Source of the DNA: Henricia sp. BOLD:AAB3569
Taxonomy: Eukaryota > Echinodermata > Asteroidea > Spinulosida > Echinasteridae
Assembly (NCBI GenBank): GCA_037783545.1
Contig: JBBELK010000836.1
Location: 111,694-175,693, forward strand
Length of the DNA stretch: 64,000 nucleotides
Direction: 5' to 3'
Position numbers and translations under genes: made by a program. Of this stretch, positions 1 to 64,000 are shown one piece after another (position 1 is the first letter of the stretch; every line of letters starts with the position of its first letter). Below the pieces are notes generated by a model. The model was not told the origin of the DNA, did no database searches, and saw only the letters and a list, made by a program, of their open reading frames with translations.

Positions 1-64
1 TATTTTTATTTCCTAATTTAGTATTTGAATCTTTTTTCCTCGACTTCCCACAGTTCTCTTTCAG

Positions 65-3000
65 TGCAGTTCCGATCCAAACTTGATACAATGCAACAAC
101 GGCGCATGCGCGGACAGAAGCCACATGTGTCTGTACGACTTCGATCAGTACGGGTATCAGACTGGTTGCCGTGACGTCACACACTTACGTTTTTGTGGTA
201 GGTGAGCAAATTTAAGGTGCATGTCTTCAAGAAAATTATTTACATGGTTTCAATTTAGAAAGTTTCATTTATTTACATCAAGTGATGTGGCTTGCACCAA
301 ACCGATTTCACAAAGAAGCATAGACAAAAGTGTCATCATTTTTAAATTGCATGCAGACAATTTCGAGTGCAGCAACAACACCTTCAAGTGTCCCGGATCG
401 TACTGCATCCCTCTCCACCGACGCTGTGACGTCATCAAGGATTGCCCTGGAGGCGTAGACGAACTCAACTGTGGTAAGAAAATATTTGTGTTCCGTCAGA
501 AACGAGGCACCTTTGACGAAATATCTATCATTTAACATCTTGAAGATGAAGCCATCATAGATGTGAACAGGCTACCAGTAGGCCTACTCTCCATTACCAA
601 GCAACCAACCCTGGAAGATTCAAAAGCTGTCTCTTTTAATTTGTTTTCCTAGTCTGCAGGCCCACGGCGTCATGGAATGTTAAGTTATGTTGCCGTGTAA
701 CACCAGCATGAGGATGAAGAAGATGAAACATCTTGTCGTTATCCTGATATATTATTGTAAAAGTTCAGCATCTGAGCCAGATTTTAGTTCCTTAAAGTCG
801 ACGATGGTATCATTTCCTGGAATATTAAAGGTAACTTCTTTTCATGTCAATTTCACTTAGATAACTACACGTGTGTCGGCCATTACCGCTGTCGTGGCTC
901 CCGGATCTGCGTGGCGCAATCGCACGTCTGTGACGGCATTAAGCAGTGTCCAGCCGGGGATGATGAGCTCTTTTGTGGTAAAACCTCGTTTTCTTTCATA
1001 TTTAGAAGTAAAATTTATGTTGCTATACGTTCCTTTCTTTCTTACAAATCACAAACAAGTGAGTCAAATGATGACAACAATTAAACATTCGCGTTAATTA
1101 CTCCGACTTCGGCATTCCCTTCACGAGTAGCCGTTGCTTCTGTCCGATAATTCAGCTTGAATGACGATTCGAAATTTTGTCCGAAGACGGAGAGAAAAAC
1201 CTAAATGCTATGTTGGGGCACCATCGTTGAATGTGGACGGTTTGTACTCCTTATGCGAGTTATAATTTTCTTCTTCGTTTTCATCCCAAAGAAGCACGAT
1301 GTCCAGAAGGTTGCTCGTGTGCCGGTCTTTCGTACACATGCACCGGGGTGAGATGGACTCCCGAAACGGCCAATCAGATACCGAGAAATGTCCGCAAGCT
1401 GTAAGTTGACCATGCAAGAGCAGAACACTTGGGACTTGTTGAACCAAAAATACAAAACGTTTCTAGTCATAGACGCATATGACGATCCGAAGAGCTGACT
1501 GTGCGGCCTTGCCGTCGCGTCGTAGACTGTACCGTCTTGAGATGCTCTGATAGTTTTGTAACATTGCGCCATGCATATCAGAATGAAGTCACTCCGACGA
1601 TTCCTTATCCTTGCAAGATTGATTAAATAAACTTTTATGACAATTCAAATTTTTTCAGTCCAAAAGCTGAAAGATTTTCACATTTCTATAATGCAGGAAA
1701 CTCCACAATCATTTTGGGGTTAGCAGACAGCGAAGAGATACAGTGGACTACAACGTGACCGTGGAATACTCACTGTATCTACCGCTTGAGGAGTTACAAC
1801 AACTTGCTGAATTGTAAGCTGTGCTGTAGACACGTAAACACCACAGATGTCAAATCGCTTCAATGTTTAAGTCCTCCCATCAATGCAGCGCGTTGCGCCT
1901 GCCACACGCACACTGGCAATGCGCTAACAGACTGCTCCACTGACTCTTGACGCCCATTGCACAACTGTGTTCAAAACGTCTCACCGGCGTTTTATAGCAA
2001 AACATTTTATTAATGATTTAATTCATGTCATTTTCTTGTTCTTGATTGCAGAGATCTTTCTGGAAATGGTATCGACGCACTGAAACCAAGAATGTTTCAG
2101 AAGCAGAATAATGTATACAAACTGTAAGTATTAGGCAAAGGTAGAACGAGGCGTATCTGAGAGCAGCAATATTACGTTTCCAAAAAGCTGACATGTGGCA
2201 TTCTCCAAGCTTAAGGTATAATCTTGTCAAATTTTATTCCATGGTTTAACAGCGTTCTGGCGGACAATAACATCAGAAAACTTGAAAACAGAACATTCGA
2301 AGGACTCCACCGGCTGCAACGTCTGTAAGTATACCTTTTCCCGATAAGTTCAGATTTGATCCCAAGATCGATTCCGATTTAGATTTTATAACAACTAAAC
2401 ACAATTTGCCAAGAGGGCATTTCAGCCCATTATACGTCTTTTTCAAAATGTATTTCTTTTTTTACTACAGTAATTTATCCGGTAACCCGCTAGTTGAAAT
2501 AGAATCTGGAGCATTTTGGGGCGTGGTTTCACTTCCGGTTTTGTAAGTATTAGCTCTTATTCTCATAGCTTTTTCTTCACATCCACCGACAAATATTACA
2601 ATATTGAAACAAAACGCACAAACGAGCACAACAATTTAAGACGGAAATGCATTTGAGTTTGAAGAAGTATATTTTTAAAATTTTTCTTTGAGTAAATCTG
2701 TACGTCATCAGCTGCTTCTTAATTAACGTGCCATTTACGTTATGGCTAAAACAAACACATTACTGTAAAAAGTGAAAAGAATATATAGTTTTTATATAGT
2801 TTTTATATATGTTTTTGGTTTTTGTTTACAGAGATCTTGGGCAACTTGAGGTGCGCCATCTACAAGACGGCGTGTTCGAAGGACTGGATGCTTTAGAAGT
2901 GTTGTAAGTTGTCCACTTCGACGTCTTAGTTTACGACTCAGATATAAGCCTTATTATGTTACAATTATTCATACGTTCCTGTTTATGATTTTTCTTGGGC

Positions 3001-6000
3001 AGAAATGTCAGAGACAATCCACTGTCGGCGGTGGAACGAGGAGCATTCTACGGACTCGATAAAACGCAGACACTGTAAGCAGAAATATAACTTATAGTAA
3101 GCTATAAAAAGTTGAGAATGTACTTATATAGACCAATCCAAGCAGCCACCATACCAGTGCGACATTTCTCTGACGCGCGCGTACTGGCTAGTTACAGTAT
3201 TCTATTGGTCGAGGGGGTATTCAACGCGTCCGTACTATCTCCACGCATGCGTCTCAATAACGGCTTCTAAGTTAGTAGTTGGCATGGACGATACAAGGCA
3301 CTATACTTAAAATAACTTTACATAGCTATCGGTAGGCCTATTACCTTTTGGCATGGACGATTATCGTATGCATTTTACGAATTGTTGACCTTGATATTGC
3401 GCACTGTTTTCTTGACCTCGTCTTCTAGGGATATACGAGGGACACACATCATCAAGGTGGACCCCGAAATGTTTGAGGGACTTGAAAGCCTGGAGACACT
3501 GTAAGTTATGCATACAGTGCTCTCTTTGTTACTGATTTTACCCCAAGGGGTCCCCGCTATTTAGCTGTAATGTGTTTCGTCTGGTATTATCTGGGATCAT
3601 CGTGGTCCACAACGGCCTCAGTAAAAGTAACCATTGCAGAAAGATGAAAATGGTACACTGGATGATCTGGGTACGAGATGACTAGAGCACGAACGGCAGC
3701 AGATTTGAATATGACTATCATGCGTTAAGTTCACCAATGCTCGAAATTTCGGGGGTACGACTTGACCTGGGTAGTCGTACCCAGGTCAAGTCGTACCCCT
3801 GTTTTGGTCACGTGATTTGGTTTTAAAAAATACTTAAGAAAATCGGCTTACCTTTTTACAGGTACGCCGACAAGTATCTGTTCTGTTGTCTTCTGGGGGA
3901 CTCCGTTGCCACTTGCGAGGCTCCCATGGACGAACTTTCCTCCTGCGAGGATCTGATGCGGAATCCCATACTCCGGGTCTTTATCTGGATCTTGGGATTC
4001 AGCGCGTTGGTCGGTAACGCATTTGTCATCGTGTGGAGGATCCGGATCAAGGATCGGGAACAATCCCGTAAGATCCAGACGTTTCTGATCCTAAACCTTG
4101 CCGTAGCGGATCTGCTCATGGGTGTGTATATGATCACCATTGCCAGTGCCGATCTTCACTACCGCAGTGATTACATGATTCACGCAGAGGAGTGGCAGGC
4201 AAGTTGATCCATTTTTTTCTTCCCTGTCCTTGCCGCAGAATCTCTCAGAATTCGCCTGTGTAATGTATAAAAATTAAGTTTGTGTTAGCCACAAAGGCTC
4301 TCTAACGACTTGTTGAGGTCAGGTAGAGCAATCAACAATTTCTTTTAGATCAAAGTTCATACGTGAACGATTGGGGTCCACGGGAAAAAGCGATCAATTT
4401 TGAGAAATTGCATATCGTCTTTCAAAGATTATTAAGATATGTGGACAATGTCAAGTTTTTGAAAGCCACCCATTAACTCTGCCATGGCTTCTTGACCTCG
4501 AACACTATAATTAGGACTTATTTTAGCTGCCTGTGGAATTGTTTCAAAATTAGGTAATATTGTGTTTGTTATTAATTTAGTACTATTAAGTACAATCCAT
4601 AACCAGATAGGTGATGGTAATAATTATATAAAAGTTGCCGAAGCATCTCTGTTGGACATTGGTTTTGAAGGAGAAAATAAAATCCTATTGAATTTTACTG
4701 CGTCTGCAAGAAGTTTACCAAGACATTTATTTTTACTTCGAGGTATAATTCCTCACGTCCGATGACCAGTCCTGGCCCGCCGTATCCCGGCAATCATAAG
4801 CCTTTCTGTCTCTATTTTGTCCAGGAAAGCATCGTGTGCCAGATGGCAGGTTTTATCTCAGTCCTTTCCAGCGAGTCATCGGTCTTTCTCCTGGTCCTAA
4901 TTACCACTGACCGATTCCTGGGCGTCGTGTTCCCCTTCAGCCGGTGGCGACTCCACACTAAATCGGCTCGCTACGCCGTGGCCGGTCTCTGGTCCATGGC
5001 GTTCTTGCTCAGCCTCCTGCCCGTCGTGCTCAAGCCGGCCTTCGGTGATCGTTTCTACGGTCGCTCCAGTGTCTGCCTGGCTCTGCCTTTTACCCAGACC
5101 AAGCTCCCAGGCTGGGAGTACTCGGTGGTCTTGTTTCTCGGCGTGAATCTGCTGGGATTTCTCGTCATCTTCATCTGCTATTTCTTCATGTACGTCGCCA
5201 TCAAGAGGGCTTCTAAACAGGTAAACATATATCAAGTTGGTGTGCTTTCAAGCTGTTGGAGTTGACGCATAACTGGACAAACGCCGCATGGCTGTGGTGA
5301 TATTTTTGAAAAACGTCAGCTGCACAATAAACAAGTTAAACTTTAAGTCGTTGGCATCAACTTTTCAACCTCTCTATAATGGTACTTTCTATAGTACCAT
5401 ATTGGTACTATAGGTTGGTAATATTCTTTTGGTGCGGAACATTGCCAGTGATGAAGCTTCTATTTGGTACACATGTCGTCCAATGAGTGATCTTGTTAGC
5501 GCTATATACAGTGTACCAACATTTCTAATCTTAAACCGGCCTCCTGCTACTACAACTGAACTCGCCTCTTCGGTGCCTTGTTGCACCAATGACCTGCCAC
5601 CATTTTCCTCTCAAACCAACATGGTGCCGCTTACAGACGTAAGGACGGCTCCTCAAAAATGACAAGGACTGGTGTTTGTGAAGTAATGTGAAAAATGGTC
5701 TATGATACACGTTTTTCATTTTTACCAACAGTGCACAAGGAAGCGAGAGCACATGGAAGAAATCAAGATGGCGACCAAGATGGGCATCATAGTCGGCACG
5801 GATTTCTTCTGTTGGATGCCCATCATTATCATGGGTCTGCTGTCCCTGTCCGGGACGACCACCATCCCGCAGGAGATGTACGCCTGGGCGGCCGTCTTCA
5901 TGCTTCCAGTCAACTCGGCTGCCAATCCATACCTGTACACCATATCTAGTCTTGATAGGTACGGAGTACATAATAAATGGCTCTCAATGATTATTTGTAG

Positions 6001-7173
6001 CGTAGAGAGAATTAAAGGATACGTGTGTGTATACTGTGCAGTACTGGCTTCTCGATCTCTACCTGTTTTTTGGGGGTTTGCTTTTTTTTGACTGGATATG
6101 TACATTTACATGTTTACAGAAAACGCAAGAAGGCAAGAACGTCCACGTCGTCTCCAACGTGGAAGACGGAATGCACACGAGACGTCAGCCAAGACTTTGA
6201 GATGGTCAAATATGCAAAACCCGATAGTAATTCAAAAGGTATGATGCTGATCCGAATTGCGTTTCATATCCCTTGTTAATGTGACTATAAGTGTGTACGA
6301 TGTGCTGCAAAATCTTTCAAAATCAGAAAACGGTTCCTGGAACATTATTTTTATCCATTTTCTTCCACTTTCATTCTGGCCAAGCAGACAACCATTCGCT
6401 GATGTCGACTGTCATAACAGACCAGATGGAGCACCGGGTCTTGCCGCTCCTCGGTAGGCGTGGCTACTCCTTCCTCCTCAGGCAATACATAGCCGAGGTC
6501 AAAACGCCGTTGGGCGTCTCTGTCGTGTCAGCCATCGAGAATGACCTCAGGAGAGCGCTAGACTTCCTCCACAAGAGCGGCATTGCCCATGGTAGGATCG
6601 ACGAGGACTTTGTCGCCATTGACAAGGTACCAACGATTTGTCTAAGATCATGTTAACAATATGGAGCACGGAAGCGGAGGCACATATATTGGCAGTTAAA
6701 GCAAATTATGTATTTGAGATTTGACAAAATGAAATCCATGTTATATCCCCTTAAGTCACAGGAATTTGGACAGAAAAAGAAATCCCTTTCAACAAATGTA
6801 CACATTGTGATCGAAGGGGATATGCCGATTTGGAAACAAACTGGTGCATGATCCAGAGGGTCACGTACAGATAGAGTGCCTCAACAGAACGTTTAATGAG
6901 TCCTTATGCCCAGCCATTTCAATTGACGCCACTATAAAAACTACCACCGCGTCTTTACCATTATGCGAACATTAAAGAGAATCTGAACGTTTTGTTCTCA
7001 CCTAGGAGCGAAAAGAAGACAGAATAGCCTTCCTGATCATGCGGGGCGAGCCCCTTGATGGGGACGATAGCAGCGGCAGTGGGGCGTCTTCGAACGAGGA
7101 GGAGGTACCGTTACTTCGACGCGATTACCGGCAGCTGGACGAGCTTCTCGCTAGATTGAGGGGATCGCACTAG
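65..7173 (+). CDS. LDLa-LRR G-protein-coupled receptor, GRL101/relaxin-receptor-like (5' partial)
   Basis: Cell-surface leucine-rich-repeat GPCR. Exons read: 65-197, 357-473, 861-977 (LDL-receptor class A modules, the first divergent), 1292-1347 (LRR N-cap, CPEGCSC), 1731-1813, six 72-nt LRR exons (2052-2123, 2253-2324, 2471-2542, 2832-2903, 3003-3074, 3429-3500), 3862-4198 (LRR C-cap, TM1-TM2), 4825-5220 (TM3-TM5), 5732-5958 (TM6-TM7), 6120-6238, 6388-6626 and 7006-7173 (tail, stop TAG). Phases close to 807 codons plus stop. TM2 holds LNLAVADLLMG, TM3 ends in TDRF, TM7 holds NPYLYTI; the TM3-ECL2 cysteines (SIVCQMAGF, SSVCLALPF) are present. TM3 onward resembles relaxin receptors, but three or more LDLa modules fit the multi-LDLa GRL101 type better than RXFP1/2, which have one. 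The 5' end is outside the window, so no start codon or signal peptide is seen. The ligand is unknown. The tail is described separately. Confidence 0.93.
3752..3801. repeat. Perfect short hairpin in a receptor intron
   Basis: Two 21-base arms beginning GGGGTACGACTTGACC are perfect reverse complements, separated by about 6 bases, in the intron before the TM1 exon. This is probably a small foldback element or a remnant of one; no target duplication was recognised. Confidence 0.7.
4199..4824 (+). other. GC-AG intron in the receptor gene
   Basis: The exon coding TM1-TM2 ends in TGG CAG followed by GCAAGT rather than GTAAGT. The next exon starts after a normal AG at 4823-4824 and continues in phase 0 into the TM3 cysteine segment. 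The joined residues (EEWQ then ESIVC) match the relaxin-receptor pattern before TM3, which supports this junction over any nearby GT. Confidence 0.75.
6388..7173 (+). other. Kinase C-lobe-like cytoplasmic tail of the receptor (two exons)
   Basis: The last two exons (6388-6626 and 7006-7173) extend the receptor about 135 residues. The text reads like a protein-kinase C-lobe. An amphipathic stretch (LLRQYIAEVKTPLG) precedes a helix ending in ALDFLHKSGIAHGRI, which matches the usual helix E plus catalytic loop pattern (ALxYLHxxGIxHxDL). A hydrophobic strand follows (AFLIM), and after an acidic linker comes RRDYRQLDELLARLRG, like helix F with its conserved Asp. The catalytic HRD Asp is replaced (HGR), no DFG is visible and no N-lobe or ATP site is present, so it cannot be an active kinase. 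This is inference from motif shape, not a database match. Confidence 0.5.
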
Positions 7174-7479
7174 TTGACGGCGATATCTTACATTCCAAAC
7201 TCACCTTCCGATTTACTTTACTTAATTTCAAAATTATTCACATAACATCAGAACAAAACAAAATAAGGGATCGTCTGTGGTGTCACAACTCAATTTTGTG
7301 GTATTAAACAACACAGGGAGTGGCTTGTACCTGTACATATTTGTCTGTTACATAATGGGGTGAAATCAGGTCCTAAATCAGCCGGGTCTTTCTTTATGAC
7401 ACGGATGGAGCCAGGTAGTTTCAACCACGTTTAATTAAGACTTTGCAATTATTTTCTTAAAGAATGTACTATATGTAGT

Positions 7480-7485
7480 AATAAA
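7480..7485 (+). other. Candidate polyadenylation signal of the receptor gene
   Basis: AATAAA about 300 bases after the receptor stop codon, in AT-rich sequence. It is the first canonical hexamer found downstream on the coding strand. Confidence 0.4.
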
Positions 7486-7837
7486 TATATTGTAAAAACG
7501 ACTTTAAAATGTGCAATGTGCTTTACAACAAGAATATTGGATGACTGAAAATTTGATCTGTTTCAGTAATATATTGGAAAATAAAATTGTCAATGAGAAA
7601 TTGAACTTGAAGAGATGGGATGAGGTTTATAAAAGATGCCAGGAGTGTAAGAAGCTCATGTGAGAAGTGTTAGTTTTTAGAATGGTGAGCCTGCTAATGT
7701 ACATGTATAGACGTGAAGAAGCGAGAAACCAAAGTGGAATGACGAGCTGAGAGTGAAAGGTGCGATTTGCGCTTCGCTTTGGTCAGAACGCCGAATACGA
7801 CTGGGGTGATAGAAAGCGTCCACTGCAGGAGAAAGTT

Positions 7838-8165
7838 AAAGGTAGAGCACATCATTTGCAGTGACTCCGTTTTTTGTTCACAAGTTGACAGGAAAAACCT
7901 TGCTAAAAGTGTTAATAACAATGGTAACAAACACCACATGATTTTTATCTCAGTCCGAAATGATATTGTGTGTGTTTACTGAGAAATTAACAACTGATTA
8001 GAAGGTGGTTTACCATTAAACTCGACACAAAACCTATGCATGGATTTTTCAAGTTTTCAGAGGTATTACTGCACCTATGTGGCTAACATTTCTACATAAT
8101 AATCACGAGTGGAAAAAAATATGTCCCTTTTAACAGTTTACCAATCATGTACTACCTTTAACATG
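7838..8165. mobile_element. MITE, AAAGGTAG/CTACCTTT termini
   Basis: Short element with inverted ends in the intergenic stretch after the receptor. A second, longer-diverged copy with the same interior (CATTTGCARTGACCC, GGTAACA, TATTACTGCA) lies near 42050-42425, and fragments occur near 17755-17820, 59750-59880 and 62160-62310. No coding capacity. Confidence 0.55.
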
Positions 8166-8765
8166 AACAGAAACGCAAGCTGCAAGGGGAACATGACCTG
8201 ATGAATGCATTGTGATTCAGAGTTGGAAGGATAGAAGTGCACTGAGCAAAATGTTTGGTGGATATTTAAAATGTCGAAAAGTGTTGAATCTGTTCGTTTC
8301 TTTCTGAATCGAATCTCGTAATATTATTTAACATTTTCATATACGACATAACGGCAATTTGATGTTTTAGAAGGTAAGTATGTCTGCCCAGCCAAAGCCT
8401 TTCCAACATGTCTATATCGTCGTTCCGTTAAGTTAGTACAACAACAATCTTGAAAAAATATCTTTTCTAAAAAAGTTACTTTCCACTGAGCTGTGTATAG
8501 AGAGTGCATGAGAGAATGTGCTGTGTAAATATTGGTTGTGTGGTACTGGGTCAAACGCAAGAATCGGTTTTAAAAAGAAATACAGAGGGAACACAGAGAA
8601 ACTGTCTTTTGCTGTGGGGATCGTCTGATGATTTATGCAGATTTTAATGGCTTATAAAGTGCAATTCAGCTTGCTTGTTGTGCAGTGATTCTGACATTTT
8701 GAATACAGAGATAAATACAGAGATTACTGACGTCATTATGGTTGCTTTAAGGCAAGTATAGTTTC

Positions 8766-8937
8766 TCCAATAGACAGCCAAAGTGTGACGTGTTGCCATG
8801 GTAATTGGCTCTAAACATCATGGCCGTCGGAATAAGTACCATTGCAAAAACACAGGGACACGGTTCAGTGATTTTAGTGTAGAGCCATTGCCTCGGCAAC
8901 TAACAAAAGACATGTATTCACTTCGGTTGTCTATTAG
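8766..8937. mobile_element. MITE, CCAATAGACAGCC termini
   Basis: Imperfect inverted ends CCAATAGACAGCCAAAGTG and CACTTCGGTTGTCTATTAG bound about 170 bases that lack any reading frame. Only one copy was seen in the window. Confidence 0.5.
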
Positions 8938-8939
8938 TG

Positions 8940-11042
8940 TGTTGTGAAGAATGTGAAGAGAGTGGTTACTCCATCGGCTATGACTTCAAACGAAATGCCG
9001 TATCAGGAAATACCAAATATGAAAGCAATGTTTACAGTATAGCTGGTTTCAAGAAAGTGCAAAAATCTGAATCGTATTATGTACAGTGTATATAATTTAG
9101 AGATCATATTGTGCAATTTTAATTAAGTGCAATTCGGGTGCTTGATTGGTTTTGATGCGAAAACTTTTTAATTTTTTTATTTATGAATGATCCGAGGTTG
9201 GTTTTGATGGCATGTGCGCATATGCCATTTTTAAATTGATGTTCTTTTTACATACTTTTGTGAATTGTGTATACAATGTAGTTAATGTTTGAACAGACTC
9301 TTAATATTTGTGAAATTTTATCGAATGTACAGTACTAGTAAATATTTAACGAACAAAAGCAGAACAAATTTATATGTACAGGCCCCTTTGTGAATTGGGT
9401 AAACCACAAACTCTTAATGTTTGTAACATTTTAAAATTATTGTAAAGTAACAAACGAATAAGAAAATGGAACAAATTCAAAAATTGTTTAATTTGTATAA
9501 ATCTGATTCATACGTGATACTATCTTTGCAAATGTCACAAAACAAAAAAAGAAAGAACAAAACAAAATGTGTATATATATATATGTGTACTTTTCTGGTA
9601 CATGGGGCATTTTCACCAACTTTTAAAAATCTTTCATTGTGCTGGTGAAAAATTGCATATTCAAAAGGTAATTAACTGTAATTTACCAAATATTCTAAGT
9701 GCAACTGATTGGTGATAACATCATAAAAATAACCAATTGTCTTAGCGGAATATATAATTAAGTAACGATAAAGACATGCTTAAGCTTTTCGACTTGCACT
9801 CATCAGAGCAAAATGCAAAAATGGCATAGGTATGCTTATCGATATAATATAAGGCTGAAAGCGGGAATTACGTGTTCAGAATACTGCGCGCTGATTGGTC
9901 AGCTGACAACAGAAGGGAGCGCATGTGCAGTTACACCATATGTAGCGTGTGAACAAATTCTTTCTGGCGACACAACACAGGTTTAGTGAAGTGTATGTAT
10001 GTGACTTCGAGCATGTGCAGATGCATGATACTGCGTGCTCTGGCCAGTACAGTGAACTGCTTTTTGCTGTATTGTTTCGAGCACCCCAGGTGATCAAGCA
10101 AGTGTTGTCCTATAGCAGATGTGCATTCGGGCCGTGTGGCAGCTTTGCGAGCGTTCTTGCAGCCAACAAGAACGCCAACAGCCTAACCAATGTAGACGCG
10201 ATTTTGTAAAATGAAGTTATTCATTGTTAAACTTAATGAACTAACTTAATTAAAATGTTTCAGAGCGACCTTTCTGCATTTTTAAGGTACTAATAATGCC
10301 ACGAAATAACCAATAGAGGATTCCCAAATTAACCAATTTGAGACCGGTCTGCTCACTTCCGTTGCTTTAACACGAAGAGTATCTTTATCAAACCCAAAAG
10401 TGAACATATATACGCATGTGAATGCACGATCAGTCCTACATGCCACGCAGAACAGCACACGTACACACTCAGTCACTCTTGTAGCGCATGCGTACTGCAG
10501 ACTTGACAGGAAGACCCTCAGTTTCAATGCAGCAGTGCGCAGACCGGGCTAATGTGAACAGTGACATATGTATACAGACATTGAAATTTGTCAACCAGCA
10601 GTAAGATTTAAAACTAGATCCTCTTGATCACCGTTTTTTTAAGCTAAATCGCACAAATCAGATAGATGGTATGGTCCGCTGAGAGTACCATGGTCATGTA
10701 TTTTATTTTCTCTGCCAGCAATCAGAAACTGCACTGACAACTGTCTACAGTACTATAAGCCAATAAAACAAAGAGACAGTATAGAACTTTGTCTTTAGTG
10801 ATGTGATTAAACTTGTAATTCTTGAGTACGGATTTGACATACCTGAAATCCACAAAAGGTATTGTTCCAGACATTTGGCACAAATCCAACTTTTCCAGAG
10901 CAGTACAAAAAATGTTGTTTCTACCCTCAACTCTTGCATTAAACAAATAATTGCAATTAGTCAGTTACCACTCACCATTGAGCCATAAAATCCTGGCAGG
11001 GTATCATGGGCACCAGACATTAAATTCAAGATGACGACTTCG
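8940..11042. other. Intergenic sequence between the receptor and DNAAF3
   Basis: AT-rich sequence with no splice-consistent exon that I can support on either strand. It includes the expected 3' UTR of DNAAF3 just below 11043; a minus-strand AATAAA (TTTATT on the plus strand) occurs near 10700. Reading frames here are short and show no family similarity. Confidence 0.5.
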
Positions 11043-14000
11043 TCATGTTTTTCTCTCAAATCTGAAGCGAAGGAAGGAATCTTTCAAGGCATCACCTTGT
11101 GAAGTTTTCTATAAGAAATTCAAAGGGAAATTAAAATTACATTGAATATTCATAGAGTATATGAAAGAGAACATATGCATATTTAAATGAATATGCGGAT
11201 GTATTTATGAATATGCATAAGCATGAATAATAAACGGACCTGGCAGCCAACAGATGTTGCCATTCCGGTGACTTTGCTCAGGAATTCCTGACACTGTTCC
11301 GTTTTGAGTTCCAGCATAAATCGTGCTGTTTCGGTGACGATGGTTGCTTGGTCTGCAAAGACCGCCCTCAAGTCTTCGGTCAAGTAGTGCACCATGCTGA
11401 TTGATAAGATAGTAATGACAATAATGGTTATGCATGACAGGAAAAATGATGTAAAATTGTTACCAGAATGTTGCAGCTACTGATCTGCAAACAAAAAATT
11501 CCAGCATTACCAAAATGTCTGTGAAAGTTTTCCTACAGGTACGTTAGTCACTTTTTGATGCATTATAAATTCCCTGTTCCCAGGCAAGATAGCATTTCCA
11601 GGTAAAAACTAGATATTTGGACCACAGCTGCAATCTCAATAGGGAGGGCAATGAACGCAATATTTGGTATGGTTCCTAATCACCTTTGAATTTATACAAC
11701 CAAACTTGGGACGAGAGCAAAAAGGTTCAGTCCACAAAATGAAGAGAATATTAAGAAAAACCTCAAATAAAAACAAATTGTGAAATGATTTGAAACCAAA
11801 ATATAAACTACCAATTGTTTTGTTTTCTTCATAAAATAAAAAATGCATTCAACTTAGTTCACCATTTCAGAATCCCCTTGGACACAAAGTTGAAGATTTA
11901 ACTCACCTGTTAGAGAGGTACACAATGTCAAACAAGGCTGCATATTTGCCTTTCTTGTGTATTTCACGAGCTGAACCAATCGGGAGAAAGTGGATCTTGA
12001 CATCGTCTATTGTGATGAATTCTATGTGAGACGAAAACAATCTCAATCAGGGAGGACTTATTTGCTAGCATTTATTTTTAAATTATTTTAAATAATTTTG
12101 TTTTTAATCAAAATCATTCCAGGACTGTAACAACTGATTTAAGCCCATAAAATTCCATTTCCAAAATAATAAAAAAATAACCCAAAAAAAACTCACCTTG
12201 CTCGACATTAGTTGATTTCTTCAGACTATTTTCTTCAGATCTTTTCTCAGTATTTATCACTCCATTTTTATCACTCTCTTCTTCTTCTTCTTTCTCTTCT
12301 GTGATTTCTTCAAGTGTCGCTCCTTCTGATTTATCTTTGTCCTTGGTCTTTGCATCTTTACTTGGCTTTGGAAGAACGTATCTCTGTCCCGTTGACAGCT
12401 CGTGTAAGATGGCCAATACGTTGTATTCTGAGATGTCTTGTGACGTCTAAGAAATTGACCAGAAAAGGCATTATTAATGCGATAAAGTTGCTATGACTCA
12501 GTGGCTCAGTTGATGAACTTGTTTTCAAGCATAAATCATGGTTGTAATCAAGTTCATCGCAAATCAAGTTACAAGCTACAAAGGATAAACACGCAAAAAA
12601 GTCTTTGTTGGAATTCATTTGAATAGCTTGTGACTTGAATTAAGACCCAGGGACTTGTGGTTGACATATGAAGGCTTGTGAGGACTTATAAAGGCTTGCA
12701 GATGGACTTGTGATGGACTCGACTACAATCCTGGCCCAACTTGAGTAATCTTGAGCAGACCAACCTTTGTATACATTTCATTAGTCTTCTTCATCAGGCT
12801 CGGTTCGTCACATTTGATACCAAATGCCAGATACGGACTGCCGACGATGTCTCCCCAGTACCCTCGCTGAGGTACGTTTCCACTGGGCTGAAAAAGGAAA
12901 AGTCAAGTGTGTACTTTAACAAGGAGTTTGCCTGTACAGGTTCAACAATTTGTATGATGAGATTAGAGGATAGTAACTGATACTCGTGTGGTAGTATTGT
13001 GAGGTTCCAATCAACTTGCATTTCTTGTTTACTAGCTGGTTATATAGTCTATATTTGTGCAAATTCAACAAGACATTTTTTTTCCCAGTTTATTCACATC
13101 ATTTGCTTTGATTTTCAATTCTGCACACCATACTGGCCACTATAAAAAGGTGGCCACTTTACAAAGGTTGCAGTAGCATTATGCACATGGCATTTGGGAC
13201 CAAAGACAGGTAGCCACTATAAACAGGTGGCCACTTTACAAAGGTTGCAGTAGCATTATACACATGGCATTTGGGACCAAAGATGGGTGGCCACTATAAA
13301 CAGGTGGCCACTTTACAAAGGTTGCAGTAGCATTATACACATGGCATTTGGAACCAAAGATGGGTGGCCACTCTAAACAAGTGGCCTCTTTATAAAGGTT
13401 GCAGTAGCATTATACACATGGCATTTGGGACCAAAGATGGGTGGCCACTATAAACAGGTGGCCACTTTACAAAGGTTGCAGTAGCATTATACACATGGCA
13501 TTTGGGACCAAAGACAGGTAGCCACTATAAACAGGTGGCCACTTTACAAAGGTTGCAGTAGCATTATACACATGGCATTTGGGACCAAAGACAGGTGGCC
13601 ACTATAAACAGGTGGCCACTTTACAAAGGTTGCAGTAGCATTATACACATGGCATTTGGGACCAAAGATGGGTGGCCACTATAAACAGGTGGCCACTTTA
13701 CAAAGGTTGCAGTAGCATTATACACATGGCATTTGGGACCAAAGACAGGTAGCCACTATAAACAGGTGGCCACTTTACAAAGGTTGCAGTAGCATTATGC
13801 ACATGGCATTTGGGACCAAAGACAGGTAGCCACTATAAACAGGTGGCCACTTTACAAAGGTTGCAGTAGCATTATACACATGGCATTTGGGACCAAAGAT
13901 GGGTGGCCACTATAAACAGGTGGCCACTTTACAAAGGTTGCAGTAGCATTATACACATGGCATTTGGGACCAAAGATGGGTGGCCACTATAAACAGGTGG

Positions 14001-17000
14001 CCACTTTACAAAGGTTGCAGTAGCATTATACACATGGCATTTGGGACCAAAGACAGGTAGCCACTATAAACAGGTGGCCACTTTACAAAGGTTGCAGTAG
14101 CATTATGCACATGGCATTTGGGACCAAAGACAGGTAGCCACTATAAACAGGTGGCCACTTTACAAAGGTTGCAGTAGCATTATACACATGGCATTTGGGA
14201 CCAAAGACAGGTAGCCACTATAAACAGGTGGCCACTTTACAAAGGTTGCAGTAGCATTATGCACATGGCATTTGGGACCAAAGACAGGTAGCCACTATAA
14301 ACAGGTGGCCACTTTACAAAGGTTGCAGTAGCATTATACACATGGCATTTGGGACCAAAGATGGGTGGCCACTATAAACAGGTGGCCACTTTACAAAGGT
14401 TGCAGTAGCATTATACACATGGCATTTGGGACCAAAGATGGGTGGCCACTATAAACAGGTGGCCACTTTACAAAGGTTGCAGTAGCATTATACACATGGC
14501 ATTTGGGACCAAAGACAGGTAGCCACTATAAACAGGTGGCCACTTTACAAAGGTTGCAGTAGCATTATGCACATGGCATTTGGGACCAAAGACAGGTAGC
14601 CACTATAAACAGGTGGCCACTTTACAAAGGTTGCAGTAGCATTATACACATGGCATTTGGGACCAAAGATGGGTGGCCACTATAAACAGGTGGCCACTTT
14701 ACAAAGGTTGCAGTAGCATTATACACATGGCATTTGGGACCAAAGACAGGTAGCCTCTGCATACAGTGGTCATTATGGACAAATTTGACAAATTTTGGAA
14801 AGAATTCCGTTTACTGGTCGCCACTTATTTCCCTTAATATGACTCAATAACTACCAAAAAAACGTTAATATTTTAAAGGGGAGTGAATTTAGGAGTGACA
14901 AACATTTAACGATTTCATTGAAAACACTTATTCATTTAAACATGGCACCTCAGTGGCGACCAATAAATATTTATCATTAGTATCAAAAACTCACCGTTTT
15001 TACAATGAGCCCCGAAGCAAGTGTCTTATTAGGCACATTGTACGTCCCCTCTCTCACACTGAACGCACATCCCGCCTCGCGCCAGTAGTTGTACTCTTTC
15101 TTATGGATGATGCCCACATCACGATCCAAAAGTTTCATGTTGTAGTCCCAGTCGAATGCTCCAGCGCGCGAATCGTATCGCGAACCAAGGTGCTGTCGCA
15201 GTCTCAAATTCCTGATGAGCGTACGCATACGTATCAACTTCATCATTACTTTATCAAATTACTTTATCAGCTCTATTAAACACTTGATATTGTACCAGAG
15301 ATGCAAACATTGCAATTTGGAAAAGAGTAATTTGTCACAGGGCACCCGCTGTGGACACAATTAATGTTATAACTTTACACCCAAGCCCTATTTAAACCCC
15401 ACATTTGAAGCTATGCATTCTCAAATTATGTCACAATACTGATCGTCATTCGCTGAAACAATTGTACAAACTACGCCTAAATCGTAGATGTTGGTATCTC
15501 TGTGGTAGCAAAAATATTTTCCAGACTAAAAAATTTGGATAAACTTTAGCTTCAATTCACTTGAGGAAAGACTCGGATTTTTACAATTTTACAATCAATA
15601 CAAGTCTGATTAAACTCTTTCACTACAGAATTTTGTGAAGGTCTGTGACTTAATTAAACAAATGCCAGGTTTGTTTTTGTTGCCGGCAAGGAACTAGCAG
15701 CAGCTTTGCGGCCGGAAGTTGACGTTTTTCAAGCCACTGTGGAAGAAGTACCTGACAAGTGGCCAGCCTTGACTTAAAGGCCGAGTTCGGGTGGTCTGTA
15801 AATTCTTGACACGGGTTAACTCGTTCTCACGCCCGAACGACGGGAACACAACCTGAGAAAACTGCACTCAGAACAGGATCACACAACACCTATCAATCGA
15901 GAACAAGTTACATGTGTCAAGAACAGTCTGTCCAAACTCGACCAAACCCAGAACTATAGATTCAGATTCAAAGGACTTGACTACAACACTACGAGTCTCA
16001 TTGTCGGCAAACAGATCAAAGTACGTACCAACATTTTGAGATGTCAAAAGCTCTATCATCGCTACTCTTCCAGAATTTGAAGACTGCTTCAAGCTGGTCT
16101 CTCTCTTTGAATTTCAGCGACGTGAAATCAAATGCTGGTAGCTTGTGGGACAGGTAGTCAAAGTCAGTCACCATTCTGAAGTTGAAGGGGGGAAACAGGG
16201 TGAGGGGTTAATAAGGTATTAATGATTCGCTTGCGAGGAAACTTATGGAGTTTCGACAGAAACGAAATATGGAGCGATCGGGGTGAGCTGTGTCATTTTA
16301 AGAAAAGCTGGAGTTAAATGGACTATTGTACGCACATTTTGAGAGTACTATAAACACTACGGTATGTAGAATATGTAGAGATTTTGATTTTAACCCAACT
16401 TTTCAGTCGTGAAAAAGGACTTGGTTAAAGCTTCCGTGAATGGGAAGGGAGCAAAAAATGCTTTCATCCTGAAAGTGATGTCCCAAGAGAATGTCCTCCC
16501 AGTAAAATAAGGGCCAACACTTTCAGCTATCTGGAAGTAGGGTACCTGTCAGCCATTTTACACATCCAAAAACTTTTCTGTTACAAATTTTAAGCACTGC
16601 CATTTATTTAGCCAATGTACCTTATAAAGTCGCTGGCTTTACTGAATATGTACTCCTTCGTCTGCTGCCTGATGAGAGAGTTACCAAATATCTCAAGGAA
16701 GAGCTCCGTCTTCTCCTGTAGGCCCATGAGTTGAGGCGACTCCAAAGCGAGGGACAGCAGTAAGAGGTGACGTCCTAGTAGCTCCAAGTTGCTCTCTATG
16801 ATGTAAAACTGAAACAAGAGCAGAAAGTATGAATTAAATAAATTAAGAACCAAATTTACCAACAAACAAAAACAAACAAGGGCCACTTAATTAAGATAGA
16901 GTTGGCTCATTAAGTTACTAGAGAAATGTCTTTTAATAGGCATTCGTCACAATGTGAACAGTTTTATTAAATACAATTTCTAATTTACTTAAGTAAGGGG

Positions 17001-17966
17001 TTGATAATTAATTGATGAATTTAAAAATTATCATCGAAAACGAGGGTGTCGGTGCTTTTTTTGTGGGATAAAATTTGCAAATGAAAAGAAGTGTGCATAA
17101 TACAATGGCTCAGCATCTGAAACAAGGCTGCCAGTGTTAATTTAAAATTTGTAAATAAAGTTAGCATTTTTTTCCCAAAGCTTAAATAACAAGAGGAGTG
17201 AACTGAACCAACCAACCAACCAACATTCAAGTTTAATGTTCAGTGTTTGCATACATTGATTTTCCTCCGGGTATGTCGATGTGAACGAGCAATCGTCTTC
17301 AGCACGTGTCTGCAATCGCCAGCTCCAATAATCAGGATATGCAGCTCTGAAGAAGATTCATCATCTAATGCTGGTGGAAATAATGCAAAATTTATTTAAA
17401 TATGGGAAAGAGGGAGTGGGGGAAACCGGCATGATGCAGATTGGGATATGAAAATTCCATATGTTGCTGCCGCCAAAATTTAAAGGCCTGCACATTTATT
17501 AAAGTCCGGCCGTGTCGGACAAAAACTTGACAGTTTCGATATTTCGCCAATTTCAGGCCACGGAATACTCAGCATTTCGTGGCATGGAGCTGCGTATTTC
17601 GCTGCACGAACCCGGCCCCACGCGCGCATTTACGAGTCTGTGCCTTTAAAGAATAATAATAATGTTGATAAATTCCTTTTAACTAAGTTGAAGAAGTTTT
17701 AGCCATATTACTTCAGAAAACCTGAAAAAAAAAACATGCATTCTGAACCACAATCATGTGGCGTTTGTTACCATTGCTATCAATGGTTTTACTAGTTTTC
17801 CTTGTCAACTCGTCACAGTAAAATTTTGGGCAACTGCAAAATGATTTCACGGTTTTCATGGTTTTCCCTCTCCAATTCACAATCTTTATTTCATTTTACC
17901 TGCATCTTGAAGATCAAGAGCAGGGCTAAAACCCCACCAGGTGATGGCCCCAAATGCATCCACCAT
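11043..17966 (-). CDS. DNAAF3: Dynein axonemal assembly factor 3
   Basis: Cytoplasmic factor needed to pre-assemble inner and outer dynein arms before transport into cilia. Coding exons on the minus strand: 17966-17900, 17370-17255, 16808-16621, 16175-16029, 15211-14995, 12887-12765, 12446-12197, 12021-11907, 11396-11240 and 11108-11043. Phases close exactly to 481 aa. Recognised by ITWWGFSPALDL at the N-terminus, ESNLELLGRHLLLLSLALE, LKFKERDQLEAVFKFW, LGSRYDSRAGAFDWD, VPNKTLASG, QRGYWGDI and DDVKIHFLPIGSA, all in the order of vertebrate DNAAF3. Exon 7 codes a lysine/glutamate-rich insert (EEKEEEEES) of low complexity. The C-terminus is short, ending FRFERKT, and lacks the long Pro-rich tail of the human protein. 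The start is the only Met before the WWG motif. Intron 5 contains the 77-bp minisatellite. The 5' end faces the divergent 177-aa gene 194 bp away. Confidence 0.97.
13125..14760. repeat. 77-bp minisatellite in DNAAF3 intron 5
   Basis: About 21 head-to-tail copies of a 77-bp unit containing GTGGCCACTTTACAAAGG and TTGCAGTAGCATTATRCACA. Two main variants are interspersed (GACAGGTAGCC and GATGGGTGGCC), and a TATGCACA/TATACACA difference tracks with them, giving a higher-order four-unit (308-bp) pattern between about 13744 and 14745. The edges are degenerate copies. Non-coding. Confidence 0.97.
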
Positions 17967-18160
17967 CTCTACTACTTTGCCGCTTCAAAATCCGATGAAA
18001 TTCATCATTTTTTTGGCAACTTTCGCTTCGCTTGCACACACACACCAAGCAGCCGAAACCACAGCAACAGTAAACAAAATTTAACAACGTGCACTTCGCG
18101 CCAATAGAATCTTTGATCCCCCTGGAAATTCAACAGCTCGAGGTTGTCCAAAAATCCAAA
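17967..18160. promoter_or_regulatory. Bidirectional promoter of DNAAF3 and the 177-aa gene, with X-box-like site
   Basis: Only 194 bp separate the two start codons, so both promoters and 5' UTRs must share this interval. At 18055-18068 GAAACCACAGCAAC fits the RFX X-box layout (GTNRCC, 0-3 bases, RGYAAC) with one mismatch in the left half; a second half-site GGCAAC lies at 18015-18020. CCAAT is present at about 18101. RFX factors are the known regulators of ciliary genes, which fits DNAAF3. No TATA box is seen. Confidence 0.55.
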
Positions 18161-20617
18161 ATGGAGGAAAGTCAAGGCAACAAGATTTGGGTCGTTATAA
18201 ATCGCATTGATTCGGGTGGTAAGAAGCAAATTGGTCTTGATAAAATGAGTCTTGGTATTGCGGAAACTACAAGGATTCAATCAGCTGCAATTTAATGCAA
18301 TTTTGTTGCATTTTCGTAGCCCATTTTAAGCCTAAAGTCCGATCTCTCTCCCGCTGCTCTCGATCGCACGGACGGGTATATAGGACTGTCGAAAGAGGGC
18401 GCTATTTTCCCAAAGAAAGGGGACAACAAAAAATTAACATTTATACCCGCAAACAAAACATTTATTTTTGAGCAGATTAAAAGTTTAATTTAGTAAAAGG
18501 GGGACAATGGAAAAATGTTTAATGTTGTATAACATTTGGTTTGAAATCAGAATCATGATTGTTTTTTGTTCAGGTACCCCCTCTTTTGAGCGACAGGCAG
18601 CCAATCCCATTCTTCTGCCACAGGACGCAAACACTGCTGAGGTTCAGAGAGTTATCAGGAACACTTTGGAATTAAAAGATGAAACCCTGATTCTAAAGGT
18701 ATTTAAGATTCATATATCCAATGCTGCTGTGAAAAAAATAAATGTAGGCCTGTAAAATCATCTCAAGCCTAAAAAAGTAAAATGTATAGGCATATTGAGT
18801 AAAATATTATTGAACATACATTTGGAAAGGAGCAATTAGAAATAACAAATATTTCTTAACATTTTCAATATTTTTCATTGTCTTTATTTCCAGCTGCGAA
18901 ATAGTCGGGGCTCCCTCATTCCTATCAACAGTCATATTGTTTCCAACTCCAAATTTATGTAAGTAAAGAAAAATCAGTGGACTAATTTTGCTCTTCTCTT
19001 GTGCTTCGTTTGTACTCCAAGTTATAGAGCAGCTTCTCAGCATTGTATTACTGATTTCATAAAGGATTAATAATACTAGAAATTACATTAGACAGTGGTG
19101 GTATGGTGGATTTGGTCCAGAACTTAGTAAAATATAAAGTTTATTATTATTTTTATTTCCCCAAATTGCAGGCCATACACCTTGGAAGTTGTCAGAAGAC
19201 ATCAGCATGGTGAGTTAATGTGGTTAAAAAGCAGCAACTTGACAGGTTTTGTCCATTCAGGGCAATTTATGGATTTTACAGAAGGCTAAGAGCATGACAG
19301 GATTTCGCTCTTGGAAATCTCTTGAAAATCCTTGCCCTGAAAGAAAGATTATTACAAACACAAAGGAACAAAGAAGTGCAGCGCATTAAAAAAAGTACAC
19401 GTATACACCGTATCGAATAGCTGCCATCTTATAGGACAACTTTTGACATCTAAATTGGTCAACAATGTAAGCACAAAATGTGCAACCATGCATGTCCTCA
19501 AGAAACAAAGAAACTGCCCTACAAGATGGCAGCTATTCGATACGGTCTATCATATTCTTCCTGCATTTTTCAATTGATTTGTAAATCTTTCATCTTTCTT
19601 CACAGTCAAACCAATGCCGAGGACCGTCAAGCTGAACGGCTTTAGTGAAGTAACAAAGGCAAGGCTGCAGAAAATACTGAGACGGGTGAGGACTTTAATA
19701 AGTATTGTCTGTATAGAGCTTCTGCACCGGCGGCCATGACAGGGAGCAGGTTTTCTTATTTAAATGATGTAACAATAGAACCACAAAACGCCTACTCATG
19801 CACGACACATGGTGACAATGTGACTGCCCCTGTCATGGCTGCCGTGCAAAGGCTCTATTCAGGGTCAATTTATCCTTGAGAAATAAATATGGATTACCAG
19901 CTTTCCAGTTAGATACATCTTTTAAGATATACCCAGCACAATATGTGACGAAGGGACTCCCTCTACCTCAACACACGCTTCCCTTTTGTTAAGGCTCCAA
20001 ACCGCCCCCTAAAAACTAAATAGAATTCCTCTGAAATTCTTTGGATGTTTAAGACAATTAGCCTCTGTCACACACTCAAGCGTGACCGACTAAAGCGGAC
20101 AATTGTCAACATGGCGCCCGAACACAAACGCTAAACCCTTTGTTCCATTCGCCATATTGACATTTGTCCGCTCTCGGTCCTCAATGCGCAAGCGCACTGG
20201 TCACGCTTGAGTGATATGACATAGGCTAATGGGGGAACAATGGAAGGGGTGGTACCTCAGTCACATTGTGTGTGCACCCTTGAAAAATCTGGCAACACTG
20301 TTGCATTCAGTTGTCTCTAGCAATTTCTTCATTTTGTTTTCTCCATAGATTGAACAACTAGAAGAGAAAGTTCCCCAGTTGAGGACACGCAGAGAGGATA
20401 AGATTAGCCAGGTACGATACTGGATTGAGATTGTCATTATACACAAGTTCCATAGGAGTCCATATCACCATCATGTCACTATTATCTTTCTTTTTTTTAT
20501 CTCCTCCCTCAGGAAATGGAAGAGCTTAATGAGAAGATGCGATTCCTGACAAATCGCATGCAGGACGCCGAGGGCCAAAAGTGGAAAGGGATGTTTAAAA
20601 AACACCCGCTGTGGTGA
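18161..20617 (+). CDS. Uncharacterised 177-aa coiled-coil protein
   Basis: I do not recognise this gene. Exons: 18161-18218, 18574-18698, 18894-18958, 19172-19209, 19606-19685, 20349-20411 and 20513-20617 (stop TGA); all junctions are GT-AG and phases close to 177 codons plus stop. Residues about 20-95 look like a small beta-grasp, ubiquitin-like fold: helix AEVQRVIRNTLELKD, strands TLILKLRNSRGSLIPI and PYTLEVVRR. Residues about 115-165 form a charged coiled coil (IEQLEEKVPQLRTRREDKIS, EMEELNEKMRFLTNRMQD). It ends KKHPLW. No signal peptide or membrane segment. It shares a divergent promoter with DNAAF3, so a role in cilia or flagella is a reasonable guess but is only inference. Codon use and clean splice sites argue that it is a real, conserved gene. 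Confidence 0.85.
19404..19550. mobile_element. MITE family 1 copy
   Basis: About 147 bp with imperfect inverted ends of about 35 bases (ACCGTATCGAATAGCTGCC). Other copies: 32904-33054, 43231-43344 (one end lost) and 55539-55688. Interior shared: CCTCAAGRAACAAAGAAACTG. Confidence 0.85.
19712..19859. mobile_element. MITE family 2 copy
   Basis: About 148 bp with ends carrying TATAGAGC and GGCGGCCATGACAGGG, interior CATTTAAATAAGAAAACCTG. Copies of either orientation: 20682-20826, 47564-47713, 50615-50754, 55963-56110, and a split copy at 56322-56385 plus 56907-56972. Confidence 0.88.
19928..20273. mobile_element. MITE (CAGCACRATATGTG termini) with a second MITE nested inside
   Basis: The outer element shares ends and interior with 23810-24019 (reverse orientation), where the interior GATGTTTGAGACACAATAGGG is uninterrupted. 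Here it is split at about 20059-20228 by an inserted element with inverted ends beginning AGCCTCTGTCACACACTCAA. The second copy therefore shows the empty site. Confidence 0.7.
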
Positions 20618-20681
20618 AAAAAATCACAATGTTCCATCCAGCATAAGGTGCCAGTCAGAAGCTGTGTATATCGTATAGTCA

Positions 20682-20826
20682 CTATAAAGCCTTTGCATGA
20701 CGGCCATCTTGAAGGTCAATCACATACATTGTCACCATACATGAGTACTTGCTTTGTGGATCTATTGTCACATTTCAAAAAGAAAACCTGCCCCTTATAA
20801 TGGCTGCCAGTGCAAACGTTTTATTT
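20682..20826. mobile_element. MITE family 2 copy, diverged
   Basis: Same order of blocks as the other family 2 copies (TTTGCATGACGGCCAT, TTGTGGATCTATTGTCACA, AAAACCTGCCCC) but more degraded. It lies in the intergenic interval after the 177-aa gene. Confidence 0.7.
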
Positions 20827-21039
20827 ATTGTCACTTCTAGTGTGTTGTGTGTATAGAGGTTAAAGGTCACGTTCTATTGGCCAGAAGACAATTACTCGGG
20901 TATATAGTTGAGTCCATTACAAAGGATGAACACACATAAGAATGCCTTTGTTGGAGTTCATTTGAACGGATTGTGACTTAATTTAGACCAAGGCCTTGTG
21001 AAAGACCCATAGACTTGTAACAACTCTGGATATGTTTAA

Positions 21040-21219
21040 TACAGTAAACTCTCATTATAGCGCCCTTCAAGGGACCGAAATAATTTGAGCTTTATATCCA
21101 GAGAGCGCTAAAACCAATGCATACACAATGCAGAGAATAATGGCTGGGACTTTGAAAAAGGAGCTTTATATCGAGAAGAGCTTTATATCAGGGGGTGCTA
21201 TAACGAGAGTTTACTGTAT
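21040..21219. mobile_element. pogo/Tigger-type MITE
   Basis: Ends TACAGTAAACTCTCATTATAG and CTATAACGAGAGTTTACTGTA form an inverted repeat that includes TA, as in pogo-group mariner elements. The interior repeats GAGCTTTATATC. A second copy is at about 47287-47466. No transposase is coded. Confidence 0.7.
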
Positions 21220-21548
21220 TGTAAAATGTATTTAAAAAAATGTTATGTACAAATTGTAAACATAGCTTCTTTTAACTCTGATTTTGCATTCATTTAGCCA
21301 TGGCATCTCACCATGTTCTAAGAACCGTTTGGCCATGGGAGGGGTGGGTGGACCATGGAGGAAGTTTCTTCCTCCATGGGTGGACACAGGGAATAACAAT
21401 GTACCCTACAAGGAAAATGCAGTCTGGAGTGCTGGAATTCATTAAAGTTTGAACATGGCAATTTTCTAGCGTTTCTAAATTCATCTTTCAATTATCAATC
21501 CTGTGAGTGTCATACATTGTAAATTGTTGTGGTGCTCTGGCGGATGCC

Positions 21549-21622
21549 CAGATAGCTCAGTTGGTAGAGCAATTGGCCATGTAAGCCAAGGACCTGGGTT
21601 CGAATCTCAGTCTGGGCACGGC
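21549..21622 (+). tRNA. tRNA-like sequence (probable pseudogene or SINE head)
   Basis: Acceptor arms GCCCAGA and TCTGGGC pair, D-arm TAGCTCAGTTGGTAGAGCA and T-arm GGGTTCGAATCTC are present, and an anticodon stem TTGGC/GCCAA encloses loop CATGTAA. The base before the putative anticodon TGT is A instead of the invariant U33, which argues against function. Nearly the same 30-base sequence (GCAATTTTCT...TTCTAAATTCATCTT) flanks both sides, suggesting an insertion or duplication. Confidence 0.4.
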
Positions 21623-22724
21623 AATTTTCTCGTATTTCTAAATTCATCTTCCAAAGTTTGAACAAAAGGTATACGCACCCGGCCGTAGCCTCAGAAAGTT
21701 GCCAAAACAGAGATTAGTTTTTGTCATCCTTTTAGGTGATGTAGTCGTCTTCAAGTCTTCATTAGTTTGATGTAGAAGTGTTTTTCTCGTGTAATGGAGT
21801 GCAATATAATATTTTATAGCTATTTATTAAAGATTGAAACTGTGTAGAAAGAATATCAGAACTTGGGTGTTCTTTGTAGGATTGCAGTGTTGTTGGTTTA
21901 TCCGGGTTATTATGTGGTAAAATCCCAGTTTTATGGCAAGTTTCCAAGATAAAAGTGCAAATTTACGTTACTTTGACGTCACCAAAAGTTTGATAATTTA
22001 CATTTTGTGCTTCATAATCTTCCATTAGTGGATTTCTTAGTGTCAGAGCAAGTAATTTCACCAAAGTGAAAAGTAAATGATGTATGTTTTCAAAGTGAAA
22101 CGGGCCGCGCACGTGGTACGGCCGGACTTCAAAAACGTAAAAAAACATTGCACGTAAGAAGCCTGATAGAGGGCGCCGTTACCATAAAGCGGTCGAAAAA
22201 GTGTGCGGCAGTGCAGTCTAGTCATCATCAGACGTCATGCATCGCAAACTGCTTACATTTTATGTAGGCTAAAAACGGTAAACACACGACAAATATCGGA
22301 CATTTTAAAGTGTATTCGCTGGTTCGGTTTGTACACCAGTACTGTTTAGGAAAAGCTCAGTTTTATTATGGTAGTTTGGGGTGTATTTGGAGCCGTGAAT
22401 GTTAGATAATTTCTAGGCCTAGCAACACAATGTTTTTGTGTGTGTTATTGTGTGTGATTGATCAAATGCTGCACTGTCTAGTCTGTGGACTGTGACTCAT
22501 ACGAGCGTGCGTGTCATTTGACAGTGACATCGCAGTGCAGCGCAGGCCTAAACCTTTTTAAAAGTCAATGTTTAAAAAGGGGGAAATGTTTCTCATCTCA
22601 TGTGCTGCTTCACAGGATTCAAAACAATACAACTTGAACAACAACTTCAACCATAAAAAGGCTGATTAAAAATATTAAAAGGCTAAAGTAATAATCAGTA
22701 AGAAATAATAATAGGCCTAGGCCT

Positions 22725-23010
22725 ATAGACGAATCCGGTTGCTAAGGAGTCCTTCCCTGCAAGTCCGCCATTACTGGGGGCCATCCACTGCCATAAACTG
22801 GGCGCTCTGTGTTGTTGTTAAATCGAATAGCGCACAACGCGTACGCGTACACGGGCTTCGCAAGCAAATAAACGCGCAAAATTGTTCGAAGTGACAACAT
22901 AATGTAACAGCATATCATCAACACAAAACCCACAGTTCATGGCACTGGATGGCCCCCAGCTATGGCGGACGTACACGGACCATGACTTTGCAGCTCGGAT
23001 TAGTGTATAA
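22725..23010. mobile_element. MITE upstream of the TMEM50 gene
   Basis: Ends TAGACGAATCCGG and CTCGGATTAGTGTATA are imperfect inverted repeats, and inner arms GGGGGCCATCCA and TGGATGGCCCCC also pair. A fragment of the same end (CCAGCTATGGCGGA, CCGGATTAGTGTATA) is present near 29081-29140. It lies 200 bp before the TMEM50 start codon. Confidence 0.6.
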
Positions 23011-23212
23011 TAAAAAAAAGGCGGATTTTATTTCTTGCAGATGCTGGCAGACATTGAATAGGAAAGCAAGAATGACACCAAGCTAGTGTTTAATTCAGTT
23101 GGATATTTGAGCTTTTCAATATTTCTTGAATTGCATACACTCATTCTTCAATTCTTGTGACGTCAGAGACGTGAATTTTGCCAATCATAGTAGTGCAGCG
23201 AAAACAACAAAA

Positions 23213-26118
<2,906 letters not shown>

Positions 26119-26828
26119 TGCCAAGATGACGCCCCTAATTGTGTGATGTGATGTGCAAAGTTGTAGCTTTGATACTTACCTTTATAGAGGCAGTTCATTC
26201 ATTTTTTTGTTGCCACCTTTTCTGTATATTAACTCATTTACTGTCCATTGTTATTAACCCAATAGCACTCAGTGGTAACAAGTGTCTTATTACTCCTCAG
26301 AGCTTTTTGGAAATGTTCCTTGTCAAGGTCAATAACAAGAGTTATCCAATAAGCTCCGCCCATTTTGGAATTGACCAATCACAGCCTCAGGTATGTTTGG
26401 TTACCTGAGTCCTCAAATTTTTGTGCACAGAGCTACGGCAAATGCAGCACGAGTGTCGCAAAAACACCATAAACATCATTTTTATCAGCGCAGAGGATTG
26501 TGTAAGACTATCCTAACCTACTTTTAATCCCTTCATAAATGTGTTTTTGTATAAACGGGAAAAACTCACCAAAATTAGCTTGTCGTTTTGCTATGTTTTA
26601 CATTCACTGCGTTCTAGATGTGTGTGGAGATGTTTTTGTTTGATCGCTCGCGTTAAGCGTAATGCAGGCGTGGTGTACGACTGGATACTTAAGTGCACAT
26701 TTTGCTTTCAAGCGTGCAGTTTCTGTGTGCGTGCTCAATACGCGCTGACCAGGGCGCGAACGCGCGGCACGGCCACGCGGGCATGTTGCTAGGCAATTTC
26801 TAAATGGGCGGAGCTCACTGAATCGCTC

Positions 26829-26915
26829 TATTGATCACGTTCACAGACGTCATCTTCGTAGAAAAAAAAATGCGGCACAACCGATGCGCGTGGCGTCATT
26901 TAAACGTGATCAATA
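26829..26915. mobile_element. MITE family 3, short internally deleted copy
   Basis: Ends TATTGATCACGTTCACAGACG and CGTGATCAATAG. Longer copies: 38743-38940, 43745-43962 and 45655-45874 (about 200-220 bp), plus a copy split by an insertion at 41045-41712. Confidence 0.85.
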
Positions 26916-27111
26916 GTAGCACCCTAATTACTGAACATAAGATTTGAGTCAAGCTATGAGTACATGCCTATCAATTGAGGGTGTTTTTGCAGAAACTTAA
27001 ATTTCACCGAGTTGAACATGGAAGAAATACAGGGTGGTTTTGGGACCTTTGAGAACTAATGGGTTAAAATGTAACCCTGAAGTGCCTAACTTTTGAGGGT
27101 TTTATATTTTT

Positions 27112-29291
27112 AGGTGATCGGGCCAACAGCCCGATCACCTATTACTCTCGTACGATTTCTTTGTCTTTTTTTTTTTTTTTTTTTTTCTTTTTTTTTTTCC
27201 ACTCAAACGTTTCCAGAGCTTTTCTTCAAAACGGTTCAAGCTATCAACTTGAAACTTTGTAGGAACATCAACCCCAATGTGAAGGTGTGCATACAAGTGT
27301 GACGTCATTGTGACGTCATTGGGTATCAAATTACAACCCGAAAATGACTAAAATATGCATGTTTTAAAATGCTTCCGTCTGGAAAACCACGTGACCCATG
27401 ATTTTCGTATTTAGCAGGCTTATAGATAAGATCATGGCCTACGATTTTCTTCGTGTGGGCATTTTCATCTGACCCTTCCTTCTGGGGTCAATCTGAGGTC
27501 AAAGTTCAACGAAAACGAAAATCGCAATTTTTGCACTTATTGAGCAACAATGCCCATCAAACCAAGCTGAATCTTTAAGTAACTAAGTACAGGCATAGGT
27601 CCTATGGCAGACTTTCACCAGCGTGTATAATATTATAATGGCATCAAGCGTGACGTCATCGTGACGTCATCAAGTATCAAATTACACCCCCCAAAAAAAC
27701 AAAATATGCATATTTTAAAATGCTTCCGTCTTGAAAACCACGTGACCCAGGATCTTCGTATTTGGCAGGTTTACAGATGACATTCTGTGCTACAATTTTC
27801 TTTGTGTGGGCATTTTCATCTGACCCTTCCTTCTGGGGTCAATTGGAGGTCAAAGTTCAACGAAACTGAGAATCTCAGTTTTTACACTTACCAGCAACAA
27901 TGCCCATCAAACCAAGCTGAATCGTTAGTAAATTAGATACAGACATAGGCCCTACGGCAGACTTTCACCAGAATGTACAGTATCACGATGGCATCAAGTG
28001 TGACGTAATCATGACGTCATCAGGTGTCAAATTACAAAAATTGAAAGGTTATTATTTCCAAAATTCATATCTCAAGAACCGTAATAGATACTTGAACAAT
28101 TCTTTCACAACATGATAAGTCTAAATGAACTGAACAAATCATACGATGTCATGACCCCTGTGTGACGCCTACTTCCGGTCCAAACCGGAAGTTGTTCGAA
28201 AATGTGCATTTTGTAAGCGTTTTGAATGCAAATAGATTCAAAGTGGTAGTGAATTTGACCATATTTCTACGGAACGAAATGTTTCCACACATGTAGACTT
28301 TTTGACTATACCATTTGTGACGTCATCACATGGACGGTGGTTACGTAATGTGGTGTCAAAATACGCAAATTTGGAGCTGAATTGTTTTAAAATGCTGTAT
28401 CTTGAGAACTACAGCAGATATGTGCATGATTCTTTCGCCACATTTAAGAACTTGATGTTTATCAAATTGTTGAACGATTTGTGCACAACATTGTGACGTC
28501 ATGATATCGTCACAGGTGTCAAATTACACAAATTCAAAGGTTATTATTTTTAAAATTCATATCTCAAGAACCGTAATAGATACTTGAACAATTCTTTCAC
28601 AACATGATAAGTCTAAATGAACTGAACAAATCATACGATGTCATGACCCCTGTGTGACGCCTACTTCCGGTCCAAACCGGAAGAGGTTCGAAAATGTACA
28701 CTTGTTTAGCACGTTGAATGCAAATAGAGCCAAAGTGGTAGGGAATTTGACCATAGTTCTACGGAACGAAATGTTTTCACACATGTGGACCTTTTGACTA
28801 TACCATTGGTGACGTCATTACATGGACGGTGGTTACGTAATGTACGTCAAATTACGCAAATTTGGAGCTGAGATGTTTTAAAATGCTGTATCTTGAAAAC
28901 TACAACAGATATTGGTATGATTCCTTCGCCACATTTAAGAACTTGATGTTCAACATATTGTTCAACAATTTGTGCACAAAATTGTGACGTCATGATGTCG
29001 TCACAGGTGTCACATTACAAGATTTCAAAGGTTATTATTTCAACAATTCATATCTCAAAACGGTGCAAGCTATCAACCCCCCAGCTATGGCGGATATGCA
29101 GGGAGGAGATATTAGTTACCGGATTAGTGTATACAGCAGCCATAAGCTATAGCGCAAGTAATGGCGTAAGTGGACTTGCGCAATTGCGTAAAGTTTCGTG
29201 AAATCGGCTGCTGAACTTCCATTTTTGCCATTCCACAGGTGATAACAACGTCTGAAATTCATCACAAATTGTTCATTTAGCCCGATCACCT
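27112..29291. repeat. 2.2-kb composite repeat with AGGTGATCGGGC termini
   Basis: The left end is a palindrome (AGGTGATCGGGCCAACAGCCCGATCACCT region) and the right end is TAGCCCGATCACCT, inverted to the left. The interior is two direct repeats of a roughly 350-bp block A (about 27300-28010, marked by TTTTAAAATGCTTCCGTCT and GGGCATTTTCATCTGACCC) and two plus a fragment of a roughly 490-bp block B (from 28020, 28513 and 29003, marked by CATATCTCAAGAACCG and GACGCCTACTTCCGGTCC). TGACGTCAT occurs repeatedly. No open reading frame of note. Confidence 0.75.
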
Positions 29292-29569
29292 GGCGTTTGT
29301 AACAACAAACGTCATACCTCTAGTTTGAAACTGAAGTTGTACAACCAAGATCGTACATGTACGACCTTGGCAGTGAAAGAGTTTCGTGTGAATTTCAAGA
29401 TTTATACTGCATGTGAGGCATGTATAAATAGTAACATGTAGTTCTTGTCATGCAATATTAATATAATAAGTGTATGATGTAAAATTTGTGTAAGGAATCA
29501 AAAAAGTAGCTAGTCAGATGCTTTGGACAAACTCAAGATTGAGAACCTGATTTTATAGGTACAGGCTCG

Positions 29570-29660
29570 TCAGCAATGCATTCGTGCCACGAAATACGCA
29601 GCTCCATGCCTTTGCTATGGAGCTGCGTGTGCACGTGCATTGCTGACGAGCCTGCGCCTT
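29570..29660. mobile_element. Foldback MITE fragment
   Basis: CAGGCTCGTCAGCAATGC and its complement bracket a stem around ATGGAGCTGCGT. A related sequence (GGCATGGAGCTGCGTATTTCG) lies at 17500-17650 between DNAAF3 exons 1 and 2. Confidence 0.5.
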
Positions 29661-30999
29661 TAACAAATGTATAGTAAAGCCATATCGCAACAAATGCAAA
29701 CCATTAACGCAGGCAGTCGGCAAAGTTTAACTTTGCCGATTGTTAGTGTTTGCGTCTTATTCTAGTCCGCATGCGCGTGTTACGATTATATGGAAACTAG
29801 GCATAACACTAAAAATAAAATTTTGAGGTCCTTTGCTTGTCATGATTGCACACATTGATAATACATGATTTTGTTTTATTTTCATACATACATTTTAGCG
29901 CAACAAAATATATAGAAAAATTGTACACCTTAATGAAGGATATTGACTATAGTGCAGATAAGGCCCAACAAAAAAACTGTTTAGCGCACGCCACAGGTTT
30001 TTTTGGATTAAAAACATGCCTGTTGGCTTCATGTCAACTTACAAAAGCTCACCGCGTCATTTTGGGAGACTTCAACATATGCTAAACATAGTTTTTTTTT
30101 GGCCTAACTGATGTAGATACCTACTAATTTTATTATGTACATACAGCAAATCCTGACAAATTGCACGGCAGCCATAATAGGGGTAAGTTTTCCTCCTGAA
30201 ATGTAAGAAAGTTCCCAATTGTGCCTGACATGTGGGAGCGAAGTTTCCCTCCCCCCCCCCACTGAAATGACTAAATTCTCCCCACCCATTTTTATAAACT
30301 TGCTTGCAGACTTCAACATACATACATTTCACATACCTAATTCGGCTTTCAATTCTATGAAGACCAGTACACAAACGTCAGTCACGACCACATGGGGCCA
30401 ATTTCATGGCACTATTTAAGCGCCAGCTGAAAAGTTATACTAACGTTAAGGCTATAATTTTACGACCACGGCATGCATGGAAACTGGCATTGTTGCGTGT
30501 TTAGCAAATTTTGTCCCTGAAGCTAGCAAACGTTTGCCAGTGCTAAAGGTTACGGTCTCCATGAAATTGGCCCATGATCTTTCTTCTCCCATATTATTGC
30601 GTTTATGAAATACAAAATGTAGTGCATAAACATGCTATAAAGGCCCAAATTAAAGCCGTTTGGTTGCATTCGACACCTAAACACTGCCTGGTCATTGAAT
30701 TTACAGTTCCTGAGTGTAATAAAACATCTTTCAAAAATACAAATACAAGTTTTCATGACGTTTTCAATAATGCATGTAATATTTGTTGTATCTCTTTGCA
30801 TCAATTTGAAATTGACATCTCTAAAAAGCAGGAATGTTTCTTCAAATAAAAATGAAATGCAAGGCACAGCATAGTAATAGGGCATAAAAAAAAGAATTGT
30901 TTGTGATAAATTAGTGGTACCCTAATGAATCTTAAGTACATGCATATATGTACATGGTAAAATATAAATAATATTTTTTCAGTTCAGCCAGGTCAATGT

Positions 31000-31332
31000 A
31001 TATGGGTTTTTCCACGCAAATGGGCCTATTTGAAAAATAAGTCAATAATTCCTTTCAGATGTCTTCAGTTTATCTCAAATTTAAAGAAATTCACTTGTAC
31101 TGTTCCCAGTTAAGAAAATGCTGCCACAACATACATTTCTGAAAAGCTTGTGTACAAATTTTCCATGTACATAAACGGTGTACAGACAAAAATGTCACAA
31201 TTTTGTCTGTCCACCGTTGCATACGCATATGGAAAATTTGTACAAGGGAATTTTTTTAAATTTGAGATAAACTGAAGACATCTGAAAGGAATTATTTTTC
31301 AAATAGGCCCATTAGCGTGGAAAGACCCATAT
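31000..31332. mobile_element. Long-TIR MITE
   Basis: About 80-base inverted arms (TATGGGTTTTTCCACGC and GCGTGGAAAGACCCATA, then TCAGATGTCTTCAGTTTATC and complement) enclose about 150 bp in the intergenic gap before the NACHT gene. No reading frame. Confidence 0.75.
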
Positions 31333-31574
31333 GTAGTATGCTCGAGTGGTACGCCTGCCTGAGCACGCTATGCATTTTTAAGGTGTTCTGGAGGGAAAAA
31401 AGCACAGTGCATAGGCAAATTACATACAAATAACGCATTGACCAGTACAATATTTCGTTTATTTTTTTAAAATTAACCTAAACTGAAAATCTGAGTAGAC
31501 TAAACTTGAGTCAAGTATCACCTACCTCTCACACAAGGGTAAATCTGGTCATATGATCTCATGCAGTTGTGTCT

Positions 31575-31933
31575 ATTGATTGCTTTCCGGTGACGTAACG
31601 CCTTCCATCCACCATTTTGGTTTACATGACGCACGTGGATCGAGTTATTACAGGCCAAAAGAGCAAGAAAAGCACATTGGTTTGCACTTACCTCTGTTAC
31701 TTAACCTTGCTTTATGTTGTTGCATCATGACTGTTGTATCGATAAAGAAAAAGATGTCTTTCTTCAGGCTAAAAATTGTGATCAAGTAAAAACACTTGTT
31801 TTTACAAGCTGAGTGCATGCTGAATTATTTGAACGCGTGCGGCATCTTCAAATTTTATCACAATTATTTGCGCGCACGTGACTGTTGGCCACCAAACATT
31901 CCCGGATGATTTACGTCACGGAAAGCAATCAAT
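31575..31933. mobile_element. MITE family 5 copy, TTGATTGCTTTCCG termini
   Basis: Ends ATTGATTGCTTTCCGGTGACG and GTCACGGAAAGCAATCAAT. A second copy in reverse orientation is at 61186-61592; both share TTACCTCTGTTACTTAACC and TATCGATAA inside. Confidence 0.8.
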
Positions 31934-32627
31934 TCAATTAACCAGGGATGGTTTTTTCGCAGCGCTGTAGGACTCGAGTTCCGATTCTCAAGGACTCAAA
32001 GATTTGGGCCGAGTCTAGTGGGAAAAAACTCAGCAATAGCATACATTTTACCCAAAAAATATTACAAGCGCCATTTTATAAATTATATGCATGTTGGGGC
32101 CCAATATAAAATTGAGAACGTGAAATAAGGTATTTTACCTCCCAAAGGAAACCCATGTGCTGTCATATCATAGATTATAGCCACAATCATTTGCACTTGA
32201 CCTCCTCATGCACAAATTACATCAACTAACCAAGAGGGAACTCTATTCATTACTCCGTCCTCAAATGAGGACATTTCTCACGAGAGGGTTAAAATTGAAA
32301 TTTACTTTACCAACGTTTGCCACTGGTTACAGTGCTGTTATACACTCTTCTATGGAAATCAGGATACCAGTTGGTGAACGTTTGCAATGTTCGCATATTT
32401 GGAACGCAGCCAAGGACTTTGATATATCCTGAACTCGACTGCAGCCTATTTCACAAAAAAACTGCATGGTTTGCGCAACATTTGAAAATGGCATAGACCC
32501 CTAATAGCTTGTGTGTAATTATCACAGTAATGTTGTGCAACCAAATGCAATAAACAGTTGCGAAAGGTTTCTTAAAATTGGCTGCTGGTTTTTCATACCA
32601 CTGCTGTCAGTGATATTTTTCTTCATT

Positions 32628-35600
32628 CTACCTTATCTGCTGCTGTTCTTTCCGTGCCTTAATGCGGAGATAGCGTGGTTCATTGATACAGCTGTGTGCT
32701 GATAGCGTCTTGGGATGTTTCTCGCCGAAAACCTGTGGATGACAAAATAAGGAGCATGTCAATTCAGTCCCGATTGTGTCTGAATTTCATGGGAACTGAG
32801 GCTAACTGGAGGGGCACCACGGCCAACTTTGCTTCAAAATGTACTCTGGGTATTAGTGAATATACATGTGTATAAATCTCGCGTAATTTAACGGCCTGGC
32901 TGCTATAGACTGTATCGATTAGCTGCCATATTGTAGGACAGTTTCTTTGTTCCTTGAGGACATGCATGGTTGCTCATTTTGTGCTTACATTGTTGATCAA
33001 TTTTAAATCACAAAGGTTGTCCTACAAGATGGCAGCTATTCGATACGGTCTATACTTTTGCACACAAAGACTGGCGAAAAAGAGGGGGAGGGAAAAAGCA
33101 AAACATTCGGCACAAAATTGACAATCTTACCTCCTTGGAGATTTCATACCAATGTACAAAGTAATCGTAAGCTGTGTTGAAGTCTGACCTATCCTCGTAA
33201 TAGATACCCGTATTACTGATGATGCGCGTCATTAATTTGCAGTTTTCACCGTATGCTTGTTGGCACTGCTCGCGAGAGAGTTCGTACCACTACGTATGAA
33301 AACAAAGACAGGGTTGACCAGGCACGATATTAGCTCTTTAGGGAAAAATCTGAATTTACAGAAAAAATAATTGTAAACTGTTTAAATAATACAATAATTA
33401 AATTCAGATTTAAATCTGAAAAATATCATGACTGTTGATTTACTGATTGAAGTGCACTTCACAACTGCTTACAAAGTAGCAACTATTACATGCACGTTGA
33501 CTGCTCATGAATATACATGCGCATTAATACGCAAGATTATGAATATACACGACATGAATAGGCATGCTCATAAATATTCATACCTATATGCATATCTACA
33601 ACCATACCTCAATTTGCTCTGGTTCCCCGCGAGGAAACACAATGGCTTTAGTCATAGTTGCTTCTGCCTCTTTACCCAAATCACCGATCTAAAGACAAAT
33701 TACAATAAAAAGAATAGCAGAAATTTGCTTTCTGGCCAAGATACAAGATGACATTTCCTGCCCCAAATGTAGGCCAGATATTCTTGCAATAGACTGATCC
33801 AGTAAACCCCACCCATGAAGAAACGCGTCTAGCAACATCAAAGTGTGCACAATCACTGGATTGTTTGGGTCACCAAAAGACCACTTGGATCACCATTGTC
33901 CTTCAAAGTGATTTGGTTGGTAATGCGTCTAGCAACATCAAAGTGTGCACAATCACTGGATTGTTTGGGTCACCAAAAGACCACTTGGATCACCATTGTC
34001 CTTCAAAGTGATTTGGTTGGTAATGCGTCTAGCAACATCAAAGTGTGCACAATCACTGGATTGTTTGGATCACCAAAAGACCACTTGGATCACCATTGTC
34101 CTTCAAAGTGATTTGGTTGGTAATGCGTCTAGCAACATCAAAGTGTGCACAATCACTGGATTGTTTGGATCACCAAAAGACCACTTGGATCACCATTGTC
34201 CTTCAAAGTGATTTGGTTGGTAATGCGTCTAGCAACATCAAAGTGTGCACAATCACTGGATTGTTTGGGTCACCAAAAGACCACTTGGATCACCATTGTC
34301 CTTCAAAGTGATTTGGTTGGTAATGCGTCTAGCAACATCAAAGTGTGCACAATCACTGGATTGTTTGGATCACCAAAAGACCACTTGGATCACCATTGTC
34401 CTTCAAAGTGATTTGGTTGGTAATGCGTCTAGCAACATCAAAGTGTGCACAATCACTGGATTGTTTGGGTCACCAAAAGACCACTTGGATCACCATTGTT
34501 CTTCAAAGTAATTTGGTTGGTGGAAGTTTCAGGGGCTGTGCTAAAAATGACTCATAAAAATTAAAATAACGAAAATCTAGTATAAATCACAAGTGGTATC
34601 TTAAGCCCGTACACCAATTTTTTGATTGTTTGCAAGGACAAATTATGTCGCAAAGTAACCCCAAAACAATACTGAGCAGACCTCGAGCTTCAGATGGGGC
34701 TAGATCTGTAGATTTTGTATTCTTTTTAAAATAATTGAACCAATCTATACCTCTTTAAAGAGCTCAATTGCCTTGTCGACATGTACCACTGATTCATCTT
34801 GTGCCTCCTCAGCTGATAGATCGTTGTCACCGCCGCATTCCGACCAGTTGTTGAGATTGAACGATAGACGCATTAGAGAGTCCGCCATTTTGTACTGATA
34901 ACAACAAATTTGTAAAACCAGCTTAATTAAATATTTAAGCCCGTTTCAGACGTCATGCCGTGTCGAACTAAATTAAATTTAGCATGACGTATTAAGCGTG
35001 ACACAGGAGTCAGGTCAACTCGACTCGTACCAACTCGACCGTGTACCAACTCGACCTTGTACCAACGCGCCGGCAAAGACATGCCAACAAACATGCGAGC
35101 CAACATTTACCGGCCGAATCCAGCGACGCGACACGGCTTCTCCTGTTTTGTATTTGTATGGTCGAGTTGGTTTGCGGTCGAGTTGGTACGCGGTCGAGTT
35201 GGTACGCGGTCGAGTTGGTTGACGATAGATTTTTTTTTTTCGGTCGAGTTGGTCCGAGTCGAGTTGGTATTCGGTCGACTTGACCGACATCCGTGACACA
35301 AGCACAATGTTTGACATATTGCCATGCTTCTGCCACGTTTAAAGATATAGCCTAAGCTCGACAGAAGCAGGGCACACCCTGTCGAGCTTCTGCTAAGCCA
35401 AAATACTTAAGCCAAGCCCAACAATTGGCGAACTAAATTGGTTTCAGAAGTCGTGCTTGCCAAATACAAAAAATTAAATTAAACATAAAATTCAACACGA
35501 CAGAAGCAAAACGATCCACTGACGATGATTATCTACAAGGACATTTTCTATCATTTCTCAAATCAAATTATTCTTGACAAAACACAAAATCATTAAAGTT

Positions 35601-38600
35601 TACAGTTGAAGCTATCAAACCTTGTGCCTCTCCGCTTCCAGTGTTTGTCTGATCTTGATTGATTTGCGATTGAAATCGATTGCTGGCCTCAATTCCTTCA
35701 GTTGCTCTGTCGTGATGAAATCATGAAGCTTGCACAGCTGTCGGGGATAAATACAAAAATACATTCTGAAATTTTGCACTTTCAATCCGTATTATATTTC
35801 TTTCTGGTATTCATACCAAGGATTCCTCAATAGTGCTCATTGCACTGTCACTCGCAAGCGTGAGGAAACCCATGAAGAATCAGAAATTAGAAATTAGAAA
35901 TGGCCAGAGACACCGGGGAATATCCCCTTGCGTGAAAGAATGCTCTGGGATCTTTAGAGTGCGTTACCATTACCTAACACACTGGACCAACGGCTTTACA
36001 TCCCTTCCGAAGGATGGAGCAAGTGTGGTTGAGTGCCTTGCCCAAGGGCACAGGTACCGCAGCCGGATTCGAACCCGCAACCCCAAGTTTTCACCCATGA
36101 TTGCGAGTCAATGACCCAAATCACATGGCCACGGTACCCCACAACATAACACAAGGATATCGTCAAAAAACCACCGATGTTTTGTAAACTAATTTATCCG
36201 TTCCATAAAGCAGTGCAGTGATTAAACCAACCTTTTTGCTTCCACATCCAAATTAGAGATTGCAAATTTCCTGTTTTCTTCCCATGGATAGTATTTTGGG
36301 GAGGTATTTTATATGTTAGAACAAGCTCAACTAACCTCATCATAGAGCTCTGCCATGAGTGCATAGAGCTCAACCATTCTCTCCGGTCTGGAACCCAGGT
36401 GCTCTTGCTCCAACGACACTGCTTTGTCTATTAGATCCTTAGCCTGTTTATAGAGACCAGCCTGTATGCTGTAACAAGACAATTTTATGATAATACAGTG
36501 TAGTAAAAATAGATCAAGTTTGATTCACGTCTATAGTATACTATTTCCAACCGAACATACTATAGTCAATTTTATTTCTTTAACAATTACAATTTTGTTT
36601 AACGTCTTTGCTAAGTTTTAACTCACAATATCCTGGCGATGGTTTCATGTCTGATAGAAACCTCTTCTTGGGAGACGCCTCCTCTGGATTCAATCTCCTG
36701 AAGACTCGCTCGGTAACTTGCCGCCATCTTGCTGTACATGCCATCTTTCTCAATCTACAAAGGGGATTGGTACAATTAGTGCCATGGATATAGTATACAT
36801 CTATTGCCCGGGATATAGTATACATCTATTGCCCGGGATATAGTATACATCTATTGACCGGGATATATCCTGTTTTCAATCTCCTTGAGATTCGCTAGCT
36901 AACTTGCCTTCATTTTGCTATACATACCGTCTTTCTCAATATACACAGGGCAATAGCACAAATATTGACCGGGATATAGTATACATCCATTGACTGTGAT
37001 ATCATATGCATCTATTGACTAGAAGATAATACGCATCCATCAACATTCACAATTTCCAGGAATCGCTATTTCGGATCCCAACTTGAAATTGATTATAATC
37101 GACACCAGGGAGGATTTGCCCAAGTATAATATGAAGGGCTGTTTCTATGAACATGTAGATCTGCCAACCTTCCGGGATTTTGGAGAAGACGCTCTGAAAA
37201 TAGGTAAATGTCCCGACTTCAGACACCTGAAAATCTCAAAGGTTGATAATTAACAATCCATGATGTTTTATATCTGTTTTGGGAGTCACAGGATCAGTTG
37301 TTTTCCAAGAAATGTGTTGTAAAATCCAGGAAGGTTGGCAGCTGAACATACCTCTCGCCAATATGACAGAAGCTGTGAGCTGTAATCCTCATCAAACAGT
37401 CTATCAAACACCGTCCATTCTGTGAGACAGTGTGCCAGTCGATCTTCATCTTCGGTTTTTACCAACTGGTACGGGTATTCCTGTCAAAAAAATAATCACA
37501 ATCCATCAGAAAGGCTCGTAAATATTGATAAAAACTCTGCTCAAAACTTTGAAGTGATTATTTTTTCGGAGTATGACCCATGGACCGCCGAGGTGAATGA
37601 ATTAGACACAAATGTGGACAAACGTCCATATGAGTTTGGGAAATCTGGATGCAGTGTAAAGCAACTTGGCTCCACCGGGATTTGAACACGGACCTTCTGC
37701 TTAACGTGCAGATGCCCTACCAATTGAGCTATGAAGCTTTGATGCTTTCCCAAACTCACATGGACGTTTGTCCACATTTGTGTTGTTTTTTTTTAATGCG
37801 GAATTTCATTTCTGATAATAAATAATTGGACCTCAAATTGTCCTTGTTATGAGCAGAATGTGCTCTTATTATCGAGGTTCAAGTGTACTTGCCATAAGAT
37901 CTCAAGTACAGTGAACTATGCATAGTTCCGACCTGTCAATCAAGCCGAACCCGCCGACCAATCACAACAGAGCTAGCAGACGGCGCCCACATAGGTCAAA
38001 GTGATGCAATCATTACACAATCACGCGTTTTTCTGCCCATGCAGTTTGTATGTTGTATGCGCCAGTGACCAGGTGAATTTGTTTCAATGTCGGGCGATTC
38101 GCTGTTCAAAGGTGGGAAATCGCGTTTTTATGAATATATGTAATCCCTGCATTACTAGCCCTTCGCTCAGTAATAAATACCTTTGAGTTTTTTTCCAATG
38201 AATCTGTGCTTTCCATACCGAGTCCTGTTGCTTTGTACGTTGTGTCGCCATTTTTTTGCGATGGCTTGTGAGCACATAGCAACAATATCTAAGGGGCGGG
38301 GTTAACTGGGCAATCTCGGAACTATGCATACAGTTAAGCCCCTACAAATGCCACTTCAAAAATGGAAGTTTGATAGATTTCCTTACCTCAACTTTGCGAT
38401 CCATGTTCTGCTCATGCTCAAAGAAATCTGCCAAGACCTTGTGCCACCATCTGCTGATTTTATTGTCAGCATTTCCTTTCTCGCCCGCTTCGAGTCTAAA
38501 ATATCTACACATAAAAATGGAAATAAATAAAAACTGCTCTAGCAAACTTCCACAAACTTTCCATTAAGGGCAAAGTGACAGTTACTGGGCCAGAAGTAGA

Positions 38601-41600
38601 CTGATTGATATAGCTTGCATGGGAAAAAATGAATGGGGCTTGGCTAGAGGTCCATATTTCCCAGGGTTGTTTTAGATACCAAGTCATTGTATTTGCAAAT
38701 TTTATCGCAAAGGAAAGCACTGAGACCCTCGTTTTCTATGACAATTGATCACGTTCAAATGACGTCACTTCCTAGAAATTGTCACGTGCATTATGATTTT
38801 GAGCGTAATTTTTTTGTGACGCGCATCGGTTGCACCGTATTCGAACAAATTTCTAGAGTGTGCGTGCGCGTACTTTATGGCGTTTAGTATGCAGTAGCAA
38901 TTTTTTTCTACGAAGATGGCGTCTGTGAACGTGATTAATTTAAAATTTCTCTATGAAAGAAAAAAAAAAGTATCTACTTGGACTTGTAACAAGTAATAAA
39001 GTCTCACTTTTGCCTGACAGATTTACTGAGCGATCGATGATAGAAGTCAAGTCTTCCCTCTCCACTGTCCCCAAACGGCCTGAGGAACGGCCGCAGGGCC
39101 CTATAGACTGCTGACCACTTGACCGCTGGTAGTGGGTCCCCTCGGACCTTTTCATGCCCCTTGTCTTTAGACACGGGCTCCGAATTCGTCAGGATGGACA
39201 TATTATCGTCATTTCCGAGAATCGATAGCAGTTCAGTTTCTAGAAGTCCATTGGAGGAGCATTCGAGGAGTGATAGTGTTGCCACGACGAGATGGCCGCC
39301 GTTTTCTTGCTCAAAGCGGGCCAGAACTTGGCTCAACAAACTGCAAAGAACCAGATCTCTCTTAATTAGTTTAATTGGTCAAGTGGCAACATCTGTGACG
39401 CGACCATGCAAACAGTCCGACGTCGTGCAGTCTGGGATGAGTCTTTGCAACCAATTCCAGAAATCAGCGACTAATCCAGAATCATTAAAAAAAGAAAATA
39501 CAAAGGACATTCTGGGAAGTACCTGAAAAACTCGGACTTTACCCAGGTACTGCTCAGAACGTCCATTATATTTTGGCATTTTTATGTTTGGTGCCCCCAA
39601 GCATCTCCAAGTTTCCCATTGTTTTCCCCACTCACTTTAGTAATCCGTCAGCTAACTTGTTGATCTTGCTTGTAATGGTTCGGAAGTCACCGTAAACACG
39701 AAGCTCTTCGCACGCGATGGCCAGCCACAGAGGATTCTGGGAAGACTCTTTGCCCATCAAGCTTGCCGTCTGCTCAGCGTCCAGTTTCTTGTTGTATTGA
39801 CCCAAAATCTCTTGGACTATCTCCTGTTGGGACAAAAGAACGATAATTAAAAAGCTCACTTGCTAGATGTTAGTGAATATAATCTCACCACTATGCTTCA
39901 TTCGCTACTTGCACATATTAAACTGTCATAGTGGCAAATCAGGGATATATACGCATGAACATTATTGACTCCCTTGTGTTGTTATGTCTGTTGCTGTGAC
40001 GTTGGCCCTTTACTTGATTTTGTGGGTTCCCACATGTTTGCGCATATGGGCCTTTTTCCAAATTCGTCTCCGGCTCAATGTGGTTTACATGGAGCCTGAG
40101 CCCAAGTCGAAAAAGGCCAAGGTTTTGCTCCAAACTCCGGAGAGAAGAGAAATGTTCAGTTCTATGTGGCCATCGGGGTGCATTTTTGGAAGCTGAACCC
40201 GGACCATAAGAAAAAAAGATCATATAAAAGGACTGTCCAAAAGACAAGTGGTGTCGAGGTAAACTTAAAAAGTCCTTGCAAATTTAGGAGACAAGTTTCA
40301 AGTGAAGACCTTGCCAAGACATGTTTTGACCAACAAACCTTTCTGGATTCCATATCAAGCGGTGTAACGGCCAGCTCCTCGGGTTTCAAGTTCCGATCTT
40401 TTAGCAGGCGATGAGGCGGGGTATCATCAATCATGGAAAAGATACACCGCACCTGGGGAGCTAGTTTCCGTGGCAACCAGCTTAAAATAGACGCTGCTTT
40501 GTCTTCATTTAGCTACAGGAACAATGGAGAAATGTACAGTTGAACCTCGATAGTAACGGGTGTCGATTTCACGAAGCGCTTTGATCCTACGTAACTCAAG
40601 ATACACGTTAGTCAAGACAAATGTTACGATAGTTTACCCATCTCCACTGCTGTTACAAAGCGCTTCGTCAAATTTATTTTTTTCAATTCACCTTTTGCGT
40701 TTACACTTATTAGCGCCGACTCGGCTTCAACTCGCCTTTTTGGAAATTGCAGAGTTCGATTCGGCAAAGGTGAATCGAGTGTAAATGGGCCTTTAGAAAG
40801 AGTTATTCATCTTATCTTGATACCAATACTACGTGTAGGATCAATCCCAAGATCGATCCCTGATCCCTGATCAACAATCTTACCTGATTAAGAGCATCAA
40901 TAATGATGATGACTGGACTTGAGTTGGGATTAGATAAGACACTGCCGACAAGTTGAGCTGCAGTTTCATAGTCTTTGGGCATGTTAGAATCCTGAGGGGA
41001 AATAATTAAAAAAATTAAGTGTTGAACTGTTTATTTCCGCGATGGATATCTCTCAAATGATGTCACTGCCTGCAGATTGTCACATGCATCAGGCTCTGGA
41101 TTTTTGGCCCTTTTCTAAATCTTGGCTCCGTCTTCAGGCTCCAGCTTCATGCGGCTCCAGCTTCATGCGGCTCCGGCTTCATGCAGCTCCGGCTCGAACC
41201 GGCTCTGGTCTCATTTCAGCGAAGCGAAACCAAAAACCGTTTGGAACACTAGTCGGGCCTAGTAGGCCTACCATTCTTTTTCACCGGCTGTTTTTTTTAA
41301 GCGCTAGCAGACGAGATTTGTCGGCGGCAAAGTTTAGCAAACTTGCAAAAGTTCACAAATGTTTTGTTGCCGTCACGTGATTTTCCAGTTCATGACGTCA
41401 AGAAGTCGGCCGAAGTCACCTCTTTAGTTGACTTCGTTTTGGAGCCTCATTTGGGCCAAAACGAAGCCTCAAAATGAAGCCTAAAGCCGAGCCGAAGTTT
41501 GGTATGCGGGTTCAAGATGGCGGAATGGAGACGGAGCCGGAGCCGAGATTTGGAAAAAGGCCTATGTGATGTGCATCTGCTGTACTGTACTTCGAACAAA

Positions 41601-44600
41601 TTTTGAGCAACACATGCTCATGTTTGGTCCATTTTCCATGATGTGCGTACGCATACCGGACGGCATTTAATACGCAGCTGTATTTTCCCTACGAAGATGT
41701 CAATCTGTGAGAGAGGTCTATACACATGTTTAGGGGTATTCCTCCCAAATCTAAATCTCGCTAAAATATCATAACTATCATTTCTCTGATTAATTCACGA
41801 AGGACAAGGTTTATTCACGACTCACCTTGCATACTTTCAGCTCTCTTAGAAGCCTCTTCAACATTTTCTCAACATCTGTTGAGCCTGGGATGGCTCCAAC
41901 AAAATGGTAGAAAACGTGCCACCCTTTAATACCTCCGCTGGAAAGGGGAATAAAAAACGACAATGATAAATTAACTTAAAATTCCTGAAACATAACCCTA
42001 TTAGTCTCAAAAATGGCAACATACCGAATGATGAGCCAGCCAAAATGGTCTGGTAATCGGGTTGGTTTAAAGGCCCATTGTATCATTTGCAATGACCCAA
42101 TTTTGTTTTTCATGAGTTGACAAGGAAAAACCTTACTCAAAGTGTTGATAGCAATGGTAACATATACCACATGAATTTATTTCCATCCAAAATGGTATTT
42201 CATAGTGGAAATTGACAACCGAAGGTGGGTTTCTAAAAAAGTCCTGTGCACGAGACTTTTTTATCATTCACTTGTACACAAAATCCATATATAGATATTC
42301 AAGGTTTTCTGAAGAACTGATGCATCCAAGTAGCTAACATTTCTTCAGGCTAGTTTACCAACATTCTTCCTTAGATATATTACACTCTTATTCCACGAAT
42401 CTGTAAAAAGTTTTATCTTGCAAATGATCGATGCGGCCTCTAAGGGGCCGTCCAAAGTTGTGAACATTTTCACAGCTCTATAGAGTGTAGTATTTTTTCA
42501 AGACAACCCCCCTACACCATTCCTTCCCCAACCCCCCCCCCCTCTTCCCTCCCCCGATATACTAATTAACTTTTTTGTCACTACCATGAAATGTCAAAAT
42601 TTTACAGTATGTGAAGTTTTTTACGGCCCTCGACCCCCCCTTCCACCTTCCTTCGCTCTGTAGAACCGTGAATATGTTGACAACTTTAAACGCCCCCCCC
42701 CCCCAAGTATTAACCGGGCCTTACCCTGGGATCTCCCCGCACACTGCTTTACTCGCAGCTACATCAGCTGCTCTGGACATGATGGAAGATTTCCCCGAGC
42801 CTGGTCCTCCGAGTAAAAGTAACGGCACTCCTGGGCTCACATCGACGATGTATTCCTCAATCTACAAAGATAGAGATGTAGATTTACTAGGGAGGTTTAG
42901 ATGCATGTAAAACACAAATGTGAACGCAAAATTTATTTAGCACTGGTCAAATCGTAAAGTGGTTTTCCCGATTCTTGGTCAAAGCAACAAAGTTATCTCG
43001 CCACAAAAGTCACAGATGTGGGTTTTTTTTTCTGTTCCAAGATCTCTTCAGAATAATGACGGAGTGATCAAAGCATTTCATGTTCACATTCGCGTTTAAC
43101 GTGCATCTGAACCTCCTTAGTCCCTATCACAAGTCCAGACATGGTTAACAAAGGCTGAAACTGCCATAAAAATTATTTTAGAGACTTGATTAAGATTCCG
43201 TTAAATGGACCTAAAAACTGCTACTGTCGACTTTTGTCATTTAAACTGGTCAACACTGTCGGCACAAAAAGTGCAACTATGCATATCCTCAAGAAACAAA
43301 GAAACTGCCCTACAAGATGGCAGCTATTCGATACAGGCTATTCTCTGTACTGGATGGTTTTACATAGACCTCAAGTCTACTCAGAGCTTCGAGGCACGAG
43401 AGGACTCTGACAGAGTTTTTGCAATAACCACATCAATAATGTTGCGCATACCCTCTGTAAAATGTCATTTCTGCCAATAACGATGGCACTACGACTCTTC
43501 ATGAAAGCGTCGTGAGCTTCCCGCTGCTGTTCGTATGGATCCAGCTTGCTGTTCTCATCCAGTGGATACTGCTCAGAAATCCGCAGTTTGAAGAATTCAT
43601 AAATCTAGAAACAGAAACGTATCAAGTAAAAACTGTACAAGTATCTGAATGTATAAGATATAAATACTAGAAATTGACACACTACCCACAGGGCCTCTAC
43701 TCAATATCTGATTAAATAAATAATTTACTGTGTTTACACATCTTCTATTGATCACGTTCACAGACGCCATCTTCGTAGGAAGAAATGCTACTGCGTATTA
43801 AACGCTATCAAGTATGCGCACGCACACGCTGTAACATGTTCCAAACACGCGCGTGTTGCTCGAAATACGGCGCAGCCGATGCGCGTCACAAAAAAATACG
43901 CTTAAAATTCTGATGCACGTGGCGATTTGTAGGAAGTGACATCATTTGAACGTGATCAATAGAGGAATTTAAAGTTGCCATAAAAACCAATGGTTTTCAG
44001 TTTTTCTTTTTAAAGAAAATTTGCAAATGAAACAGTGCTCAATGTAACAGTGGCTTAACATATAAAATAAGGCTGTCGGTGCTAATTTTAAATCCGTCTG
44101 CACATCCGTCAAAAGAATTGTTGTCCTTATCTAAGACTGTGGAACAAAAATAAAGACGTACCGTTTTCTTGAAATCCTCCAAGCCTTCCATCCGAACTTT
44201 ACCAGTGTCAACGTCTATCCCGCTACATTTACACTGGTACTTAAAGACGCGATTGTCCTGGTAGATTACGGAAAAGGTAAACACTTGAATCAGTACCCTT
44301 GTACACTAGATGCTTGATGAATACGTGTAAGAGAAGTGCAAAATGTACTGGTGTGGGTTAGAGGTTAATTGCCATTTTATGAACATTGTTAGTAGGGTTA
44401 AATTAAGATTAACATGATTAAACACATAACTAGACTATCCAGAAGTAGTTCGCTTCTAGACAACAGATTGCTGCTGCTACTCACATTGAGCTTCCCTGGG
44501 TAGAAAAATCGTGGCAAAGCAGGGGTCGAAATTAACACTGGTCCTGTGGTCCGAGACCAGTAGATCTGTCAGACCACTAGATCTGTCAAAGACGCTGGTC

Positions 44601-47600
44601 CGATATGGACCAGTGAAAACATTTACTGACTCATGGAAACATTCTCCGATGCCTAATCCACAGTAAACATTTCTTACTCAATGCAAAGAATTCCTGGTTA
44701 CCACAAACAATTCCCGATTGCTTTAGACATTTTCAGATCTTTCTTTGATCTCTCCAGACATGCCCCAGTGTTGGATCAAAAAAACAATCCCATCCATCCT
44801 GCACTCAATGACCTTAAACCAGAAAGTGTTGCAGTATCTCGGTGCCATTTTGAAATGCACTGGTGCACAACCGAATTTTCAGCAGGCCCTGGTCCTTCTA
44901 ACCAGCATGAAATTCAAGCTAATTTCGACCCCTCCAAAGTAAAGGCATGAATTGAACCTAGATTCCAGCTACTTGTAATGGGAACTTCAATACGTTCGGT
45001 GTTTGCAAGACCACAACCGATAGATAAAATTGTGTGTGAGAAAAGAATTTGGCAACCTACAAGAACACTTAATAACATGGTAGAAAGGTGAACTAATAGA
45101 TACCATTGAGGATAAAGAGACTGGAGAGGTTGAGGTGTAGGAGGAGTGGGTTGATGAAGAACCATTGATCTGCAGAAAATAGCATGGATAGGATACAGGG
45201 TGAGCTTATCACAACATGTACGTGACAGGTGCTTGCTTTTGTAAGATTAAAAAATGCAGTCCTCCTGATTTGATCAAACCCTCATATTGGAAAACCAAAT
45301 TTTGACACAAAAAGTGAAAAATCACAAATAATAATTAAACTACTGTTTTAATTAACCTTTTGACAACTAATCTGAAATTGGAGAGGACAAGTCACTATGA
45401 ACATCTAACAATGGAAATTGGGCACACACCATTGTTACTAACAATGGGGTCACAATGAACATGTACATGTTTTTGCTCATAGTGAGGGGAGATGGCTTCA
45501 TTTTATTACAATTGCCAAGTGTACAAAACACTTGCGATTTTCAAATCAGATAGACTGCAAATTGAAATAAAAATGACATCAATTAAAAGGAACTCGCTGA
45601 TTACAATTAATGTAAAACACCACCCAGAAGTGCAAGTGCTAAATTCTAAAAAGAATTGATCACGTTCAAATGACGTCACTTCCTACAAATTGCCACGTGC
45701 ATCATGATTTTAAGCGTATTTTTTTGTGACGCTCAATGGTTGCGCCGTACTTCGAACAAATTTCAAGCAACACGCTCGCATGTTTGGAACATGTTCTAGC
45801 GTGTGCGCACTTTATGGCGTTTAATACGCAGTAGCATTTTTTCCTATGAAGATGGCGTCTGTGAACGTGATCAACACAACTGTGATTCATTGCACACACG
45901 GATAGAATCAAGAAAATGTAGAAAGATAGTGGGAATTTGACGTGAAACGATGCACTCAAAACCTTTAGATCAACTTGTTTTTTTGTGGTTTTCAGAGCGG
46001 TATTTCACTCCAAATTCCCTCCAAATAGATAACCTCTACCACAAACAAAACGGAGACGTCTCAATTGTTCAACTTACAGGAAACCGATCCGTCAGCATGT
46101 CTTTCAGCATCTTCAGTTTGTGGGTAGCCACCGGGTTCGAATCCACAAAATCTTTTAGGTATTTATCGGGAACGGTGTCTAGGAAGCTGTCGTCCCTGAT
46201 CGCAAAAAGGGCTAGGATGTAAACAAATAAAAAGACAAAAAAATTTGAAAATGCAGGATGTATTAAAGGAGTGTGTTCAAATCACATTTATGACCTTCAT
46301 TTGACCCTGAAACTTAATTCTTTTATTTGAGACCAGACAAAGGTATTTTCTGAAAAATATGGTCTGTGTTGCCAAAATGCCTCCTTTACCGTGGAAAGAC
46401 TCGCACGTGTCACTTACAATTGTAGTTGTCTTTTCTGTAGGCTCCGTGCATAATTTCCATTTCTGTAACCGAGAGACCTTTTATCCAGCGGTATTCTTGT
46501 TGAAGGCTCTCCGGGACCTCGTTTAGACCAGGAATCCAACCACACCGCTCACTGAAGGATAAAAAACGCAATCAAATATTCAGAGTTTTTAGTGTATTAT
46601 ACAGTGTGCTCCACTGCTAAACATTTCGTCAATGTGCGCTGAGCAGCGCCCTCATACGGCGAATCAGTATTCACTGCATGAGGGCGCTGTTCAAAACAAA
46701 TGCATGCAACTGTCATGACAGATTGGGTCGCCGGTGCGATAGATATGCGGGTAAGTGAACGATAATGACACCAGTGGCTAGCGAATCATGTTTGGTGACT
46801 TTACACCTAATTTGGGAATGACTTGGCTGTACTTTCAAAGTGTTTGAGAGGGGAAAATTGATTATTTTTGTCCGGGTGGCCAAGTTTTTTGTCCGGGCGG
46901 CAATTTTTTATCCGGACAAAACCGGTAGTGGAGATTATAAAGGCCAAGTGTAAATCGGAAAGTGTAAATCCTAAATGGGCATCGAGGCTAACCTAGCAGA
47001 GAATGAGGCTATTGACCTGTGTGTTAATCCAGACACTTAATTTGATTGACTCTCCTAACATACCCACCTGGTCATATTGAGAAAGAAAGGCATGATATTG
47101 TCTGCATAGCATCTATCGATCTCACCAAGGCATGTACGTAGAGTCTCCTCTGTAGTGGTGTCTTTTGGTACACCCTGATTAGTAAAACAAAAACAGTTAC
47201 GGCGTAAAGTAGCGTTGGATAAAATTCACAAGAATAACCGTGCCCAAAACAATTGGAGTTTACCAACATTCTGAAAAATATCAAAATACAGTGAACTCGC
47301 GTTACAGAGCTCTTCAAGGGACCAAACTGATTTGAGCTTTATATCCAGAGAGTACAGTAACTAATACATGCACAGCGAACAGAATAACAACTGGGACTTA
47401 GAAAAGGAGGAGCTTTATATCAGGAAGAGCTTGATATCAAGAGGCATCATAACAAGAGTTTACTTGTACAGAAATATCTCTGGTATCGTTTTAAAATCAG
47501 TGATATTTTATTTTTTTAAAGTGAAGTTTTGCATTTTTGCCAGCCTAATGGCTTTTAGTATAGCTATAGAGCCTTTGCCCGGCGGCCATGACAGGGGGCA

Positions 47601-50600
47601 GTCACATTGTTACCATGTGTCATGCATGAGTAGGTGCTTTGTGGTTCTATTGTTACATCATTTAAATAAGAAAACCTGCCCCCTGTCATGGCCGCCGGTG
47701 CAGAAGCTCTATAGGTGACTTTCATAATTAACTAAATTTTAAAAGCCGTTACAAATTGGAGAAGCAAATTGAAGAGCAAACTTTTTGAAATCCATTTTAC
47801 CCATCTTAGATCGACATCCACTAGATACAATCGTCTCTTCTCACACCAGGCTCGTAAATCTGGAAACACCTGTCATAATCAAAGCATAAACAAGCAGGTG
47901 TGTTACAGGTCTATGGCTCATCCCAAACATTACTCGGGTTTTTTCCTTCCTCCATGATCTAGCATTTACCAGTGCACTGGCGCTCTTCATTTGTACACTG
48001 TACAAGCAGGGGCGGATCCAGGATTTTAAAAAGGGGGGGGGGGCGTGACATTTTTAAGCATGAAATGCTGATGACAATGAAATAGCGAGCGCGTAGCGCG
48101 AAGCCCTGACGGCTTCTAGATGGATTCTAGATGCTGTGGTGCGATTTGAGGCAATATTTAACCACTTTAAGCAGGAAAAGTGTGTTTTTTTTTTTAAAGG
48201 GGGGGGGGGGGGGGGGGGGGGGGGGAGCGTGCGCTCCCCACGCTCCCCCTGGATCCGCCCCTGGTACAAGTGCATTTTATTACTGTACACAGAGGCGTAG
48301 CTAGACTGTTTTGATTGGGTGGTGACCAAATTTTGCCAATGGCTGCCGGTCCTTCACGGAGTCGCTCTGGTGGGGGTGTGGGGCAGATATAATATAGATA
48401 TTCCCAGCGCCGTAATAGCATTGCCAATATATGTATATATGATTCTTTAATTTTCTATTTTTTTGCCGACAGCACCATGATTTTGCCAAATAAAATAAAT
48501 ATTTTAGTCTATTTTAGTCTATTTGGAATGTTTTTTTGTCGTTTCATTTGTGATTCTCTTTTTAATTATTTGTTATTGTAAAATAAGAACTCAATTCGGC
48601 CACTTGGCTGTGAGGTTTTTTATTGCGTGGAATAAAACAATCATGAATGAATATTGGGGGAGAAGGGGGGGGAGGGGAATGGGGGGTTGAGGAGGGGGAG
48701 GGGAATGGGGGCGGGGATGGGGGAGGGGGTGTCAGTTCTCAACGAATTCAGGATATTTTTATACTGTAACAAAGCAGGTTAATTTCCAGACATTCTAAAG
48801 AGTACTAGACGAGTACAACCAGGGGAGATTAAGGAAACAACTGTTCATCAAATGTTGTGAATATACTGCTTGGAAAATAAACACAGTATTTCTGGGCATG
48901 AATTATGCATAATAATACAAACACCTGTATGCATGTAGAGTACACATACAAATTGTATTGGTACTAATAATAGAGCATTGATTGTTGATAAGTTGACCTT
49001 GACAACAGTTTGCGGTTGCTGTTGGCAACACTAACTGCAGGGAGTGCATGTATGTATATGTACATTGTGCAGCAGTAGTGTACGTAGTGCATCCATGTAT
49101 ACAAAGCATTCAATTTTGCTTCAGTGACCCCATAGAATACAACGGGTTATTCCCAAGTACAAGGTAGAAAAAACGTGCCAAACTGTGTATAGACCTATCA
49201 ATTACTTCCTCCCACTTCGCAACTGCACTGCCCCACCCCTAAAGTGGGGATTGGTTACATTTTATTAGACTCGGGAATTCTGACAATTTGGGAGCATGTT
49301 GTGCATGTTCTGGCCCCCTGCAATTCATAGTGCATAATATGAATACGACTACTACAACAGGATTGTTATACACATACGTTGAAATTAAATAAGAGTACCC
49401 AAGATAGAAACATCCGTCAATCGTCAACTCAGACATTATTATTTACAAAGAACAAGAAATATGACCCACATGAAAAGCATAAACAAACTTCCCAAAAAAC
49501 AGCAATTGCAACGATGCCTTACACTATGGGGGTCGCCATTTTGTCTGAGAACAGGGCAAAAACATTCATTATTATTATTATTTCATTCTGGTACTGAAAG
49601 CGCCCATTTGCACTGTCTCTCGCAAGCTTGAGGAAACCCATGATGAATTAGGAACGGCTAGAGACACCGGGGAATCCCCTTGCTCTTCATAAAAGAATGC
49701 TCTGGGATCTTTAAAGAGCGTTACTGATACCCAACACACTGGACCAACGGTTTTACATCCCTTCCAAAGGATGGAGCAAATGTGATTAAGTGCCTTGCTC
49801 AAGGGCAAAGGTATTCCGGTCAGAGACACCAGGGAATCCCCTTGCTCTTCATAAAAGAATGCTCTGGGATCTTTAAAGTGCATTACTGATACCTAACACA
49901 CTGGACCAACGACTTTACATCCCTTCCAAAGGATGGAGCAAATGTGATTAAGTGCCTTGCTCAAGGGCACAGGTAAACCCAGCCGGGGCACATTTCGAAC
50001 CCACAACCCCAAGTTTTCACCTGTGATTAGTATTAGTATTATTTCTTTCTGGTATTCATACCAAGGATTCCTCAATAGTGCTCATTGCACTGTCACTCGC
50101 AAGCGTGAGGAAACCCATGAAGAATTAGAATTATAAATGGCCAGAGACACCGGGGATCCCCCTTGCTCTTCACGAAAGAATGCTCTGGGATCTTTAGAGT
50201 GCGTTTTCATTACCTAACACACTGGACCAACGGCTTTACATCCCTTCCGAAGGATGGAGCAAGTGTGGTTGAGTGCCTTGCCCAAGGGCACTGGTACCGT
50301 AGCCGTGGGAAGGTTCGAACCTGCAACCCCAAGTTTTCACCTATGATTGCGAGTCCGACCTAAACCGCTCGCGAGTCAGTGACCCAAACTACTTGGCCAC
50401 GGTACCTCATTGCTTTTTTTTCGGACAATAAGACGGTACCCATAGGCTATTTTTTTGTCAGTAGTTCATACACATTTTTCGGCCAGTCATATTTCTGTAT
50501 AACAATGTCTTGTTTCTTGGCTATACTTCTTTAAAGAAAACCTCAACTTATAAGAAATACAATCAGATAGAGTCTGAACGGAATTAATAGGCTGAAATTT

Positions 50601-51014
50601 GAAATGTTTTTGTAAATAGACCTTATGCACGGCGGCCATGATAGAGGGCAGTCACAGTGCGTCATGCACGAGTAGGCACTTTGTGGGTCTATTGTCACAT
50701 CATTTGAATATGAAAACCTGCCCCCTGTCATGGCCGCCATGCATAAGGTCTATTAGCAGGTCAAACAAGTCTTTTAAATTGAGATTTTATGGTCTCTTAA
50801 GTTGAACATGCCTTACCTCTTTAATCAATACTTCTCGTTCCGTGTGAAAGTCGCGAAATGTTGATGATACAAACACTCGTACCGTCTTCCAACCAACGCG
50901 CTTGATAACAAGTTTCTTCTTGTGTTGTTTAACTTCGATAGTTTTCTGTACGCTGTCCCACTGTTGGCTAATCTCGGATGAGTAGTCTAAACTACGCGAT
51001 GCTCCACAACCCAT
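32628..51014 (-). CDS. DUF4062-NACHT-TPR protein (TPR repeat-containing protein DDB_G0287407/TTC41-like)
   Basis: STAND-type NTPase of 1015 aa. Coding exons, minus strand: 51014-50817, 47869-47801, 47174-47068, 46551-46418, 46211-46078, 44257-44162, 43604-43452, 42861-42725, 41937-41826, 40991-40884, 40512-40339, 39823-39636, 39340-39008, 38495-38387, 37480-37352, 36754-36627, 36468-36336, 35737-35621, 34894-34751, 33688-33608, 33289-33131 and 32732-32628 (stop TAG); phases close. DUF4062 is at about residues 46-190 (VRVFVSSTFRDFHTERE, LYLVDVDLRWGVPKDT). The NACHT P-loop is GGPGSGKSS with Lys321, Walker B PVIIIIDALNQ with Asp412. The C-terminal third holds tetratricopeptide-like helices (AGLYKQAKDLIDKAVSLEQE, TGIYYEDRSDF, VFGEKHPKTL). 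It starts MGCGAS, which fits N-myristoylation at Gly2 with an adjacent palmitoylatable Cys3. No transmembrane segment. Likely a membrane-tethered cytoplasmic scaffold or sensor; the substrate is unknown. Related to nephrocystin-3, TEP1 and TTC41, but not orthologous to NPHP3 or TEP1 by architecture. Confidence 0.95.
32904..33054. mobile_element. MITE family 1 copy in the last intron of the NACHT gene
   Basis: Inverted ends TATAGACTGTATCGATTAGC and GCTATTCGATACGGTCTATA, interior as in the other copies. It sits between the last two coding exons. Confidence 0.85.
33824..34521. repeat. 100-bp tandem array in an intron of the NACHT gene
   Basis: Seven direct copies of a 100-bp unit (GCGTCTAGCAACATCAAAG, then CAATCACTGGATTGTTTG). 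Copies are nearly identical: the main variation is GGGTCACC/GGATCACC, with changes in the last unit. Each copy generates an overlapping 88-residue open frame that is an artefact of the repeat. It lies between exons 33688-33608 and 34894-34751. Confidence 0.97.
35006..35292. mobile_element. hAT-like foldback element built from GTCGAGTTGGT repeats
   Basis: Flanked by exact 8-bp target duplications GTGACACA at 34998-35005 and 35293-35300. The ends are GGAGTCAGGTCAACTCGAC and, inverted, GGATGTCGGTCAAGTCGAC. The arms consist of repeated GTCGAGTTGGTACGC-type motifs, in one orientation on the right and the complement on the left. The 8-bp duplication is the hAT signature. It lies in an intron of the NACHT gene. 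Confidence 0.85.
35805..36150. mobile_element. SINE-like repeat copy
   Basis: Shared blocks AGAATGCTCTGGGATCTTTA, CACACTGGACCAACGG, CATCCCTTCCGAAGGATGGA, GTGCCTTGCCCAAGGGCAC and GGATTCGAACCCGCAACC, the last like a tRNA T-arm. Further copies lie at about 49598-49812, 49820-50036 and 50040-50412, with a fragment at 61990-62140. This is a classic interspersed non-coding repeat; it has no reading frame. Confidence 0.75.
36786..36868. repeat. 25-bp tandem repeat
   Basis: Three direct copies of GGATATAGTATACATCTATT-based 25-bp units plus partial ones, followed by scattered relatives up to about 37030. It begins 30 bp upstream (minus-strand sense) of NACHT-gene exon 16 and separates the exon from a dead copy of it. 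Confidence 0.9.
36870..36945 (-). pseudogene. Dead duplicate of NACHT-gene exon 16 (5' half)
   Basis: About 70 bases match the start of exon 16 (36754-36627) in the same orientation: IEKDGMYSKM is preserved at the protein level, followed by KAS and a stop codon. The splice acceptor AG of the real exon has become AT, so it could not be spliced in. It probably arose by local duplication together with the neighbouring 25-bp repeats. Confidence 0.8.
37606..37784. mobile_element. Inverted-repeat element enclosing a tRNA-like core
   Basis: Arms ACACAAATGTGGACAAACG and CGTTTGTCCACATTTGTGT extend about 38 bases inverted. The interior (minus strand, about 37739-37666) reads as a tRNA: TAGCTCAATTGGTAGGGCA D-arm, anticodon stem TCTGC/GCAGA with loop ACGTTAA, and GTGTTCAAATCCC T-arm. 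U33 is replaced by C, so it is probably not a working tRNA. It lies in an intron of the NACHT gene. Confidence 0.7.
37919..38329. mobile_element. MITE, AGTTCCGA termini
   Basis: AGTTCCGACC and CTCGGAACT ends, flanked on both sides by ATGCAT, a likely 6-bp target duplication. About 410 bp, no coding capacity, in an intron of the NACHT gene. Confidence 0.6.
38743..38940. mobile_element. MITE family 3 full-length copy
   Basis: ATTGATCACGTTCAAATGACG to CGTCTGTGAACGTGATTAAT, interior GCACTTTATGGCGTTTA-like. In an intron of the NACHT gene. Confidence 0.85.
41045..41712. mobile_element. MITE family 3 copy split by another element
   Basis: The left family 3 arm (CAAATGATGTCACTGCC) ends near 41105, and the interior resumes near 41564 (CATCTGCTGTACTGTACTTCG). 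Between them lies an element with ends GGCCCTTTTCTAAATC and GATTTGGAAAAAGGCC, whose interior repeats GGCTCCGGCTTCATGC-like units. A relative of the insert is at about 40047-40118. Confidence 0.7.
42050..42425. mobile_element. MITE related to 7838-8165
   Basis: Shares GTATCATTTGCAATGACCC, AGTGTTGATAGCAATGGTAAC and the TATTACTGCA-type interior in the same order, more diverged at the ends. In the intron before the P-loop exon side of the NACHT gene. Confidence 0.5.
43745..43962. mobile_element. MITE family 3 full-length copy
   Basis: CTATTGATCACGTTCACAGACG to TGAACGTGATCAATAG, inverted relative to the copies at 38743 and 45655. In an intron of the NACHT gene. Confidence 0.88.
44520..44933. mobile_element. 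MITE, AGGGGTCGAAATTA termini
   Basis: Ends AGGGGTCGAAATTAACACTGG and AATTTCGACCCCT. Inner repeats of CTGGTCC and ACCAG. About 414 bp in an intron of the NACHT gene; no reading frame of note. Confidence 0.65.
45655..45874. mobile_element. MITE family 3 full-length copy
   Basis: ATTGATCACGTTCAAATGACG to CGTCTGTGAACGTGATCAA; the interior matches 38743-38940 closely. In an intron of the NACHT gene. Confidence 0.88.
47287..47466. mobile_element. pogo/Tigger-type MITE, second copy
   Basis: TACAGTGAACTCGCGTTACAG start, interior TTTGAGCTTTATATCCAGAGA, and an end like AACAAGAGTTTACT. Diverged relative of 21040-21219. Confidence 0.6.
47564..47713. mobile_element. MITE family 2 copy
   Basis: CTATAGAGCCTTTGCCCGGC to GCCGGTGCAGAAGCTCTATAG; almost identical to the copy at 55963-56110, so recently active. 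In the intron between NACHT-gene exons 3 and 2. Confidence 0.9.
48007..48263. mobile_element. MITE, CAGGGGCGGATCCAGG termini
   Basis: Inverted ends CAGGGGCGGATCC and GGATCCGCCCCTG flanked by direct GTACAAG duplications (48000-48006 and 48264-48270). It contains two long G tracts. Such ends are common in hAT-type MITEs. In the first intron of the NACHT gene. Confidence 0.8.
48655..48731 (+). repeat. G-rich low-complexity tract
   Basis: About 75 bases of repeated GGGGG and GGGGAATGGGG runs on the plus strand, with many runs of three or more G. Able to form G-quadruplexes. In the first intron of the NACHT gene. Confidence 0.8.
49598..50412. mobile_element. Cluster of three SINE-like repeat copies
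   Basis: Copies at about 49598-49812, 49820-50036 and 50040-50412, all in the same direction and carrying GAATGCTCTGGGATCTTTA and CACTGGACCAACG. The first two are about 170 bases apart and nearly identical, which points to local duplication; the third matches 35805-36150 better. Confidence 0.75.
50615..50754. mobile_element. MITE family 2 copy near NACHT-gene exon 1
   Basis: AATAGACCTTATGCACGGCG to GCCGCCATGCATAAGGTCTATT. It ends about 60 bases beyond the exon 1 donor. Confidence 0.85.
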
Positions 51015-52055
51015 GGTGGAGATGCCGATTAGTTGATGACATGTACAGGATCGGAGAGGTTTCAGAATTTATGAGTTTGGTTGGAACTGTGGATTAAGAA
51101 AATACAGTTGAACTATGGAGCTATAAAAGGTTGAACCTAATATAAAAATAAGAGGTCCTTGGGACTTGTTTTGTTTAATTACACATGAATTAGGAATTGT
51201 ACGATACAATATATTACAAACACAATACTACTATCAGACCATGCGTATACCGTACACTGTCGTACTCGTACTGCTAGCAAAATATGACTGTTTATACGTA
51301 CCAGTTAAACAGGAAAAGATAGCCGAAGTAGTTTCTCCTCGGGATCGGATACAGGCAAAACAATCACTCACCGTCTCTGCAAAGTCTGAATGCATTTCAT
51401 CAAACCAGGCGCACCGATTTCGACTGGCAAACATAAAGCGCGCCCTCTTGAGGAAGAATCCATCAACATGTTTCGGGTGATTGTCGCGAAAACACGCTTA
51501 TGGGTTCTAAACTTGGGGCATTTTGGAACGCTTGGTGGCAGCACAGACGCAATGTGGACGGCACAGTGCTAGTGGTAAGGTACGGCCACATCATCACGAC
51601 TTTACAGGTACAGGTATGACTTCCGTTCACTGGTCGCCACTGAGGCGCCGTGCGTTAGGTCTATGGAACAGGGCAGACAAAGTATTTTCAAGGAAATTGA
51701 TGAATGCTTTTCACTCCAAAAACCACTTCCCTTCAAAGTTGTAACATGTTTTGGTGCTTATTAAGTCTTTATAAGGAAGTGGCGACCAGACGGAATTCTT
51801 TCCAATGAACTTGTCATCAATCCAAGTTATCAAAAGCAAAGGTTCATTTTAATTAACAATTAATACTGTTTTCCAAACTTAAGTAGCTATGCAAAGCTTT
51901 CCGGGTAAAAATCACAACATTGCACAGTTAAATAACTCACATAAGCTAAGCTTTAGCATACTTTAACGTACATTTGTTATTCTGTCTACCAAAAAAAGTC
52001 ATTGAATATGCATAATTATGTATCAATGTAATTATTTTAAAACTACAAGTAGTAT
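51015..52055. other. 5' flank of the NACHT gene
   Basis: No exon could be supported. A repeat-like block at about 51605-51800 shares CTGGTCGCCACT and GAATTCTTTCC with the sequence beside the 77-bp minisatellite near 14800. The promoter of the NACHT gene is expected here; no TATA box or clear motif was recognised. Confidence 0.4.
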
Positions 52056-52237
52056 ACAAATATTGACTGCTCATGAGGGTGATGGTGCAAACTATCGTCC
52101 CGAGGTTATTTTGAGACGGCAGGCCTGCTATTTTCCCGAGGCCGTAGGCCGAGGGAAAATAGCAGGCCTGCCGTCTCAAAATAACCGAGGGACGATAGTT
52201 TGCTCCATAACCCGAATAAAGAGCAGTCAATATTTGT
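52056..52237. repeat. Near-perfect palindrome (foldback) of about 180 bp
   Basis: Arms of about 88 bases read from CAAATATTGACTGCTC to its complement, with centre GAGGCCGTAGGCCGAGG. Only a few mismatches are visible (for example GAGGGTGATGG against CCATAACCC). The RNA or single strand would form one long hairpin. Confidence 0.85.
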
Positions 52238-52239
52238 TT

Positions 52240-52478
52240 TATATACCTCATACATTGATTTTATGTGTCAAAATTATTGGTATTTTTGACCTATGACGCA
52301 GAGGTCAAACAATAGTACTTTTTCAGTTGCCCAAAATTGTACTATCCTTTGACCTATGACGCAAAGGTCAAACAATAGTACTTTTTTTAGTTGCCGTCGG
52401 AAATGGTTAAACTATTCCATGTCAGGTGATCTGCTTTTAACCAATCAGTTAACGAGACTCAATGTATGAGGTATATAA
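52240..52478. mobile_element. Inverted-end element with two AGGTCA everted repeats
   Basis: Ends ATACCTCATACATTGA and TCAATGTATGAGGTATA are inverted. Inside, TTTGACCTATGACGCARAGGTC followed by AAACAATAGTACTTTTT occurs twice (about 52287-52325 and 52349-52391). Each holds TGACCT and AGGTCA separated by 8 bases. Confidence 0.65.
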
Positions 52479-52870
52479 TGCTTTCTAGTATCCACACAAC
52501 AGGCCTTCGCCAATAAGAAGGACAGGTACACCAATCACATGGGGTATCTTAAAACTTGGACCGCGAGGTTAATTTCACCTCGGGAGTTCACCTTAACGCA
52601 AGCATTCGTTGCGTGTAATCGTATTTCGTGTATGTATATACATTGCGAACGGTACATAACTTGAAACATTCGCTCTAGACGCCGTGTCCATCTGAATTCT
52701 AAACGCAAAGGGGAGGGTTGGGTCCAATATGGCAACCACTTGAAATAGGCCTATCACAAACGAGTCTTCAAAAAAATAAGGAAGCCGTCTATTAGCGCCT
52801 ACCATTGATTATGGTATAATTTCAAGCCATATAGCAAGATATTTCGGACGATGCCAAGCATTGGTGATAT

Positions 52871-54367
52871 CTATGGTAACGCAGTGTGGTTTTGCCAGAT
52901 GAGGTTCAGGACAGGAAAATTTGGCAATCTGTTCGACTCTTCGGGGTTCCGAGTTCTGTTGTTCAAAGCTTCCTCGATGCATTGCAGGGTCACGGGGTCA
53001 AAGCTATATTGGAATTTATTAGCAAATAAATGAGGCTGTTTAGCGAGATACTCCAAGTAAGCTATACCGAAGACGCAAAGACCGCGGACGTATTTGCCAC
53101 GACACGGTGGGTGCGTTTTGATGTCACCCCACTTCATGAAACGAACGTTCTCATCCCAAGTTGGGTTGGGGAAACCCCCTGGTGTACCGTGCGTCCGCTG
53201 TAAGGTGGCCCAGTAATGTTCATCCGGGCTGTATGTGTCTTTAGACCACTCTAAGAGGTTGATACCAACCCGACTGGTCAGCACGTACTCGGCAAAGTGC
53301 CTGGTTGCCGCGTAGTACGCGTTGCCGAAGTGGATGGTCAGATTGTGCGGTGGAGGCGCTTTGAGTTTCTTGGTTCGGGTAACGTGCCGGTTTTTGACGA
53401 TGTGATGATACCGTGTCCTTCCGGTAATGTAAGACGGTGGCTTGATACCCGTGATGTCATTGTGACATTTGTAGGCCTTCAACTGCCGAACAATCTCCAA
53501 GTTCGTCTTCAAGGGGAAATCCTGCCCACACAGGTTGATGACAAACTTCCACCGATAAACGGCGCCTCGAGGTCCCACCAAGTCTCTCATGCAGTTGATA
53601 TCTGCTAGAAGTCTCGTGAAGCCGGCGTACTGCACGTCTTCCGTCTTCGACGCTATGAAGACATTCGGGAAGCAACGGGCAAGTCCTTGGATTGCCTCCT
53701 TGAAGGCCAAGGGGGACTTGGCGTCGGGGTGGAGGCAGTAGAGGTTCTGAGGTTGGTATATCGCTCGGAGGAGGCGTTCCACCTGAGCAGACTCCTTGTG
53801 GACAACGATGATATAGGCCAGGGGAAAGCCAGCTTCGTCCTCGGTAGCTGGGTTTGTTGGGTAATACCGGACGCGTCTGTAGCGATCACAGTAATGCGTC
53901 CAGCCTTGGACCGCGGTATCATCCGGTACGGCGATCGACCCATTCCCAGTTAATCGCTCTTTCCGCAACGTCTCATACACCGCCCGAATAACACCTTTAT
54001 CTCCAGAAAATATAGCTGCACATTCGGTTTCCCAGTGTCGGTGGAAAGAGGACACGAATGCGTTACCTGAAGGAATTAAATCATAACGTGCATGCACCTG
54101 TTTTTCTTGACGATTTGACGGCTTGTCAAGATGATGGTGTTTTAGATGCAAGCCACCGTTCTTATCGTATCCCTTGTTCTTTTGGTAATCTGGTAATGAT
54201 TTAAAAAGACCAGAAAATGTCTGATGTCCTTCGTTCTTACCTTTGTGTTCCGGTTCATATAGAAGTATCATCATCAGCTGGAGAAACCCACATAACGCGC
54301 ACAGACACACGACCCAACCGAAGAATCGACGGCGGCGTGGACAGCAATTAGATGCATGCATGTTCAC
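52871..54367 (-). CDS. Beta-1,3-galactosyl-O-glycosyl-glycoprotein beta-1,6-N-acetylglucosaminyltransferase (GT14, GCNT family)
   Basis: Golgi enzyme that transfers GlcNAc from UDP-GlcNAc in beta-1,6 linkage to make core 2 or core 4 O-glycans or I-type branches. A single uninterrupted exon codes 498 aa, as in vertebrate GCNT1, GCNT3 and GCNT4. Type II topology: short basic cytoplasmic end (CCPRRRR) then a signal anchor at about residues 15-36 (FFGWVVCLCALCGFLQLMMI). The lumenal catalytic domain shows the family motifs AYIIVVHKESAQVERLLRAIY, NLYCLHPDAKSP, INLCGQDFPLKTNLE, TYSPDEHYWATL and CVFGIAYL. Sequons NGS, NLT, NRT and NHT are possible N-glycosylation sites. Two Met codons lie at positions 1 and 3, and either could be used. 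The branch specificity (core 2, core 4 or I) cannot be told by eye. Confidence 0.97.
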   Translation of the reverse strand: MNMHASNCCPRRRRFFGWVVCLCALCGFLQLMMILLYEPEHKGKNEGHQTFSGLFKSLPDYQKNKGYDKNGGLHLKHHHLDKPSNRQEKQVHARYDLIPSGNAFVSSFHRHWETECAAIFSGDKGVIRAVYETLRKERLTGNGSIAVPDDTAVQGWTHYCDRYRRVRYYPTNPATEDEAGFPLAYIIVVHKESAQVERLLRAIYQPQNLYCLHPDAKSPLAFKEAIQGLARCFPNVFIASKTEDVQYAGFTRLLADINCMRDLVGPRGAVYRWKFVINLCGQDFPLKTNLEIVRQLKAYKCHNDITGIKPPSYITGRTRYHHIVKNRHVTRTKKLKAPPPHNLTIHFGNAYYAATRHFAEYVLTSRVGINLLEWSKDTYSPDEHYWATLQRTHGTPGGFPNPTWDENVRFMKWGDIKTHPPCRGKYVRGLCVFGIAYLEYLAKQPHLFANKFQYSFDPVTLQCIEEALNNRTRNPEESNRLPNFPVLNLIWQNHTALP

Positions 54368-54640
54368 GTCACCACGCCGGTGTCGCTTGCGGTTTGTGTA
54401 TTACGCCTAATAATTCCAAACATTTCATGCCGTCTTTACATTGTGGTGTTGGACGGACATCTCGCTGCATGCCTACAAAATCGGACAACAATGTTGATAA
54501 ATTTTGGCGAAGTTTCTTTTTCGTGATGGGAACTGAACGATGGATGGAAACTGAAAGATGGATGGCAATTGACAGCCAAAGTATTAGTACCCTGATGACC
54601 AATGACTCGTTTGCGCCCCAACTATACCAACAGTCCCAGT

Positions 54641-54705
54641 TTCTGTTGAGGCTTTCCCAACAATTAAGTTGGAGCAGTTCTAACTTATTGTTGGGAAAGC
54701 ATTGA
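54641..54705. repeat. Short foldback upstream of the GCNT-family gene
   Basis: GCTTTCCCAACAATAAGTT-like arms are inverted around GGAGCAG; CAACTATACC and similar sequences outside also partly pair. It may be a small MITE. Confidence 0.5.
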
Positions 54706-55047
54706 CAATAAATTGGGGCGTAACGGCTCTTCATTGAATCAATCAAGTATCCAGCATTCCAAGAATGCAGCAAGTAAATTTAACTGCTACCACCTAAGCA
54801 TCTAGAGCATTTCCTGCATTATATACAATTCATATTTTTACTTACACAACCACCGCAACAAAAGCAAAACTTGAAAACCTTGGCTTGTGTCTATGCATTG
54901 AAAATAAAAACCCAAGGCGTGTTAAATTCTTCACATTTTCTTCAGTGCTTAATTCGTGGTACACTGGTCATCTTAGTAAGCAATGTATGCCCTTACATTT
55001 CAATGAACAGCTTTTCACACACACGTGTACCGTGATTATGTACTTAC

Positions 55048-55127
55048 TGGAATGACAGAGACCAAAGTCCATGTTGATACAGACAGGATTTGACACCATG
55101 GTACAGGGAACCATGTGGGTGACGTCA
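55048..55127 (-). CDS. Possible orphan coding exon
   Basis: On the minus strand an open frame reads DVTHMVPCTMVSNPVCINMD, then FGLCHS, and ends at a strong donor (CCA then GTAAGTAC). The cysteine spacing is suggestive of a secreted cysteine-rich module, but no matching exon was found downstream before the GCNT-family gene. It could be part of an unlocated gene, a non-coding first exon, or chance. Confidence 0.25.
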
Positions 55128-55538
55128 CTGATCACGCCCAGATGACGTCATAGGTCCGCCTATTGTACTTTTAAAGGACGGAGTTGTTTAGCACTCAGCA
55201 AAAAAAACATGGCATAATTATTATATGCACATTCCGTTTTGTACATGGTTTACATATTGGTTTCTTTAAAAAGGAAATCATTATGACGTACGCCCACCGG
55301 CATTATACATTTTAAAGATTTGGCCAAAATGTGTCAATTTGTCTCCAAGATTTCTTAATTTCGCCTAAAATTGGAAAAAAGAAAAGAACAAAACAACTTT
55401 CAATTTGGAAACATCACCAAGACAGGAATTTATTTTATATTCTCTTCCCAAACCGCTTTAATCCAATAAATAACATAAATAAAATGAACTTATTAACAAT
55501 AAATAATACATAAAATGAGGGTAGAAGTTTAACAAGTA

Positions 55539-55688
55539 TTATAGACGGTATCGAATAGCCGCCATTTCGTGGGGCACCTTTTGTTACTTAAACCGTTCTA
55601 CAATGGAAGCACAATATGTGCAACCATACATGTCCTCAAGGAACAAAGAAACTGCCCCACAAAATGGCGGCTATTCGATACAGTCTAT
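55539..55688. mobile_element. MITE family 1 copy
   Basis: TATAGACGGTATCGAATAGC and GCTATTCGATACAGTCTAT ends; the ends here read GCCGCCATTT and AAATGGCGGC. Confidence 0.88.
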
Positions 55689-55899
55689 TCGCAACTGCGA
55701 GAAACAGATGACCAACGTGGATTTAAGTGATAAAATGTAATTTTTGGAGACTTTTACAATCTTAAATTAGCGTTTTATATTTTACACAACCCTTCAACCC
55801 ACAAATATATAATTTTTTTGACAACCAACAAACCAGCAAACCAATATTTATTTAATGCTTGATAAAATTTAGACATACACTGAAACAACCAAACTTGGG

Positions 55900-55962
55900 A
55901 TATTATAGCTCAGCTGGTAGAGCGTCTGCCTGGTGAGTCAGGGGTCTCTCGTTCCAATCCCA
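55900..55962 (+). tRNA. tRNA-derived fragment abutting a MITE
   Basis: TATAGCTCAGCTGGTAGAGCG is a typical D-arm and GTTCCAATCCC a T-arm, but acceptor pairing is not evident and the sequence runs directly into the family 2 MITE at 55963. Probably a SINE head or pseudogene truncated by the MITE. Confidence 0.3.
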
Positions 55963-56110
55963 ATAGAGCCTTTGCATGGCGGCCATGACAGGGGGCAGTC
56001 ACATTGTTACCATGTGTCATGCATGAGTAGGTGCTTTGTGGTTCTATTGTTACATCATTTAAATAAGAAAACCTGCCCCCTGTCATGGCCGCCGGTGCAG
56101 AAGCTCTATA
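55963..56110. mobile_element. MITE family 2 copy
   Basis: Nearly identical to the copy at 47564-47713 over its whole length, including CACATTGTTACCATGTGTCA and CATTTAAATAAGAAAACCTG. Confidence 0.9.
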
Positions 56111-56385
56111 AGGCCCTTACAATTTTTCTCTCATCCTAAGTTTGGTTGTTTCCTAGTCCCAGTGTAGATAACTCTTTTAGTTTAAATACTTCAGCCATTT
56201 TCTTAAATTAATTGGATATTAACAGCAAAAACATTTTTAAAACCCTCTTTTCAATTTTCTTTTGTTTACCTTAAGTACATTCTACTTCTTGTTTATATAC
56301 CCATGGAGGTAGGCCTCCATGATATACCCCTTTGCACGGCAGCCATGCATCATGTTTATAAGTTGGTGCTTTGTGGATCTGTTGT

Positions 56386-56906
56386 CAACGTTGTAGTCGA
56401 GTACTTTTATCCGAGTACCAAGTACTGCCGAGTACCATTTCAGTCGAGTATTTTGCCAACCGAGTACAAGTACAGGAGTCCGAGTACCGAGTACTTGAAC
56501 ATCCGAGTACCGAGTACAAGTACTTCAACATCCGAGTACGAGTTCGAGTACCGAGTACTAACAATAAAATACAATAAAATATTTTTAAAAAAAAGATGAA
56601 GCTTTTTTCTTGACCGAAACGCTTAAAACTATTTCTTGGTCGACGCGCGTAGAGAATCGATTCTGTAATCGCTACGCGCAGTAGGAATCGGGGGCAGTTT
56701 GCGTGCAGTCTACACTTTTTTTATCGAGTACTGCTATTCGAGTACGAGTACTTGGAGAGTCGAGTACAGTGCCGAGTCTGAGTACTTCGCTTACCGAGTA
56801 CGAGTATGGACTGTACGAGTATTTTGAATTTCGAGTACAAGTACTCTCAAAATGGTACTCGGGTAGTACTCGAGTATGAGTACCGAATACGAGTACTACA
56901 ACGCTG
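56386..56906. mobile_element. hAT-like element built from GAGTAC repeats, nested in a MITE family 2 copy
   Basis: Ends CAACGTTGTAGTCGAGTAC and, inverted, CAGCGTTGTAGTACTCG. It is flanked by TCTGTTGT (56378-56385) and TCTATTGT (56907-56914), an 8-bp duplication with one change, as expected of hAT elements. Both arms are dense in CGAGTAC and CGAGTACNGAGTAC motifs, in opposite senses; the centre around 56590-56710 is unrelated. It interrupts a family 2 MITE, whose left part is 56322-56385 and right part 56907-56972. Confidence 0.88.
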
Positions 56907-57660
56907 TCTATTGTCACAACATTTACACAAGAAAATCTGCCCTCAATATGGCTGCCAGTACAAAAGGTCTACACTGCATTATTTAAGCAACTGTTTAATC
57001 AGTCAATTTAAGTATAATCCCACAAGCTTTTCACCAAAAATAAAACCCTGGCAATTTCACTCACACAGGAGCAGTTATCAATGAATTGCCGTCTTGAAAT
57101 GATTTTGCAACCTGTAAGAAACGAGCCAAAAAGAGAAATAAACGTAATGTGCAAGCGTGTGCTAAAGGATTCATAGGTAATAGGGAATGTCACAATCTAA
57201 GTGCTGATAGGGTTGTGTGCTTATTTTTACCATTTTTTGCGTACACATCAGTCGTTCAGAACATTGATAAAAAATATAAGCAAATAGAACACCATGCCTT
57301 TGTCCAGATCTCATTTTTGAGCCTCCCATTTTTCCCATGGGTGTTGAGATTTTGATACCATATCATGTGTCATATTTTTCTCATTACCATTCTGAAATTT
57401 CACACTCTCAATCCGTATATATTTTGAAGGTCTTAGGATATCGTTAAAAAACGCCGACATTTTGCAAACTAATTTATCTGTTCCATAAAGCAATGCAGTG
57501 ATTACATCAACCTTTTTGCTTCCACATCCAAACTGGAGGTTGCAAATTTCCTGTTTTCTTGCCATGGATAGTATTTTGGGGAAGTATTTTATATGATTGT
57601 TAGATTATAACGAAGTCCATTTTCTGCAAACATCTGAGCAAGCTCCTTTAATACTCACCC

Positions 57661-60600
57661 CTAGTTGGGTTCGAATGGATCACACTTGTAGGTGACGTCC
57701 AAGTACTTGAAGGTCCCTCTACATGGGTTGAATCGTAACTTTCGGTTCGACACTCGGATGGAGCAGTCACGGAATCCCTCACAGCGACGCTTCAGCTAAA
57801 AGTCAAATCGAAACCAAACCACTTGTATTTCAAGTACAGGACTAGTATAAGTACCGTCTGCAAGATCATTTCAAATTTCCAATTTTTTCTATTAAATTTC
57901 TGGGGAAACCCCGTTTACCTTTTTTAGGTACTAAAGGAATGTTGGTAAGAAAGCTAACCCTCCATTTTTTAAATAATTTGTTTTTGTTTGTTGGGTTGTT
58001 TGTTTGTTTGTTTTTTTTTGTTTGTGGTGGTGAGGGGGCGGGGGTGGGGGACATCTCAGTCTAAATTCCCTCCGAATTGCTATTTCTCAAATTGACGCAT
58101 GCTGCACTTATGTGCAAAAATGCTCAGTGTGAATCCACCTTAAATGTTACCTTCTTCATGATGCGTTTTTGCGGAGCTTGGCAGTTGATGTCGAATATGC
58201 TTCCCAGAGAGCTTGGGCAAACCTCGCTGCCCGTTTGACGTCCGTAGTTTGCGTTCACAATCTTGATTCGCGTGCCTGCCCTGCACTGCAACATGAGGCG
58301 TCGTTGTTGACATGCGCGGATGTGAACCACCGCCCCTGGTTGCACCTCCTGCACCACCGGTTCGTCGGTGCACATGTAGTTCACAGTCAGGACGTTATCT
58401 CTCGGGGAACAAGTCTCGCCGAAGCTGTACGCGGATGCGGTAACCGACATGTAGCTGCCGTCGCGCCTGACGTGATTTGCTAAGATGTCTGCCGCGTTGC
58501 CTGAAGAGCAGTCGGGGTCCGTAGTGGTACCCTGACTCTTCAGATCACGATAACTGTAGTCAGCCGAGAAGATGTTTATCTTGCGGTCGCCGCAGTCAAT
58601 GTGCAGAGCCTCGCCTTGGGATACTTCTTTGCTCTCGATGTGCTGAGAATCTGTCATGAACACAAGTGACGTTAGTGCACTGCATAATAACACATTTTAG
58701 ATTGTCACGTTCAGTATATGGACCAAGACATGATGACATAATGTGTCAGAGGTCTCGGGTTCAAATCCCCATGAGAATTACATGGTTGTTCTCTCACCGA
58801 GTAAAGTAACAAATATGTTGTCATATTGAATACTAATTAATTATTATTTTTTTTTTATTTTTAAATGTTTAAATTTATTTATTTTTTATTATTTGTTACT
58901 TATTCGTTAATATTTTTCCCCCTGCCCAACGCCACCTCCCCCCACCCAACAACTCCAAATGCCCCCTTTTCCCCACCCCTAATACCCTCCTCCATTCCCA
59001 CTCCCACAGAGGCACACTTGTCTAGAAAAGAAAGTTGGGTCACATGGTGCCACCATACACTCGTTATTTAATGTTTCATTCACCGTACAAGCTTTCAAAT
59101 CTTACGAGATGGTTATTTTACAGGGTTGTAGACGAGCCCATCACAAGTCCATCACAAGTCCCTGGGTCTTAATTCCAGTCCCAAGCTATTCAAATGAACT
59201 CCAACAAAGGCATTATTTTGTGCGTGTTCATCCTTTGCTTCTTGTTACTGGACTTGTGCGGGACTTGTCACGGACTTGTGATTTTACTGGCTCTGGATTT
59301 GTGAAACCCCCTTTGTACAACCCCCTTATCTAAACTCACAGTAGCATTGTTTTCCATTGCCCACGTAATTAGCATTACACACACAGCCCTGTCTGTAGCT
59401 CATTACTCCACAATGAGCATTTTCATCGCAGGTTAACGGTAGTTCATTCCAGCCACCTCCGGGCAAGCAGACGTATTGACCGCTACACTGGTCATTTACG
59501 GCTCGTCGTCTGGGCTGTAGGGGAAACATGAATATGTGTCAAGTAACCATACTCTCGTTTGAAGGTAGGTCTACTTGTTTGGTAATTATTATCTTTAAGC
59601 TTACTTGTTATCTGAATGGTAATGGTAGTAATCATCCTGTGAAATTATTTTGTCTGAATTGCCCCATTCATGAGAAAAAAATGACAAAACTATTTGAATC
59701 TCAAAATCACCTGTAGGCGATCTTTGGAGCCATTTATTTTTGCACAAAAACCGTACTTGGATTTTCTAGGTTTTCTGGAGTATTACTGCATCTATATTTG
59801 GCTGAAATTTCTCGATCTATCGTTTTAATTACAAGTGGAAATTATGCCCTTTTTAAAACAAGTATACTACCTTTAAATACCACTCATAGAAGCCTCTTTT
59901 CTGATATAAAGTGGTTGCACTTTGCCGCAGTCACCAAACTCTCCCGTGTTTGTCCTCCAGAAGAGAGAGAGAGGAACAATAGAGCACGTACGTATCTGCA
60001 CGTGGCTCTATTGTTCTCTCTCCATCTGGGAGTTTAAGTGGCCCGTAACAGCATAAACTGCCCCATAAACATAGTAAAGGATAGTTCACATGGTGCAACC
60101 GCAAACCGTTTATTTGCCATGCGAATACAGCTTTTTGACATCAAAATCACCTTCCTTTTGAAATTCGCAAGAACTATGAAACAGACTTAATTAGTAGCGC
60201 ATCAACCATCAACTCATCCCAAATAAGACAATGTTACCTTGTAGTAGATTCCGAGCCGATTACACCCACATTTAGACGATGTCAGGCACTGGTCTCTGTC
60301 TTGTAAGATTTCAGGATCTTCACAGGTGCAACCTTCGTAACACCTACAAAGATGAAACAGTTCCTTGTAAGATGACGGTAAACATTTTAAAGAGTTTGTC
60401 AAAGATGGGTACGTGGTCTAGTGGTTTAGTTAACTGACTTGCAAAATGTGGTGTTTGAAACCAGACGATTAACCCCAATAGATAGTTATCACGGTGCGGC
60501 CATCTTCCCTTTTCTCCTATTAAAATAAACGAACCATAGCGAGGCTTGCAGAAGAAAATGAATAGTTGTGGCCGTGTTGAAAATGTTCATTGTGTGCATC

Positions 60601-60989
60601 ACAACGCACAGTGTTGTGCTATCAAAAAATGCGCAGCGCGGACAGTGATTCTCTCAAAACAATGACGGAGATGCACGCGCTATCGCAGGATGCGTGTTCA
60701 TTCTTTGCTTCTTGTTACTAGACTTGTGAACAGACTTGTGCGGGACTTGTCACTCACTTATGATTTTAATCGGCTCTGGACTTGTGATAGACTTGTGATG
60801 GACTCGACTAACTCTGTTATGTTATGCCTTATTCAGGAATCTGTACAATATTTCATCTTGCGAATGATACATGCTAGCTTCTTGAGTACCTGTCCACTGG
60901 TTCCTGCCACGTGATTGGTCCACCACAAGACTTCCTTGGACAAGACTGGACACAGGCGCTGTAGACTTTACCTTCTGGACACACCATCG
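57661..60989 (-). CDS. Secreted mosaic protein: TIL, EGF-like and SUEL (rhamnose-binding lectin) domains, 3' part
   Basis: C-terminal part of a large extracellular mosaic. Minus-strand exons: 60989-60890 and 60343-60238 (trypsin-inhibitor-like cysteine-rich domain: CPEGKVYSACVQSCPRKSC, then CYEGCTCEDPEI and CGCNRLGIYYK), 59514-59340 (EGF-like: CDENAHCG, GCVCNANYVGNGKQC), 58650-58151 and 57795-57661 (two SUEL/galactose-binding-lectin domains, stop TAG). Phases agree across all junctions. The first SUEL repeat (ALHIDCGDRKINIFSADY) lacks the YGR motif. The second keeps YGR (IKIVNANYGRQ), has NPC in place of DPC, and ends GTFKYLDVTYKC. The TIL plus EGF pattern is that of vWD-type proteins such as zonadhesin, SCO-spondin or IgGFc-binding protein, and upstream exons fit this. 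It probably acts as an extracellular carbohydrate-binding or mucus/matrix protein. Its 5' end is outside the window. Confidence 0.9.
59937..60036. repeat. Foldback in a lectin-gene intron
   Basis: AACAATAGAGCACGTACG and CACGTGGCTCTATTGTT pair, with GAGAGAGAG and CTCTCTC arms outside. About 100 bp between the EGF-like exon and the second TIL exon. Confidence 0.55.
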
Positions 60990-61185
60990 CTGAAGAGAGA
61001 GAGGTATAAATAGAGGTATGACCATATTTTGTTATGCAAGTAGTCTATTTACAGGTGACAGGCCCCTAGAGGTAAGGTATACCAGCCCCTCCCACCGAAA
61101 CAAAAACCGGATTAATCAGCTTCTTTACGAAGAACGTTGGGGCTGGGAGGGGTAATCGTTCGCTTTGAGACTCTGCTTCTATTTA

Positions 61186-61592
61186 TGCTTTCCGTGACGT
61201 AGAACATCGGAATGTTTGGTGTGTCAACGGTCCACCGCGCGGTACCACTAGACGCACATGGGCAGCGTAAAAATATAACTCACAGCGTACTTTCATTCGA
61301 AGAGCCGCACGCGCGTGTTGCGATACGTATAAATTATGAGCATGCATGCAGCTTGTAAAAACGAAAGTGTCTTGTTGCTTCACAATTTTTAGCTGAAGGA
61401 AATACAATTTATCTTATCGATACAACAGCCATGGCGCAACAACCTAAGAGCAAGGTTAAGTAACAGAGGTAAGTGCAACAATGCGCTTTTTTTGCTGTAT
61501 TGAGGCTTATCACTACGAGCCATGTGGGTCCATGAAAAATGACAACCAAAATGGGATGTAAGCGTGACGTCACCGGAAAGCAATCAATTATA
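61186..61592. mobile_element. MITE family 5 copy in a lectin-gene intron
   Basis: TGCTTTCCGTGACGTAG start and GTCACCGGAAAGCAATCAA end; the inverse of 31575-31933, with shared TATCGATA and GGTTAAGTAACAGAGGTAAG. Confidence 0.8.
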
Positions 61593-61642
61593 AGCAAGCC
61601 ATGGTAAAGTGTAATTTATCTTTAAAAACACAAGATGTTTAC

Positions 61643-63493
61643 CACATTGCCCTCTCCAATCTCCCTTCTCCAATTATCGATAGTAACGCCCTCGGCGTCA
61701 AAACATGCATCAGCATAATCAGCATCGCTTGCACAGAAACTCTGAGCTGGGTAATGTTGCACACATGTCGAACAGCCAGTTATGGAAGTAGACCATCAGA
61801 TTTCACTTTGCCCATACACGCTGATGAAAGACACCTGGTCAAGGATTGAGAGGGGGTAAGGAATGTGAGATGATTGTTAAGATTTTGCCTGAAATCAGAC
61901 CAACTTTCCCGAAGTGTTTATTTTATTTATTCACAACATCCAACAGAGGAAGGACCGCAATTACGAAATGGGAATTACACTAGATTTCGAAATAACTATC
62001 AACTTCTAAGTTGAATCAGAAACGGCCAGAGACACTCTTCACGAAGAATGCTCTAGGATCTTTTAAATCCAAACCCACATTCTAGTACTGGCACAGGGAA
62101 CCCTGAGTTCGACGCACTAGACCGCTTGGCCATAACACAAACATACAGAATGTTGTTGCACACCTATGCAACACCAGAAAAAAAATGTGGTTCATCAGGA
62201 AACTAGTAGTGTTGTTTACCATTGCTATCAACACTTTGAGTAGGTTTTTCTTGTCAACTCAAGAAAAACAAAATTGGTCATAGCAAATGATACATGGGCC
62301 TTTGACATAAACAAAACAGAACCCTAGTGATACCTTGTTTATTGACGACGTTCAGAGAATAGAGTTTGGGTTTTAGTTTATGATGAATCTGAGACGCGAT
62401 CACAAGGGTTTCCAACCAACAACGGCGTGTGAACGAATGCTGCAGGGAAGAGGATGATACCATCCAGCTGGATCCAAAATCATTTACGTCGCTGACCTAC
62501 GGATGAAGAAAAATGGGGAATGATCAATATGTGTATATGACATTGGTCCTAGTTGATAGCACTTCCACTATAGCCTGCAAATGAGATGACGTAACTTATG
62601 CTCTCCCGCGCAAAGCATGATGGGATTAAATGAGTACTCAATGAAACGTCCTCTATTGTGTTTGTGTTAATTGGGTTTGCCCTTACCCTGACGTATATTA
62701 GCACTGTATACTACAGTGCTTTCCCCGAGACACTATGAAAACTTCATACGGTGCTCGGTGGGATTCGAACCCACGACCTCCTGCAAACAAGCAGACGCTT
62801 ATCCAATCGAACCACCGACGTGGCGCTGTTTGAATGTTGGGTTGCGAATCGGTTAAGAACGGGGATCGCAATTAATCAGTAATTGATTTAGCTTGCGTCG
62901 GGGGAGAATGAATGTTAATTAGGGTTTGCATTACCCAACGTATATTAGCACTGTATACTCAGTGCATTGTGTTTGTGTGAGTAAGTCAAACTTCACTCTT
63001 AATGAGTGGGATGCAGTAGCATCTCATGGTGTTTTGCAGTGCATTATGAAAAGGAGCAACACATGCTTAATGACTTGTGACATGGGTTCATTAGACTCCC
63101 AACACAAAGAAAACGCATGTGTAGGATCCAACACAGCTCAATAGGTGCGTACATGTTTCAACCATAGTCGAGTATAGCCGGATTCCATTACTTCATGCGA
63201 AAGCAAACGCGAAAGCGAAGGCCAAGCCAAGGAAGCGAATGCGACGTCACGCAAATGTTATAGCCCGAATCTCGCAATAGTTGACTAGTTTCAACTTGCG
63301 CTGAAGTTTACTGCGAAGGTTTGACGTCAGATTGACGTGACGATAGCATACTCTTCGCTTTTGTAGTGAGCTAATAAACCGGGCTTAACATGGTTGGGGG
63401 TATACCTTGTTTCCAATTCTGGTGACGACCGCGTTTCTATCACGCTGATTCCGTGGTATGTTCCACACCCCAGCTGTCACGTTTTTCTGGCCA
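61643..63493 (-). CDS. Probable upstream vWD-C8 exons of the lectin mosaic
   Basis: Three minus-strand stretches look like exons of the same gene. At 63493-63406, KNVTAGVWNIPRNQRDR then VVTRIGNK, ending at GTATAC, resembles the middle of a von Willebrand type D domain. At 62496 down to about 62390, VSDVNDFGSSWMV resembles the vWD end (NDFGNSW). At about 61746-61643, FCASDADYADACFDAEGVTI then DNWRR matches the end of a C8 domain (AYAxAC, AGV, WR). The order vWD-C8-TIL is that of the family. The phase between the C8 exon and the TIL exon at 60989 does not close by one simple splice, so an exon is missing or a boundary is wrong. Confidence 0.5.
62747..62818 (-). tRNA. tRNA-like sequence, anticodon GTT (probable SINE or pseudogene)
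   Basis: The minus strand reads GGTTCGATTGGATAAGCG, then anticodon stem TCTGC with loop TTGTTTG and CAGGA, then GTGGGTTCGAATCCCAC, a perfect T-arm. The 5' and 3' acceptor arms do not pair convincingly. About 55-base similar blocks (TTTGC, ACGTATATTAGCACTGTATAC) flank it at 62665-62721 and 62917-62968, consistent with a tRNA-derived repeat. Confidence 0.35.
62830..63400. other. Lectin-gene intron or flank near the right edge
   Basis: I see no supported exon here. A copy of ACGTATATTAGCACTGTATACT lies at its start and AT-rich sequence follows. The stretch 63494-64000 is likewise without a recognisable exon; a repeat shared with 60485-60590 (GCGGCCATCTTCCCTTTTCTC) occurs at about 63606-63690. 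Confidence 0.4.
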
Positions 63494-64000
63494 CTGTTTC
63501 AGGCATTCCTGACTTGCACCGGGTGAAAAACATCCCAGCGACAAATCATCTCAAAATCAGTTTTCATCAACTGAAAAAGACAAAAACAACTTTTAGACCT
63601 GATGCGGCTGCGGCCATCTTCCCTTTTCTCATATTAAAATGAACGTAACCAAAGCGAGCTTGCAGAAAAAATAGTTTGGTCCGTATTGAAAATGTTATAT
63701 AGAATAGGCCCTGGGCAGAGGTGGAGCTACCGGGCAGTCTACGGGCACAACCACCAGGGCAGAGGTGGCTCTTAACTTGTTGCTTGGGGTTAAGTCGTTT
63801 TTTGATTTTTTTAACCTGCTGACTTGAACTCTGAGAAACGACTAGGGAACATAAGATTTATACAACTTGAAATAAAAACTAGTCATCAAGTCCCAGACAG
63901 CACAAGTATACTGCATAACTTAAACTGTAGTGCAAGTCTCCCGCTCCAGGGAATCAATGGAAAATGCCTATGCCGTTCGCGAAGCGGGTTAAAAAGGCAA

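What the first reader, a model, noticed from the sequence alone, without database searches (positions are those of the whole stretch)
6388..7173. GPCR with a degenerate kinase-C-lobe-like tail
The sequence shows, after TM7, ALDFLHKSGIAHGRI and later RRDYRQLDELLARLRG, spaced like helix E/catalytic loop and helix F of protein kinases, with the catalytic Asp, the DFG and the whole N-lobe missing. A 7TM receptor ending in a mini-pseudokinase would be an unusual signalling fusion. I do not know whether GRL101-type receptors of other invertebrates share it.
Basis: partly seen in the sequence, partly recalled or inferred. Interest (0 to 1): 0.75.

Follow-up and report, generated by a model that had tools for sequence, protein, structure and literature searches.

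The report
Hormone-type receptor with kinase-like tail
An animal cell-surface receptor related to hormone receptors ends in an inner tail that weakly but repeatedly resembles the middle of a dead protein kinase, which would be an unusual fusion if relatives confirm it.

Summary
Three tail exons (6120-6238, 6388-6626, 7006-7173) join in frame behind the 7TM exons of a GRL101/relaxin-receptor-type gene (7tm_1 E=1.2e-35; best solved relative RXFP1, E=4.8e-86, alignment ending at TM7). Kinase resemblance is confined to one stretch: helix D, helix E, catalytic loop, beta-7 (about 6477-6626 plus 7006-7026). In PADLOC (5027 models, not chosen for kinases, but the fourth library tried) the whole tail hits only MkoA (E=0.0023) and PD-T4-6 (E=0.045). 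Both matched models also match PKA, and HGR falls on HRD. Reversed tail, six shuffles and the other tail parts hit nothing. Directed profile P is 1e-3 to 1e-5. Against: no kinase hit in Pfam, NCBIfam or PHROGs; low-confidence exon-5 model without a Foldseek match. The helix-F claim fails: no score, spacing 52 residues against 56-80 in 45 kinases. Conservation is untested. HRD, its Lys and its Asn are lost, so no kinase activity is expected. Likeliest: a kinase-derived, dead docking tail (0.55); main rival: chance resemblance (0.33). My searches listed no bilaterian GPCR-kinase fusion.

The parts
360..474 (+). LDL-receptor class A repeat exon
   Evidence: Ldl_recept_a E=3.8e-9; exon read
859..979 (+). 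LDL-receptor class A repeat exon
   Evidence: Ldl_recept_a E=3.2e-6; exon read
1297..3500 (+). LRR N-cap and leucine-rich-repeat exons, mostly one repeat of about 72 nt per exon
   Evidence: LRR_8 E=3.1e-32 on the spliced ectodomain; exons
3862..4198 (+). 7TM exon 1 (hinge, TM1-TM2); donor CAG|GCAAGT is a GC donor
4825..5220 (+). 7TM exon 2 (TM3-TM5; TDRF in place of DRY, TM3 and ECL2 cysteines present)
   Evidence: 7tm_1 E=1.2e-35 on spliced protein; motif names recalled
5732..5958 (+). 7TM exon 3 (TM6-TM7; CWMP, NPYLY)
   Evidence: RXFP1 alignment ends here
6120..6238 (+). tail exon 1 (basic helix-8-like start, no clear kinase signal)
6388..6626 (+). tail exon 2, holding the kinase-like helix D-helix E-catalytic loop-beta7 stretch (from about 6477)
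6588..6596 (+). HGR at the place of the HRD catalytic triad
   Evidence: register
7006..7173 (+). last exon: start of the beta8-like stretch, acidic Ser/Glu loop, C-terminal stretch RRDYRQLDELLARLRG, stop TAG
   Evidence: helix F claim not supported

Best explanation
It is a GRL101-type leucine-rich-repeat receptor (LDLa repeats, LRRs, rhodopsin-type 7TM) whose 174-residue cytoplasmic tail contains a stretch descended from a protein kinase C-lobe: helix D, helix E, catalytic loop, beta-7 and perhaps beta-8. Shown: gene structure, receptor class, the localised kinase signal and its register, and replacement of HRDxKxxN by HGRxDxxF, so no phosphotransfer is expected. Inferred: the stretch no longer works as an enzyme but is kept as a docking surface on the helix D/E side, binding a signalling or sorting partner after ligand-driven 7TM activation. 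The acidic Ser/Glu loop with EEVPLL and YRQL (sorting-motif look-alikes, recalled consensus) would set phosphorylation-dependent internalisation.
For: PADLOC (5027 models): whole tail hits MkoA E=0.0023 and PD-T4-6 E=0.045; the 58-aa core hits MkoA 7.6e-4, PD-T4-6 0.029 and a second MkoA model 0.032. PKA and a bacterial kinase (L004) both hit PDLC03920, 04052 and 04053; on PDLC04052 the tail His and the PKA HRD-position residue both fall on column 136. Exon 5 alone, straight from DNA, gives both families (0.014, 0.022); six shuffles give none; reversed tail, N-part and C-part give none. Directed profiles: P 4.8e-5, 1.2e-5 and 5.4e-4, 1.2e-3. Core segment: 0 of 7194 overlapping windows from 200 six-frame E. 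coli ORFs reach its score in any of four profiles. PDB phmmer: 9 of 14 weak hits are kinases, matched at the same place, against 0 of 4 for the reversed tail. JAK JH2 pseudokinases carry HGN for HRD (PMC6287396, passage).
Against: No Pfam kinase hit at E<=10 for the tail or six pieces; none in NCBIfam or PHROGs. PADLOC was the fourth library scanned and holds many kinase models (a true kinase hits 37); over 87,593 models in all, the whole-tail hit would have E about 0.04. The 58-aa core was cut after seeing the signal. PDB matches are weak (best 0.23), and a non-kinase (HisF) tops the shorter query. N-part and helix F show no clear signal, and both spacings lie outside the kinase range; a C-lobe without helix F is unlikely to be stable (inference). 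Exon-5 model: pLDDT 57, no strand, a short helix where beta-7 should be; Foldseek 0 matches. kin1 is the weakest profile: matched by 28 of 20000 shuffled tails, 5 of 5000 shuffled cores and 6 of 1775 E. coli windows. Among windows of locus ORFs not counted as kinases, 2 scored above the tail in kin0 (257 reported) and 2 in kin1 (300 reported); I did not check what they are.
Confidence: 0.55

Rival explanations
1. Ordinary, fast-evolving LGR tail: mostly disordered or helical, carrying sorting and phosphorylation motifs; the kinase look is a chance match of an amphipathic helix followed by H-x-x-hydrophobic.
For: LGR tails are described as poorly conserved (PMC4079206, passage). No kinase hit in Pfam. 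In 30 simulated windows the exon score was reached by 1 to 15 ORFs, depending on profile. The other tail pieces have no clear kinase signal. The exon-5 model is all helix and loop.
Against: The two families hit in a library not chosen for kinases are both kinase-bearing, in correct register, with shuffles and reversal negative. 0 of 7194 E. coli ORF windows reach the core score in any profile.
Confidence: 0.33
2. The rest of the kinase exists in other exons or isoforms; this is one product of a receptor-kinase gene.
For: GPCR-kinase fusions exist in choanoflagellates and sponges (PMC12716839 section 26). Only one splice path was reconstructed here.
Against: Among 185 plus-strand ORFs of 15 aa or more between 3501 and 12000, the next best after exon 5 score 3.9 and 2.8 bits with mix, a level expected by chance among 850 window ORFs; those two, at 9.8-10.2 kb, hit no PADLOC family. 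HGR already lacks the catalytic Asp.
Confidence: 0.07
3. The stretch comes from another protein-kinase-like family with HGD-type loops (APH, RIO, Bud32; recalled) rather than a eukaryotic protein kinase.
For: HG in place of HR; those loop motifs are recalled.
Against: Pfam, which holds such families (recalled), gave no hit to them; the PADLOC models hit also match PKA.
Confidence: 0.05

Closest known systems
GRL101 / type C2 LGR (Lymnaea GRL101; ambulacrarian and molluscan GRL101)
   Same: LDLa repeats, LRRs, rhodopsin-type 7TM close to relaxin receptors (PMC8286064 passages)
   Different: A 174-aa tail with a kinase-like stretch; none of the GRL101 passages I saw, from 4 of the 20 papers that hold the word, mentions such a tail
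Relaxin receptor RXFP1
   Same: Best solved match, E=4.8e-86 over LRR and 7TM
   Different: Alignment stops at the end of TM7; no tail aligned
GPCR-TKL/K and GPCR-TK of choanoflagellates and sponges; GPCR-kinases of oomycetes and amoebozoans
   Same: 7TM followed by kinase-type sequence in one polypeptide (PMC12716839 section 26)
   Different: Those carry a recognised kinase domain; here only a degenerate C-lobe stretch on a rhodopsin-type LGR. [quoted passage not shown] the Discussion passage also counts GPCR TKL/Ks among families found in metazoans
JAK JH2 pseudokinase
   Same: HRD replaced by HG-x (HGN in JAK JH2, PMC6287396 passage; HGR here)
   Different: JH2 is a two-lobed domain; here no clear N-lobe signal

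Membership tests
GRL101 / type C2 LGR | multiple LDLa repeats | tested here: met
   two Pfam LDLa repeats in the window; the gene runs off the window's left edge
GRL101 / type C2 LGR | leucine-rich repeats before the 7TM | tested here: met
   LRR_8 E=3.1e-32, three stretches
GRL101 / type C2 LGR | rhodopsin-type 7TM nearest to relaxin/glycoprotein hormone receptors | tested here: met
   7tm_1 E=1.2e-35; RXFP1 then TSHR best among PDB chains
GRL101 / type C2 LGR | placement inside the GRL101 clade of a tree | not testable with these tools
   no animal genome or protein collection at hand beyond PDB chains
Protein kinase / pseudokinase domain | profile match at family threshold (Pfam Pkinase) | tested here: not met
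   0 families at E<=10 for the tail; for six pieces only a non-kinase Cdc6_lid match at about 0.09, in two of them
Protein kinase / pseudokinase domain | helix E-catalytic loop-beta7 sequence | tested here: met
   weak but specific:
Protein kinase / pseudokinase domain | catalytic residues (HRD Asp, its Lys and Asn) | tested here: not met
   HGRIDEDF in place of HRDLKPEN
Protein kinase / pseudokinase domain | N-lobe | tested here: not met
   N-part reached by 74, 312, 836 and 826 of 5000 shuffles in four profiles, 0 PADLOC families; MVK to His spacing 77 against 86-100 in 44 kinases
Protein kinase / pseudokinase domain | helix F at kinase spacing | tested here: not met
   spacing 52 against 56-80 in 45 kinases; no score
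Protein kinase / pseudokinase domain | kinase fold | tested here: inconclusive
   exon 5 alone, single sequence, pLDDT 57; Foldseek 0 matches
GPCR-TKL/K, GPCR-TK | complete C-terminal kinase domain behind a 7TM | tested here: not met
   only a C-lobe stretch

The most novel reading that the evidence does not exclude
A lineage of bilaterian GRL101-type receptors carries a kinase-derived, catalytically dead C-lobe module on its cytoplasmic tail: a GPCR-pseudokinase fusion outside the known oomycete, amoebozoan, choanoflagellate and sponge cases, perhaps with relatives that still hold a fuller kinase domain.
Probability: 0.3. Interest if true: 0.75.

Novelty: new variant of a known kind. Interest (0 to 1): 0.48.

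Why it matters
A 2025 survey (PMC12716839, section 26) found GPCR-kinase fusions in choanoflagellates and, for tyrosine-kinase types, in sponges but not other animal lineages, and states that to its authors' knowledge none has been functionally characterised. GRL101 has been proposed as a second receptor for IGF (PMC8286064, passages). A kinase-derived tail on such a receptor would link two receptor worlds and offer a simple test of how a kinase remnant on a GPCR tail is used.

Tried and rejected
A full degenerate kinase running from tail exon 1 (FEMVKY as beta-3) to helix F was my own stronger reading; the N-part and C-part carry no clear signal and the spacings fall outside the kinase range, so I dropped it. 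Further kinase exons nearby: nothing above the chance level. Relatives: no receptor relative found in genome contigs or viral contigs. Paralogs inside the window: none; besides the exons themselves, tblastn at E<=1 gave only one match, at E=0.45. A HisF match at 0.0034 is spread over four poor segments of an internally repeated protein and was taken as spurious.

Literature: ten searches; some lists were capped (20 of 1,944, 10 of 15, 8 of 30). Papers seen as passages: PMC8286064 (12 of 16 places), PMC12297450, PMC6267866, PMC4079206, PMC6930252, PMC11291487, PMC6287396; one paper as passages (12 of 16 places) plus one named section: PMC12716839. The other papers were seen only as search listings.

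Full report
What is there. The window carries animal-type genes; no genome is held for it. From its left edge to 7173 on the plus strand runs a receptor gene: LDLa exons, LRR exons, three 7TM exons and three tail exons. The spliced 7TM matches 7tm_1 at E=1.2e-35. The best solved relative is relaxin receptor 1 at E=4.8e-86, then the thyrotropin receptor; the RXFP1 alignment ends at the end of TM7. With LDLa repeats, LRRs and this 7TM it is a GRL101-type LGR; no tree could be made. One 7TM intron has a GC donor (CAG|GCAAGT at 4198/4199, read); the other 7TM and tail introns are GT-AG in phase.

The tail is part of the gene model. Exons 6120-6238, 6388-6626 and 7006-7173 join in frame. The two finding exons have GC3 of 0.76 and 0.66, like the 7TM exons (0.68-0.75); tail exon 1 has 0.51; the introns around them have 37-40% GC. 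AATAAA signals follow at 7480 and 7580. No transcript data were available.

Directed kinase tests. I made four profiles: kin0 (32 bacterial domains plus PKA), kin1 (124 domains, bacterial and viral-contig plus PKA), euk (13 recalled kinase domains) and mix (those 13 plus the 32 bacterial ones). The tail scores 9.0, 4.3, 5.7 and 11.1 bits, with single-comparison P of 4.8e-5, 1.2e-3, 5.4e-4 and 1.2e-5. Shuffles reaching the score: 1 of 20000 drawn for kin0 and 28 of 20000 for kin1 (12973 and 14313 of them gave a reported score); in the second run 0 of 5000 for kin0, 9 of 5000 for kin1, 1 of 5000 for euk and 1 of 5000 for mix. The aligned stretch is tail residues 77-126 (kin0), 72-108 (kin1), 85-120 (euk) and 70-126 (mix). 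Shuffles of the 58-aa core reached its score 0, 0, 0 and 5 of 5000 times for euk, mix, kin0 and kin1; the N-part (74 aa) was reached by 74, 312, 836 and 826 of 5000, and the C-part (42 aa) by 460, 1068 and 761 of 5000, kin1 giving no C-part score. So only the N-part in euk has even a nominal signal (about 0.015). The exon-5 ORF ranks first of 850 ORFs of the window in all four profiles. In 30 simulated windows its scores were reached by 1 (mix), 15 (euk), 1 (kin0) and 5 (kin1) ORFs. In overlapping windows cut from 200 six-frame E. coli ORFs the whole-tail score was reached 0, 0, 0 and 6 of 1775 times (mix, euk, kin0, kin1), and the core score 0 of 7194 times in all four. Among windows of locus ORFs not counted as kinases, 2 beat the tail in kin0 (257 reported scores) and 2 in kin1 (300 reported), at 11-14 bits; they may be kinase pieces of the kinase loci, which I did not check.

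Undirected tests. Pfam gave nothing for the tail and only a Cdc6_lid match at E about 0.09 for two of six pieces; NCBIfam and PHROGs gave nothing. PADLOC (5027 models of bacterial defence proteins) gave two families for the whole tail, MkoA at E=0.0023 and PD-T4-6 at 0.045, and three models for the 58-aa core, best 7.6e-4. PDLC03920, PDLC04052 and PDLC04053 are also hit by PKA at 2e-23, 9.6e-27 and 1.7e-37, so the matched models contain kinase domains; the third core model (PDLC03921) is not among the 25 of 34 rows shown for PKA and is not verified. The library is rich in kinases: a true bacterial kinase hits 37 models. Register: on PDLC04052 the core's residues 14-47 lie on 117-150 and a PKA loop fragment's residues 4-37 on 125-158, which puts the tail His and PKA's HRD-position Tyr on column 136 (equal spans, gaps assumed absent). 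Controls: reversed tail, N-part and C-part 0 families; three shuffled tails and three shuffled cores 0 families; exon 5 straight from DNA hits both families at 0.014 and 0.022. Counting all four libraries (87,593 models), the whole-tail match corresponds to E about 0.04. PDB phmmer is weak: 9 of 14 hits of the 135-aa tail are CK2 or MNK kinases at the same spot, best E 0.23; the reversed tail gives 0 kinases of 4 hits; a shorter query gives 13 kinases of 16, but HisF tops the list.

What the stretch has lost. HGRIDEDFVAID stands where PKA has YRDLKPENLLID: the catalytic Asp, its Lys and the metal-binding Asn are all replaced (residue roles recalled). JAK pseudokinases carry HGN for HRD (PMC6287396 passage), so HG-x is a known kind of decay. 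My own idea of an N-lobe starting at FEMVKY fails likewise (77 against 86-100 in 44 kinases).

Structure. Exon 5 alone as a single sequence gives pLDDT 57.4 with helices at residues 3-23, 25-37, 40-62 and 75-78. The second and third lie where kinase helices D and E would be, the third at about 75 pLDDT; the last lies where beta-7 should be, and no strand is predicted. Foldseek finds no PDB match. At this confidence it neither supports nor refutes the fold.

Relatives and print. No relative of the receptor was found in the collections I could scan. In my ten searches (some lists capped) I saw no title or abstract start that describes a kinase-like tail on GRL101. GRL101 passages seen from 4 of the 20 papers that hold the word do not mention one; two of these papers, on snails and on crown-of-thorns starfish, do not hold the word kinase in the main text. 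One LGR survey says the tail was not considered in detail because it is poorly conserved (PMC4079206, passage). [quoted passage not shown] the same paper's Discussion counts GPCR TKL/Ks among families found in metazoans (passage). I have an unverified memory that some database entries of GRL101-like proteins carry kinase-like annotations; that is a lead only.

Mechanism. Best reading: a G-protein-coupled LGR whose tail keeps a kinase-derived, dead helix D/E-catalytic-loop piece as a docking surface, with an acidic Ser-rich loop and sorting-type motifs (EEVPLL, YRQL; consensus recalled) controlling traffic. Gene structure, receptor class, localised kinase signal and loss of catalytic residues are shown; docking, traffic and any ligand are inferred.

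Noticed in passing
52871-54400 (-): Long single-frame core-2/I-branching glycosyltransferase gene (Branch, E=9.1e-49).
   Followed up: no
58124-58696 (-): ORF with two SUEL (galactose/rhamnose-binding) lectin stretches (E=6.1e-9).
   Followed up: no
39004-39378 (-): ORF weakly matching the NWD1-like winged-helix domain (E=6.9e-5, below the curated cut-off).
   Followed up: no
52-201 (+): A further LDLa-looking cysteine-rich exon at the window's left edge, not scanned against Pfam.
   Followed up: no
4199-4824 (+): GC-AG intron (CAG|GCAAGT) inside the 7TM region, between TM2 and TM3 (read).
   Followed up: partly
7006-7173 (+): The last exon codes an acidic Ser/Glu run followed by EEVPLL and YRQL, which look like acidic dileucine and YxxPhi sorting signals (consensus recalled).
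   Followed up: no
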